Source of the DNA: Mya arenaria | Lineage: Eukaryota > Mollusca > Bivalvia > Myida > Myidae | Direction of reading: 5' to 3' | Length of the DNA: 64,000 nucleotides | Assembly: GCF_026914265.1 (NCBI RefSeq) | Contig: NC_069125.1 | Coordinates: 25,036,966-25,100,965, forward strand | Shown here: in pieces, positions 1-64,000 of the stretch | How positions within the stretch are numbered: position 1 is the stretch's first letter | Layout: every line of letters starts with the position of its first letter | The notes under the pieces: generated by a model | The model's database searches: none | Told to the model about the DNA's origin: nothing | The model's input: the letters and a program-made list of their open reading frames with translations, nothing else | Position numbers and translations under genes: made by a program

Positions 1-625
1 ATAGATTATGTTCCAGTCGAGAAAAAGTTGCAATGGGCAATTTCTCTGTAACTATCTAAATAAGTTATAGTTCTTTTACACTTTTTGTCATTGTGCATAA
101 CCATTGTATTTATATATACATGTACATATACATATATCTGACAACGAAGTTTGAAGACAAGAACCTGAAAGTATGCTTCGGACAAAAATACAAAAATGAG
201 AGCAGTAACTCTTAAATTATTTCAGCCAGAGTTTGGTTCCTTTACACTATCAAATAATTATGATCTATATGTATATATGCATTTTAAAGTCAATACCTCG
301 TAGCATTTTTAAGACAGCAATACAATTAATCTCAATATGCTCTATCCGGATTTGAGGTTGAATAGTCAATACCTCAAATACTTTGGAGACATGCTTCGAA
401 AAAATACCCACATGGTCCGCTAATATATTTGTATATCAAATATTCTTCAGGCAAAAAAGTTTGAGCCGCACGCATGCATATAGGCCTAACATGCATTTCG
501 ACGGGGGATAACGCATGGGACGCGGCCAATCCTTAACAATGGTTTGAGAACTAAAAGATAAATCTAGCTGGACTACATAACACATATCAGAATCAGAATG
601 CCATACTCAAATTGGAATTATTTGT
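1..625. other. 3' flank of the host gene, no gene seen
   Basis: I see no convincing exon here. An acceptor-like site at about 557-563 on the minus strand (ending TTTTAG) would add a five-codon terminal exon to the host gene, but it is weak. The simpler reading is that the last exon runs to the stop at 626-628. No clear AATAAA signal is visible on the minus strand. Confidence 0.4.
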
Positions 626-948
626 TTAGTTAAAAGTTTTTTTTACCTCTGACGAATCATAACAGCAAAGGTGTCGTGACACAGAACGCATCGTTTTGAA
701 AATGTTTTCAACATCCTTTGGTAATTCAGTGTCAGCCACATCATATTGAAAGTCAATTTTTTCAACATTTCGAATTTGTGCAATCAGTTCCATTCGAGCT
801 ATCCAAGCTGATGAGGCTTGTTCAAGAGATTCAATCTCCTTCAAAGGGACATCTCTGGGTCCATGTTCTACATGTATGCTTACAACAGCAGCATAGGTCT
901 TCCGTTGATCCGCAGTTTTATCGGGGTAATTGGTGCAATCGTCATCGC
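626..948 (-). CDS. Exon 15: C-terminal region of the fusion gene
   Basis: The exon starts after TTACAG at 949-950 and joins the previous exon as G|GC. It encodes about 100 residues with no domain I recognise; an amphipathic helix-rich stretch rich in E, V, I and R is visible (VEKIDFQYDVADTELP). A donor-like GAG|GTAAAA follows at 647/646, but reading on gives a stop at 626-628 after eight more codons, so either end is possible. Confidence 0.6.
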
Positions 949-3900
949 CTGTAACAAAGATTTGTTTTATCTAGAACACCCAAATAGTTCAAAAAGGTAT
1001 TTGGTAAAATCGTTATTCTTTTATATTTTTTTATTTTGGTTTGCCAAATAGCAAAACACGTCATTATGCTGATTGATGTGGTTCAAAAGATGAGTTAAAT
1101 ATTAGAATATCATGTGATCAAAGTGTCATTTAAATTTTTCAATGGGTAAAGGAGGTATGGAAAAATGCAAAACATTTACGAATATTCGAGTGAGCGACTG
1201 CTTTCACTCACAGGATATGTCAGGTGAGCTATAGAGTACTAACCCAAACATTGTAAAAACACTCACCTAAAATCCTTATAAACAAGTATTCCCTCAACTT
1301 TTGTACATTTTCAAATTCATTGAGGTAGATTGATTCAGTCTTTTCTTTGTCACATATTGGTGACCTTATCTTGAATTGCACGTAATCGGGGGAATGACAT
1401 CTGTATGCTAATATATAGTCTTTGTCTGAAATATTTTGTGCTGAAAATGACGTGCGGCAAACTTGTTTCTTCCTGAACGATTGAAGACCGTGTGCAATAT
1501 ATTTTGATATAAACATATGCATGATATCCAATGTCAAAAAACTTTCCTTGAACAATATGTTGGCAATTTTTACGCAAGTGTTGCATTCTGTATGCTGATA
1601 CAATTCATCTTTGGTTTCCTCGGTTGCCGTAAGTGCTTTGATCATTGCACCAAAATACTTGCTTTCTTTCTTTCTAAAGTCCATCAAAGAGTGTGAAGAT
1701 GTAGTACTATTGTTGAATTGCACTACAGTTTTGCCCTTTAATGCATGTATCACTGCATCATCGTGACAACGGTCTTCAAATATAACAACTTTGTCGACAG
1801 TTGTTAACTTCTGAATTTCATTGCCAAATTCAACGTCCTTCATCAGTTCATTTTCACTCAGCTCGTATATGCCCTCGTTGTCTACAATTTTTGATCCTGT
1901 CACACTCTCAAGATGATAACATGACTGGTTTTTGTTCTGGAATCCATGTTGACCTGAGTATACCACTAAAAGAGTTTTGAGGTTTTGCGTGTTTAGGTGT
2001 TTAAAGGCACGTTCAACTTTGCCCCACATCTTAAGGTCTTCTTTGCCTGGATTTTCTGGAGTAACAACTTCAATGCTTTCTTCCCTGATTGGAAAAAAAT
2101 GATATTTGATGCAATTCAACATTGATTATTTACCAGAAAAAGAACCATATTTTGAGGCCCGAAATTAGTCCTTCTATACATCTAACATCTAAAACGAACA
2201 TTCAGATTGTTCGTGATATAATTCATTTTGGTATAATTGTACTAGCATCTTTTAAAAGTAAAATGGAAGGAAAATGTTTAAAAAGCTGATGTAGTTTAAC
2301 GATTTCTTTATTATATATTTTTTTACAATTAACCAGACACTCATCAATGCGACGAAAATTATGATGATGAACATTTTTTCAAAAAATGTTCCTTAACACA
2401 AGGCCAAGCTAAAGCCCAGACAAGCCAACATACAATGAATATGTACTTGTCTCTTTAGTGTGACCTTGAAGTTTGAATAGCAAATATGGATTATGCATGA
2501 CCACACCAGTTTCTTGTTGTGAACATTTGTGCCAAATAGTCTTTAAATCCTTTAATGCATTGCCAAATTAGAAAGCGGATACGAATTGTTGACGTATTCT
2601 ACGAAAACCGGCGACCTCAAACCCTACCTGATGCACATGACTGGAAAACGTCTGCTTGTGATAACACATTTTAGTCTATGAACATCCCTTTTAAAGGAAT
2701 GTGCTAAATATCGATCTTTGTCATTTCCTGCTATCAAAATGGCTCCCCAGTTTTGCCCTAGAATGCAAGAAAAAAAAATCTGTTGAATTATTATTTCAAA
2801 TTTATTTTATAGAGGTCTCAGAGAACCTTATTAATTCTCAAGTGGCAAATTCAACAAAAACGTTAAAGTGAAATCAATCAAATATGTCAATATCATTGAT
2901 GTTACTATATTATGGAAACTATGTGAGAAACATGACATCAAAAAATCATCACTTAGATATCATTCAAAATAAAACCAGAATAAAATATCGGCGTTTATTT
3001 GCGAAAAAAATCCCGTAATCAGTACTTTACCAGAGTTTGATAGTTGGTTTTGTTAATTCTAAAGATCAACCTTATACCCTTATGTTGGCCATGTATTATC
3101 TTGACATGATTTCATACATTTTGCTTGTACACGAACTAAGACATTGATTGTTTTTTAGTCAGTTTGACTATAATATTATGTTTATGTTAGAATTAAAGTT
3201 AGTGACGAATAACATATTTCTGTTCATTTCTGCTGTCATAAACATTATAACCGATGTCGATACAGAACAAAACGCATTATTTTGATAGAAACGCTGTCAT
3301 CATAACAAAATTTTGAAATTGATACCAATACATAATTAACTGATTGTATAATGTTTTTCGTTAAATACAAACTTTTATGCGGATTAACATTAAGGTTGAT
3401 AAATATACATGCTATTATTTTCATTTCATCGAAGTTGATTTTTGTGAATTATATTTGTCTCTTATGTTTATTTTTTATGTTTATGAAATACTTTATAACT
3501 TCATAGTATATCACTTACGCATTATCATTTATAAACCATTTACTTACAACTAGGAATTGATTAACTCATAAATCAAATTAAAGTATGTCGAAACAGTATT
3601 TAAAACCCATGTTAAACGATATATTACATCTCAGTTGTCCATAGAACATTTTAGGTTCACGAATAGCTGCATTAGGTTCGGAAACAAAAAAATCTTTTGA
3701 GCGTTTCTAAAATCTTCTTTATAAAAGAACAAAACAATGACAAATAAAAGACCGATGAAAATCCGACTGTTGGAGCATGGTCATAGCTTTTGAGAGTGCT
3801 AGAAAATACTAGACCTACTTTAAACTCCAATAAAAAACAGGATCTAAATTGCTTCTTTGAGAGGCTTATACTATGCCAAATTTAAAAAAAAAATGATGAA

Positions 3901-6900
3901 AAAAAAACACGACACACCAAAAAACGTTATTTAGTTTTAAAATATTAACTGTGACCTAATTCCGCTATGCCTCGGAAATTTCTGACATCATGTAAAAGGA
4001 GATTTACACGCACTGAAATTGTTATTTTTTTATATATGCAACACAGAAACTAATGACAATATAATATGACATTTCACTAAAACGCACTGGAAAACATACT
4101 CGAACTATTGAAATTAATACAGTCTGTTATAGATAGTTTATATAAATAAATAATTTCTGTTCCTTAGACATTTATAAGCACAATCTGATTATAAATACAC
4201 AGAATTTAACCATGTTATCAGCATTTAGATTAAGTGATATTGCAAAGCAATATAAGTACAAAATGGAAAAGGGTGCGAGTGGTGTAGTAGTACATGTAGA
4301 GCATGTTCTAAAGGCTTCTTAAAATAACAGCAATACTGGTTTTAATCGATAAAACAAACTCAAGAGTGATTCATATCCATCATAAAGCTATCTGTTTGAT
4401 TGCGCTAATATTAATTAGTATTAAGATAAACGGCAATATAAATAGCTTACCAATTAATGGTTGCAACTTGTTCTCACACGTATGGCAAATGATGGGATTC
4501 AAGAAGGAGTTTCTCATGCAAGATGCGCACACCTTGATTGGCAAAACACACGTTTTGTGATGTTCAAGAAATTCGCTTTCATCAGCTGAAGATAACAAGT
4601 CGTGTATCATTCAACTTAAAATAATTGCCTGAGGGATCATGCTTCACCTTGAAAACACTTAATCTAGTAAGAATAGAATACATTTGTCCTTGCTACTTTT
4701 ATTCGTTTTGATATTAAATACTACTTGAGAAGAAAGAGTAAACATCTCACCAGCATTATTTACAATACACACTTCGCACTTTTCGCCTTCTTTTGTTGAA
4801 AATCTTGTCCACTTTTCGGCACCTTCTTCACGCATTAGAGTCTATACATTTAAAGAACCATCACGTTAGTTAACGTACAACAATTAATCTTCGCATAGTC
4901 ATACTAGAATAGTTGGTGTAAAATCCAAAGCAGTAATGTAACAATATTCAGTAAATGGTTTTAGCCCTCTCGAACACAGGAAGAAAAAACTTTCTAGGAA
5001 AGGCAACCTGGCTTTAAGACACATCAGTGTTACTTACATTCAGCTCTGTTAGCATTTCCGAGAACTGGAAAGTGTCCGCTGCTGCATGCTGTCCCAGGCT
5101 TTCAACAAGACGTCTCGCTAAGTCAAGTAAGGCATTCGAAAGTTTGGATTTCTTCCAGATGCTTCTCTGAAAACAATGAAACAATGAACAAAACACAAAA
5201 TACATGTAATGCTTATGCAATGCTTTTCATTTCCTTATATAATATTTCATTGATTCAGGTGTTTTGGAAATTAGGTCGTATTGCAGATTGCTAATTATAT
5301 GGTTTTGAATGACAAACATGTTAAATTTGTATTTTTATAACAGGGTGAAATGTCATAGAAAACCTCAAATGCACGGATAACCATGCTTACTAATAGTCTT
5401 ATAAAGTGTAAGAACCTTTTATCAAAATTTAACGTTTGAAAGGACGACAATGACCGTAAGGTTGTTACTGAAAACATTTATATTGGGCTGAATGCAATGG
5501 TCTCTTATCACTTGAATACTATTATTAATTTTCTTCAATAAAATATTTCGATTTCTGCATTTTTTACCCAGTTTTCTTTCAATTTGTTGAACCTAATTTT
5601 GTTTTAAACTAGCTTTTTCAATTAAAAAGATATCCAACACAATTGTGAAAACAGCAATTGAAACTCACATCATTGTACCATTTCCGAAAACATGCGAATG
5701 CTTTATGAGCAAGAATATGATATAAAATTATTTTTAAAATGTGTGTTGAGCTCATATATAGAAACGGTTACATATACGCGTAACAATTCAAACAACGATA
5801 TACATAATTTTCACATGTTGTTTAACAGTGAATCAGCAGGTTTTCATAACAAAGGCTTTCATGAACAAGAATATTGCAATTGGTGAATATTTCTTGTCTT
5901 TTGAGTGATACATGTTAATAACATTAAACACCTTGCTTGAACCATATTTCTATACCATGATAAAAATAAAGGCAAATACTATAAACATGTATGTACGTGG
6001 TACAGTCAACAAAACAGCCGAACAGCCTCCAGTACACTGGACCCAAACACACCATGACAGGCAAATCAAAACCTTATTTTACTATAAGTAATATATATAA
6101 ATATAGGTTAAGAATGGATAATAGTCGAATATCCGCAACGAGAACGTTATTCTCGATTCAACACGCGTTGCTTGTTTCGTTCACAGTTTTTCTATTTAAG
6201 ATATGTTAAATTCAGCCAGATCAATCAATGATCACATAGGAATGTTTGGATCACTGCTATCGGTCGTTTTAAGATATGAATTGACCTGTGTTAAGCTAGA
6301 AACATTGATATATATAAAACGTACAACGCAATTTTAGATAAAAAAAGTCAACACCAACAAACCACCATTTTGCAAGTATTGTTTTATATCAAAGAATCGT
6401 TTGCATTTGACTACGAAATAAACATTACCGCAAAATCCACATTTAGAAAAGATATTTAAAACAAAAAGTGGCTTTCATGCAGATCATAGCAAATGTGTGT
6501 ATATATTTTAAATTAAATTTAGGGGATTAAACTCATATAATGATATTATATATGATAAATTATTGATTTGAATATTTTGGCTTACTCACTTTTTTACTTA
6601 GTCATATTTATCTAATCATAATTATAGGTTATTTAACATTGTTCTGTAAAATATGGAGATATATTTGAACGAGTACACAGATGGAAAAAATATGGTTTTC
6701 ACAGCTGTGTACGAGTCCAAATTATATCTCGTATTGCACAGAACGATGTTAAATAACTTATTTATTCTATACCTTTATAATTCCCAATATCTATTGATCC
6801 GTAAAAAAGAAGTAAGTAAGTAATGAGTAAATGCAACCAAAAATAAGGACGGTGTACAACGTGCGTCTACAATTCGAAAACTCCAACATGTCGACCCCTT

Positions 6901-9900
6901 TTATATAACCACAGCCTTACTTGCGAATGTTAAAATAGTTGATTTGAAATTGCAATACTCGTACCACCTCAGATTGATTTCGATCGTTGTAGTTTTTGTA
7001 AAACGAACAGAAGGCATCGAAAATTGAGCGAGGATAAATTTTGCTAATGAATTGAACGTAATAAGATACCAAATGTTTCCTAATACTATAATAAACATGA
7101 CGAATCAGGCATCGACCATTTTCAATCGAAAACAATCCCAGATGTTTATGGATATTGAACTAAGCTGCAAGTAGATCGCGTAGTAATTTCAATTTAGCGG
7201 TCAAACGTTAGAACTTAACTTTGGAAATCTTAATACTTTATGCAATAATACACTTCACTGGCAATCAATTCCATTTCAGATATACAAACTACACGTTTAA
7301 ACACTACAATTAATTAATATTATTAATTTATTTATAATTTTACGAATTACTTCTACTGACGTACCGGTATACATCGAAAATGGTTTCCGGTTCGGAAAGA
7401 GAAATCCGACCTTAGGAAACGTTGGGTTGCCAGCAACTCGGCACGCATTGTAATCGGCGTAAGAGTGATTTTGTTTTTCTAAATCTTTAAAATTACATTT
7501 TACTATATTTTGCGCGATATCCCAGTCCTTTGGTTATGTACTGCAAACCTTTTCTTAAACATTGTTTTAAAAGTTTTAAAAAGCCATACATATAGGCTGT
7601 GCTTATTTTGACCCTGCTTTTGAGTTATTTACATACTATCTAGAACAACTTTGTTTTTGTTTGTCAACACTTTTTTGTCAAAAAACTATATGGTTTGTAT
7701 TTTAATCGCAGGTAACTCATTCGAGTTAGTACTAGACTTCCTTTACAGCTTTTTTACATCTTATTAAATGCTGCTTTTTGAAACTATTTTAGAAAACACT
7801 TACTAGTGTATCATTATAGTGTAGAAAACATTAACTCCAGTTTGTGATAATTAACTCTTTTATCAAATCCCACACAAACCAAACTAGAACTTTTCCAAAA
7901 CCCTTGGCGTCCAACGTGACAAAAAATCCTTTGCAGTAAAATTTGAGACTCTATAAAGGTACCAAAATTATTGTTTCACGGTTTGAAAGAGTGATCATTT
8001 TATTTCACGTATAAATCTCTATAAATGAGAACGGCATATAATAGAATACGTTTTGTTGAATACAAATTGAAAAAAAGACAGAAAAAAATAACAACGTAAT
8101 TAAAATGGTATAAACAATCTAAATACCAACACGTGTTTGTGTCAATAACATTGAAACTAGCGGCGTTTCTCGACTTTATCAAAGCCAGTTATAAGCTCAA
8201 TGTACAAGTGCAATTTGTTTATCAAGTTTAAGTTCAGAATATAAGCGGAATTTGAGCAAGTTTTTGCACGACGTTGCAGACAATGCAATCGCCGACTATC
8301 AGTCGCCAAGAATATCACAATACCCGCAATGCCACAGTATTTTAGTTCTGTGGTCTTTAATGTGCAATGGACTGGAACCATTTGAACAATTTTGAAAGGG
8401 ACCATGTCAGTCTGTTTCGGGTAAGGATTAAGAGAATTCGTCCCAGACGTTTCTGAGAAGGTGTAATTTGAAGCTAAAAATGTTAACGACGCACGACAGC
8501 CGATGCACATATAGAAGTCTAAATTATTTTACCTGAATTCTCTCCTTCAACATGAAGTTTGACATTGTGCTTAAGGTTTGTTCATGAATCCTTTCAACTG
8601 GGGAAAGTCCAGTAAGTAGTTCTCTTATTACTGAAATACAATAATGTTTAATCATAACTAAAAACAATGTCTTTTTACACTTCTTTCGAGTTTTTTTAAA
8701 TATGGCATTTTACCCACAGACATATGTCTTACTCATTAATAATCATGTATACATAATCTGAATATCAATGTATATCGTTAGAAAATCGGATGCGAGAGCA
8801 AATGAGCCAGTAACAAGGCTGGCAAAGTTATCTGCTACGAACAATGCCCTAAAGATAAACATTCCAATCTGTACCGAAAACATTTGAATGACCTTTTGTG
8901 GGCATAAGAAAATTAGTTCATGGAGGCAATATTAATTGTTGCCTTAATAAAATATTGATAAGTTATAGTTTATATGACGCCGTTAAAGCAAGTGAAAATA
9001 ACAGAAATTATTTAACGAATACTACAAAATTAGAATAAAATATATATCGTACCAACTCCAAAGTTGTGGTAGTCATGACATTTTGTCAAAAAATGGGATT
9101 TTTTTGTTGAAAAGTAACCAAAAGTTTCAGGGAGTTGATCTGAAATGATCAACGTTTTAGCATTGGGCTCCGTCATTTCTCTTGCAAAACCAAATCCGAT
9201 CAACCTTGCATTGTTCATTAAATCTAGCACAATGTGTGGGGACTTTATGTCCAAATGCAGGACATCATTCCTGTAAAAACAAACAAAAACAATAAAACTA
9301 ACGTTTAGTAAATATATCAAAAGTTTGATACTAAACTAGACTGAACAGTATGTTGAAAGTAAACAAAACACGAGCAATTTTCAAACACACATTTATTTAA
9401 TACATATTGAGAAAATATATTGATACCTGATGTTAAATTATAAGCTGCAAATGAAACAGTCTGTAGGATGTATGATGATTATAATGCCTAAGTATGTTTG
9501 TGTTTGCATGTATTAAATGCCCATATTATGCTGTATTGAGTAATCAAATATATAACTTTTTCATTAATTTTGAAGTGCAATTATAACTTGAAAGAAAACA
9601 ACAAATTCCAATAACAATAATATAGATGGACAAAACAATTCCATCCAAAGACCTGGATTTCTGGACGAAGTTTTTACTGCAGAACAAGTTTAACACTTGT
9701 AATACGGTATCATTTTATTGGCTATTGCATCGAAAACATTTAAATGTGTATGCGTTAGAGGTTAAAATACTTTTGAACAATGCCACTTTTTGTTTCGGGC
9801 ATAGCGTTATTAAAAAGCGTCCATTATGCCTTCTGCAACCAGTATATAATAAAGTTGTATTTGTGAATATGAAAAATATACTGCAAAGCGAAGTGCTCGG

Positions 9901-12900
9901 CCCTGAATTATTTGAATATTAGAGTATTACACCATCCGAATACCAAATTTGCTATTCATTGCCAAATCTTGCTGTAAAACTGTATTGACTGACTGCTACG
10001 GTGGTACAAGAAGGGTTTATGGACTGATTATGCTTATTCGGGTTGCACAGCGGTTCTTTCTTACGGCGGTCTTATGGCCGGTTGCTCCGATGGGTTAATG
10101 GATGGAATATGCATACTTTGGTTGCATAGCGGTTCTTTCTTACGGCGGTCTTATGGCCGGTTGCTCCGGTTGTACGAGAAGGGTTTATGGACGGATTATG
10201 TTTAATCGGGTTGTACAGCGGTTCTTTCTTACGGCGGTCTTATGGCCGGTTGCTCCGGTGGTACGAGAAGGGTTTATGGACGGATTATGCTTAATTGGGT
10301 TGCACAGCGGTTCTTTCTTACGGCGGTCTTATGGCCGGTTGCTCCGGTGGTACGAGAAAGGTTATGGACGGATTATGCTTTCTCGGGTTGCACAGCGGTT
10401 TCTTCTTACGGCGGTCTAATTGACCGGCTACTCCGGTGGCACGAGAAGGGTTTATGGACGGAGTATGATTACTACGGTAGTACAGCGGTTATTATTTATA
10501 AACCAGCTCGGTAGGTTTATGTAAAGATTATTGTTGAAATGTCTTATAAACATTATTTGAAAACAAACTGAAATGACGTTTTTTTATTCGAAATACTTTC
10601 AACAAGAAAACCGTATTGAATTGGTAAATTGATACTTCACTATTTTTAACAGATCTCAAGTCGAAATCAATTTCAGCACGCACAGGGCTGGGACACGATT
10701 TCAACGACGTTTTTAACAAAAAGACGTTACTGAGCAACCGGGCAAAATAAATTGTAATCTAACGATTGTGTATACTATCGTCATACCTTAACGATGAAGT
10801 TCAGTCTGAAAATGTAATTTTCAATTTGATTGTACATATTGCCTAAGTACTTTAATATATTTCCAAAAAGATTGTAATTCACATTTATTTGACGAACTCA
10901 CACACAAAATGTAGATTGCGTTTCCTTTGATTTTTATATGTCAAAGACTCAAAAATATATATGAATCGAAACTTGAATTGATAGTATACAGATGAGCTAA
11001 ACACCTACCTGAAGCCCTTTACAGGGGTATGCATGTAAATGATCGCAGAAGCCACTTGGAAGATAATCTTTAATCTTGTTTTGTGCCCCATTCTATGATA
11101 TCGGAATAATGTATTTGTGTCTTCTCTGATTGCCGCCAAGAGGTCTCCTCCCTCGAAATAAGGTGACACAAAATAGAAGTATCTGAAGATGATTTATAAT
11201 ATAATTATTAATATACTTATACCAGTTGGTAATGTGTGTATTTCGTAACGTTTTTTTCTTTTGTTTTGGGTTTGTCTGACCTTGTTTGATTTGCCTTTCA
11301 ACATAAATTTTAATACATGTAAGGCTCTTAGACCTGTCCCTTTTTTCTCCAGTATTTAATTTATCCTAAAGACAATATATATGCCAGGACCAAACCTCGT
11401 CATGTACACATTTTCTTTGTTCAATATATATAAAACAGCAATTGGTTCCGTTAGCGAAAATTGTATGGCAACACGTAGACAATGGGGGATTTCAAACGGA
11501 AAAAATGCATAACGTCAATTTGGGTAATTTCTTATATTTTTGCAAGTTGATTGATAATGAAGAAGCCATATATAATCGACGCATTTAATTACGCACATGA
11601 ACCGGTTGGTAATCATAATCCTCTTATTTTCTCTAATTTACATGCCAAAAATACCCAACACTTTTTTCGTGTCAAGATTTCTTTATTGCTAATTCCTATA
11701 TATTGTTTAAAATTTTGATCTGCAAATGGTTGCACGTTTCGCGTAGCCGCATCGTAGTTGGATATATTCGTATAAGACGATTCCATGTCATGTTGGGTAC
11801 ACTTTGAAACAAGGAAACTTCATAGAAGTCTTACGTTTCATGTAGCCGCATCGTATTTGGGTATACATAAAACGATTACATATCATGTATGATACACTTA
11901 GAAATAAGGAAACATTATAAAAGTATTACATTACTATAATTATTCTCCACAAGGAAACGATTTTTTGAGTTAAACTTTTTTTTAAAAAGTATTGAATTTG
12001 GCAGACTGGTGACGTTCATACATTCTATCGTTAACTTGAGGCTGACTGGTAGCGATTCTAAGTGCCACCATTTATTCCTATTTACAATTTCTAAATTGAA
12101 AGCAGACAATTAATATACTATTTCTCAAAGAGATATTTAGAAAATCACATTGACATTTAAAATTAAAATAATTAAACCTATGCTTTAAAAGACAGACAGG
12201 TGCTATTCAGCCTCTTCTTGTTATGAGGTTAACCTTCATATGTCGGTCTCAGTCAGAGATGGTACAAATTAATATAATGCTATTGCACGACGATGGCATT
12301 TCACATGATTACAATACTTTATTTCTAAAAAAGACGAGCTCATAATAAAACAATCATTAACTTCGACTAGCACTAACGTAATAAGAGCGATATGTTTCAC
12401 TATTTAACTTGATGAAGTCAGTTTAAATATACCGTGTAACATGATAATGTAAACGCGCGTTAATTTTTCACTGCGATTGTTGTAATGTAATTTATTAGAA
12501 CGTGTTAACTTAAAAATGAAAGATACCTCAAAGTTAATATTGCACTTTTTAGCAAGCTACCAATATATATTATGTCTGTTAACATTGAGTAAGAAATGCA
12601 CAACAGAAGCGGTGAAATTGATCAAATGATGACAATTTAAAAGGCTGATTCAACTGAATAAAAAGTGAACTGAGGTTGTGTTTTTCAAACAAACAGTTAA
12701 AATATAATGACTTTAAACATTGTGTCTACATTAGAAAAGGATCGGAAAAGGAATGCTTAAGTTAGAGGGTTAACAAAGTGAGTTTCAAGTTTGAATAATT
12801 CAAAGCCATTACATTAACTGTTTATCGAAAATGGTCAAGGTTTTGTACATTTTAACAATGTCAACCCAATTGATAAAAATGGATAAGAAATGTATGAGTA

Positions 12901-15900
12901 TGAATCATTGGAAATATCACAAGTGCAATCTGGCTGTTGATCGAACTTTAGATATCAAGGCAATAAAAATTGTGAAAGAGTTTGTAAACATTTGATCACA
13001 AATGCACAAGTTAAAAAACAGGCATTAAAGTGTGACGTCGCGAACGACACCAACAGAAATCATGATCCTCATATGTCTGTCATAGTACGCAAACGACATA
13101 AACACATTCCAATTCCAGGCACAGCTACGCTAAAGCTGATTTTTTCTGCACTGACAGGCTTCTCGTCAAATACAAAACTGAATAAAAACGTACTGTTCTG
13201 TCCGCAAGGCATCATGGTATGCAAGCAATGGAACTATCCCAAATGGAGTATCCTTGATGCCAGCTTTTCCTGCAAAAGAAGCATAAATGATGAATTCCAA
13301 GACTGATTTGACACAAGAAAAAATAAATAAGCAGTCAGTTAAACAAACACACCGCTACTGTCTGAAATGTTGTACGCTAGTTTGAAATTGAACCAACATT
13401 CAACAATACATTAAAACAACTTTACAACGTGATGTGACACGAAACTTTCAAAACATGATGTTACAAACACCAATCTTATATAGTGCCATGATATTACATA
13501 TTGGGGTAATACATATTGGGGTATAATGTGACTTTAAACACTTAATTATTATGCATAATTCATAAATCATAATAAATAATAAATCATGTTGTATTATATC
13601 GATGATATACTAGCAGAAACTATGAAATAAAAAATGTGGCATCAAACAGCAGATTCGAGATCTTACATTTGTAATATATCTCATCTTTTCAATTTCATCT
13701 CTTTCTATGTATAGTTCCTTTAGCACCAACTTTTTGTTGAAGCCTTTAGCTTCTTTTGTGGCTAAAAAAATAACAAATATAATTATGTTCATTTAACTCT
13801 CAGGATATATATATATATAAGCACATAAGCCTATATCACTTTAAGTAAATCATAGTAATTAACTAATGCATTTTTCAGATAAGTCCACAGACGACTGTTT
13901 CAATTTATGGATGACCGAAGAAATGGGGTGCATAACTAATATATGTTGTTTTTATATGGGTCGTGCTAAAAGGCTGACCAAATGGCTGCCCATATTTTTA
14001 TATTGAAAGGCTGCACCTAATATGTATAAGAAGTGTCAGCACTGTCTTTTTCTCGCGCGGAGATCATTTGTTTTCATAACCACATTGCCAGTGGGTCATA
14101 AATCTACGAAACACAAATTATTAAAATTATTAATTAATTTCATCGACAAACTGCGGAAAATATTATAATCATATTATGCATGGATTGAAGAATGATAAAT
14201 AAAGAAAGAAATAAATAAAGAAATAAAGAAATAAATAAATAAAGAAATAAATAAAGAAAGAAAGAAAGAAAGAAATAAAGGAAGGAAGGAAGGAAGGAAG
14301 GAAGGAAGGAAGGAAGGAAGGAAGGAAGGAAGGAAGGAAGGAAGGAAGGAAGGAAGGAAGGAAGGAAGGAAGGAAGGAACGAAGGAACGAAGGAACGAAC
14401 GAATAAATAAATAAATAAATAAAAAATAAATAAATAAATAAATATAGAGCATGTTTATCTCACTTATAGTTATACTGAAACAATATTATATTGTCACATC
14501 TGCTTTGATGAATGCTGATAAAATAAGATCATATTTAAAATAAGGCGTCAAAAGAGACCGATTACTAATTAAAAACAACAAAATATTTATTAATTTCAAG
14601 TTTTCTAATAGCATTGTTATTTAAATTGCATTAAGTTCTAATTTTTAAGAAGTCAGATTTGTTTTTATCTCAATTGTATTTAAAATGGCTCTAATTGTTA
14701 GCTTACTTTCTTCATAATTTGATTCCTATTATGAACTTCCTTTTCATTGAAAGCAGTTGACCTTAATCCTCCCATTGGTATGAGGGAATTGAAATAAAGA
14801 TGCCCTTTAAAGATGTACTCTCAAAGATTGACAATTTTGACATGTTTTAAGTTTTGTCTCATCTGCTGAATTTGGCAACAATGCCTTCATTTCAGTCATA
14901 TTAAATAACTCCCAGTATAACATATCTTAACTGTTTTGAAAAACGCCAAAATATTTAGTTTTCTTAACGCATTAGTATTATAGTAACACTTTTTGCCATA
15001 AAACATCAATTTTCAAACTTAAATATGAAAAACGGTGATCTGATCATTTGTCAGCAGAATTATATCACTGAATTTCAGACATGTACGCAAAATTGGCTCA
15101 TTCCAAGACAAAAAAAGTTGAGAGAGTGCAGTTTGACTACTCAGTAATTATTATGTATATAAAAGAAATGCATTATTTGTCTAATCTTTCTCTCACTTAT
15201 GAAGAACACATTTGTAATACATATATTGAAAAAAGCGTATTTCACTACTGAAGTGCAGATTGTTGGAGATCATGGCGGATAGCAAAGGGCAACTGATAAG
15301 CCGCGCCTTATTATTACGCCGATTGGTCAGTCGGGTATTGGCCGGCTAGTTTAAATGACAGCCCGCGTCATGTCAATTAGTGACGTGATCATTTGCTTTG
15401 AAAATCCACATGGCCAGTGGGTCATATAACTATGGGAAATACAACTAAAACACACAAATTCTAAAACTTATTAATTAATTCGACAGACTGCGGGAAATTT
15501 TATGACAGAATGAAATATAAATTGAAATAATGAAAAATAAATAAATATATAAATAGCCAGCTTCTTTTTCTAACTATTTATTGTATTTAAACAATTGTGA
15601 CAACTGTTTTTAAGAATGCTATGGAAGCCTTGGAGGGCCACTTTTGAGTTTCGACTTACGGGTACTTTTGACTTTTGACTTTTGACTTTCGACTTATGAC
15701 TTTTGACTTATTACGTTTGAGATGCATGCCTCATCTCATGATGGCGGACAAGGAATATTCAGAAGAAGTAAGTTCATTTGTCTTAGTTTTTTCTTGTATT
15801 ATTTGCGAAATAATTGAAAACAAAACATATATACACACGTCCGCGAACAGTGTGTTATTAATTTGCAATTAATTCGGAAAGAAGAGTCGAAAACACTTTG

Positions 15901-18900
15901 TTTGCATGGCACCGTTCATGCAAAACACCGGCACTAATGGTGTTTGGTTTTTATTTCTAATGTACTAGAAAGGAACACTTGGGATCCTTTTCCACAACGC
16001 TATTTGGGCAGAATTCAAAGTTCACTGAATACTTTGACTTGTATGCACTGTCACTCCATATAGAGCTTCCCTCGAATAGAGCTCCCCGTGTTTTTCTTCT
16101 GTCACAAAGTGCACAATGTAGGCCTTTCTGTAACATATTCATTTCAGGAACAGGGAATCTTTGCTACATGTGTAAGCTCAATCTGACATATCTATAAATG
16201 AAAAGCCTAAATATTGGATCGGGTTTTAAACCCACTTAGATCAGCATTGTTTGTTGCCGTTTGCAGTTTCAAATTTGTAATTTAAACTATCGCATTTCAT
16301 CCGTGGTTCATCCGTCCGTCCGTCCGTCCTTCAGTCCTTTCTTTAACAAATTATTGGTATCGCAACCCGCAAGTCGCAAGAAACTACTGAGTATAATTCA
16401 ATGAAGCGTGACCACCATCATACAGTACCATATTAGTTGCTAGAATAGCGTTGCTAGGTCAATGGTCAAGGTCACATTGACCTACCTTTGAAATCGTCGT
16501 ATATTCACTGGAAATAATGTATTGATTTCAATGACACTTGGTCCTAATTGAAAATGGGTCACTGAGTCAAAGGTCATCGTGAGCTGATTTTGAAATCGGG
16601 TTCTGCTCAATAACTGGTAAAAATGTTCACCTGAAGCGCCTGTAAAGAAAGCTCTACATAAGGAACTAGATAGATTTAATTATAGCGCACTCAATTGTTT
16701 TTGGACTGGGTTCCTAAGGCCGCGTTTGGTCCCCTAAGCCCTTTGATCCAAAAAATATATGATAATAACACGAACACTGTCAACGGTTCCGGCCATTATT
16801 TCACACTTAATGCTGTATAAACACGTCCTCGCTAAATTATGTACGTCCCAGCCATATGTGACAACTATCAAATAAGCTGTATGTGGGCTTTCAAATGTTT
16901 TTAACGAATAGAGCTCCCTTTTAAAGACAGCACTATTCGTTGAAGTTCATCGAGATCCCGTGTAACTCGTTTCGATGGGACCTCTATAGGGTGTGACAAT
17001 GCACACTTAATCAAGTTGATGAGGAATGAAATAAAGCTAAAGGGGGAACAGTTTAGCATTGTTTCGAAATAGTATTGGGGCGGTTTAATCTTTTGTCCGA
17101 GGTCTTTCGCTCTTTGTGAAGGTAAATTTCCGATTGTTCGCTTTCAAAAGGCCATAGATGTGAGAATTTCTATGTTTTGTAGTCCCTTATATATGAATAT
17201 GATGTAAATTTATATGCTTCTTCAAGAGTCTACACTTAAATTTTCAGTACTTGTTATAAGTCTGCTACTTGTAAGGAAATAGTTTCGTCCTCGTCAGTTT
17301 CGTAACCAGAATGCAATATTCGTATCCTCGACCTTTCGTTCGCGATTCATATTTTGCTGTTTCGTACTAGATGTTGTTAGTACCCTTTTATTTAGGTGGA
17401 TTACAGTGGTGTACTAGTGTACTATGCTTTTTCATGTGAACTGAGTATAATTTGGTTCCTTAAGTCCTGTTTATAGATCTATGAAACTATTGATACTATC
17501 AATAGATAAATACCTCTATGTACTTGACTTATTTAGTCATTTGATATGCTTAACCACCATTTTAATTGGATTATTACAGCATATTGAGCTTCGGGCATTG
17601 GGGATTATGTGCCCTTATAGTATATATTTAATAGGTTATCGGGCTTTCTGGTAAATGTGCATTTCTTTCTTTTTTAAGCTTTACGACAAATAAACCTCGG
17701 ACTAACCGTTCTCGTTATTACCTTCCTCGTCAGGTTAAAGCATTATGATGCGGTGCACAACGTTTACCTATGTTGTTTTAGGAAAACCGTGGCTGGTCTG
17801 TAGCATATGCCTTTAATAGTTCGAATAGTTTACTCTTTTTTATATTTCCGAAGAAACCGAAAGGAGCGTGTTGTGTAATAAAATAATAATTTATATATAC
17901 ATGTAACTGGTCGTTTCTTTCAGAATTCAGATTCTTGTTGAATGTCAGATGTACAGCTAATACACTTCATACTTTGCAGGAAAGAGGAGAGCGGATTAAA
18001 GCAGTAATTGAAAATATTCGTACTCGTAGTAAAAAGCTGAAGAAGAAAGCTCTGGTGCCTGCTACTAAAAAAGTCAGTGAGCCAAAAGAAAAGGAAAAAA
18101 TGGTAAATATGTCTAAAAATAGATTTGTCTTGGTACTGGCAGGGGAACGACTTACAATAACAAGGTATTCTTTATTGGAAACCACTTTATTAGCTCCATT
18201 TTTTGATGAAAAAGCGGAGCAATTGTTAACACTGCAACTTTTAATGAATGTCGTTCGTTGGCAAAGTCAGGTAGAAACATGCACTATCTCCTTATCTAAA
18301 CAGAAGATTGTAAGCGGTGCAAATATATATAACATATTTCATAACTTGAAAACCACTGGATGGAATTTGATAGTAACTTCATACAATGGTAGAGCTCATG
18401 AGAGGAAGTGAAGTGTACAAGAACCATAACTTATTTGCTTAATTACTGAGTTATTTTCCTTTGTTACTTTTTCTTGTCCGGAGCATAACTTTAAAACTAC
18501 TGGATGGAATTTCATATAACTTTATACATGGCGGTGGGGAATATAGTTGTCCTTCAGACTGCAATCTTGTTAATTTCTGTTTTGTAGAACTTTGCATACA
18601 ATTGATCTATAATAGAAGTTATTATAACACATATATAATATGCCATTTCTTAGGATTTTTCACTACAACTGCTAATACTACTACTACTGTTATTGATGCT
18701 GCTATCGCTCTGCTACTGCTACTACATCTACTACTTCTACTACTACTAGAACTACTACTACCAATACTACTACTGCTTATACTACTTTTACTACTACTGC
18801 TTCAACTACTTCTACTACTACTGCTGCGGCTTCTACTTCTAATACTTCTTCTATTACTACTAATACTACTACTACCGCTAATACTACAACTACTACTATT

Positions 18901-19123
18901 TGTACTACTACTGCTTCTACTACTACTACTACTGCGGCGGCTTCTACTTCTACTACTACTATAACCTTTACTCCTACTACTACTTCTACTACTACTACTA
19001 CTACTACTACAGCTGATACTACTACTACTACAACTACTTCTACTACTTCTAATAATACTGCTTCTGCTACTACTACTACTTCTACTACTAGTACTACTAC
19101 AACTTCACTTCTAGTACTACTAA

Positions 19124-19194
<71 letters not shown>

Positions 19195-19441
19195 TTGCTG
19201 CTGCTAACTACTACTACATGTACTACTACTACTGTTGCTACTGCTGCTGTTGCTGGTACTACTACTACTACTACTACTACTACTTCCATTACTACTACTA
19301 CTACTACTTCCACCGTCTACCGTTACTAGCCCTACTAGCGCTATTACTTCTAGTACTACTACTACTACTACTACTACAACAACAACACAACAACAACTAC
19401 TACTACTACTCATACTACAACTGCTACTGCTTCTACTACTT

Positions 19442-19486
<45 letters not shown>

Positions 19487-22400
19487 TTTCATTTAGGACT
19501 ACATGTTCTACTTATTTCATTTAGGATGCTGCAGGACAGGAAAAGAGAAAACAGAAACCTAGCGGCCGTCATACTATGTACAAGCTACATATCGGATGGC
19601 GCCATTACTGTCAAGGTGACTTTAGACAAATTACATCAAGACGAGGTGGGGGCATTCGGAAGATGGAATATAATATAACGGAGCCTCAGTCAGTGGAATC
19701 AATAATTGAAGTCGGCAAACGTTTATTTTTTCCGAATGGAAGAAATTCTTTTGGAAATTTAAATGATATGGAAGTGAATTTAACTAATTACAGCGGTGAG
19801 AAAATTGAACGCTTCTGCAATATAGATGAACAACCGTGTACATTTCAAGAATTTTTGAAGTCAACAGGAAGGTACTCGTCTCAATTCCATGTTTATCTTT
19901 CGACGAAAAGCATTACCTATGATAAAATAAAGCCACTGGAAGAAACAAGTGAAACGAGTTATCTTGCCAACAGGAAGACAATACAAGGACTGCATGTACA
20001 GTATACTAAGAATGAAACATCAGAATATTCAGGAGACACCTCAATTATCACATGTCATAGCACAAAACAATGCAGGGAATTATCAGGTATTCCTGATGAC
20101 ATAGACGATTACGACCCTCTTGAAGATGGTTATAATGTAACGTATCTGGCTGTAAATGATAAGGTTTACATGGAGCGAACTTCGTCTGGCCTCAGTTTTC
20201 CACAAGACGTCGCTGGACAAGACAGTGCATATATATTTCATGGACCTAATGAGATATGTGGAATGAATGAAGGCAAAGTTGTTTTAGGCGTAGTAACAAA
20301 CTGTTCTGAAAACGTTAATTACACATGGTATAAGGATCAAAGCATATATGCAGCAGGGATTAATCTCATGTTGATACATACAAATGACACTGGTGTCTAT
20401 AATGTAAAATGCCAAGTAGGCGAAACGTTGTACACCTTTGAAGAGAGTGTTGAAATAGCTTTGCCCGCAACTACAGATAGATATGACATGGATATGCGAA
20501 TCGACAGCGAGGTTACTGAAAATCTGAACACCACACACTTTGGCATAACTGCTGATTTGAAAGATTGCGTTTCTAATACAGCAGCTACAGATTCTAGCCT
20601 AGACATGGTTACACAAACGTTTATTGAAACAAGTGATTTGGGTGAAAATGATGGTAAAGGTACACACAGTTTAACAACAACAACTTTTATCTGTGACAAA
20701 GACGGCACATGTGCAAATGCTGTATCAGCAGCTTGTGAAACAAGTGTATTCTGTGAAAAAGACGGCATAGGTGCAAACGCTGTTTCAACATTTCTTGAAA
20801 CAAGTGTAATCCATGAAAGAGATGCCACAGGTGCAAACGTTGTTCTTACATTTCCTGAAACAAGTGTAATCCATGAAAAAGATGGCACAGGGGCAACTGC
20901 TATTCCAACAATTCCTGAAACAATTCCTGAAACAAGTGCAATGTGTGTAAACAATGGTACAGGAACAAATACTATTTCGACAATTCCTAAAGTAGATGTA
21001 ATCTGTGAAAAAGATGGCAAATGTTCAAAGACTGTTCAGACAATTCCTGCAACAAGTGTAATCTTTGAAAAAGATGGTTCAGATGCAAACACCGTTTCAA
21101 CAGGTTATTTCTGTGAAAAATATGGTGAAGCAGTAAACAAAGCACCAACAGTTACCGAAACAAGTATTTTGATCGAAAATGAGTGTACATGTTCAAATGC
21201 TATTTCAACAGTTACAGAAACAAGTTTTTTGGGTGATGTTACAACTGAATTCTTAGATATTTCAACAGGATTTGTGGATTCTGTGGAAACCAGACTGGAC
21301 AAGGATGAAAATGAAAATGATATTAAAGCTAAGCTTACTGGAAAAAAACTCAAGAAAGAGTATGGGTTCTTCTGATAATTTAGTTGCAGAGCAACCACCA
21401 GTTAAAAAAGGGTTTACACAGTTGGATGCTAATACTGACAACTTAAATGTAAGGTTTGGAGACTTCAAATTATTGGAAAAAATAGGGGAGGGTGGTTTTG
21501 GTGAGGTTTACAAAGGTGAATATTTGGGAACAGATATTGCAGTGAAGAAAGTTAAGATAAAACGCATGAAAGTTGTGAAACAGTCAGTGTTGCAAGAAGT
21601 TGTCACAAACAGTCATCTTAGGCATCCAAACATTGTTCTACTGATGGGTTACTCAATCAATACTGACTGTCTCTATCTTCTCACAGAGTTCATTGCAGGT
21701 CCAAATTTGGATGATGTGCTTTTTGCTGACAATGAGTACGAATTTACTGTGCCTCAAAAACATGCAGTGGCATTGCAAGTATGTCAGGGTGTAGCATATT
21801 TACATAATCATAATCCAATAGTTATTCACAGAGACATTAAGCCTGAAAACATTTTGCTGACGAGAAATTTGGAAACGGCAAAACTTTGTGACATGGGATT
21901 GTCTAAGGTGAAGGTAATGAATACCATGACCAAAACAGTTGCAGATCGCAGAGAGACACAGCCAGGAACTCCAGCTTATCAAGCTCCAGAGATTCTTCTG
22001 CAAGCTAGGAGAGGCAGAACACAAGCAGATGTTTGGAGCCTCTGTTGTTCATTAGTTGAGCTCTTTACTGCCAAAACCATATGGGACTTGACCAGTGAGG
22101 ATGATGAAAATGACGACTCTGTCCAGGTTATAATCCGGGCAATGCAATGAAAGGATATGCCACATGGGTTAAGTAATTTAGACAGGGAGCATACCCTTTC
22201 AGTGCAGCTGAAGGCTGTTATTCAGAAGGGCTTATCATACCAGATTGAGGACAGACCGACAGCATTAGACTTTGTAGTTGCGCTAAAACATGAACTTTAA
22301 AGAAATGTGATGAGCAGCTCAGGACCATCATGGCCCTCTTTATCAGATTGACGATTGTTTAGAATGCCCTGTGCAATTAGTAATGTACATGTAGCCTCAT

Positions 22401-25400
22401 TTGGCTATTATATTGGAGGTTATTTTCCCTAACACACCTCATATATCGCATAATACTGGTAAGGATTTATATAGATCTTTGTGTTTTGTGTTAAAGATAA
22501 TTAACGTTTGAGACAAGTGACCTTTATGTTATTCAGTAGAAAGACAAAAGGGTCCATTTTCTCATGACGGCAGGTATTTGTTAAAAGTGAGGTTTCACAC
22601 AATCCGTTTACACAAAGTTATATCTTTTAACATTATAGATCTGATTTAAAGTGCACTTGTTACATTTGCACACAGTGTAAAACAAGACCAGTTGGCTCTT
22701 ATAGGAGCCCTTTGATTCAGGTATACAGTGTTTGAAATGTTACCGTTAAAATCGTTAAAATACATGTATACATAGAAATCGTTAAAATACATGTATACAA
22801 AATACAACAGTAGACTTGTTCATTAGTTTGTTGCAGATAAATAAAAAGGACCATTAAAAGTTCATAAAAGTTATTACGAGTTATATCCATACATACCTTA
22901 GAGACAACCTGTATAAATACCTACTTTTGGAAATCATTTGAACACTATTGAGACTATTCCATGAGAGCTTTTAAAAGTTGTTCTGCAGTCAAAGTCATCG
23001 GCATTATTGTAGATGTTGTCAAAGTCTGCATTAGCAATACTCAAACTCTTTGGCTTACATGTATATTGTTTTGTATATTTGATCCTTTCCTCAACACCAG
23101 CGCCTCTGGACGCCTCTGAAATATCAGATTTTCGAAAATGAAGCATTTGACTATATGGAGCCTATGCTTGAATTCAAATCATTACTTAAGTTTTAACTTA
23201 ACTTTAAAAATTGTAAAAGTAGAGACAATGATGAAATGATCTAAAATAAAGCCTGTTGTGGAAAGGATTCATTTGTACAAAATGCCATTAATTTGTGAAA
23301 TTCATTGTAGCAATTTGAAACAATTCATTGTAGCAATTTGAAACAATTGAGTTACATTAGTTAAACAAGAGTTTGTGAAACACAAATGCCCCCCTAAAAG
23401 CAGATATTTCTTTTCTAATGTATGTCAAAGATGGCCAAGATTAAACTTATAAAAAGTAGGTCAAATGTCAAGGTCACAGGTCAAAAAAGTTGGTATGTTT
23501 GCATATATCATGTCACAAGCAATATATACCTATAAAACATGAAAAGCCTTGCCATCAAATCACAGTACTGAATGACCTTCACCTTTGACCTACTGACCTC
23601 AAAAGAAATAGAGGCCATCTACTCATCATCAAGTACCTCCCTAGCAAATATTAGGACTGTAAGGATGGATGAGTTATTGATCGGAAATCATTTGGTCAGA
23701 ATTACAGTAATGAATGACCTTGATGACATTGACCTTTGACGTACTGACCTCAAAAGAAATAGGAGTCATCTACCCATCATCCCGAACCTCCCTACCAAAT
23801 ATGAGGACTGTAGGTTTAAGGGCTATGTCATAATTCGAAAATTATATTCCCTGGCCTAAACTGTCTATTCTAATTTGTCAGCCTAGTTCTACGATATCGA
23901 TAGTAAATATCCAAAACAGTGTTTCTGCAACCTGACAATGTTGAATGGAAGGTATCTGCATAATGTTAGCCTCCAATTACGACTAATTACTACCGGACAA
24001 GCTAAAACAATAGCTTCCGGCAGTTGCAGGACATCTACCTCACCCCAGTGGTATCAATAATAACTATAATAATATAAGACAGATACACTATCTAGAGTCA
24101 ACGAGAGTTAGATTTTGTAAAAGAAACTGATATAACCTAGAATCGCACAAAACGACTTTGTAAACAACCAATTTTCTCTTGAAATGTTTGAACTTGACCA
24201 AATTTGTTTATTTACAAAGTTGTTACAAAATATAATAAGGGTATTCTACTCATTACCACGAACCTCCCTAGCAAATATGATGACTGGAGATGAAAGAATG
24301 GACGAGTTATTGATCGGAAACCATTTGGTCAGAATTACAGTATTAAATGACCTTGATGACCTTGACCTTTGACTTATTGACCCAATAAAAATAGGGGTCA
24401 GACCGACCGACAGACCGACCGACATGTGCAAAGCAATATACCCCACTTTTTTCAGAAGGGGGCATAATAAAGTTTTTATACCCCCACAATAGAAATTTGG
24501 GGGGGGGGGTATATAGGAGTCACCCTTTCGGTCGGTCGGTCGGTCTGGCGGTCGGTCTACAAAAGTTTGTCCGGAGCATAACTTTAATACTACTGTAGCT
24601 ATGTTGATGAAACTTCATATGTAGATAGACCTTGATGAGGGGGTAGTGCAGTGCACAAGAACCATCACTATGCTTGCTCTTTTAAAGGAGTTATTCCCCT
24701 TTGTTGTTTTTGGTCTTTTGATTTTGTCCGGATCATAACTCTTATACTTAAGCTGCTAGTTTGATGAAATTTCGTCTGAAGATAGACCTTGATGAGAGGA
24801 AGTGCAGTACTTGAGAACCATAACTCTAATTTGCTTAATTACGGAGTTATTGTCCTTTCTATATTTGTTATGTTATATAGTTAAACCTTGCCCTTATCTA
24901 CTTAAGGATGCTGTGGGGGGTATTAATCAAATTTAGTGATATTTCTAGTTCATTTAAGAATAAAATCTTAAGTTGTAACTCACAAGTCACAACTCATAAC
25001 TCACAACTCATAACTCACTTGTGTATAAAGTACCAAGTAAATGTAGTATTGGAAGTTTAAGAGTGTGATTTAAATGCTGTGTGTTGAAGATCGGGTCATA
25101 TTTACAACCGCTAGAGTGTTCATAAGCATTTTTTAAATTTTTTAAATGACCTAGTGATCTAGATTTTACGGTGGCACTGAGGTGACATGTGCAATATATT
25201 TTAAAAGATTAACCTCGGGAAAACGAAATGGACTTAATGACATCCCGAGGGGGGGTTGACGATATACCGGCAATATACCGGAATATCCCCCGCACAGTCC
25301 CCACCCACTCATTATTCCGTTCATTCCGTATGCAAGTTGCATACGGAATGAATGGGAGAATGAGTGGGTGGGGACTGTGCGGGGGATATACCAAAAACAT

Positions 25401-28400
25401 AACTCTGGAAAACGAACTTTCTTTTCTCGAATTAAAAATAACCTCGGGAAAACGATCCCGATTTTCTTTTTTAACTCGGGGGAAAACGAAAGTGTTTTTT
25501 TTATCTCGTTCCCACGACATAAACAGCCAATCAAATTCAAACGAGACTTTTGCTATACATACAATTGCTTTGACCCTTATTTGTCATCTGGTAATCTCGT
25601 CTACTTCAACGTCGTCCAGTTCGCTTCCAATTTAAAAGAACTGTTGGCCGAGTATCAAGCAGCTTGAATCCTGATCAGAATCCGAATTACACGGCGTCTG
25701 ATATCGATCCAAACTGTTTACATACTTATTTTACATTATTGTGGCCGCGGTTAGCATGAAAGGAGTTGAACTCTTTCGTGATATAGGATAAGGACCACGA
25801 GACTTTCGCTTTAGACATACTGTTGTTTTAACCTTAACCCTTTACTCCATATGTACTATTTCTATTCATTTGCAAACAGGGTATACCCAGATCACGCCGC
25901 TCCTACAGAGGCTGCCTAATCAGGTTATATCCTGTTTGCAAATATGCAATATCCTAGAAATAATTCATCACAATTGGCTATAACAAGTACGTACCATTAT
26001 AGAGATATATTAAATTATATAGTCATGGTGGGCGGAGTCTTTCTTGAATATTCAAGGAGTAAAGACTGACCCAATTCATTCACAGACTGAACAAATGCGA
26101 TTCCCGGCGCACTCGCAGTGATCTGCATGCGTTTTTATGGAGGCAACTATGATTGAACTCTTTATTATATGAATATTCAAGCAAGTCTCCACCTACCATG
26201 AGTATATAATTGAATATATCTTTATAGTAGCACATAAACTAATGAATATTATTGTCATAGCCGAATCTGAAGATTTAATTTCTATGATATTCCATATTTG
26301 CAAACAAGATGTATCCTGACCAGAAAGCAGGCGTAGACAGGAGTATAATGCATATATGGAGTAAAGGGTTAATGTAACTACAGTGCACCTACCATATAAG
26401 AAGCCGCATAAGCAGTTTCTGAGACACGTTACAGCTTTATTTATGCCTTAAAACAACTATATAAGCAAGTCAAATGGTAGAACTTTCAAAGACCTTTTCT
26501 TGTTTAGAACAATTTTCTGATTTTTAATCGCCATTTTTCGAAACTGATATGCAGTACCCTTAAAGTAGTTTTATCAATAACGTACGCCCATGCAATATTC
26601 ATTAGTACAATGGGTATTTATGTTTAATCAATTCTCGAAATTAAATTGTTCAACTCAGTATACAGTCGTAGTGCTGACTCAGCGTCCAATGGCATCTGTA
26701 GATCTGGCTTCAAAAGATGTGCTAATTCTTTGAATTCCTCACAGTGTCTTTTTGGACGCGAATACATGTCTTTGCAAACATTTACGTCATTCAAGTTCGC
26801 TGCATTACCGAAGTCGTGAGTTTCAAACAGACCTGGTATAAAGAACAGTGTGTCAGGTTTTCCACCAATAACCGAAGAATTGGTTTGTTCCCTTATCTCA
26901 TGAACGTTCCATTGCTGTGCAATCCGGTCTTACTCGGTTTGTATGAGATCCATAAAGCGAAATTTTAAGTTCTCACATTGTATTGCGTCCAGCTCATTAA
27001 ACGTCCCTGTATCGCGTAAGTCTTTGAAAAAGTTAATCCACCAATGTATTCCATTTTGTCGTAATGTACCCCACCACCTCTCAATGCGCTGGTTCGATGT
27101 GCTTTTTCCAACTACAACGCTTCGAGCCCCAGCAAACGGATCAGTAGCATCGTGCCGGAAGTATTGCTGCAAAAGTAAAGCAATGCAGTTTTCCGTGCCA
27201 CCATCAGAACGTAGTATTCGAGGGACTTTTTTATGTTCATTCAATGCATCTAAAAAGTATCTTGCAATTAAGCGTGGGTCATTATTTGAGTCCGAAACCT
27301 CTAACCATATTATTTTCCTACTAAACCCATCCACCGCACCATGAATACAAAATCCATATGGCTTTAATTTGTCGTAACCGTCTATATGCCATACAAAATT
27401 GGGTCCTTTGGCAAAGTATACTCGCCGGCGGAGACGATGTGCTTTTCGCAGCTCTACACCAACTGGATCCAGCGCTCTCATTATTTCCATGACGTCGTCC
27501 CTTTTGACGTACATGTTGTAATCCAGCATTAACCGACGCCACATTGTACGGTAACCTATGCATTGTCCACTTGTTTGTATTTCTCTGTTTATAACATCAG
27601 ACACAATCTCCAAAGGTGTATATATTATATTACGTCGTTTCAAATTTAAGCGTTTAAGTATCCTCTTTACTGTCCTCAATGACGTTATAATGCCATGTCG
27701 TGTCAGTAAAAATGCAACAATTTCATAGATCTTAAAGCCTTTCTGAAAGTACTCTACTGTGAGCAGAGTTTTGTCTGTTATAGATGTTGGTGGTAGGTAC
27801 CTTGGCACAGTAGCTTGGGCAATACCGAGCAGTATTATGAAACAGACACAGAACACTATCCAAGTTGTCATCTTCATATTTTTCAGTCGAGTAGTTGTGT
27901 CTGAAAAAACATGTTTATATATATGATATTATTCTCTACATTGTACAACATAGGTAACACTATTGAGTCCAAAGTACTCCATATGTCTTCAAAAAGGAAG
28001 TACTCATTAATGGTATATTTCTTACCTAGCTAAACATTTTTAAAACTGGCTCTGTGCTTGCTTGGTAAAGTTACCTACCTATACATGTTTAATGCTGGTT
28101 CTGTGTTTGCCCGGTAAAAATGCAGTCTATTTCTTACCTAGCTATACATGTTTAATACTGGCTCTGTGAACGTCTTAAAAGTGATATAACTTGTCAGATC
28201 AGAGTTTGTGTTGAGAAAGATAGAACATGTATGACCACTAAAAACATGAAAACATTAACAATATAGTCCACATATTACTGAACTCATTCTCACACACACA
28301 CACACGCGCACACGCGCACGCGCGCACGCGCGCACGCACGCACACACGCACACACGCACACACACACAATCCTCCGTCACAACCCACAATTAAATATATG

Positions 28401-31400
28401 CGATATTAAGTATTTGAGCAAGAATAATTAAAATCATTTTAATTCACAGTGTATGTGCCAGAGAAAACGTTTAAAATAGGGGTTACATACCTGAAATCAA
28501 CGTAGTTCCCTTCAGCTTCTGGAGCACGTGTATAATGCATAGCCTAAGTCAAAAGTCATAAGTCATAAGTCGAAAGTCGAAAGTCAAAAGTCAAAAGTCA
28601 AAAGTCAAAAGTCAAAAGTACCCGTAAGTCGAAACTCAAAAGTGGCCCTCCAAGGCTTCCATAGAATGCTGATAAAATCCGCTCTGATATCATATCTAAA
28701 ATAAGAGGCATCTGTTTTTAAAGAAAAGGGACTGATTACTTATTCAAATCAAAAACAATAATTATTAATTTCAAGTTTGAGTGTTATTGAAAGTTTTGAA
28801 TTGAAACTTATTTTTCATCTTCGTGGTCAAAAAAAAAACAGTTTAACAATTAAATTAAAATTAAACAAGCAGCAAACCAGAATTCTTTTATTCCTAAATC
28901 TATTTAAAACGGCTCTAATTGTTAACTTACTTTTTTCATAGTTGGTTACCCATTATTAACTTTATTTCCATTGATAGCGGTTGACCCTAACCCACCCATT
29001 GGTATGAGTGGGTTGCAATAAAGATGCCCTATCTTTAATGTTGCACTCTCTAAGTTTGACAAGTTCTACTTATTTAAGTTTTGTCTCAGAATCAGCTAAA
29101 TTTTGCATCAGTGTCTTCATTTCAGTCATTAAGATACCTCACAATATTAATCTCAACTATTTGAAAATCTGCCGAAAATTATATTTTTCTTAAAGCGTTA
29201 GTATTATAGTAACGCTTAATAATATTAATACTAATAATAATTATTATTATTATTTTCGTATGCGAATAATTTGATTTATTGCGTAAAAATAAATTACTGT
29301 GTTAGGTTCTATATCTTATCGTGAGTTTACTTCCTAGATACGCATAAACAATGACGTAACTAACTTTGCCTGGAACTCTGGAAAGAAGTTGTGTCGTAAC
29401 TTCCGCTTCCTTTTTACGGAATCATTTAACGAGACGTGGCCTACTGAAATTTCTCTCCCACCCACCACACCCCAAATGACTTAAATATATTTATATAGGC
29501 AGAAATACAGTTGAGCATGTTTTTTCGTCACTTTGTTATTAATGATCAATAGTTGTATCATCATTTCCTCTGACGAAAATGTATATAGTATAACGTACTG
29601 TGGTTTAGTTTTATATACTTTACGTTGTGACCGGCATTTGCCGCTTACCTTTCCCCGGGCTGTGAGATGAGGCACGTCTGTCACAAGTGTCACAAATTCG
29701 GGGATGTACATTTAACCATTAGTTATTTAATATAATTTTGTCCACGGATGGCGGAAAATTCTTGTTGCGGGCGAACAACAAAACTCAGTGCCAAATAAAT
29801 CATTAAAAGAAAATTAAATAACATGTATACATAATTCAGGGTCTGCGATTGTTAGCTCCTGCGGGCAGAGGAACCTCCAAAAGGGGTTCGATAAGCACGC
29901 TCGCGGAGATGGGATCGCACACCAATCTTTTCAAGTTTGTGTTATTACGCCATGCGGAAAATTGTCTTTACTCTGTTCATACGCAATGTCTGCTAGGCTT
30001 ACATGCAGGTGCCCGTGCTGTGGTTCACGAGCCAGTCATATGTTAAGCCGGTCTATATGAATTGTTCAGCTATCACTCGGACAAGCTTTGGTCTACCGAC
30101 GGACCGACTGACCGACTGACTGACCTACCGACCGACATGTGCAAAGCAATATACCCCTCTTCTTCTAATGGGGCATAATAACAGTGATGTGTCGACTGAA
30201 ACAGGCATTTGATATAGTCAATAAATGCAGGCTCTAGACGTGTTTTTACAATAAGCATTTTACCTACAAATTATCGTTTAAAATGTACATGGTCAATATC
30301 CGAAACAGGCCTTATTTTCATAGAGATGCACCGGTTAAGTTCTAGGCAATGTTTAATGGAACGAAGTTTCATAAAGCTTGGGAAAAGTGTTGATATCGAC
30401 TATGGACGTTTCATGTTGGATGAAAACATGTCATTATAGCTCATCATGAGCACAATTTGCTCCGTACGTGTTGTATTGAAAAAGTAACAAACGAAAACTT
30501 ACTTGCAAGTACTTTTGCACCATTGGTTTCTGCCAATACTTTTGCTTTGCCGAGTTCCTTGATGTTTGCTATTTGAGTTTGGTTGAGACTAATTAGACGT
30601 CCGTCAAACAAATCTTTTTTAATAACCATCAAATGATATTTGTTAAGTCCTTCTAACGATAAATTTAAATCATTTTGTGGTGGTATTAACATAGTTTCTC
30701 CTAATTGTAGCTCATCTGGGGGGCTCGTAGCTGGGGTTACGATGGGTTGTGGTTCAGGGTCTAACAACACCTCTGTAAGCCATTCAATAATGTATTAAAA
30801 AGGAAATATATGTGTATGTTTTAACAAGCGCACCGCTATCTGAGGCAAATGCTCGTCCTCTTCCGGAGCATATGTCGACGCCTATTTTTGTCAAGAGTAA
30901 TGGGAATTGAAATTTGCTTATTGTCATAGTAAACATGAGCACCTACCAAGTTTGATGCGACGACAATACCGTGGTTAAATTTCCTGCTTCGTCAAACAAA
31001 CTATGAACACTGTTCTGTTCTTTAGTCTGTTAACAGACAAGTCAATTTTAAAAATAAGTATAATATTTATCGATGCCAAATCCAACTTTTTTTCTTAGTT
31101 GTTCCCAGTCAATAATTACAGCAGTGCATCTCTTCATTTCCATAAAAAGGACCCTAAATGTTGCCTTATTTGCATTCCCCCGTTTCCAATATTTCAACAT
31201 ATTGTAAATCTGCTCTATAAGAGAATATACGAAGTCCAGTTTTATTCGTTCAACGGATGGTTTTGTTACGCCCAAAACGTCGGCGAATTGCAGAAGCAAT
31301 GCTGACTAACTCACGGTCACTAGGTTCTTTGTCCAGTTTTTCATGAATGCAAGCAGATCTTGAACCTGAACAAAATAACAAGTCAATTGATCAATGCTAA

Positions 31401-32586
31401 CATGTGATCTGCATAACTTAATTTGAACTTAAAGGCCGGGATTTGTTTTCCGTAAAATGCCGTTAGAAGAAAATGAAGCCTATCTGCTTGTTTATGCGAT
31501 TGTCTCAGAGTTTGTTGTATTGTTAGGCAACTGCAGTGCTTTTATTAACTCAAAACAACTGCAAATCATCATGTAGGTTTATTTAAATCTGGTAGCAGGC
31601 CGCTTATATTGACAGATACATTTCTGGACCATGATGGAAGTTTACATTTTCAAAAAGAAGATTAAAATACTGAATGACTTGGATAAGTCTAATACACCAC
31701 TGTTTTACAAGTGTTTAGTACACCAGAAGAGTTGGCCATTTATTTGATTCTCTCTGTTTGACACTTCCTACTAAACAAAAGCGAATGATATAAGCTCATA
31801 CCAATATAATCTGTAGCACTGCATAATCTAGGTTGTCAAAGTTCGTCTGACTATCATTTAAACCAAGTTTCATCAACTTCAAACCATTGCCCCTTCAGTG
31901 GTAACGAAAAAATCTTGAAATGATAGATGGTTAGACGACGAAAACAAATTTCTTTACAAGTGTTACTATCAAACATGCATATTCTTCTTAAGATTAAATC
32001 AAGTTTATACATGCATGTCAACATTCATTTTATCGTACATGTTTATAATGATTAATGCGATTTGAACATCAACGCGCATTATCACACAATGAGCATTGAT
32101 AAGCTATTCAATACACAAATATTTCAAAACCTGGTGACCACAAATTATCCTGGTATCATATCAGACAGGTTTATGTACATAAAACTAAAGTGTAGGAAAT
32201 TAAAATCCTAAAATTAGACAGAAATAATAAAAAAACGAATACGTTTTTCTTTGGCCTTGCGGCATCCAAATGTACAGTTCATAAGGTACGTTAAGTTATG
32301 TATTATACATTTTACTAACCAGCCAGCTTTACCCTCATTTGTTTCCACTTAGTTAGCTCTATTTATACAGCCGCATCAACATTTACCATTATAAAGGAAA
32401 AGTTAAAAGTTTTTAAAGGTATCATACCGGAAACATTTCTGCGCGCCAGTTGCAGCCCCTGTTGTTTAAGCATATTTTGTCTATCGTTTAAATCAATTCA
32501 GCTCGGTTCTTCCCCTTGCAATGCCAAACTTTTATTTGATCTAATTTCAGCCGAACATTCTTTGAATAGTTTGTACCCATCAACAT
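626..32586 (-). CDS. Multi-exon Death / IRAK-like pseudokinase / RING-like / caspase-like gene
   Basis: I read fifteen exons on the minus strand: 32428-32473, 31087-31365, 30970-31026, 30503-30770, 13667-13761, 13194-13269, 11009-11182, 9053-9270, 8533-8630, 5038-5166, 4751-4841, 4451-4585, 2628-2757, 1267-2084 and 647-948. The product would be about 950 residues, in the order Death domain, pseudokinase, Cys/His-rich zinc finger, caspase-like domain, C-terminal region. From 13269 down to 948 every junction keeps phase and every intron is GT-AG. Death plus kinase is the IRAK/Pelle layout used downstream of Toll-like receptors, so an immune-signalling scaffold ending in a protease-like module is my inference. 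Oddities are a frame change inside the Death exon, one junction (13667 to 13269) that is out of phase by one base, and a 16.7-kb intron hosting a transposon. The gene may be damaged in this assembly. Confidence 0.75.
1267..2084 (-). CDS. Exon 14: caspase-like catalytic core
   Basis: This 818-nt exon carries the catalytic part of a caspase/metacaspase-like (peptidase C14) fold. The histidine motif reads LLVVYSGQHGF, like the usual YSGHG but with one extra residue before His. The cysteine motif reads VVIFEDRCHDD after a hydrophobic strand, like DxCxSG/DSCH in metacaspases. Both dyad residues are present. It then runs about 150 residues past the p20-like part with scattered cysteines (CNTC, CRTSF, ICDKE) and no clear p10 signature. 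The exon starts after AATCAG and ends GATTTTAG|GTGAGT (phase 1). Confidence 0.7.
2628..2757 (-). CDS. Exon 13: N-terminal part of the caspase-like domain
   Basis: It starts after GCATTCTAG and ends CATCAG|GTAGGG. It encodes WGAILIAGNDKDR followed by LAHSFKRDVHRLKCVI, which matches the first strand and helix of C14 peptidases (hydrophobic strand, then a K/R-Dv..L helix). Phase 1 in and phase 2 out fit both neighbours exactly. No translated ORF of any length marks it; I found it from the phase gap between exons 12 and 14. Confidence 0.7.
2758..4450. other. Intron 12 of the host gene
   Basis: AT-rich sequence with no gene, RNA or repeat structure that I can support. Confidence 0.6.
4451..4585 (-). 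CDS. Exon 12: second half of a RING-like zinc finger
   Basis: It starts after TTATCTTCAG and ends TTAATTG|GTAAGC. It encodes HHKTC, then VCASC, then ICHTC. With CEVC from exon 11 this gives C-x2-C, about 14 residues, H-x(2-3)-C, C-x2-C, ten residues, C-x2-C: eight potential zinc ligands in RING-like order. The x6 gap between ligands 4 and 5 is longer than in a classic RING, so RING-like is all I claim. Confidence 0.6.
4751..4841 (-). CDS. Exon 11: first half of the zinc finger
   Basis: This 91-nt exon lies between AATGTATAG and GCTG|GTGAGA. It encodes a charged linker and the first Cys pair (KCEVCIVNNA). Phase 0 in and phase 1 out fit both neighbours. Confidence 0.6.
5038..5166 (-). CDS. Exon 10: last helices of the pseudokinase
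   Basis: It starts after GTTTTCAG and ends CTGAAT|GTAAGT. It encodes SKLSNALLDLARRLVESL then FSEMLTEL, the usual end of an IRAK/RLK-type C-lobe (LLDLA..C......RP.f.evl..L), but the final Arg-Pro motif is replaced. Phase 0 at both ends. Confidence 0.65.
5167..8532. other. Intron 9 of the host gene
   Basis: AT-rich intron. Apart from the diverged MITE-like copy at about 7112-7405 I see no feature. The ORF at 8157-8510 shows no domain or exon structure. Confidence 0.55.
7112..7405. repeat. Diverged copy of the 38.3-kb MITE family
   Basis: It shares the string GCTGCAAGTAGATCGCGTAG and the following 230 bases, with substitutions, with the MITE at 38268-38605. A degraded left terminus (CCATTTT..ATCGAAAACAA..) is recognisable; the right end is not. 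Confidence 0.55.
8533..8630 (-). CDS. Exon 9: pseudokinase C-lobe, subdomain IX
   Basis: Together with the end of exon 8 it reads HDYHNFGVVIRELLTGLSPV, matching the D.(Y/W)SFGV.l.ElltG.~P block of TKL/IRAK kinases. Acceptor TATTTCAG, donor ATTCAG|GTAAAA. The phase agrees with both neighbours. Confidence 0.7.
9053..9270 (-). CDS. Exon 8: degenerate catalytic and activation loop
   Basis: It starts after TTTTTACAG and ends GGAGTTG|GTACGA. The catalytic loop reads VLHLDIKSPHIVLDL: the HRD Arg is Leu, the Asp is kept, and the Asn of DxKxxN is His. The DFG motif reads LIGFGFAR, so the magnesium-binding Asp is Gly. With the Asn and the DFG Asp both gone, this should not be a conventional active kinase. 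Confidence 0.75.
9996..10500. repeat. 89-bp minisatellite, about 5.7 copies
   Basis: Tandem units start at about 10000, 10089 (with a 10-bp deletion), 10168, 10257, 10346 and 10435, so the period is 89 bp. Each unit holds GGTTTATGGACGGATTATG and TCTTACGGCGGTCTTATGG. The array is GC-richer than its surroundings and lies in intron 7. ORFs read through it are an effect of the repeat: 89 is not a multiple of 3, so the frame changes every unit. Confidence 0.85.
11009..11182 (-). CDS. Exon 7: kinase hinge and helix E
   Basis: It starts after ATCTTCAG and ends GGCTTCAG|GTAGGT. It encodes YFVSPYFEGGDLLAAI, a textbook beta5-hinge-helix D segment, then IIFQVASAIIYMHTP as helix E leading into the catalytic loop. 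Phase 2 in and phase 2 out, in agreement with exons 6 and 8. Confidence 0.75.
11183..13193. other. Intron 6 of the host gene
   Basis: AT-rich; no coding or RNA feature seen. Two related pieces at about 11735-11780 and 11838-11890 share ..CGTAGCCGCATCGTA-type wording (CATGTAGCCGCATCGTATTT), a short local duplication. Confidence 0.5.
13194..13269 (-). CDS. Exon 6: kinase beta4-beta5
   Basis: It ends GAACA|GTACGT and joins exon 7 as Q-YFYFVSP. It encodes TPFGIVPLLAYHDAL, typical beta4-beta5. The best acceptor (TTCTTTTGCAG) leaves the start one base out of phase with exon 5. An internal AG|GAT nearby would restore phase but lies farther from the pyrimidine tract. A micro-exon, use of the inner acceptor, or an indel are all possible. 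Confidence 0.6.
13667..13761 (-). CDS. Exon 5: kinase beta3 and helix C
   Basis: It lies between TTTTTTTAG and ACAAAT|GTAAGA. It encodes KKLVLKELYIERDEIEKM: the beta3 Lys is kept (LVLKEL) and helix C has a candidate Glu (E in RDEIEKM). The first two bases complete a codon left by exon 4, giving an unbroken beta2-beta3 segment across the 16.7-kb intron. Confidence 0.65.
14060..14990. repeat. Dispersed repeat copy A (uninterrupted paralogue of the insertion site)
   Basis: The sequence around GCCAGTGGGTCATA (14089) is repeated at 15409. The sequence from GAATGCTGATAAAAT (14509) on is repeated at 28664-29215 in the same orientation. Copy A is therefore an unoccupied relative of the repeat that the 13-kb element split. 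Confidence 0.7.
14207..14445. repeat. Compound tetranucleotide microsatellite
   Basis: AAAT/GAAA units grade into a long pure GGAA block (about 14280-14378) and back to GAAC and AAAT. The Phe/Leu/Ser/Pro-rich peptide on the minus strand is an artefact of it. Confidence 0.95.
15395..15612. repeat. Dispersed repeat copy B, left half
   Basis: It matches 14060-14206 in copy A and stops at the left end of the 13-kb element. It continues beyond the element at 28671. Confidence 0.65.
15613..15620. repeat. Left target-site duplication
   Basis: AGAATGCT, identical to 28663-28670. Copy A has GAATGCT once at the same place. The duplication is 8, 6 or 4 bp depending on whether the terminus begins ATGG, TATGG or CTATGG. 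Confidence 0.7.
15621..15709 (+). repeat. Left terminal inverted repeat
   Basis: About 48 bp match the right end exactly, from ATGGAAGCCTTGGAGGGCC to CTTACGGGTACTTTTGAC. An array of the heptamer TTTTGAC and variants (TTTCGAC, TTATGAC) follows. The right end has more heptamers than the left. Confidence 0.85.
15726..15767 (+). CDS. Kinase gene exon 1
   Basis: In-frame ATGs lie at 15726, 15738 and 15741; the exon ends TCAGAAGAA|GTAAGT. It begins only 16 bases inside the end of the heptamer array, so the terminus probably supplies the promoter. Confidence 0.55.
16300..16640. repeat. Dispersed repeat with GTCAAAGGTCA half-sites
   Basis: It starts with (GTCC)n and contains GGTCAATGGTCAAGGTCA and GAGTCAAAGGTCATCG. 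It resembles the repeat at 23.4-24.5 kb. It lies in intron 1 of the kinase gene. Confidence 0.5.
17980..18102 (+). CDS. Kinase gene exon 2
   Basis: It runs from TACTTTGCAG to AAAAAATG|GTAAAT; 41 codons, phase 0 at both ends. It encodes a basic, helix-forming segment (ERGERIKAVIENIRTR, KKLKKKALVPATKK). The frame stays open past the donor into a copy of the dispersed GTCCGGAGCATAAC repeat, which is not coding. Confidence 0.6.
18660..19490. repeat. About 830 bp of (CTA)n trinucleotide array
   Basis: An interrupted ACT/CTA array with a pure core at about 19128-19190 and others at 19376-19490. It fills much of intron 2 of the kinase gene. All Leu-, Val-, Ser- and Tyr-rich ORFs here, on both strands, are artefacts. 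Confidence 0.95.
19525..22300 (+). pseudogene. Kinase gene exon 3: module, Ig, repeats, kinase
   Basis: It starts after CATTTAG with GATGCTGCAGG. The first module (about 19576-19910) has RRGGGIRKMEY, LFFPNGRNSFGNL and FHVYLSTK. The Ig-like domain (about 20240-20460) shows C (VTNCSE), W (YTWYKD) and DTGVYNVKC. Then come 60-63-bp repeats from about 20620 to 21240 with wording such as TSVICEKDGTGANAVST. The kinase (from 21362) has IGEGGFGEVY, IAVKKV, VIHRDIKPENILL, CDMG in place of DFG, and AYQAPEI, so catalytic residues are present. Two disruptions are described under the gene. Confidence 0.7.
21362..22150 (+). CDS. Kinase-domain reading frame (truncated)
   Basis: ATG GGT TCT TCT overlaps the end of the upstream frame by 14 bases. 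The frame holds an N-lobe and most of a C-lobe of a TKL-like Ser/Thr kinase with all main motifs, and stops at TGA 22148-22150. The same frame continues for about 50 codons with a normal kinase ending (SYQIEDRPTALDFVVAL), so the TGA looks like a recent nonsense change. There is no intron, unlike the host pseudokinase. Confidence 0.75.
   Translation: MGSSDNLVAEQPPVKKGFTQLDANTDNLNVRFGDFKLLEKIGEGGFGEVYKGEYLGTDIAVKKVKIKRMKVVKQSVLQEVVTNSHLRHPNIVLLMGYSINTDCLYLLTEFIAGPNLDDVLFADNEYEFTVPQKHAVALQVCQGVAYLHNHNPIVIHRDIKPENILLTRNLETAKLCDMGLSKVKVMNTMTKTVADRRETQPGTPAYQAPEILLQARRGRTQADVWSLCCSLVELFTAKTIWDLTSEDDENDDSVQVIIRAMQ
22301..23369. other. Spacer after the kinase gene
   Basis: No supported gene. A minus-strand ORF at 22934-23146 has ordinary composition but no partner exons or domain. 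Confidence 0.4.
23370..24475. repeat. Dispersed repeat with internal duplication and TGACCTTTGACC sites
   Basis: The block containing GAGTTATTGATCGGAAA and TGACCTTGATGAC occurs near 23670-23830 and again near 24240-24380. The end at 24396-24470 (CCGACCGACATGTGCAAAGC, AATATACCCC) recurs at 30113-30180. Confidence 0.7.
24476..24890. repeat. Dispersed repeat in opposite orientation
   Basis: It starts after a G-run and has CGGTCGGTCGG, then TTTGTCCGGAGCATAACTTT. It contains two related blocks (24570-24715 and 24725-24850), and a relative lies at 18340-18540. It is head to head with the previous repeat. Confidence 0.6.
25283..25389. repeat. 107-bp near-perfect palindrome
   Basis: The arms meet at TGCAAGTTGCA (centre 25336). 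Left arm ATATCCCCCGCACAGTCCCC, right arm its inverse ending GGGGACTGTGCGGGGGATAT. About three mismatched pairs fall in 53. Around it, (CTCGG)GAAAACGA motifs recur at about 25214, 25409, 25443 and 25477. Confidence 0.9.
25838..26368. mobile_element. piggyBac-like MITE, 531 bp
   Basis: The ends are inverted (CCCTTTACTCCATATGTA / TATATGGAGTAAAGGG) and flanked by TTAA on both sides (25834-25837, 26369-26372). CCCT termini with TTAA are typical of piggyBac-type elements. It carries no ORF. Inner inverted pieces contain ATTTGCAAACA. Confidence 0.75.
26624..27900 (-). pseudogene. Integrase-type (DDE) transposase of the element
   Basis: The open part (27877-26930) has an N-terminal helix-turn-helix-like region (FQKGFKIYEIVAFLLTRHG, LRTVKRILKRL) and an integrase core: HIDGYDKLKPYGF with the first Asp, HGAVDGFSRKIIWLEV, RSDGGTEN with the second Asp, and STSNQRIERWWG with the Glu. 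So the DDE triad appears intact. At 26930 a TAA interrupts the frame; the same frame then runs about 100 codons to TAA 26624-26626 and looks genuine (FFIPGLFETHDFGN). The exon starts at 27900 after TTTTTTCAG. It belongs to a family of integrase-core proteins widespread in animals, recalled from memory. Confidence 0.75.
28290..28368. repeat. CA/CG microsatellite
   Basis: ACAC runs interrupted by GCGC; lies in the intron of the integrase gene. Confidence 0.95.
28491..28540 (-). CDS. Integrase gene exon 1 (tentative)
   Basis: An ATG right inside the right terminus opens MHYTRAPEAEGNYVDF and ends TTTCAG|GTATGT in phase 2. Joining to the acceptor at 27900 leads into a frame different from the integrase ORF, so either a frameshift lies near 27800-27900 or translation starts at ATG 27877. 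The position mirrors exon 1 of the kinase gene. Confidence 0.4.
28548..28662 (-). repeat. Right terminal inverted repeat
   Basis: Inverted copy of the left end, with about 11 TTTTGAC-type heptamers instead of about 7. Confidence 0.85.
28663..28670. repeat. Right target-site duplication
   Basis: AGAATGCT, identical to 15613-15620. Confidence 0.7.
28671..29215. repeat. Dispersed repeat copy B, right half
   Basis: It aligns with 14516-14990 of copy A, for example ATTAATTTCAAGTTT, GGCTCTAATTGTTA, CCATTGGTATGAG and GTTTTGTCTCA, in the same order. Confidence 0.7.
29216..30502. other. Rest of host intron 4
   Basis: No gene seen. The end of a dispersed repeat (GACCGACTGACC..CATGTGCAAAGC) lies at about 30090-30180. 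An ORF at 29849-30046 has no support. Confidence 0.5.
30503..30770 (-). CDS. Exon 4: Death-kinase linker and start of the pseudokinase
   Basis: It ends CTTGCAA|GTAAGT. The first part is a Pro/Thr-rich linker (PEPQPIVTPATSPPDE), as in IRAK proteins. The end reads NIKELGKAKVLAETNGAKVLA, the beta1-beta2 hairpin with only one glycine left of the GxGxxG loop. The upstream acceptor is TTACAGAG; starting after the second AG keeps phase with exon 3. Confidence 0.65.
30970..31026 (-). CDS. Exon 3: short linker exon (tentative)
   Basis: This 57-nt stretch lies between GTCTGTTAACAG and ACCACG|GTATTG. It is open in phase 0 and compatible with exons 2 and 4. Its product is hydrophilic (KEQNSVHSLFDEAGNL). 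There is no domain support, only splice sites and phase. Confidence 0.35.
31087..31365 (-). CDS. Exon 2: Death domain, frame broken in the middle
   Basis: It starts after TTTTGTTCAG with GT, completing the G left by exon 1. One frame encodes EKLDKEPSDRELVSIASAI, like helix 1 of a Death domain. The rest (FADVLGVTKPSVERIK, then IYNMLKYWKRG and ATFRVLF) is helices 2-6 in another frame. The expected residues between (the G..W segment) are missing. The switch is at about 31281-31292. The 3' boundary is uncertain because the only donor (GTTGGA) is poor. Confidence 0.55.
32428..32473 (-). CDS. Exon 1: likely first coding exon
   Basis: It encodes MLKQQGLQLARRNVS and ends TTTCCG|GTATGA in phase 1, which fits exon 2 exactly. 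The same frame is open further upstream to an acceptor at 32587 (CTATTTACAG) except for one TGA about 40 bases before this ATG. So either translation starts here or a longer exon (32428-32586) carries a nonsense codon. Confidence 0.4.
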
Positions 32587-34440
32587 CTGTAAATAGTAAA
32601 GACAGGTATAGGCAGTCAATGCAATATACACATGAATCATTTCTGCTGACATTAATGAACAAAAAGAATATCGACAAGAAGAACCATTAGTCAACAGTGA
32701 GATGGCATAAAACACAGCAAATACTGGCCAAAGTGAGGATGTTTTCCCGGTAATGCATCTGAAAACACTTAAAGCATAAATATATGAGTATCAGACAATA
32801 TCGGGTGTGACTAAAATAGCAATCCATTACTGAACTTTATTTAAAATTGTTGGTAAATGTAGGATAATCCTAGGAATAATGTTTCAAATGTTGTTACAAA
32901 CAGCAACAGGAGCAACAGAATTGTAGTTCATGTGTTTCTATTGTATGTTGACATAACGGATTGAACACATATCTTAAAAATTAGTTTGGCCTTAATTTTG
33001 CACCTAAAATAGTTTGAGAACTCCCCCAATCTGTCTAAAGTACTAGGTTGTTCTAATGAAAACACTCGTCCATGTATTTTGCCATGGTCTGGATTTCCAA
33101 CTTTTCTATTTATAGCTTTGCCAAAGAAGTTAATTGAAGCAAGGGCTTTTTAGCTTGGAATCAAGCCATGGTTTCCAGCTGGTATATTTAGTTTCGAAGT
33201 AACTTTTCTATTTATGTTTATACTTATAAACTTCCTGTTGCTTGCGTACAATAATGCACCTTACTTTTCTGCGTTAATTAATAATTATAACATGGACAGG
33301 TATTTATCAAATATAATGGTCTATAGGTCAATTCAATTCGTTTTATTCAAGTAAATAAAGGCCACCGGCCCAAAATACACAACATGTACAAAAAACAAAC
33401 ACAGTATAGTAGTTGCAACATTCGATTTACATATTTATCATGTCTAACAGATGGTACACGAGTGTTAACTTCAATAATGCATTATCATTTTCAGTAGACT
33501 TAAAGAGTAGAAATCATTTAAACTATTACCAGATGAATACCAATTAAAAAGATATTGTCTACGAATAATATCGAATTTACGACATTGAAAGAATGCATGA
33601 TAGTCACAAACAATAACTGTCAAATTTGATTCAAACAATATATACAAAGTCTCTCATCTTGTGGAGTATTTATACATGCTAAGAAATCCTATCCAATTTT
33701 CGATTTAGAAGGAAACCCTTGTTTTCAGGGGCTATGCCTGCATATACCTGGCATATGCAGGATTTTCCAGTCAATGGTTTTGTGATTCTCCAGGCAAATT
33801 TTATCAGTTATCTGCTAATAGCTAAATCATCGAAATTAAATGGCCATTACGCCCAGCATGAATTTCACGGGAGCAATGACTCTGGTCAGTTTTTGGAATA
33901 GTGCATAATTCTCAGGTTGTACGCTTCATCTCAATTTTTATATTTCGATACTTGTCAAACATAACACTAATGTTTCAATAATGGTTTAATTATTACTGAA
34001 TATAGACATAGTTTCCTGAACTATAATTAACTAACTTAAGTATTAAATCTTTGGTGTAATTTGATGAATAAATTTGGAAAACAGTTGTTTTATGAAGGAT
34101 ACTGCGGTAATAAAAAAGGTGCAGAAAACACGGTATTTCGACCTTATGAGACTATGGTAGATCACAGTAAATCCTTTAGCATTCACCAATCATTTAATAT
34201 TTTTGCGTTTTCAGCTGTTAAATACATGGTTACAATCTTGTTATCAGTAAAAAAATCATAAATGAATTATTTAGTAAATCGTTTAAGGTTTATCTCTCAA
34301 ATTAAATGTTTGTTAACAAGTGAATGTAATGATTTTGAATAAGAGTTTATCTTTAACAACCGTATTGTTGTTTAAGAGTCTGTTTAGAATTTGGCCTGTG
34401 TAAGAATGTATTTTTACCCAAATAGAATAACGACCCGTGC
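32587..34440. other. Upstream of the host gene
   Basis: AT-rich. Further 5' exons may be hidden here but I could not place any. The piece TTTTATTCAAGTAAATAAAG with GGCCACCGGCCC at 33341-33372 looks like the end of a dispersed repeat. Confidence 0.3.
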
Positions 34441-34464
34441 ACTCATTATTATTTAGAAAAAATG

Positions 34465-34690
34465 CCGCACTGGTCACACTTTATCGACTACCGCTTCTCA
34501 CCAAGACGACCCGCGTTTGATTCCCGGCGTGGGCGCGTGTGAGTTTGGTATGGGGCTGGACATTTGGTTTATCACCGCGTTCTCCGATTTTCACCACAAA
34601 ACAAGATTACACTTTCCCGTAGAATCGTACAAACAAGAGTAATTGATATTCCGTTTTCTCACATTCGTTGTAAAATATATATGTTTAAAC
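34465..34690 (+). mobile_element. tRNA-derived SINE
   Basis: A B-box-like GCGTTTGATTCC at 34513, then a core (GAGTTTGGTATGG, TTTCACCACAAAACAAGAT) and a tail CGTTGTAAAATATAT. It shares this layout with 52290-52560. The A box is degraded. Confidence 0.6.
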
Positions 34691-34919
34691 TAATCTTTTG
34701 ACTTATATGCACGAAATAAAATGTTACCGGGGAGTCGTTTTTCGGTGGATGTCGAAAATCTGCGGAAAATAAAGGTTGTATTTACTTCGTGCCTTCATCA
34801 TTATAAATAAAGAAATGAAGGGTCTTTCCATTGATACATAAACATAGTCCCTTAATCCGCAACTACATATATTTGATTATCGCGAAATTACAGCAGTACA
34901 GGTAATTACTGGATAGTTA

Positions 34920-35165
34920 CCCAGTCAGCATGCACATATCGGGCCCATGTGGGTAACTGTTCGGCATATCGGCATATCGGCGCGCTGTCGGACCCCTATC
35001 GGACCAATATTGTCAAAAAAATGTTTTGAATGAAAATTATTGTGGAGTACATATACAACCGTTTATTCTATCAACATTAAAAACAAATTAATTTCTAGTT
35101 TCTATGTTAAAGGACATTAAATTTAATATCTTTCCCCGATAATGGACCGTCATCGGGTCACCGCA
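34920..35165 (+). repeat. Left terminus and subterminal repeats
   Basis: CCCAG start, then ATATCGGGCCCAT, GGCATATCGG twice, CTATCGGACCAATAT and GATAATGGACCGTCATCGGG. These are probably transposase-binding repeats. Confidence 0.6.
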
Positions 35166-35516
35166 CATTAATAAACTTATGCTATATTTAATTTGAATAT
35201 GTAAAATAAAATTTAAAAATCTAAAAAAAACACTATTATTTTATTTTTAATTTACTGCGGTCGTTCCTTCGATTTCCACAAATTGCGCTAAGTCAAACCA
35301 AAGTGAAATCAAAACTGAATTAAAACTTAAACAATGGTAAGATCTGTTAATGTTTGTGAAATATATAATATTTAAATATAGTTTATAATTTTATTTGACC
35401 TTTTACATATATTTGGCACCTTGCAAGCACTTGATACAGCGTTTTTTTTGCAAATGTAATCTATTTTCGCGACCCATATTTTTTTTAATTGACGAAGCGT
35501 TTTGTGATTTGCATAA

Positions 35517-37609
35517 AAAGATGTTTTCATACTGTCTAAACGCAGAAAAGTTGTATCAAATGTCCAAGAACATGTTGATGCTATTAGTAATGCTATCTCA
35601 TGGACTGATGATTTTGAATTGTCTCAAAGTCCTGAAAGCAGTCCACATGTTCAAGATGATATTTCAATTTGCTCTTCAATGTCAACTGTCAGTTCTGATA
35701 CCTTGTCTCAAACTCTTGATGATTTCTTGGATAATCAATCTCAGGAACCAGAAGCTGCAGGTACAATTTCCTTTGATGAGTTTGTTGAGGGTAGGTCTGA
35801 ATATGAAATGTCTGACTCTGATGATTTTGGTGATGATTCTGATGATGCCGATGTAAATTTATCAACTCTATTGGTTTCCTTGGTAACAACATTCAATATC
35901 ACTCATGCTTCACTGAATGCATTGCTTTTTATTTTGCGTAAACATCACACATACCTACCGAAAGATGCAAGGACTTTGCTCAAGACAGCAAAGAACTATG
36001 ATATTGTGAATATTGCTGGTGGTTTCTATTATCATTTTGGCATTGAAAAATGGGTAAAAACAATGATTTTTACTGGAAATGTTGAAGAAGTTTCTATTCA
36101 GGTCAATATTGATGGATTGCCATTGTTTAAAAGTTCTGGTGCCCAGTTTTGGCCGATCTTAGGTAAGCTTGTCAAACCACAAATTTCTAAGCCATTCGTC
36201 ATTGGTCTTTTTTCTGGAGAGAGTAAGCCATCAAACTTGTTTGAATACCTTGAACGTTTTGTCACTGAATTGGATAACTTATTTCGAAATGGTATTTTAA
36301 TATCAGAGATGGCAGATGACAGAGTGGATTTTTCCCTTTCTTGTGTTATTTGTGACGCTCCAGCAAAAGCTTATATTAAACAAATCAAAGGCCACAGTGG
36401 TTATAGTGGATGCGATCAGTGTTCGCAAAATGGATATTGGAATAAAAAAAATACATTTCCGGAAACTAACGCTGTTCTTAGAACTGATGTATCCTTTGCT
36501 GAAAGGCAAGATGAAGAGCATCACATAGGTCGAACCCCATTTAGTGATTTGCCAGTTGGCATGGTATCACAGTTTCCTCCTGATCCTATACATCTTGTCT
36601 ATCTTGGAGTTGTAAAACGCATGATTGGAATTTGGATGAAAGGGCCTGTTGCTAATGAATCCCGCATTGGTAGTAATGCTGTAAAGGGCATATCTGACAA
36701 TTTGGTTCAGCTGAGAGGATATTTGCCACGGGAATTCAATCGAAAGGCTCGTACTCTTCATCATGTTGAAAGATGGAAGGCCACAGAATTTCGCCAGTTT
36801 TTGTTATATATCGGTCCTGTTGTTTTAAAAAACATCTGTCACCTGCAAAATACAGAAATTTTATGCTTTTGTTTGTCAGTATATTTTGCTTGTCTTGCGA
36901 TTTCTTTTGTGAAAGTTACAGAGATTATGTACATGAATTGCTCTGCAAATTTGTTCAGAAGTTTGGGGAGCTTTATGGCACAGATATGCTTGTTTTTAAT
37001 GTTCATGGTCTGGTTCACTTAGCAAAAGCTACCGAGAAATTTGGCACACTTGATAACTTCTCTGCGTTTGCCTTTGAAAGCTTTCTAGGGAATCTCAAAC
37101 GATTGGTGCGAAAGCCTTCATTGCCTTTACAACAAGTAATACGAAGAATTTCTGAAAGCAAGGGAAACCTTTTTGACCCGACAGTGCTAATAGTTGCACG
37201 TAAGGATGGCAAACTGAAGAAAAACCATATGAATGGTCCAGTTCCAAGAACTACTTTTCCATTGGTTGCTTCACAGTATAAGGCAATCCAGTTTCCTAAC
37301 CTTTATTTGTCTACATCAAAGGGAGACAATTGTTGTCTTGTGAATGATGATGTTGTGATTATCATAAATATAATTACACTAAATGAACACCCAGAAACGC
37401 ATTTTGTATTTGAAAAGTTTAGTCGTGCCTCTGATTTCTTCAATTTACCACTACCGTCCTCGGACCTTAGAATTAAACGAGTGTCACATTTGAGTGGTAC
37501 ATTGCATGTTATTGGTGTTTCAGAAATTTGTTGCAAATGTGTTTTACTACCAATGGATGATGATTTTGTTTGTATACCCCTTGTTCATAGCTTTGGCAAG
37601 ACTCATTGA
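35517..37609 (+). pseudogene. EnSpm/CACTA-like transposase, frameshifted
   Basis: The frame is open from 35517 with no clear ATG (RKVVSNVQEHVDAI at about 35544 is probably coding, so a 5' exon may be missing). A Ser/Asp-rich acidic stretch comes first. The core has VNIDGLPLFKSSGAQFWPIL, FVIGLFSGESKPSN, CVICDAPAKAY, KGHSGYSGCDQC, HHIGRTPF and FPPDPIHLVYLGV, the usual landmarks of this transposase family. At about 36835-36845 the reading moves to the next frame (SPAKYRNFMLLF, then FNVHGLVHLA, FESFLGNLKRLVRKP) and ends at 37607-37609. One frameshift is therefore the only clear break in about 690 codons. Confidence 0.75.
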
Positions 37610-38267
37610 TACATTTCTAGATATAGCAAATGTTTTTAAAAACTATACACCCTTGGCCTATCGATGTGATGGAACTTCTAGTGGTGTACAGTGATTGATT
37701 TTGTATATATGTTCATTTATCTGGTAAAAATAGGTTGTGTTCATTATAACTACTTATGAAATGGCATATATACCCTACATCTATGTCAACTTACGCATTA
37801 AAAGTTTCTCAATATTAATAGTTAAATAATTATTTGTGTGTCACACTTCCATATAAATTATTATTATTATGCAGCATGTTATTCAGTGCAAATTCTTTTA
37901 ATATTTGAGTCTGACATTATAAATATTTATTTATTATTATAAAGTAACACACACTATGATCATGTTACTGGGTGCCATCCTGTTACACTGACATCTCTGG
38001 ACTACTGATACCAATTTCATAATAGCAGAATAACACTATGCTGAGGTTGCATGTTGAAATTCAGCCGTCTGTAGTGTATAATATACACTTGTATTACATA
38101 CACTTAATCCTTTGCACTTTAAAAGGTTAAATTGGTAAATTTACAGTAGGTGCAGCATCTGTTCATTAATGTTGATCACTGTCATTATTTTTTAATTTTA
38201 TACCTTGTCAGTGATTTTTTTGGCTCATTTGAGGGCCGAATATCAGCTCTTTCCCCTCGCCAAAAAG

Positions 38268-38605
38268 CCATTCGGAGCTCCTCGGCCATTTTATCGAAAA
38301 CAACCTCGGATGTATTTGGACGGTTTACATACTCAAAAAGTGGTACGTTTAAGTCCGCTGCAAGTAGATCGCGTAGTAATTTTATTTAGCAGTTAAACTT
38401 TGTGACATTACTCTTGGGATTCTTAAATATGTTTGCAATAATACAATTTAATGGCAATCAATTTAAACTTAGATCAATAAATACAACTCTAAAACACTAC
38501 ATTTAATTAATGATATAATTCAATTTTTTACGAACTACTTCAACTGATGTACCTGCATACATCCGAGGTTGTTTTTGACAAAAATGGCCGAGGAGTTCCG
38601 AATGG
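38268..38605. mobile_element. hAT-like MITE, 338 bp
   Basis: Inverted ends of about 48 bp (CCATTCGGAGCTCCTCGG.. / ..CCGAGGAGTTCCGAATGG) are flanked by an 8-bp direct repeat CCAAAAAG (38260-38267, 38606-38613). An 8-bp duplication points to hAT; the terminus is not the usual CAG. Confidence 0.75.
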
Positions 38606-39191
38606 CCAAAAAGCCTCCATTTTTCAAAAAAAAAAAGAATTCATTTTTTCCCTTTTTCCTGAGTTTCTTTTTACTTACAATTTAAACCTGCAAAGTTAAT
38701 TTCGCATTTCATTGAAGTTATTTTTATTACATACATTTTTAGATAGCAAACTTTCAGATATTATCCGTCCTCGTATTCGGTAAAATCCGGTCCGGTAACC
38801 GCAAAATAGCCAATATTTGTTTACAGTTTTTTTTTGCCAGGAATATTTTGCAGGACGCACCATTATTTTCCTGCTTCCGGTTTTAATTTTCAGTTCATTT
38901 TCGGTTTTTCGTAATGCAAAATACACGTTTAACCTGACAGTTGTTGCCATAGTCAATGAAGTATGGTATTCAGTAGTTTCACAGCGTCGAAGGAAATTTA
39001 TTTATGTTTGTTTTAAGTATCTCAATGTTTTGTACTCAACTATTTTGTTCTAAATAATGACTTAATTAGATTTTGAGTGCAAAACTTAATACACAGACTT
39101 CAATAACACGGACACACAATTAACTACCAGTTCAAACATATGTTGTCGTCAGTAGTGTTTTGAATTCGAAAATGCATTTCTCAGTACAGTA

Positions 39192-40117
39192 CTGGTTAGC
39201 GACCCCTTTTTGGCCGGAAATGGAGGTTTTTCCTATGTTGCTTTTGACACAAGATAGCTATTACGATAAAACTTTACACTCAAATAGGTTGGCTCTTCCC
39301 ACAAAAACTGTGTAATTTGTTTTTAAAAATAGCTAGGGATTCCGAACGCGCAAAGTACCCCTATAATTTCGCTAAAACAAGCACCCTACTGTACCAATTA
39401 TTCGCCCACCCCATTAATTCGCTGTTCATACGATGTTTTCATATATTTCTCTCTAAACTATATCTTTAAACATTTTTATTTTATTTGACAAGTCTAGCGA
39501 CCGTTTAAAACGACAATTGATCAATAAATATAATATGTTAACTATTACATACTGTTTATGTATGTTTAAAATGATACAGCACCTACTCGGTAAGCCACCT
39601 CTTTACAGAAATTAAAAAGCTACCGGGATTCCTTCTTAAAACATGACCTACACTACGTATGGTTATTTATAGACTTCCGAAGAGGGACATAGCATGTCCG
39701 TACAAGAATGTTATCATTAATTCAAATTTGAGTTGCTTCCCTTAGACGAAAAAATCAGCAATTACTTCACCGTTTTCAGGTTTTACCATTTGCTTTTTCT
39801 AAAATTGATAATGACGTCTGAAAGTGCAAGGTATAATGAAAATTAAAAAATCCTTACAGGGCCTCATGCAAATGAGGGCGCGCGTGATGACGTAATCCCC
39901 GCATTCAACTTACCGTCTGCCGTCAGAAGTGTAAACAATGTTTATTTTGGTCAAATTCCACATACTACTTACATTTGAACGCAAACAACAGCTGATATCT
40001 GTCAAAAATGATGCCGCAATGAAACGCCATACTGATTTGTGTAAAATATTTCGTTTTGACTGCTTTTAACTGGGTGGGCGAAAAAGTGGTACGGGCGAAT
40101 AATAGGTCGCTAACCAG
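39192..40117. mobile_element. TA-flanked non-autonomous element, 926 bp
   Basis: Inverted ends CTGGTTAGCGACC (39192-39204 and 40105-40117) with TA on each side. Inner wording ATTCGCCC recurs inverted (39402; 40094). No ORF. A Tc1/mariner-like non-autonomous element is the likeliest class. Confidence 0.65.
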
Positions 40118-40563
40118 TATTCATATTAATCATCAATGTTTAATATAAGAAGAAGATAAAAAAAGTCAGACAAGCTTGTTAATTGCTGTCTTGCATCACC
40201 ATGTTATAGAAAAAGTCTGTATGGACACATATTACATATTATAATCTCAGTAAAAGCAGAAAATTATTATTTTTTTATGTAAAATGACCATGTAACAATT
40301 TTCCCAATTTTGTTGGTCATTTCGTGCTAATTTTCCAAATTGAAAAGGCACAGGCAGTATTTTGAAAAAAAATCACTGCTTGTCCCAGACATTTATTTTA
40401 AGGATGCAGTGGTCCTATTGTGAAGTGGTTTTAATAAGTTAACACTTGCAATCCAATAATTTAAGATACTTTAAGCGAGGTCATCATTTATGAATTTGTG
40501 CTTGCAAGATGCTATGTATTAAGAAAAGATTTGCTAATAGTTTTGATTTTACTATGTAAGGCA

Positions 40564-40734
40564 ATGTATTTGGTGGTGGAATTTAAAAACACTGATGAGG
40601 TGGCCATGGTCTCGGAAAAATGGTTAAAAAAAGACAACACAGAGGTGATGTGGCCAAACTACAAGTCTGGCCACAAATTTGAAATGGCCTTGGACAGCAC
40701 AAACATCCAGAAGCTGCCTGGACCAAATGGGGTG
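40564..40734 (+). CDS. Candidate first exon of the element's second gene
   Basis: It encodes MYLVVEFKNTDEVAMVSEKW and then VMWPNYKSGHKFEMA. The VVEF..V...W......WP.Y pattern is how many DUF4806-containing transposon proteins begin, from memory. It ends at AATGGG|GTGTAA or reads into TAA at 40735. The link to the DUF4806 exons 18 kb away is inferred. Confidence 0.45.
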
Positions 40735-41312
40735 TAAAAAGGATTCTTTACAAAACAAGTAAGGATTTGCTAGTTTGAATGGTAGGGCTTTCAATCATAC
40801 AAATTAACAATTTAAAAATATCAATAGGAAGTACTGTTTTCTAATAAATTCGTAAATCACGTCGTTTTGCCTGTCAATATGCATTTTTCCTGGCATTACA
40901 CAGCCCCACAATTTACTGTTGCCTCGTAAAACTGAAATTCTTACATGTATGTTTATATCCCCACTCCCCATATACAAAGTGTATCGGGGCTACATTTAAT
41001 AGAATTCATAGTTTTTGGGGTGTCTGGCTGTAGACATTTCTCAGCAGCCCTTTGTCGGAATTTCATGAAACTACACAACAATGCGGGATACCAAGCCTAA
41101 TATGTGAATGCTATCGGTTTGTTTTGCTGAAATAATTTTTGATGGAGTTGTGGTCCTCTGAAATTAGTGCTTTAAATGTGTCTGGGGGTATTTTTTACCT
41201 TCAGTGGTATTTCTAGTTTAATTTGTTTATTAGTTTGATATGTCACCCATGCTTAGAAAAATGAAACTTGTCTAACAAATATTAAATATAATCGCATATC
41301 TCTTCATCAATA

Positions 41313-41314
41313 AG

Positions 41315-41387
<73 letters not shown>
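41313..41387. repeat. (AT)n microsatellite
   Basis: A pure AT run; Ile-Tyr ORFs here are artefacts. Confidence 0.95.
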
Positions 41388-41390
<3 letters not shown>

Positions 41391-42130
41391 TTGTAATACC
41401 GTACATGTGGGAAGAATCGTAGTCCTCAGACCAACGTTGTGGGAGGTACACCGTAAATGTGGGCAGTACGAAATCTTCCCAAAAATACGGTACCTTTATT
41501 TCATTCATTTGGTCTTCAGGGGTGATAATTTAATGTTTAAAAATCTGCCCACAATTCGCCAGCTTGGGTTGTGGGAAGAAAAATAATATTTGGCTTGCCT
41601 CCCTTGATATATTTTCTGATTAAAATTTTCAATCGAGCAATTTGGTCACCGATATCCCGAAGCCTGCCTACGGAGATGGCCGAGTTGTCACGATCGTTCC
41701 TCGTTGCCCAATTGAAACTTCCCGGCTTGACTCGGAATAGGGTCGGCCATTTTGATAATATTTATGGAGTAGCAGAACAGAATTTGAGGTCCGTTTATTG
41801 TGTTTTAATTGTTAAACTGGTGAAAAGATGTATTGTTTTGGCAGTAAACTATTGAAACTTGATCTTTTTAATTTAAGGATTTCCAGAAAAATTGCCACTG
41901 GGAGTAATCAGCGGTTTTTTTATGTTTATGACTGCGCGGTGCTGGCATAAAAAAGTCAACTTGTTCTGGAAGTGGAATAATTTCAAGCAATTCTGTATTA
42001 ATTAAGATAGCTGTTGAAATGAAGTAAATCTTATTTTTCTCTCATTGATATCAATGCTTTTCACATGTTAGTGTAAAGGGATTCAAATGATAGGAAAAAT
42101 GTTTTAGAAATGATGCCTACTCTGACTGTA

Positions 42131-43300
42131 GCTACAATAATGAGCGATCAGGGATACTTTTTTTTATTATTTTGACATTTCTTATGTATCCCTGTAATGC
42201 TACAACTCTCTACCATTTAGCAACGGGCGAAATGATATACTGTAATAATATGCATTGATGTTGAATAATAATGACAAATTTTTTCAAATTTTATCCGACA
42301 GTGATCTGAACTGGATTTAATTTGTCATTAGAGTTGTTATTTTCACATTAATATATTATGGGTCACGAATACCGTTTACATGTTCACAACCAGTCAGATT
42401 TGTCCCAGATTTACCGATATCGGGATACTTGATAAACAATCGACACTTGTACGTGTTTTATGATAACATGTTTTTTGGGCATACTGACATAACGTAATAT
42501 GTGTTTAATAGTAGGCAATAATATTTTCGTAGAAATTTGAATTTATAACGGAGATAATTTCAAAATTGTGACTGCGAGGATTCTCTGCGCAAGGACCGTT
42601 CGCTACTTTTTGCTGGGATGGTGGACGTCACAAGTCTGCCATATTAAAAAAATCGTCAAAAGACTCGTTGACGGCCATGTAGGTGGACTAACTCTGACTG
42701 GTACATAATCACAAGTTAGACATAGCTACAATAATGAGCGATCAGGGATACTCTTTTTATTATTTAGACATTTCTTATGTATCCCTGTAACGCAACAACT
42801 CTCTACCATTTAACAACGGGCGAAATGATATACTGTAATAATATGCATTGATGTTGAATAATAATGACAAAGTTGTTCAATTTTTATCCAACAGTGATCT
42901 GAACTTGATTAAATTGGTCATTAGAGTTGTTATTTTCACATTACTATATTATGGGTCACGAATACCGTTATACATGTACACAACCAGTCAAATTTGTCCC
43001 AGATTTACCGATATCGGGATACTTGATAAACAATCGACACTTGTACGTGTTTTATGATAACATGTTTATGGGGCATACTGACATAACTTAATATGTGTTT
43101 AATAGTAGGCAATAATATTTTCGTAGAAATTTGAATTTATAACGGAGATAATTTAAAATTGTGGCCGCGAGGATTCTCTGCGCAAGGACCGCTTGCTACT
43201 TTTTGCTGGGATGGTGGACGTCACAAGTCTGCCATATTAAACAAATCGTTAAAAGACTCCTTGACGGCCATTTTGGTGGACTACATCTAGTCCATATAAA
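42131..43300. repeat. 593-bp tandem duplication
   Basis: GCTACAATAATGAGCGATCA at 42131 recurs at 42724, and nearly every later base recurs 593 bp on, to GGATTCTCTGCGCAAGGACC and ..GTCTGCCATATTAAA. Copies differ by scattered substitutions and small indels. No conserved ORF spans both. Confidence 0.9.
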
Positions 43301-44461
43301 CAGCCGCTTCAGAGTCTTTGATAATTTTTGTGTTGGCGACTCTTCGTTATAGGGAACACAATAAATATCCAAATGTTAAAAAACGTTCCCTTAACGTGCA
43401 TTATTGTGGCTAATTGATCATCATGATGGATATTTTTAATATATATGGCAAATCCGTCATGTACATTTTTTTTGTGTAAAGTGGGTAGATATTCGGATCA
43501 GGATTCTGGCTTAAAGCATAAAATATTATAAAAACAAAAAATATTACTTGATAAGGCCAAATTAAAAATTAGGTCTGTTTCAGGTTACCCGACCGACCCT
43601 ATTTTTTCCCGCCGACCCTAACCTATTTTTCCCTGAAAAAATTGTGATTTGGGTACGAAAAGCATTTGTTACGAAATGTATGTACTTAAAGTTGACAATA
43701 TTAGAGTTGGATTTCAGAATGTATTTACCGTACTTCACCTTAGAGTTCAGACACCAATAATTATTTTTTTCGCTCTCCGAAATTCATAGAAAATAACCAT
43801 TTTTACATTTTATCTACATGTATGGTAAACCTTCTTCATCAAGTTAATTAAAATCCCATTCAACACCATTTTATACATGCACTGAAATGAATAATCACCT
43901 TTTATCAGCTTCAGATCAAACAGTCACGTTGTGTGACGTCCCATAACTCTCAGTTATACGCCCCATAACTCTCAGTTATACCCACGAGGATCTCATGGAG
44001 AGCATGGATATTGCTATGCAGGATTAATGTGTCTGGGTGGTGTTTTTGATTGTAACTTAAGTATTGGATTTCTAACTTTAATTCATCACATTAAATAGTT
44101 GCCTGTATCATTGAATGTGTTGACTTTGATTGTTCTATTGATGTTTCAATGAGTATTACTGTACGCTTATTGCTTCATAAAGTCTATATTAATAGTGTGG
44201 TACAAGTTTCAAAGTTTTTTGGCGGATCGTTTTACAAACATGTCATGTCTGTGTTTTCTTAATCACTTGATTGCCCTTGTTGTTTCTTTAATCCTCCATT
44301 AAATATATCACCCATCCTTTTCAACAGGTAATAAATCGTTTAGGATGGGTAGTAACTAACTAACTTATCACAGTGATGTATACGGTTAGGTAATCTAGCC
44401 AGGCATTGTAACGATAAAGATCAATAATTTTTATCTGTGAGGCTTAGTAACTGTAAGTTTT

Positions 44462-44735
44462 GACCGTCTCCGTGGCCTAGTGGTTAAAAGTCCGCCTACG
44501 GAGCTACGGTGCTTTACACCGAGCACGTAAAAGAACCAAGGAGTCCCTTCGAAAAAGAGCTAGGGTATCGCACCCGGACTTCCTTGTATCCCACCACTTT
44601 CTCTTCAGCGTGCTGTCCCTTCAGCAAAAACAAAGGACCCTGTTGGAAATAAGTGCTTGCACTTTCACGGGTTATCCTTGACCGCAAGGTCTAAAGAAAA
44701 AAAATACATACATACATACAATCAATGTTCTTTGG
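44462..44735 (+). mobile_element. tRNA-derived SINE with A box
   Basis: It starts GTCTCCGTGGCCTAGTGG, a tRNA-like A-box region, then an unrelated body and a (CATA)n tail at 44704-44720. It is not a functional tRNA: no anticodon arm or B box can be placed. Confidence 0.65.
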
Positions 44736-47388
44736 GTGTCCAAAAATTAGGTACCTAAAATAAATTATTTTTTAAAATAATAATGGATGTCTGAATTTTT
44801 AGATTGTCCGAACTCAAAGGTGAATTACGGGTAGTTTGTGCTTTTGTGGCAGGTATATTTTAATTATTGAACTATATTTTCTTGTCAGATACAAATGTGT
44901 CAGATACTGACTTTCGGATTGATATTTAAGACTTAAGTGTGCAATTTTGGCAATAGAACCTGCATGTTACTTGTTCTTCAAACCTGAACCCCAGGTCCTC
45001 TTGACAGCATTGAGGTTTCCTTGGCTGATGGCTTATATGGTAAATTTGCCGTCCCACTCTTCATGTAATTATGTTACAGGGAAGTTACATTCTACAGAGG
45101 GTGATTGAAAGCAAATGGGTGCATAAAGAAAAGTAAAACAGTTTCTGGAAAGTCTTAAATAATAGCAGAGTGGTGTACCATAACTTAGTTGAAATCCAAC
45201 CATCTTTGTAAAAGTATTTAACCAGACAAATAAAGAATGTTTCCTTTGAAGCATGGAACATGTTTAAAAAGTACTGAAAACCTGAAAATTGATGACACTA
45301 TTTTTGTTACTTTCTGAGTCAACAGTTACTGAAATCAATATAACGGACCTATTTTTTATTTGGCCTAATGTTATTTTATATAAGTTAACAAAAATAAATA
45401 TCCATTTAATAATCATGAGTTTGATATGAATAGCACCTGAAAGGCTGCAGTTCACAGAGTTTTACAACAATCTGAACAATTGCGCTATGGCCGAGTTGTT
45501 ACGGTTGTATTTAAGAGAACTATTTGAAGCTTGTCAGAGATGGCCGAGTAATTACGATAAGGGTCGAGTTTTTCTGCTTGGCATTATTGATGTCTTTGTC
45601 AGTCAAGTTTCGTTTTTGTTGGAAAGGTAAATCATGTGTTTAAATGCATAAAAACCTTAATTATCCCTTTCAAACATAAAGTTTCACTTCACTAAATAAA
45701 ATTTCAATATTTCTCAAATCCTCCCGGTTTTTGCACTTAGCAATAAGACATTAGGGATTGGAAGAATCCCATATAACATGTCTATTATATTAGACTAAAA
45801 AACATGCTAAACAATGATATTGTAAGTGCTTTTTGCAATTTCTAGGTCTGACTTAATTCTTGAACGATTTATCTTAATCGTATTGAAAATACATTTATAT
45901 GAGATATATTATCGGGTTACCTGGCAGTTTGTGTAATTGTTGTTTTGCTTATTTGATGTTAGCTCAAGTCGATAAAGAATCCTTATTTTAAATGATATTC
46001 CTATGTTTTTATCAAACATCAGCTCTTCTTTTGTTGAAATAATGTAAAATCAAGTGAAATTAAACAACTTATTTTCTATCAGTTTTTATCAAAACAATGC
46101 AACATGTGTGCCTTTTGATAAAAACTGACAGAAATTATGTAACAAGTGTCGATTAGACTGTTGAGATGAAAGGTGGCTTTTCATTAAACTATATTATTTA
46201 TCAAATCAGAGAGCATATAACAAATTAAGAGCTCTTTACTTTGTGTTAAAAACATGTTTAAAAAAAGGATTAATATTAAATTTAAGGTGACAGTAAATTG
46301 TTTGGTACAGAAGAGGATTAAAATAACTTACAAAAAATGCTGTTCTCTGTCATGCCCTACCTACATGTTTAAAAATATGACTTAAACTCTGTACACAAAA
46401 TGTTTTAGAATCACTTTCTTTTATGTTGCAGTGCATACTCAGAATTAAGAATTAAATATTGTATAAGGTCAAGTTGGCCATCGCAGGCTTACTTTAAGCA
46501 CATTATGTTAAATAGAAACCATAAACAGGTTACAAAATTTGTTTTCTATGCTATGAAACTAAGAAATGAAAAGTTACAAGAATTAGCTGCTTCTTAATAA
46601 ATCAAAATTTTACGTGTAGAGTACTTTAATATAGAACAGTAATATTATAATGTTAATCATGTAAATACTAAAGAAATTTTTGCTTAATGTTGTATCACTT
46701 ATATAAAAATCATTTATATAAAATTTGCTTGTATGTTTATTGTTTGTCATGTTATTTGTACGTCTTGGCCCTAATTTATGGTTATATTTATAAATGGCCC
46801 AAGGCAAATTTGCCGATATGCCAATAAATCTGATTAATTGATATTTATTAAAATGATAATGTATTTATTTTTGATGATTGCCAAAAGATAACATGTTTAT
46901 AAAATGAACTTAAACAGTTAAAGTTAATGCATTTGCCCTTTGATCAAATGTAAACAAATCTGTTTATTTGGCAATTGGAAAAAATGAAAACTTATCATAT
47001 ATATTTGTTCCATTTTCTATTAGTCTGATAGTCATAATTTCAGATAAACAGCAGATATTGTATCCAATTTTAGAGGAAGCTGAGCCCATTAAATGGTCTC
47101 TGAAATATTTATATATATATTCCTATTAAGTATTCTGTTTTGTAATGAGTGCTTTTATTATGCAATATAACAGTGTCTCACAAAATGTTTATATGAAAGT
47201 GTTGGAGAAAAGGGGTGAAATAAGTGATTTGGCACACACACCTAAGTGCTACATACAATGTAGCTATGATGAAAAATCCCCTGATATGTGACCCAAATCC
47301 CCTGGCATTCTGAACAAAACTCTCTGGGGAGTGTACATGTATGTTTTAGTATGTTAATTTACAATTAAATCAACTCTTGTTATTGCAG

Positions 47389-47491
47389 ATGACTTTGCCT
47401 GGAAGGAAAGCATCACAAAAAGATATTGCCCTTCACTGGGGTGGGAAAAAAGATCCAAAAGGCTTTGCAATAAAAATTTATGGTTTTAAAG
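47389..47491 (+). CDS. Candidate exon, unrecognised
   Basis: Between CTTGTTATTGCAG and TTTTAAAG|GTATGT, open in one frame (MTLPGRKASQKDIALHWGG). Good splice sites and even composition are its only support. Confidence 0.25.
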
Positions 47492-50400
47492 GTATGTGGT
47501 AACATCAATTCATCATATTGAAGTATAACAGATATCATAAATTATTTAAATGTTCATTGTGAAATCTATAGGGCAAACTGGTATTCACTAATTGAGCTAA
47601 AATCAAAACAACTGACACTGAGAGATCTTGTCTCTGGCCAAATGTGGGCCAATATGTTTCAAACTTCTCCACATGATGTCATCTATATTTTATGACATAT
47701 AGACTAAATCTTAAGGTTTTTAAGTTATGGCACAAATGACAGGCATCCTACTGATAAGCAATATTTGATTATTGACATCCTACTATTCAGTATTCTTGGT
47801 TAATCTAAAAAACATATCATATATTGCTTAAAAACATGATGAAATAAATTTCGAAAGTGTTATCAATTATTTTTATATGGGAGTAAGATAACAATTAACA
47901 TGACGCTGCCTGTCAGTCAAACTAGCTGATCAGTCAGCGTCCATATTAGGCATGGCTTATCAGTTGCCGGTGCTATCTGCCATGTCCTCCGACATCATCA
48001 CATATCAACAGTAGTGTAATTACGCTGTTATATATATTTAACACAAATTATGTCTCATAATTGAGTGATAGTAAAGAGAGTTTAAGTAATCCGAAATACT
48101 GACATTTTCCCTTAATGCTGCTAAAATTATAATTGATAACAAGGGACTGTTTAGTAGACTAATTCAATTCTCAAAATGTCTTAACGTAAATGTACATAAT
48201 ATACATATATTTCCGTTTTAATAGCCTTAAAATAAGAAATATCATGATGTGAACTAGTGTACAATATTGATGGTTTCTTGCGATTTAGTTTGATTTTGAA
48301 ATTTGTCTCCTTATTTCGCGAAAAGTTTTAAATCCGAAGCATTTACATTTGCTTTTAAGTTTGTTTGATATATTAGTGAAAAAGGCACCTCTGTTTATGT
48401 GAGTCATATTTTTTTTATTAAATTTAATTAAGGTCACAAAAAGTATATACGTATAGATAAAACAAAATCATATTTAAAAATGACGCGAATCAAAGTAAAA
48501 ACCTTTGCATTTATAATGACTATGGTTGTTTCAAAATTTCTATGCTGATTGTTAGAACAGTTTTGCATTTCATTTAATACGGAAATTTATTCATCGAAAG
48601 AAACAATAAGGTAGTTATATATAAACAGGACATTTTAGTTATTGTTTTCTATATCCTTGATATAAGTTTTGAAAACACAAATGTTATTTATTTATATTCC
48701 AAGTATAATTGCAATTTTACAAGCATTTTTATAAAAAAAAAAAATATTACTCAATAGCTCAGAAGGACCCATATAAATAATGATAATAATGCATTGCACT
48801 TGTATAAAACAGGTGATTCTAAATGGAGAAAGGAAGAAAAACAGCAAAGTCCATTGAGTTTTGACAATGGATCTATACAAACATCTTTTTTTTGTTGATC
48901 AGATAGGAAATAAATACACGTTTTGTTTCCCTTTATTTGAGTTTTAAAAAAGAGACTGTTATTGTACTGTAACAAAATTCCGATGTTATTTAGAAATAAA
49001 TTATTAGTCTAGACATTTTTCTACCTGAATTATACGTTGCATACAATAAATAATAATGAACTTATTTAATGTTATTCTTGCTTTTATTGCTATGTTTTAC
49101 CATGTTCCATGCATTTGTTATCTGATTGTCAATGGTAACTTTCGCATTATTATCGTCTGCTTCTGGGTATTTGTCGGAGGTCCCTAATAAAGAGGTCATG
49201 TGACACTGTATGTGTAGCCTTATCGCTATGGGCTTGGTCTCTATTGGTATTGGCCCTTGCTTCAATGTATAAAATGTTACGGCATTTTGGCGTGAAAATT
49301 AACGCACACAATTCTGTCGTCGTCTACACTTACACTGCATTATTCCTATTTTGGCAGTATGATTAATTTATCAGCTGCTCTTCTAAAAGCCAGTTTAAAA
49401 GATTTCATAAGCCATACATAATGTTCCTTCTGTTTGCTTTATATAAACACTGACATTTGGCAATACTCTAAACCATAATAACCATGACATATTTTCAGAA
49501 AATCTAAAAATAGTAACAACCGTCAAGTGTTTGTCTTCATCGTATCTTTCATTGTTTTTGACTGAAAATGCAAGGGATTTAGAAATTCTGCCACTTATTG
49601 GACCCAAATCCACCTTGCTGACATTGGCAGAGGTGTACATGTCTGACGATTAAAACACATCATAGGGTGCAAAAATGGTTTTTCCCTTTCTAAATAAAGA
49701 CATTCCACTGACTGGTTTAAACATTGATCGAAAGGCTATACGAAATGCGCCGAAATTCGGTTAACAGTCCATGTTGTCCGGAACTGCTCGGCCATCTTCG
49801 GCAAGCTTTACAATGAGTGTTTACTGGTGATAATCAGCTTCTTGACATCACGTTTTACGCGAGTTTAAGCGTAATAAAAAAATTATGCTCGATTTACTGA
49901 TGTGATATTTACTTTCTTCTAGTAGTCCTACGGACTATTGACTTAAAATGTCTTTTAGTCCCACCAAAAATCTGGTAGTCTCAGACAGTCAGACTACCGG
50001 ACTACCGTTAGTGTCGAACCCTGCTGTATTTATAAGCATTTATGGTTTTCGACTACAAAGTGAAAAACAGTAGAGTCATTGCCTTTTCCATATGTAGGGT
50101 CAGGTAACCCGAACCAAATGCATTTTTTAGGCCTAACCTGATGTACCTTTTCTCTAGTTCCCACAACTCTTACAATCTGACCCATTCTCCTAGTAAAATA
50201 TAGAATAATTATTTCACAATTTGGAGAAAAAAGTCCCAATTAAAGTTTAAAAAAAATATTTTTACCTGAAATGGACTAATGGTTGACATTTAACATCCTT
50301 ATGAATTGAGTGATATTAATTTTTTTTATCACCTTCAGAGATCAGAATTTGACATTTACAGTCATGATTTTTGGCAATAGATAAATATTTACACTTTCAT

Positions 50401-52289
50401 GGATTTATATTTTGAACAGCCATTTCATGAAATGGTCATTTGAAGGGGATTAGAAACTAATATTTTAATAATTTCTTAAATTGCAGGAGACAAAAAGTAT
50501 TGTTCTTTTAACTGTAAAATGTTCAATTTTTTAGGTAAAGCATTTCTCAAAATGGCATACATGTAATTCACGACGAAAATTCAATGTCTACGGTCTTTTC
50601 CCCAAAATGGGTAGAAAAATGCCTGATAATGTGTGTAACTTGGTGAGTACCTAAATCAGAACAGTACATAGATATGGCACATCCATTATAAAAGCTTTTT
50701 TCAGATCATGATCATTTAATTAGTAATGATTTTAATCAATAAAGGCACTTGCAGAAGATTCATTAGTTCCAAAGAACACGATTCTCCACTTAGTATTTCA
50801 AATACTGCTATTTCAAAGACTTTTCATAATCAAATGTTAATACATGACACATGGCCCAAGGAATGACTTCATGCTTGCCACAATCACAGAATATTGATAC
50901 AGCCTGAATTATTTTACTTAAATTGTCAAATTTTACTGACAAAAATGCAAGCTGGGAATACAAGACTTATTAATTTACTGAAACAAAACAGGTAGCAATA
51001 ATGTTTAAAAATTACATGAAATAAATAACAAATAAAAACTGTTCCATATTTACATGTAGGTACTCTTAGGACAAAAATGGCAGTCCTTGACTGTGCGGTT
51101 AGTAAATTACTTTTCATGTAGACTTGTGGTATCTTAAAAAAATATCATTTATATTAACCAGCTGGTCTTGAATCCATGTATGAATCATACATGAAATATC
51201 ATTGATAATGGAAAATTTTGTAGTATAACTAAAATATTTAAAAAATAGTGCCAAAAGTGTTCTGATTGAGGTACTTGGGCCTAAAAAAAAATTGTTTGGT
51301 TAGGGTTACATCCTTTTCAAAAATAGGTAGGGTAGGTAGGCTTTTTTTTTTTTTTTTTTATTAGGCTTTATATAAGAATGTCATTTTCATCATTGGAGAA
51401 TGGTGTTAAAGTTATCTTCTATATAAGCAATTAAGGTTTTAAACTACATATTGAAAAGCAAAAAAAAAGAAAAGAATTTATTTATTTTTTAGATTTTTTT
51501 AGTTTTTCATTTTTTTTCCCAACTGACTATAAAAACGTTAAGCTCGGCACCTATTCCGTAGGTAGGGTCGGGTAACCTGAACCAAATGTATTTTTTTTAG
51601 GCCTTGGCGGTAAGCACAGGCTAATTTTCACAGTAACACTTTCCAATCGACTAAATACTAAACAAAAAAAGGCATCAGAGCAAAACATTAACTGTCATGT
51701 ACTGGACTTTCTTTGAATGACTCAGCAAATGATATCTGGGAAGGAGTTTTTTTAACTGATTATTTCTTGATTTTCATGATGTTTACTACTTAATAAACCA
51801 AGTTAGAAAACTTATTTGCATAAACTTTTATTGTGCATCATATTTGCATGCTTGTGGGCAGAAAATTATGTCTGCCCATTAATACTACAGAATATATATA
51901 GATATACAGGAATTGAAATTTCGGCCATTTTTATATTCCAAGATGGCTTTGTCATGCTAAGGACTAAGGAATTAAATTCTGACTAATAAGCATGAAGATT
52001 ATTTAGGAAAATCATTATATTATCATATCTGAATTATCACTGTTCCATAAGCACTTTCATGACAAGCTGTTTTTAAAGCCAAGAAGTAGTTTTACACTGA
52101 ATTTTGAAAATGAATGCTACTCAACTTGATAAAGGGCAAGTCTGGAGCAATTAACTTTTATAGTTTTTATAAACTTGCCCTAAAATAATGTCATTATCTG
52201 TCTGTCTGTTTATCCATTTATCGAAACTTTATCATAACACCAACAAAAGTTGAACGTAGTGTGTTGTGTTTATAATGCCTCAACAGTGC

Positions 52290-52560
52290 AACAGTGCATA
52301 CCATGTTGTTGGGCCCAGATCTGTTAGTGATTTGTCTAGCTGTAACATCCTCACCAAGGCGACCAGGGTTCGATTTTCGGCCTGGGCGCCTTTGAGTTTG
52401 GTAAGTGGTCACCAAGCCGGACAAGTGGGTTTTCTCCGGGTACCCTGGTTTCCCCCACAACACAAGATGACACTCTCGTGAAACATTGTGCCAACGAGAG
52501 TGACTTAGTATGAGCTATCATAGCATCCTTCACAATCGTTGTAAAATATATAATGGTTAA
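52290..52560 (+). mobile_element. tRNA-derived SINE
   Basis: B box GGGTTCGATTTT at 52367, core GAGTTTGGTAAGTGG and GGGTTTTCTCCGGGTACC, CCCCCACAACACAAGATGAC, tail CGTTGTAAAATATATAA. Better preserved than the copy at 34.5 kb. The core recalls the conserved centre of metazoan SINEs. Confidence 0.7.
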
Positions 52561-52610
52561 AATTAAAGTAACATTTGAGATTTTAAAGGGTAGGTCCTAT
52601 ATATTTTAGA

Positions 52611-52900
52611 TGAGCAACCAGCAGACGCAGAATCCTCCAACTGGTATACTATCAAGTGAAGTGACTCAGACTTACCCTGCAGACCAACTAGCAGAAGCAG
52701 TATCCTCCAAAATGGTATACTATAGAGTGAAGCGCCCAGACTTACCCTGCAGGGCAACAAGCAGAATCAGTATCCTCCAAACCTGTATATGATTGAGTGA
52801 AGTGACCCAGACCTACCCCGCAGAGCAACCAGCAGAAGCAGAATCCTCCAAAATGGTATACGATGGAGTGAAGCGATCCAGAATTACCCAGTCCCCAAAG
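52611..52900 (+). repeat. Four tandem copies of a 70-bp unit
   Basis: Units start at about 52612, 52682, 52752 and 52823 with GAGCAACCAGCAGAAGCAG-like wording and a TCCTCCAAAATGGTATAC block. The first follows an acceptor (ATATTTTAG) and the last ends CCCCAAAG|GTATAT, so it may have been an exon. No frame is open throughout since 70 is not a multiple of 3. Confidence 0.7.
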
Positions 52901-53281
52901 GTATATTGTTGCTTACACATTCCTCCATCAAAAGGTGTCAGTTGTAAATACTGCCATTAAAATTTTGAAGTGAAATATAATTTCTCAATTATCTTTTTCT
53001 CAATTATTTGTATATTTCTTTGGAAAAAGTCATAACAATCGAACTACATTTGACATCAGTTAGCCTAACTGTACACTGTGGCCGGAGCTTGCAGGTTCAT
53101 GGTACACTGGCCATGTTTCTAGATAGATTTGTTCTAGAATCTGGGAATCAATAATTGTGCATTTTGGGATATTGAAATAATTAAAGAATCTTAACTGTCT
53201 GTTTTGTCAAAATAAAACCCACCATTGTTATTCCAGTTGTTAACATTATGCTGCATGAAAGTTTTGCTATGTTTTTTGCAG

Positions 53282-53354
53282 ATGATGATGGCAATAACTC
53301 GATAAGAGATCCAACTTTGATGGAAACTGTTATAGGGGAGAGACCAGCATAGAT
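53282..53354 (+). CDS. Candidate exon with in-frame TAG
   Basis: It follows GTTTTTTGCAG and encodes DDDGNNSIRDPTLMETVIGE, then TAG just before a donor-like ATG|GTAAAC. It could be a terminal exon or a broken internal one. Confidence 0.25.
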
Positions 53355-53387
53355 GGTAAACCAATATCAAAGGATTCTACACAATAA

Positions 53388-53580
53388 AAGAAACAAAGGT
53401 GGTCTGAAGAAGAAAACAAGATCTTCATACCAATCTTTAAAGCATGTCTAACGGACAAACACATAACCAACTCTTACCGCATAAGGCTTGCAGCTGAGAA
53501 AATACCTGAAAGGACAATAGCTCAAATAAAGAAGAGAGTTCACAACAGGCAAACAAGCTTGGTCATTGAAATTGTGTTAA
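53388..53580 (+). pseudogene. Myb/SANT-like domain fragment
   Basis: Open from 53388 with no ATG. It reads QRWSEEENKIFIPIFKACL, then IRLAAEKIPERTIAQIKKRV, then HNRQ. W..EE at the start, a second helix, and RT..QIK.RV.N at the end is the Myb/SANT-like pattern seen in transposon DNA-binding proteins. TAA lies directly upstream, so its joining to another exon is unknown. Confidence 0.5.
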
Positions 53581-53641
53581 AGGTTTGGTCTCCAGGCTAC
53601 TTAGTTGAGATGTCTAGGGTCATCAACACCTTTTTTCTTTT

Positions 53642-54137
53642 AAAGGGACTGTACACCATATTGGCACCAATTTTCGTAACGAATCTCAGGACAATTATCT
53701 AATAGAATGTGTTACCCTTTGATGCCATAATTGTAAAAAAAAAACACCAAAATGTAAAAAAAAAAATGTGTAGGAGACCGGGTTCAAACAAGTGTCGCCA
53801 AAATTGAAGTCCAGCGTCGTATTCACTGAGCTTCGATGGCTTTTTTTAATCAGGTGACATAAGTAAGCTAAACAATTAACTCTGTAATATCAGGTGATAA
53901 CACCGACTAGCCAATCAAGCATAAGGAATGAATTTTACTAGGTAGATATACCCAGTAATCTTTTTTAATGGAAAAATACCTAATAACTGCTAAACTTGAA
54001 TAAATTGTAAACTATGTAGTACTTCAGTTAGTAAGTTTCAATACATTGTACACATTAATACCAAATTTGTGACAGTCTTCGACAATAATTATTGTCTTTT
54101 TTTCTTGCAAATTGATGATCTGGTGCACAGTTGCTTT
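53642..54137. mobile_element. MITE with AAAGGGACTGTACACCA ends
   Basis: The left end AAAGGGACTGTACACCA and the right end TGGTGCACAGTTGCTTT are imperfect inverses (14 of 17). About 496 bp, no ORF. No clear target-site duplication. Confidence 0.5.
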
Positions 54138-56052
54138 GAAGAACCATCAGTGTGAATAGGACTGCTTCGAAATTGAACATGAATTGTTCATTAAGCTTCT
54201 GTGTTATAAACATGATCTAAAGACATTTAATATTTTAATGCCCCCACTTATCAGGATAATGGATTACCTGTGAATAGACTTAGTTTGGTTGGAAATTATT
54301 AAGAGCTGCTGTGATCATTTCCTGAGATCACATGAGGCAAGTGGGGGCATCCGGGTCATATCGACACAATTCTAGTCACTTTCACAAGATGTTTTACTTA
54401 AAGCTGCACTCTTACAGATATAATGTTTTTTACAACTTTTTTTATTTTTTGTCTTGGAATGAGTTGTTTTTTTGCGTAAATACAATGTATCTGCAAACCA
54501 GCATTAAAAGACTGATGACAAAAGATGAGTTTGCAGGTTTTCATATTTTATCTCCAAAACTGATGTTTTATGCATTTTTTAAACCATTAGTACATGCTGA
54601 ATATGCTTGTTGTAAATGTTACTTCTACAGTTTAAAAGGATTTTGTTGAAAATTGCATACCAGGGGTTAGTTGTCAGATGTTTGTGCTTTTTGCTCCATT
54701 TTTGAAATTATATAATTGCTTGATTATAATCAGAAGTCTGTAAATTCATCAACAGATGCCAGAAAATCAAGATTTCAATTCTACTGGGCACCCTAGGTTC
54801 AGTGTGAAATAGTTTTGTAAAATACATATGGGTACTTACAAAAACTTTTATTGAATTTTGTACGTCAGACAACATTTCCTCTTCTGTTGGATATAAGCAG
54901 AAAGAAATGTTTGGGAAATATACCTGTTGAATTGGAACTTTACCACCTAAGTGTACCTCATCCTGATCTCCTTAGGCTTAAGTTAAATAATTTCATGCCA
55001 GTTTTTTTTTAATTTTCTGATTTAAAAAAAACCCAACTCAACTTTTGAAAATATCCTGATGAAAGAACTACCCCACTACTAGTAGACAATCAGTCAGTGT
55101 TGTAAGTAACGGTTTGAATTTTCATTCAGTCATTTTTTTCATATATATGTACTTATATAATAAGGAAATCTTGTGAAAGCAACTTCTCAAGTTTATGAAG
55201 AATTTTGTTGAAGCTTGTCCACACTATCAGTCATTATATGTATTTGAGCTGCATTTTCTGTTGGACTCTTCGATCAGGGGTTACAACCCTTTGTTATTTG
55301 CTTTATACATTCTTGTGTATGCAACCCTTCCCACTTTGTTTAAACATGCTTATATTCTTAAACATGCTTATTAGACTTTGAACAGAACATGGCATGTGCA
55401 TCAGGGAACAGATTCCCGATTCTGATTTTATATTGAATTTGTGTGCGTTATTGTAAAATGAGATTCCGTCGATTTTGTTTTTATTTGCGTTACGCTGCTG
55501 CATCATTCATAATCCAAACTATATGTTCGGATTGCAATCGACTGACCAGACGTGTATATTAATGCAAAAGGTGTTCACATTGAAGTAAGGCAACATGCAA
55601 TTTATTCAACCTGCTGAGGTAGTCCATAAATAAAAATGCCATCAAGAGAAATTGAATTACTACTGGACGGGCAATCCTATAACGAAAATACGAAATCATA
55701 TTTATTTAATGTTTTTTGACTATGTTTGGGAAAATATATTTTTCGTTCTATAAACAAGATTTATGAAGACGGTATTGCATACATACCATTCCAGTTGAAA
55801 TTACGTATTGTTCTGAATAATAACCATTATCCTGCATGTAGCTGAAATGCTTAGCATAGAGAAGACACGTTAAGTACGTCAAACACGTTTTGTATGTATT
55901 AATATTGATACCAATGATAGCCATCAAATCATAAATTGATCAAATGTTCAGTCACTGTGGTATCCAACAGTCACTGTGATATCAAAGTTCAGCAAATATG
56001 CTCTTGGAGAAAATATATTTTATAAATGAAATTGAGCAGTTGTAAGCAAACG

Positions 56053-56112
<60 letters not shown>
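56053..56112. repeat. (ATT)n microsatellite
   Basis: A pure ATT run of about 20 units. Confidence 0.95.
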
Positions 56113-56113
<1 letters not shown>

Positions 56114-56134
56114 CCTTTCCCTGTGTTAAAAAAT

Positions 56135-56340
56135 ATAATACCGTCCAGATATAACAAATGTATGTGACAAGTATATATATCTTGCGGAAAGTGGGCAGAT
56201 GACTAGTATATATTAATTGGAAGACAGGTTGAGGGTAGATGTGGGCAGATGACAAATATATATGGGCAGATGGTATTCTGCTGGTATCATCATCCCACAC
56301 ACATTGTTTTTGAAAGGAGAAACATTGACAGATATTCTTT
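56135..56340. repeat. Duplicated segment, copy 1
   Basis: From AATACCGTCCAGAT to GAGAAACATTGACAGATA it matches 57732-58010 with few differences. It contains three GTGGGCAGATGAC-like units. Both copies sit directly next to a microsatellite. Confidence 0.85.
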
Positions 56341-57731
56341 AATTCCTCCATAATGAAGGGATTTTAAACAGGTAACCAAAATGAAATACGTTTACAAGAT
56401 ACGACGAAACAAACGTAAGCAGAAGTAAATAAAAGTGAAAGAACAAACAACCAATCCAAACTATATACATGTATATAATATAATCAAAATATGATGCAGT
56501 GTATCTGAGATTGTTGAAGACAATACTGTACACAGGCGTGGTTGGTGCAGAGGTTGGGTCAATCCTTATCTACTGACAGTCAACCGCCCCTATGCCAGGC
56601 AACTTCCTCAACAGTCTCTGAGCACTTGCATTTATATTGGTAAACTAAAAAGATGTAAGTTGTACAACAAACGTTGAAAATAAAATACATTTGCATTAAC
56701 TTTCCGATTGAATTTCTTGTGTCATAAACAAGTAGAGTTAAATTATGATAATAATTAAATATCAAACTTATTATAATGCAAAATGGAACTTTAATTTCAC
56801 CATATAAACATCAGCCTATCACAAAGACGGAATTGGTAAACTAATGTATGATGCGATATTTATCTTATTTACAGTTTTAAAGTCACCTTTTAACCAAATC
56901 ATAGATACTCTACACGGTTAATATCATACATGGTAAACACTGAGCAAGTGCCTTGCCTAAATAATGTAGGTACCTTAGTACCGTTTTGAATAAATGTACT
57001 CGACTATCATCACTTAGTGAAAGCTGTCCGAAAAATAGTCGGGATTTTTGTCAATCTACATCCGACCTTCATAAATGCGAAAATAAGTCAATTCTAGAAT
57101 TATTACGTTTTTTCATGTGCATAAACAGTGTATAAATTATACACTGTTTATGCACTCGATTAAGGGAAATAATTTGTGCTGTTGAAATATTGTTCCAAAC
57201 CTCACAACCGTATATCTTTTTTTGGAAGGACTATAGTCTGAAAAATGTTTCATGGTTAGTGGGTGTAGACTTTTATTATCGGATGCGCCGCAATCTATTA
57301 GACTGGATTATTGTTTTCTGAGTTCACAGCACGCATCTTAAATACTATTATTTGTGTCAATGTACTTGTCGCATAAGACTCTTGGGTGCAAGTTAACATC
57401 GACTTTGTTTCATTTAATACCACTATTTGTGTATTACTTGCATTATAATGATATCGTTCTTTTAGTGAATTGATGGGGAAAAGTTCTAAGCCGTTTTTGC
57501 CAAGTGAAAGCAAAACCATGTCGCCGGCGTACGTTGAGCATCATACACAGACATCTAATATTGATAACGAGTGCCCGTGTGCATAAGGTTGATTATGTAG
57601 AGGAGATTGACTCCAGCGTCCCCCCCTGTCTCGTTCCTCGTTGTATCTAAAACCATTCGGACACACATCCTTGTTCTCGTATGCAACTGTAAACGTGTCT
57701 GAGTCCCATTCCCTGTGTAACCGATTTGATA

Positions 57732-57757
57732 ATACCGTCCAGATGACAAATATATGT

Positions 57758-57855
<98 letters not shown>

Positions 57856-58010
57856 AGACGGAAAGTGGGCAGATGACTAGTATATATTAATTGGAAGACA
57901 GGTTGAAGGGTAGATGTGGGCAGATGACAAATATATATGGGCAGATGGTATTCTGCTGGTATCATCATCCCACAAACATTGTTTTTGAAAGGAGAAACAT
58001 TGACAGATAG
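57732..58010. repeat. Duplicated segment, copy 2, with (AT)n inside
   Basis: Same segment as 56135-56340, but with about 95 bp of pure AT expansion (57759-57853) where copy 1 has ATATATAT only. Confidence 0.85.
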
Positions 58011-58765
58011 ACATATACGTTCGTACGCAACTGTAAATGTGTCTAAGGCCCCTTTCCTGTGTAACCAAACAGATATAGAGGCAGTCAAATTTGTCCAAGA
58101 AAAACGAAAAAAAAAAAACGGTATGTTCCTTAATGTTGATTTTGTTTGATATATATATATATATATATATATATAGTGCCATTTTATTAAATCAGTGGTG
58201 GGAGAATGAACAATGATACCAAATGTTCTATATCTATCGCCATAGAGAATGGGACGAGAAATGGATTCAAGGACGCGTCCAATAATATTGTGTCACCTGT
58301 GTAGCATGGTAGGCCCTTAGGGATTACTTTTATTTTGTCCGGCGTCTGTCTGTCTGTCCGTCACACTTTTTCATCACGTTTCAAATAACTTTTTTTCTGC
58401 TCAAAGGATTGGATTGAACCTTCTGACAAATGTTTATATCAATGTGTATAATTGGTTCACAGAAGGGGGGTAATCAAAATATTTTTATATCAGTTATTGC
58501 CCCCTTCAAAAAATTGAATTTTCTGACAAGGCGCTGGCAGGTGACACACATGCTCCGGGAAGCACTCCATTCTAGTTTAAAAGAAATGTTACTAGGTAAT
58601 ACTGATAGGGGTTTTCAAGATAGGGTATTTGTGTATTAATTGTTTTTACTGTTTTAATACTTCTTTTTTCATTTCAAGATACTCGCCGCTTAATTTATAG
58701 GATTGAATATGTTTTTGCAAAACTATCAATACAAATTTGAATTATAATAATTGATTTATTTTCAG

Positions 58766-59496
58766 ACTAAATCCACGATTTGTTGCATCTGATTCAGAAT
58801 CTAGTGGTGGTGAATCTGAAGAAGATTCTTGTCCAGCGCCGCCCCCTAAAATACTGCTACCAACAATCTCAACACCTTCCAGCCGTGTCTTATCTACCTC
58901 TTCAAGCCGTGTTCCGTCTGCCTCACCTACCTCTTCAAGCCGTGTTCCGTCTGCCCCACCTACCTCTTCAAGCTGTGTTCCGTCTGCTTCACCTACCTCG
59001 TCAAGCAATGTTCCGTTAACCTCACCTATCACGTTAAGCCGTGTTCCTTCAGCCTCACCTACCACGTCAAGCCGTGTTCCGTCAGCCTCACCTACCACGT
59101 CAAGCCGTGTTCCGTCAGCCTCATCTACCCTGTCAAGCCGTGTTCAGTCTGCCTCACCTACCCTGTCAAGCCGTGTTCCATCAGCTTCACCTACCCCGTC
59201 AAACCGTTTTCCGTCAGCCTCACCTACCCCATCAAGCCGTGTTCCGTCAGCCTCACCTACCCCGTCAAGCCGTGTTCCGTCAGCCTCACCTACCCCGTCA
59301 AGCCGTGTTCCGTCAGCCTCACCTACCCCGTCAAGCTGTGTTCAGTCTGCCTCACCTACCCCGTCAAGCCGTGTTCCATCAGCCTCACCTACCCCGTCAA
59401 GCCGTGTTCCGTCAGCCTCACCTACCCCGTCAAGTCGTGTTCAGTCTTCCCCATCTACCCCACTAAGCAGTGCTCGGGGCATACATGGAATTTCAG
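58766..59496 (+). CDS. Repeat exon of the DUF4806-type gene
   Basis: It follows TTTATTTTCAG and ends GGAATTTCAG|GTAAGA. From about 58885 to 59450 it is built of 33-bp units coding SSRVPSASPTP with variants. The array is a multiple of 3, so the frame is kept. The His/Pro/Arg/Gln-rich plus-strand ORF at 59041 and the Asp/Gly-rich minus-strand ORF are other-frame readings of the same array. Confidence 0.75.
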
Positions 59497-61450
59497 GTAA
59501 GAAAAATATATTTTTTATCTATTTTCCAAGATACGTGAAGATTAAGGTTAAAATTTAAATGATGCTTATGATGGCTTCGTAGCCTCTCTATTAAGAGAAT
59601 ATAACTTAGACATTTTTCCTTAATTTGCAAATAAGAAGTACCTTAATAAATGCAATTGACTGTTTTGAATGAAAATGACGAATACTTATGTATCACAAAT
59701 CTTCTTGTAAAGGATGCTGTTTTTAATTTGTAAGAAAAGTGCAGAAACAGCCTGTTTCAATATAACAAAATATACTACTTTCAATTCGCCTGCCATCTTT
59801 CTTGTGTTTGTAAACACGTTAATAGCTCATTTGCATAATTTATGCAAACCGGGAATCCGGTAGACGAAACAAATAGCACTATGTACAGTACAGCGCCGAT
59901 AGTATTTCCTTTAAAACATATCTTGTGGTGTCTTGTCAACTTTTTTTCTTTAAATATCCACAATTTTCAACTGATTGTTACCTAATGTGTACATGTTTAT
60001 GCTTGGTATCGAAAATGTCAATGACGCAAGCCCAAATTGGGGTATAATTATAATAGGGTCAAGCTTATAGCCTATTTAACAACCAAAAAATGTCTTTTGG
60101 ACTGTGTCGAAAGTTGAATGATCTCTTTCCATCAAGCCCTGTCAAGGTTTCTTAGGTGCGAGATTTAGGCCCATTTGTTATAATATAATTATTATTCTCA
60201 GAGAGAGACATCAGGATCATCCGGGGCATGGAGGAGATAAAAACTGAGCAGAAAGAAATCAAAGCAATGCTGGCAACAGTTTTGCAGCGCTTTGATGTTG
60301 ACCACAGGGATTGTCAAGTCCCGGAGGGTATAACACTGCCGTTATACACGCTGGAAGAAGTGGAGAGAAATGAAGGCATGCTACAGGATTCCACAGTATT
60401 TAAAATGATGGTATGAACATTTAAATCACATAGAAGAAGATAACATTTTGCGGATACGAAAAAAGAAAGCCAAATTTTGACATTTCAACTACTGCAGAAT
60501 TTATTGCTTGACTTTTAATGCGAAGGAGTATCCACATTCCACAATATTTTAGATTAGAATAAAACATAAATAAAAGTAGCTTAGTACAAGAAAATAACAA
60601 ATTATATAGAATTGAAATTAATTTAAAAAATAATTGTTTTATATAATCTTACTAAGAAGCCCACATTTTTATCTCAAACTTTTAATGATTTAAAAGTTAA
60701 ATAATAAATGACCAATTTTTAGCTAAATATTTGATTATTATTTTTTATCAGGTTGACCATCTATCGAGTATTGGGGGATCCTCGGTGAAAGCCATGTCTA
60801 AGCGGGTGATGAAGGATGTTATGAAAAACAGTTTAGCAAAGGAATACAATTGGACAGGGGCAAGGACTAAACAATCGTTTGACAGCCTAAAGTTATCTTT
60901 GGCGATTATACGTAAGGATGTTTATTTAAATGTTTAAAAAAAGTGGTTATTTTTCACAAATTTTGGGCAATGTTCAAGTATTTTATTTTAAAAAAGCTTT
61001 TGCAAGCTTGCTTAACACAATGGACTGCGAATCCAGTGGCAAGAATTTATCTAAGGGTGAATTATTGTAAATAACTTGCTTATATCTACATACCGGTATA
61101 TAAATGTAGCTTTTATGAAGTATAACCATTCCCCATTTCCAGTATAATAGTTCCTTCAACATAGTTCAACACACAACTGATCAGGTATCAAAACGGTATT
61201 AACTGGTCTGTCAAGTTGTGAACAAAAGTTTTTAGCCATATTGTAAACTACATAGAAATTACTATATTTTTCAGGTGCTGTGAAACGAAACTTCCCCTCT
61301 AGTGATAATAGCGTGACGGAGTACTTCATAAAAGACTGGCTGAAGAACGCTCGAGACCGAGATGGAGGAAGACAGAAGAGGATGAAGCACTCGGACACCA
61401 GCATTCTTATGCCAAACGTTCAGGAACAATACGATGAATACTCCAACTAA
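58766..61450 (+). CDS. DUF4806-type gene, 3' four exons
   Basis: Exons 58766-59496, 60202-60410, 60752-60911 and 61275-61450 join with matching phases and GT-AG introns, ending at TAA 61448-61450. The product has an acidic start (SDSESSGGESEED), about 17 Ser/Pro-rich 11-residue repeats, a helical linker (MEEIKTEQKEIKAMLATVL), then the DUF4806 pattern: LPLYTLEEVERNEGML, VDHLSSIGGSSVKAMSKRVM, AKEYNWTGARTKQSFDSLKL and FIKDWLKNARDRDGG. There are no stops or frameshifts here, so this part may still be expressed. Its role in transposition is unknown; DNA or transposase binding is a guess. The first listed exon starts in phase 2, so upstream exons exist. Confidence 0.75.
60202..60410 (+). CDS. Exon with linker and start of DUF4806
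   Basis: From TATTCTCAG to AAAATGATG|GTATGA; phase 1 in, phase 0 out. It carries the coiled linker and LPLYTLEEVERNE. Confidence 0.75.
60752..60911 (+). CDS. Central DUF4806 exon
   Basis: From TTTTTTATCAG to GCGATTATAC|GTAAGG; carries the SIGG and NWTG landmarks. Confidence 0.75.
61275..61450 (+). CDS. Terminal DUF4806 exon
   Basis: From TATTTTTCAG to TAA 61448-61450; carries the W-x-x-x-A-R-D-R end and a basic tail. Confidence 0.75.
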
Positions 61451-63410
61451 TGTATAGACATTTATGCGTTGACGTGCCGTAAATCACCATTAATTCTACT
61501 TTATGACAGCGCTGTATTGTAGTGAGGCAATCCAAGTATCACTAGACCAAGCTCATATCATAATTCTATGGTATTAGAAAGTGTTTTGTAAACATGCAGC
61601 TTCTATAGAAATGAACTGTATTTACAAGGAGAAAAAAGTCACCAAGCATTTGTTTGATCTAGAGTTTAAGAAGAAATTTAACACCTATACAAATGCACTG
61701 TGTTTAAGAGGTATAATACTCCTCGTGCATTCTGTGAACTAGAGTTCACATTAAGTTTAAGAGAGTTTTGTAGGTTAGTTCAAGCGTATAAACAATATGA
61801 ATGCTATCACTCAAACCAGAAGATCCATCCAGGAGAAGATAGCAAGAAAGAGGAGACACAGAATACACCACCCAAAACTATGTACTTCTGTTGTATGAAT
61901 GTGTGATTTAGGCAAGCCATTATTATAGCAAACACTATTTGAGCCTTGTCATAACAACAAAATTGTCAATTTTAATGTTAGTTGCCTTTCTTCCAATTCA
62001 GACTGTTCCTGTTGCATTGGTATCATATTAATAATATTCCATCTACAAGGTGGAGGCTGTATTAGAGTATTTCTTCTTGAAACTTATAGCGTAGTCTTTG
62101 TCATTTATGACGCTATGTTCACTTAACTAAAATGCTACCGTCTTCACATCCTCCCATTTCTGATCAAACATAAATATGTCTTCATTAGATAAATTTAGCA
62201 CATGATAAAAAAAAATATTCATTGTCAAAGATTTGTACACTATAGTTAAAGTAAGTGATTCTTCATTCATTTTCAAATTGTTTGAAAGATGTATTTGAAA
62301 ACCATGAATAGACTATTGCAAGTTGATGATAAGTCTCGGAAGTTAGATATTTTAATATATAGTTTTCTTTGGCGATAGTAGATATTTACTCAAAATATCC
62401 CTCATTAGATTCTAGTCAATTTGCATTTGATTTGTTTGATTGAAATGACATTTTCCGAGATTGTCTTCTTTTCAAAAAGCCCTCATAGAAGTAATTTTAA
62501 AGGCAGTTATTCTCCCAAATAGGGTAAGTTTGCATTTGGTTAGTTCATCACTGCTCAAATTTATTTTTCCAGTTCAGTTTCTGATGCAGAAAGTCCTTTT
62601 ATAAAACATTTCTAAGGAGCATTAGCTCTTGTTCTAAGAAGCTAAGTCTATTTCTTTGACTGCGCTTTTAAAATTTTAGGTAACTTTTTTAGATTGACAG
62701 GTTATGTTTTGGATTAAGAGGAGGAAAAAAAACTTAAAGGTGTATAAAATATAATTGACCATGATTTTTAAGGACCACATAGTTATTGTTCTTCTTGTTC
62801 AAAGTTATTTTTCATAATTTTAATCTGTTTCAATATTGATAATATACCATAGTAATTCATAAGTTGTTAAATATTGGTGTATTAGTTTACCGTGACCTAG
62901 TCTAGTCATTTTCCTTCTTGCCAATTTTGTGTGTGCCAAATTATGTTTTATTTGTTATATATGATTTGTACTTAATTGTACTTAATTTTTCTTCTATCAA
63001 TTTAATAAACTTCACCATAGTTATCATGATTTTTAAAGGAGAATAAATGTGCAGCACATGCTTATTATTCATTGTTTTTTTCATGATAATTATATACTAT
63101 TATACTCATATCTGATAAACTTGATCAGCAGAGTAGTGTACAATATTGCAATGTATTGTATTTGTGTTTATTGGTTAATTTAAGAAAAGAAAAGTATTAA
63201 GAGACTTTTAACAACAAACTGTAACATCATTGACAAACAATCTTTTTATTTTATCAACAATCTGAAAGTTATCAAACAAGTTTTTTTGGCCGAATTGCTC
63301 AAGCAATTCCGGTCTATAGATTGGCGATGTCTGTCTGCAACAATTTGGTTCAAGTTTCTGGTTCAAGCAAAATCTCAGCACTGGAAAGGGGTACAAACTT
63401 AAAGCTTTGC
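61451..63410. other. 3' region of the DUF4806-type gene
   Basis: Long AT-rich stretch with no gene. AATAAA signals at 63004-63009 and 63042-63047 may serve a long 3' UTR, but nearer variants cannot be excluded. Confidence 0.3.
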
Positions 63411-63524
63411 CTGAAGTTTACCAGTAACAAGTTATATTGATTTCTGAGTAGCGGCTTATTTAACACAAGCGTGGTATATAGTTTATTCGAAATGTGATAA
63501 TGGTTGATCAAATGCCAATAATTA

Positions 63525-63812
63525 ATGATATCGGCCGGATATGATGTGAATGATAAAAGGTATATCGGTAACAGTTCGCAAAATGTGATGATGGACCGCT
63601 AAATTTCCGATAATCCATACGATATCGGTCCGATATCGTTGATAATAAAAAGTATATCGGGCCCATATCTTACCAATATCGACAATTTCCGATAAGGGAC
63701 CGATCAAATGCCGATGGGCAAAACGATATCGGACCAATATCTCAAACGACAAGGGACCGATATTGAACACACATCGGGCCCATATCTATCCGATATGGGT
63801 TTGCTAGCTGGG
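63525..63812 (-). repeat. Right terminus and subterminal repeats
   Basis: At least eight ATCGG-type motifs in both orientations (GATATCGGTCCGATATCG, TATCGGGCCCATATCT, ATATCGGACCAATATC), ending TTGCTAGCTGGG. Longer and richer than the left end. Confidence 0.65.
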
Positions 63813-64000
63813 TAGTAGTTTAGCTTGTCTTGTTTCTATAGCAGAAACAGCAGTGAAAGTATGAACACTAAAAACTGCAGCATTACCAGCTAAGGCTTAA
63901 AGAGCACGCATTAAATGACGAAACATGTTCACCTAATATATTTATTTAAACTTCAATAGAGCATAGTCGGTTCTGTTCGAGGTTATATACTTTTTTACAG

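Follow-up and report, generated by a model that had tools for sequence, protein, structure and literature searches.

A probable IS3EU-type DNA transposon of Mya arenaria in which a Ser/Thr kinase gene, most likely its own, faces the transposase gene

Eukaryotic cut-and-paste elements are usually pictured as a transposase and a pair of ends. A 13.04-kb unit in the genome of the clam Mya arenaria raises the question of whether a protein kinase gene can also be a resident of such an element. The unit occupies positions 15620−28663 of the 64,000-nt stretch of DNA that we analyzed (NC_069125.1, 25,036,966−25,100,965; hereafter the window), and an earlier note on this stretch had placed it at 15621−28662. 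Here we describe the ends and the two genes of the unit, and then ask to which class of element it belongs, whether the kinase gene is its own, and what the kinase might do for it.

The two inverted ends of the unit lie ~13 kb apart. In a repeat search of the window, 15607−15720 and 28563−28676 formed an inverted pair (89% over 114 nt), and blastn aligned the ends at 93% over 103 nt, with each pairing extending 13 bp into the flanks. The terminal inverted repeats are ~100 bp each: the left one (15620−15720, plus strand) starts with TATGGAAGCC, and the right one (28545−28663, minus strand) ends with GGCTTCCATA. The outermost 70 bp, counted inward from TATGG, are identical between the ends, and further inward each end runs into an array of 7-bp units, ACTTTTG or variants of it. 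A 12-base pattern of this array, with two mismatches allowed, gave 28 matches window-wide (19.35 expected); since 5 of 100 shuffles gave at least as many, the window-wide count is weak by itself. The unusual part is the placement, since 18 of the 28 matches fall in the two ends, 7 on the plus strand in the left end and 11 on the minus strand in the right end.

With TATGG at 15620 and CCATA at 28663, the borders have the layout GAATGC/TATGG...CCATA/GAATGC, in which the target-site duplications, read directly, occupy 15614−15619 and 28664−28669. The duplication reads exactly in either of two ways, as 6 bp (GAATGC, leaving TA..TA ends) or as 8 bp (AGAATGCT, 15613−15620 on the left side, leaving ATGG..CCAT ends); the 8-bp repeat is the 6-bp repeat plus one base on each side, and a single copy is compatible with both. 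When the flanks were joined, they aligned straight through the junction with 14397−14603 (plus strand), a diverged duplicate of the insertion site, in 164 of 230 columns (71%). This empty paralogous site carries one GAATGC within the aligned part, without an insert, and the element was presumably inserted after its site had been duplicated. The repeat search, blastn and the flank alignment together confirmed the inverted ends, the direct repeat at the borders and the empty paralogous site that the earlier note had claimed.

One of the two genes of the unit, on the minus strand at 26627−27877, encodes an IS3-like DDE transposase. In the Pfam search, its ORF at 26930−27877 matched PF24764 above the cut-off (E = 8.4e-27), and rve and HTH_21 below theirs. 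The protein P0001 (415 aa) aligned by tblastn with 27871−26627 at 99.5%, running through an in-frame stop (26927−26929, minus strand) and matching on either side of it. The catalytic triad of P0001 is D164, D223 and E264, with 58 and 40 residues in between. Among the 120 relatives listed (the best 120 of 1180), 111 show the DDE pattern and none shows the HHCC pattern; the named hosts of these relatives include a scallop, Ruditapes, Mactra, two corals and a hemichordate. The IS3 model of NCBIfam (E = 2.5e-11) fitted better than the IS481 model (E = 1.1e-5), both scores being far below the curated cut-off. No other transposase domain was found by Pfam in the remaining four of the five element ORFs scanned. 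Scans with the transposase alignment yielded 19 stretches in viral contigs, none of them confirmed, in a collection that may omit records near the window's genome, and 34 stretches in genome contigs, again none confirmed, in a collection that may omit the window's near kin. Viral contig scans with the kinase-gene relative P0125 and with the 29-bp terminus gave no matches, in a collection subject to the same omission of near kin.

The second gene lies on the plus strand and starts 21 bp inward from where the left inverted repeat ends. It was read by eye as three exons, with every joint in phase 0. Exon 1 (15741−15767) encodes MADKEYSEE and is followed by the donor GTAAGT; exon 2 (17980−18102), encoding a basic tail, has the acceptor ...TTTGCAG and the donor GTAAAT, and the tblastn alignments of P0123 and P0124 stop at 18102. 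Intron 2 contains an ACT-type simple-repeat tract (18620−19500, approximate limits; plus strand) and leads to exon 3 (19525−22300), which was recovered with P0121 by tblastn in two pieces (98.9% and 98.2%). The Mya protein P0123 has the same N-terminus as exon 1 and reproduces the exon 1-2-3 joint at its start, and exons 2 and 3 were also recovered by tblastn.

Exon 3 encodes, in order, an N-terminal module, an Ig-like domain, a repeat linker and a Ser/Thr kinase. The module (19561−19941), with the pattern GGG...LFFP.G, is predicted to adopt a beta-grasp fold (pLDDT 80.9), and fold comparisons suggest that it is probably ubiquitin-like. It is followed by a probable Ig domain (20224−20472), a linker of degenerate repeats with a spacing of mostly ~60 bp, or 20 residues (20616−21198), and the protein kinase domain (21467−22297, approximate limits), which contains HRDIKPEN, DMG and APE and matched PF00069 with E = 5.9e-47. 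No alpha-kinase match was listed, and no TET/JBP domain appeared in the five element ORFs scanned. The first 75 residues of P0123 include 22 K/R versus 12 D/E and, judging from this basic N-terminus with no evident leader, the kinase protein is probably intracellular. The claim of an integrase gene facing a large Ig/repeat/Ser-Thr kinase gene is borne out by PF24764, PF00069 and the convergent strands, with the Ig domain as a probable assignment. Between the two genes, a nested fold-back stretch occupies 25824−26382 (inverted repeats I2, I9, I12 and I14).

The copy in the window carries three lesions: the in-frame stop in the transposase gene described above, a frameshift in the kinase gene at ~21.32−21.38 kb, and an in-frame stop within the kinase domain at 22148−22150. 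The frameshift follows from the alignment of P0121 (925 aa) as two overlapping pieces in different frames, by which the Ig/linker frame passes into the kinase frame at 21323−21375. As assembled, the sequence of this copy would allow neither full protein to be made, and the copy is probably inactive. The lesions could be real or could be assembly errors; very similar kinase genes without the frameshift and stop damage are recorded from Mya arenaria.

These further Mya copies are known at the protein level, whole or partial. The kinase-gene product matched the Mya arenaria proteins P0121, P0122 and P0123 at 99, 100 and 99%, respectively, and the Mya clusters comprise 12, 3, 3 and 1 records on four chromosome-sized contigs (69.4, 76.8, 82.8 and 64.4 Mb), counts that may include isoforms or several assemblies. 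The kinase domain is present in P0121 and in P0122, the latter without part of the linker, and P0123 ends before it. Of P0128, the beginning of exon 3 and the final portion of the kinase remain, with the first kinase lobe missing. In addition, tblastn found 22 of 22 residues of P0128 to be identical to intron 1 (16925−16990), indicating that a second locus shares the noncoding DNA of the element.

The homology search returned eight proteins for the first exon-3 ORF and six for the module region. P0125 has the order module-Ig-kinase and matches half of the first exon-3 ORF at 45%, and P0129 (14 members) has the same order by alignment; their kinase parts are 44% and 38% identical to the kinase of the clam element, respectively. 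In a motif scan of six proteins, which left out the truncated protein P0126, HRDIKPxN was found in five, C-D-M-G in all six, the lysine pattern in four and the glycine-loop pattern in two. By eye, P0129 also has the lysine, and P0122, P0125 and P0127 carry another residue in place of the first glycine of the loop. Judged from these sequences, the catalytic HRD and D-x-G motifs of a Ser/Thr kinase (PF00069) are kept in the relatives.

To which class does this element belong? Its features are TA..TA termini, a 6-bp duplication (the 8-bp reading being equally good), inverted repeats of more than 30 bp, and an IS3-like DDE transposase without HHCC. PMC10045372 describes complete IS3EU families as having TA..TA termini and, in most cases, duplications of 6 bp, and the clam element is like IS3EU/GingerRoot elements generally in its TA..TA ends, its 6-bp duplication and its IS3-like transposase lacking HHCC. 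We conclude with considerable confidence that the unit is a cut-and-paste DNA transposon of the IS3EU type in Mya arenaria and that both of its convergent genes are resident. Integrase-type DDE enzymes like that of the clam element also occur in Polintons/Mavericks and in Ginger elements, and Polintons are also large. A Polinton identity was rejected, as no polymerase or capsid domain was found in the five element ORFs scanned and the termini differ.

The closest parallel comes from fungi. As PMC12730594 describes them, rust TET-positive IS3EU families end in TAYGG..CCRTA, and all TET-positive IS3EU families carry a TET/JBP gene between the transposase and alpha-kinase genes, those two being oppositely oriented. 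The fungal and clam elements share the 6-bp duplications, the TAYGG..CCRTA ends, the repeats of more than 30 bp and a kinase gene opposite the transposase; they differ in that the fungal ones have an alpha-kinase and a TET/JBP gene (PMC12730594), whereas the clam element, in an animal host, has a PF00069 kinase behind the module and the Ig-like domain. In view of this precedent, the novelty that the earlier note saw in a kinase as a resident gene of an integrase-type element is not supported. Because alpha-kinases form a family distinct from the PF00069 kinases, we infer that the clam and fungal arrangements seem to have arisen by parallel acquisition or by replacement.

A likeness of another kind was found in medaka, where LOC110016336 (P0130) has an N-terminal GGG...LFFPEG module (38% over 53% of the region, E = 1.3e-4) but no kinase, with only a weak SRF-TF match below the cut-off. 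Its C-terminus presumably resembles G2E3/HECT-like fish proteins, and Pfam gave no such match. The word kinase is absent from the main text of the IS3EU/GingerRoot paper (PMC10045372). Our literature search found no paper that joins a DNA transposon, a protein kinase domain, terminal inverted repeats and a bivalve, and no title on IS3EU, with or without kinase, refers to an IS3EU element of an animal that bears a kinase, in a body of literature without the Repbase reports. A conventional kinase with a module and an Ig domain in an animal element appears to be a new variant.

On the sequence evidence, the kinase gene is most likely the element's own gene rather than a one-off host capture, because copies lie on four contigs and relatives with the module-Ig-kinase order are also known. 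The intronic DNA shared with P0128 and the start of the gene next to the left inverted repeat also support residency. The earlier interpretation accordingly stands for the integrase-type element, and its resident kinase is retained as the most likely reading on the grounds of the four-contig copies, the shared intron and the position by the left repeat.

Transposons are well known to capture host genes, and the kinase gene might be such a capture, carried along passively and taking no part in transposition. Such an origin would fit the occurrence of the module in medaka P0130 without a kinase domain, the broken kinase gene in the copy at 15620−28663, and P0123, which has no kinase domain. We consider it unlikely, however, in view of the gene start 21 bp past the inverted repeat, the convergence with the transposase gene as in fungal IS3EU, the HRD and DMG motifs kept in P0125 and P0129, whose kinase parts match at 44% and 38%, and the recurrence of the module-Ig-kinase order in these two proteins.

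The class of the element and the beneficiary of the kinase can also be read differently. The hAT, Merlin and MULE-like superfamilies produce 8-bp duplications, and the exact AGAATGCT repeat would suit a member of one of them that had drawn in an integrase gene; but the transposase is of the IS3-like PF24764 type, the other four of the five element ORFs scanned show no other transposase domain, and the ends match TAYGG..CCRTA. Because of the transposase type, this assignment is not favored, and we regard it as very improbable. Alternatively, the kinase may alter host growth or stress signaling and thereby favor carrier cells, rather than aid transposition. The large, multi-domain protein of signaling type is in keeping with this, as is the enrichment of DNA transposons among the repeats amplified in the Mya transmissible cancer reported in PMC10663159 (8 of 45 versus 171 of 4,471). 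No link leads from the clam element to the cancer repeats, however, and IS3EU, integrase and kinase each occur zero times in the main text of that paper (PMC10663159), so that a role in host signaling seems quite unlikely.

We tentatively propose, instead, an accessory role of the kinase in the movement of the element, a possibility that we rate as less likely than not. As expected from knowledge of the family, the transposase would bind the inverted ends, for which the 7-bp arrays may serve as binding sites, excise the element and reinsert it via a 6-bp staggered cut. The product of the second gene would combine protein-binding parts, namely the basic tail, the probable ubiquitin-like module and the Ig-like domain, with a Ser/Thr kinase. 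Working in trans, this accessory protein could phosphorylate either the transposase or a nuclear factor of the host, and the phosphorylation would favor transposition or escape from silencing; here we infer the kinase activity, the need for it in movement and the substrate. A broader and rather unlikely extension is that animal IS3EU elements have a two-gene design, in which the ubiquitin-like module bears an exchangeable signaling part required for movement or for escape from silencing. The clam would then have a conventional kinase in this place and medaka another C-terminus, and the fungal alpha-kinase would have been gained separately.

The probably resident kinase in an animal and its parallel in fungal IS3EU suggest that IS3EU elements may make repeated use of phosphorylation. 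For genome annotation, some predicted Mya kinase genes are probably transposon genes. The 17 superfamily profiles used in a survey of bivalve transposons do not include IS3EU (PMC10294476), and such elements may therefore have been overlooked there.

A hydrophobic, signal-peptide-like N-terminal stretch is common among the transposases of the clam element's family, and, under the rather unlikely two-gene design above, the kinase might control the release or delivery of the transposase. This leader, called by a hydrophobicity threshold rather than by a signal-peptide predictor, was counted in the 109 of the 120 listed relatives that start with M and have at least 390 residues, the other 11 sequences being excluded. 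It was found in 88 of the 109, versus 6 when each sequence was shuffled once. After clustering at 65% identity, with the N-terminus removed beforehand, the leader was absent in 8 clusters and present in 34 of 42, against 4.7 expected.

A hydrophobic, signal-peptide-like N-terminus is common in the transposase family of the element (window 27790-27877 on the minus strand; relatives P0001-P0120, among the matches listed). When these listed relatives were clustered at 65% identity without the N-terminus, it was found in 34 of the 42 transposase clusters, against 4.7 expected from shuffles, and was absent from 8 of 42. Such an N-terminus is odd, since the transposase is an enzyme presumed to be nuclear.

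The MHK-like Mya protein P0128, a database gene prediction, has a different N-terminus fused to the exons of the element, and most of exon 3, which encodes the Ig-like and kinase domains, is skipped in the prediction. P0128 is either an element copy with an internal deletion or a misprediction.

The repeat search of the window also revealed a near-perfect palindrome at 25280-25392 (56-nt arms, 93%, spacing 1 nt), and nested inverted repeats forming a fold-back stretch between the kinase and transposase genes at 25824-26382, which is perhaps a MITE-like insert. Diverged duplicates surround the insertion site of the element (14062-15000 and 28660-29217); comparing the window with itself, 28878-29217 matched 14654-14991 at 78% over 346 columns.

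Outside the element, five ORFs of at least 150 aa (within 35395-37609, 57555-58088 and 1229-2122) had no Pfam matches at E 0.01. The window self-comparison further detected a direct duplicate at 42129-43283 (~560 bp, 94.7%), with its copies close together, and a tandem array at 58886-59475, with a step of ~33 bp and pieces ~80-88% alike.
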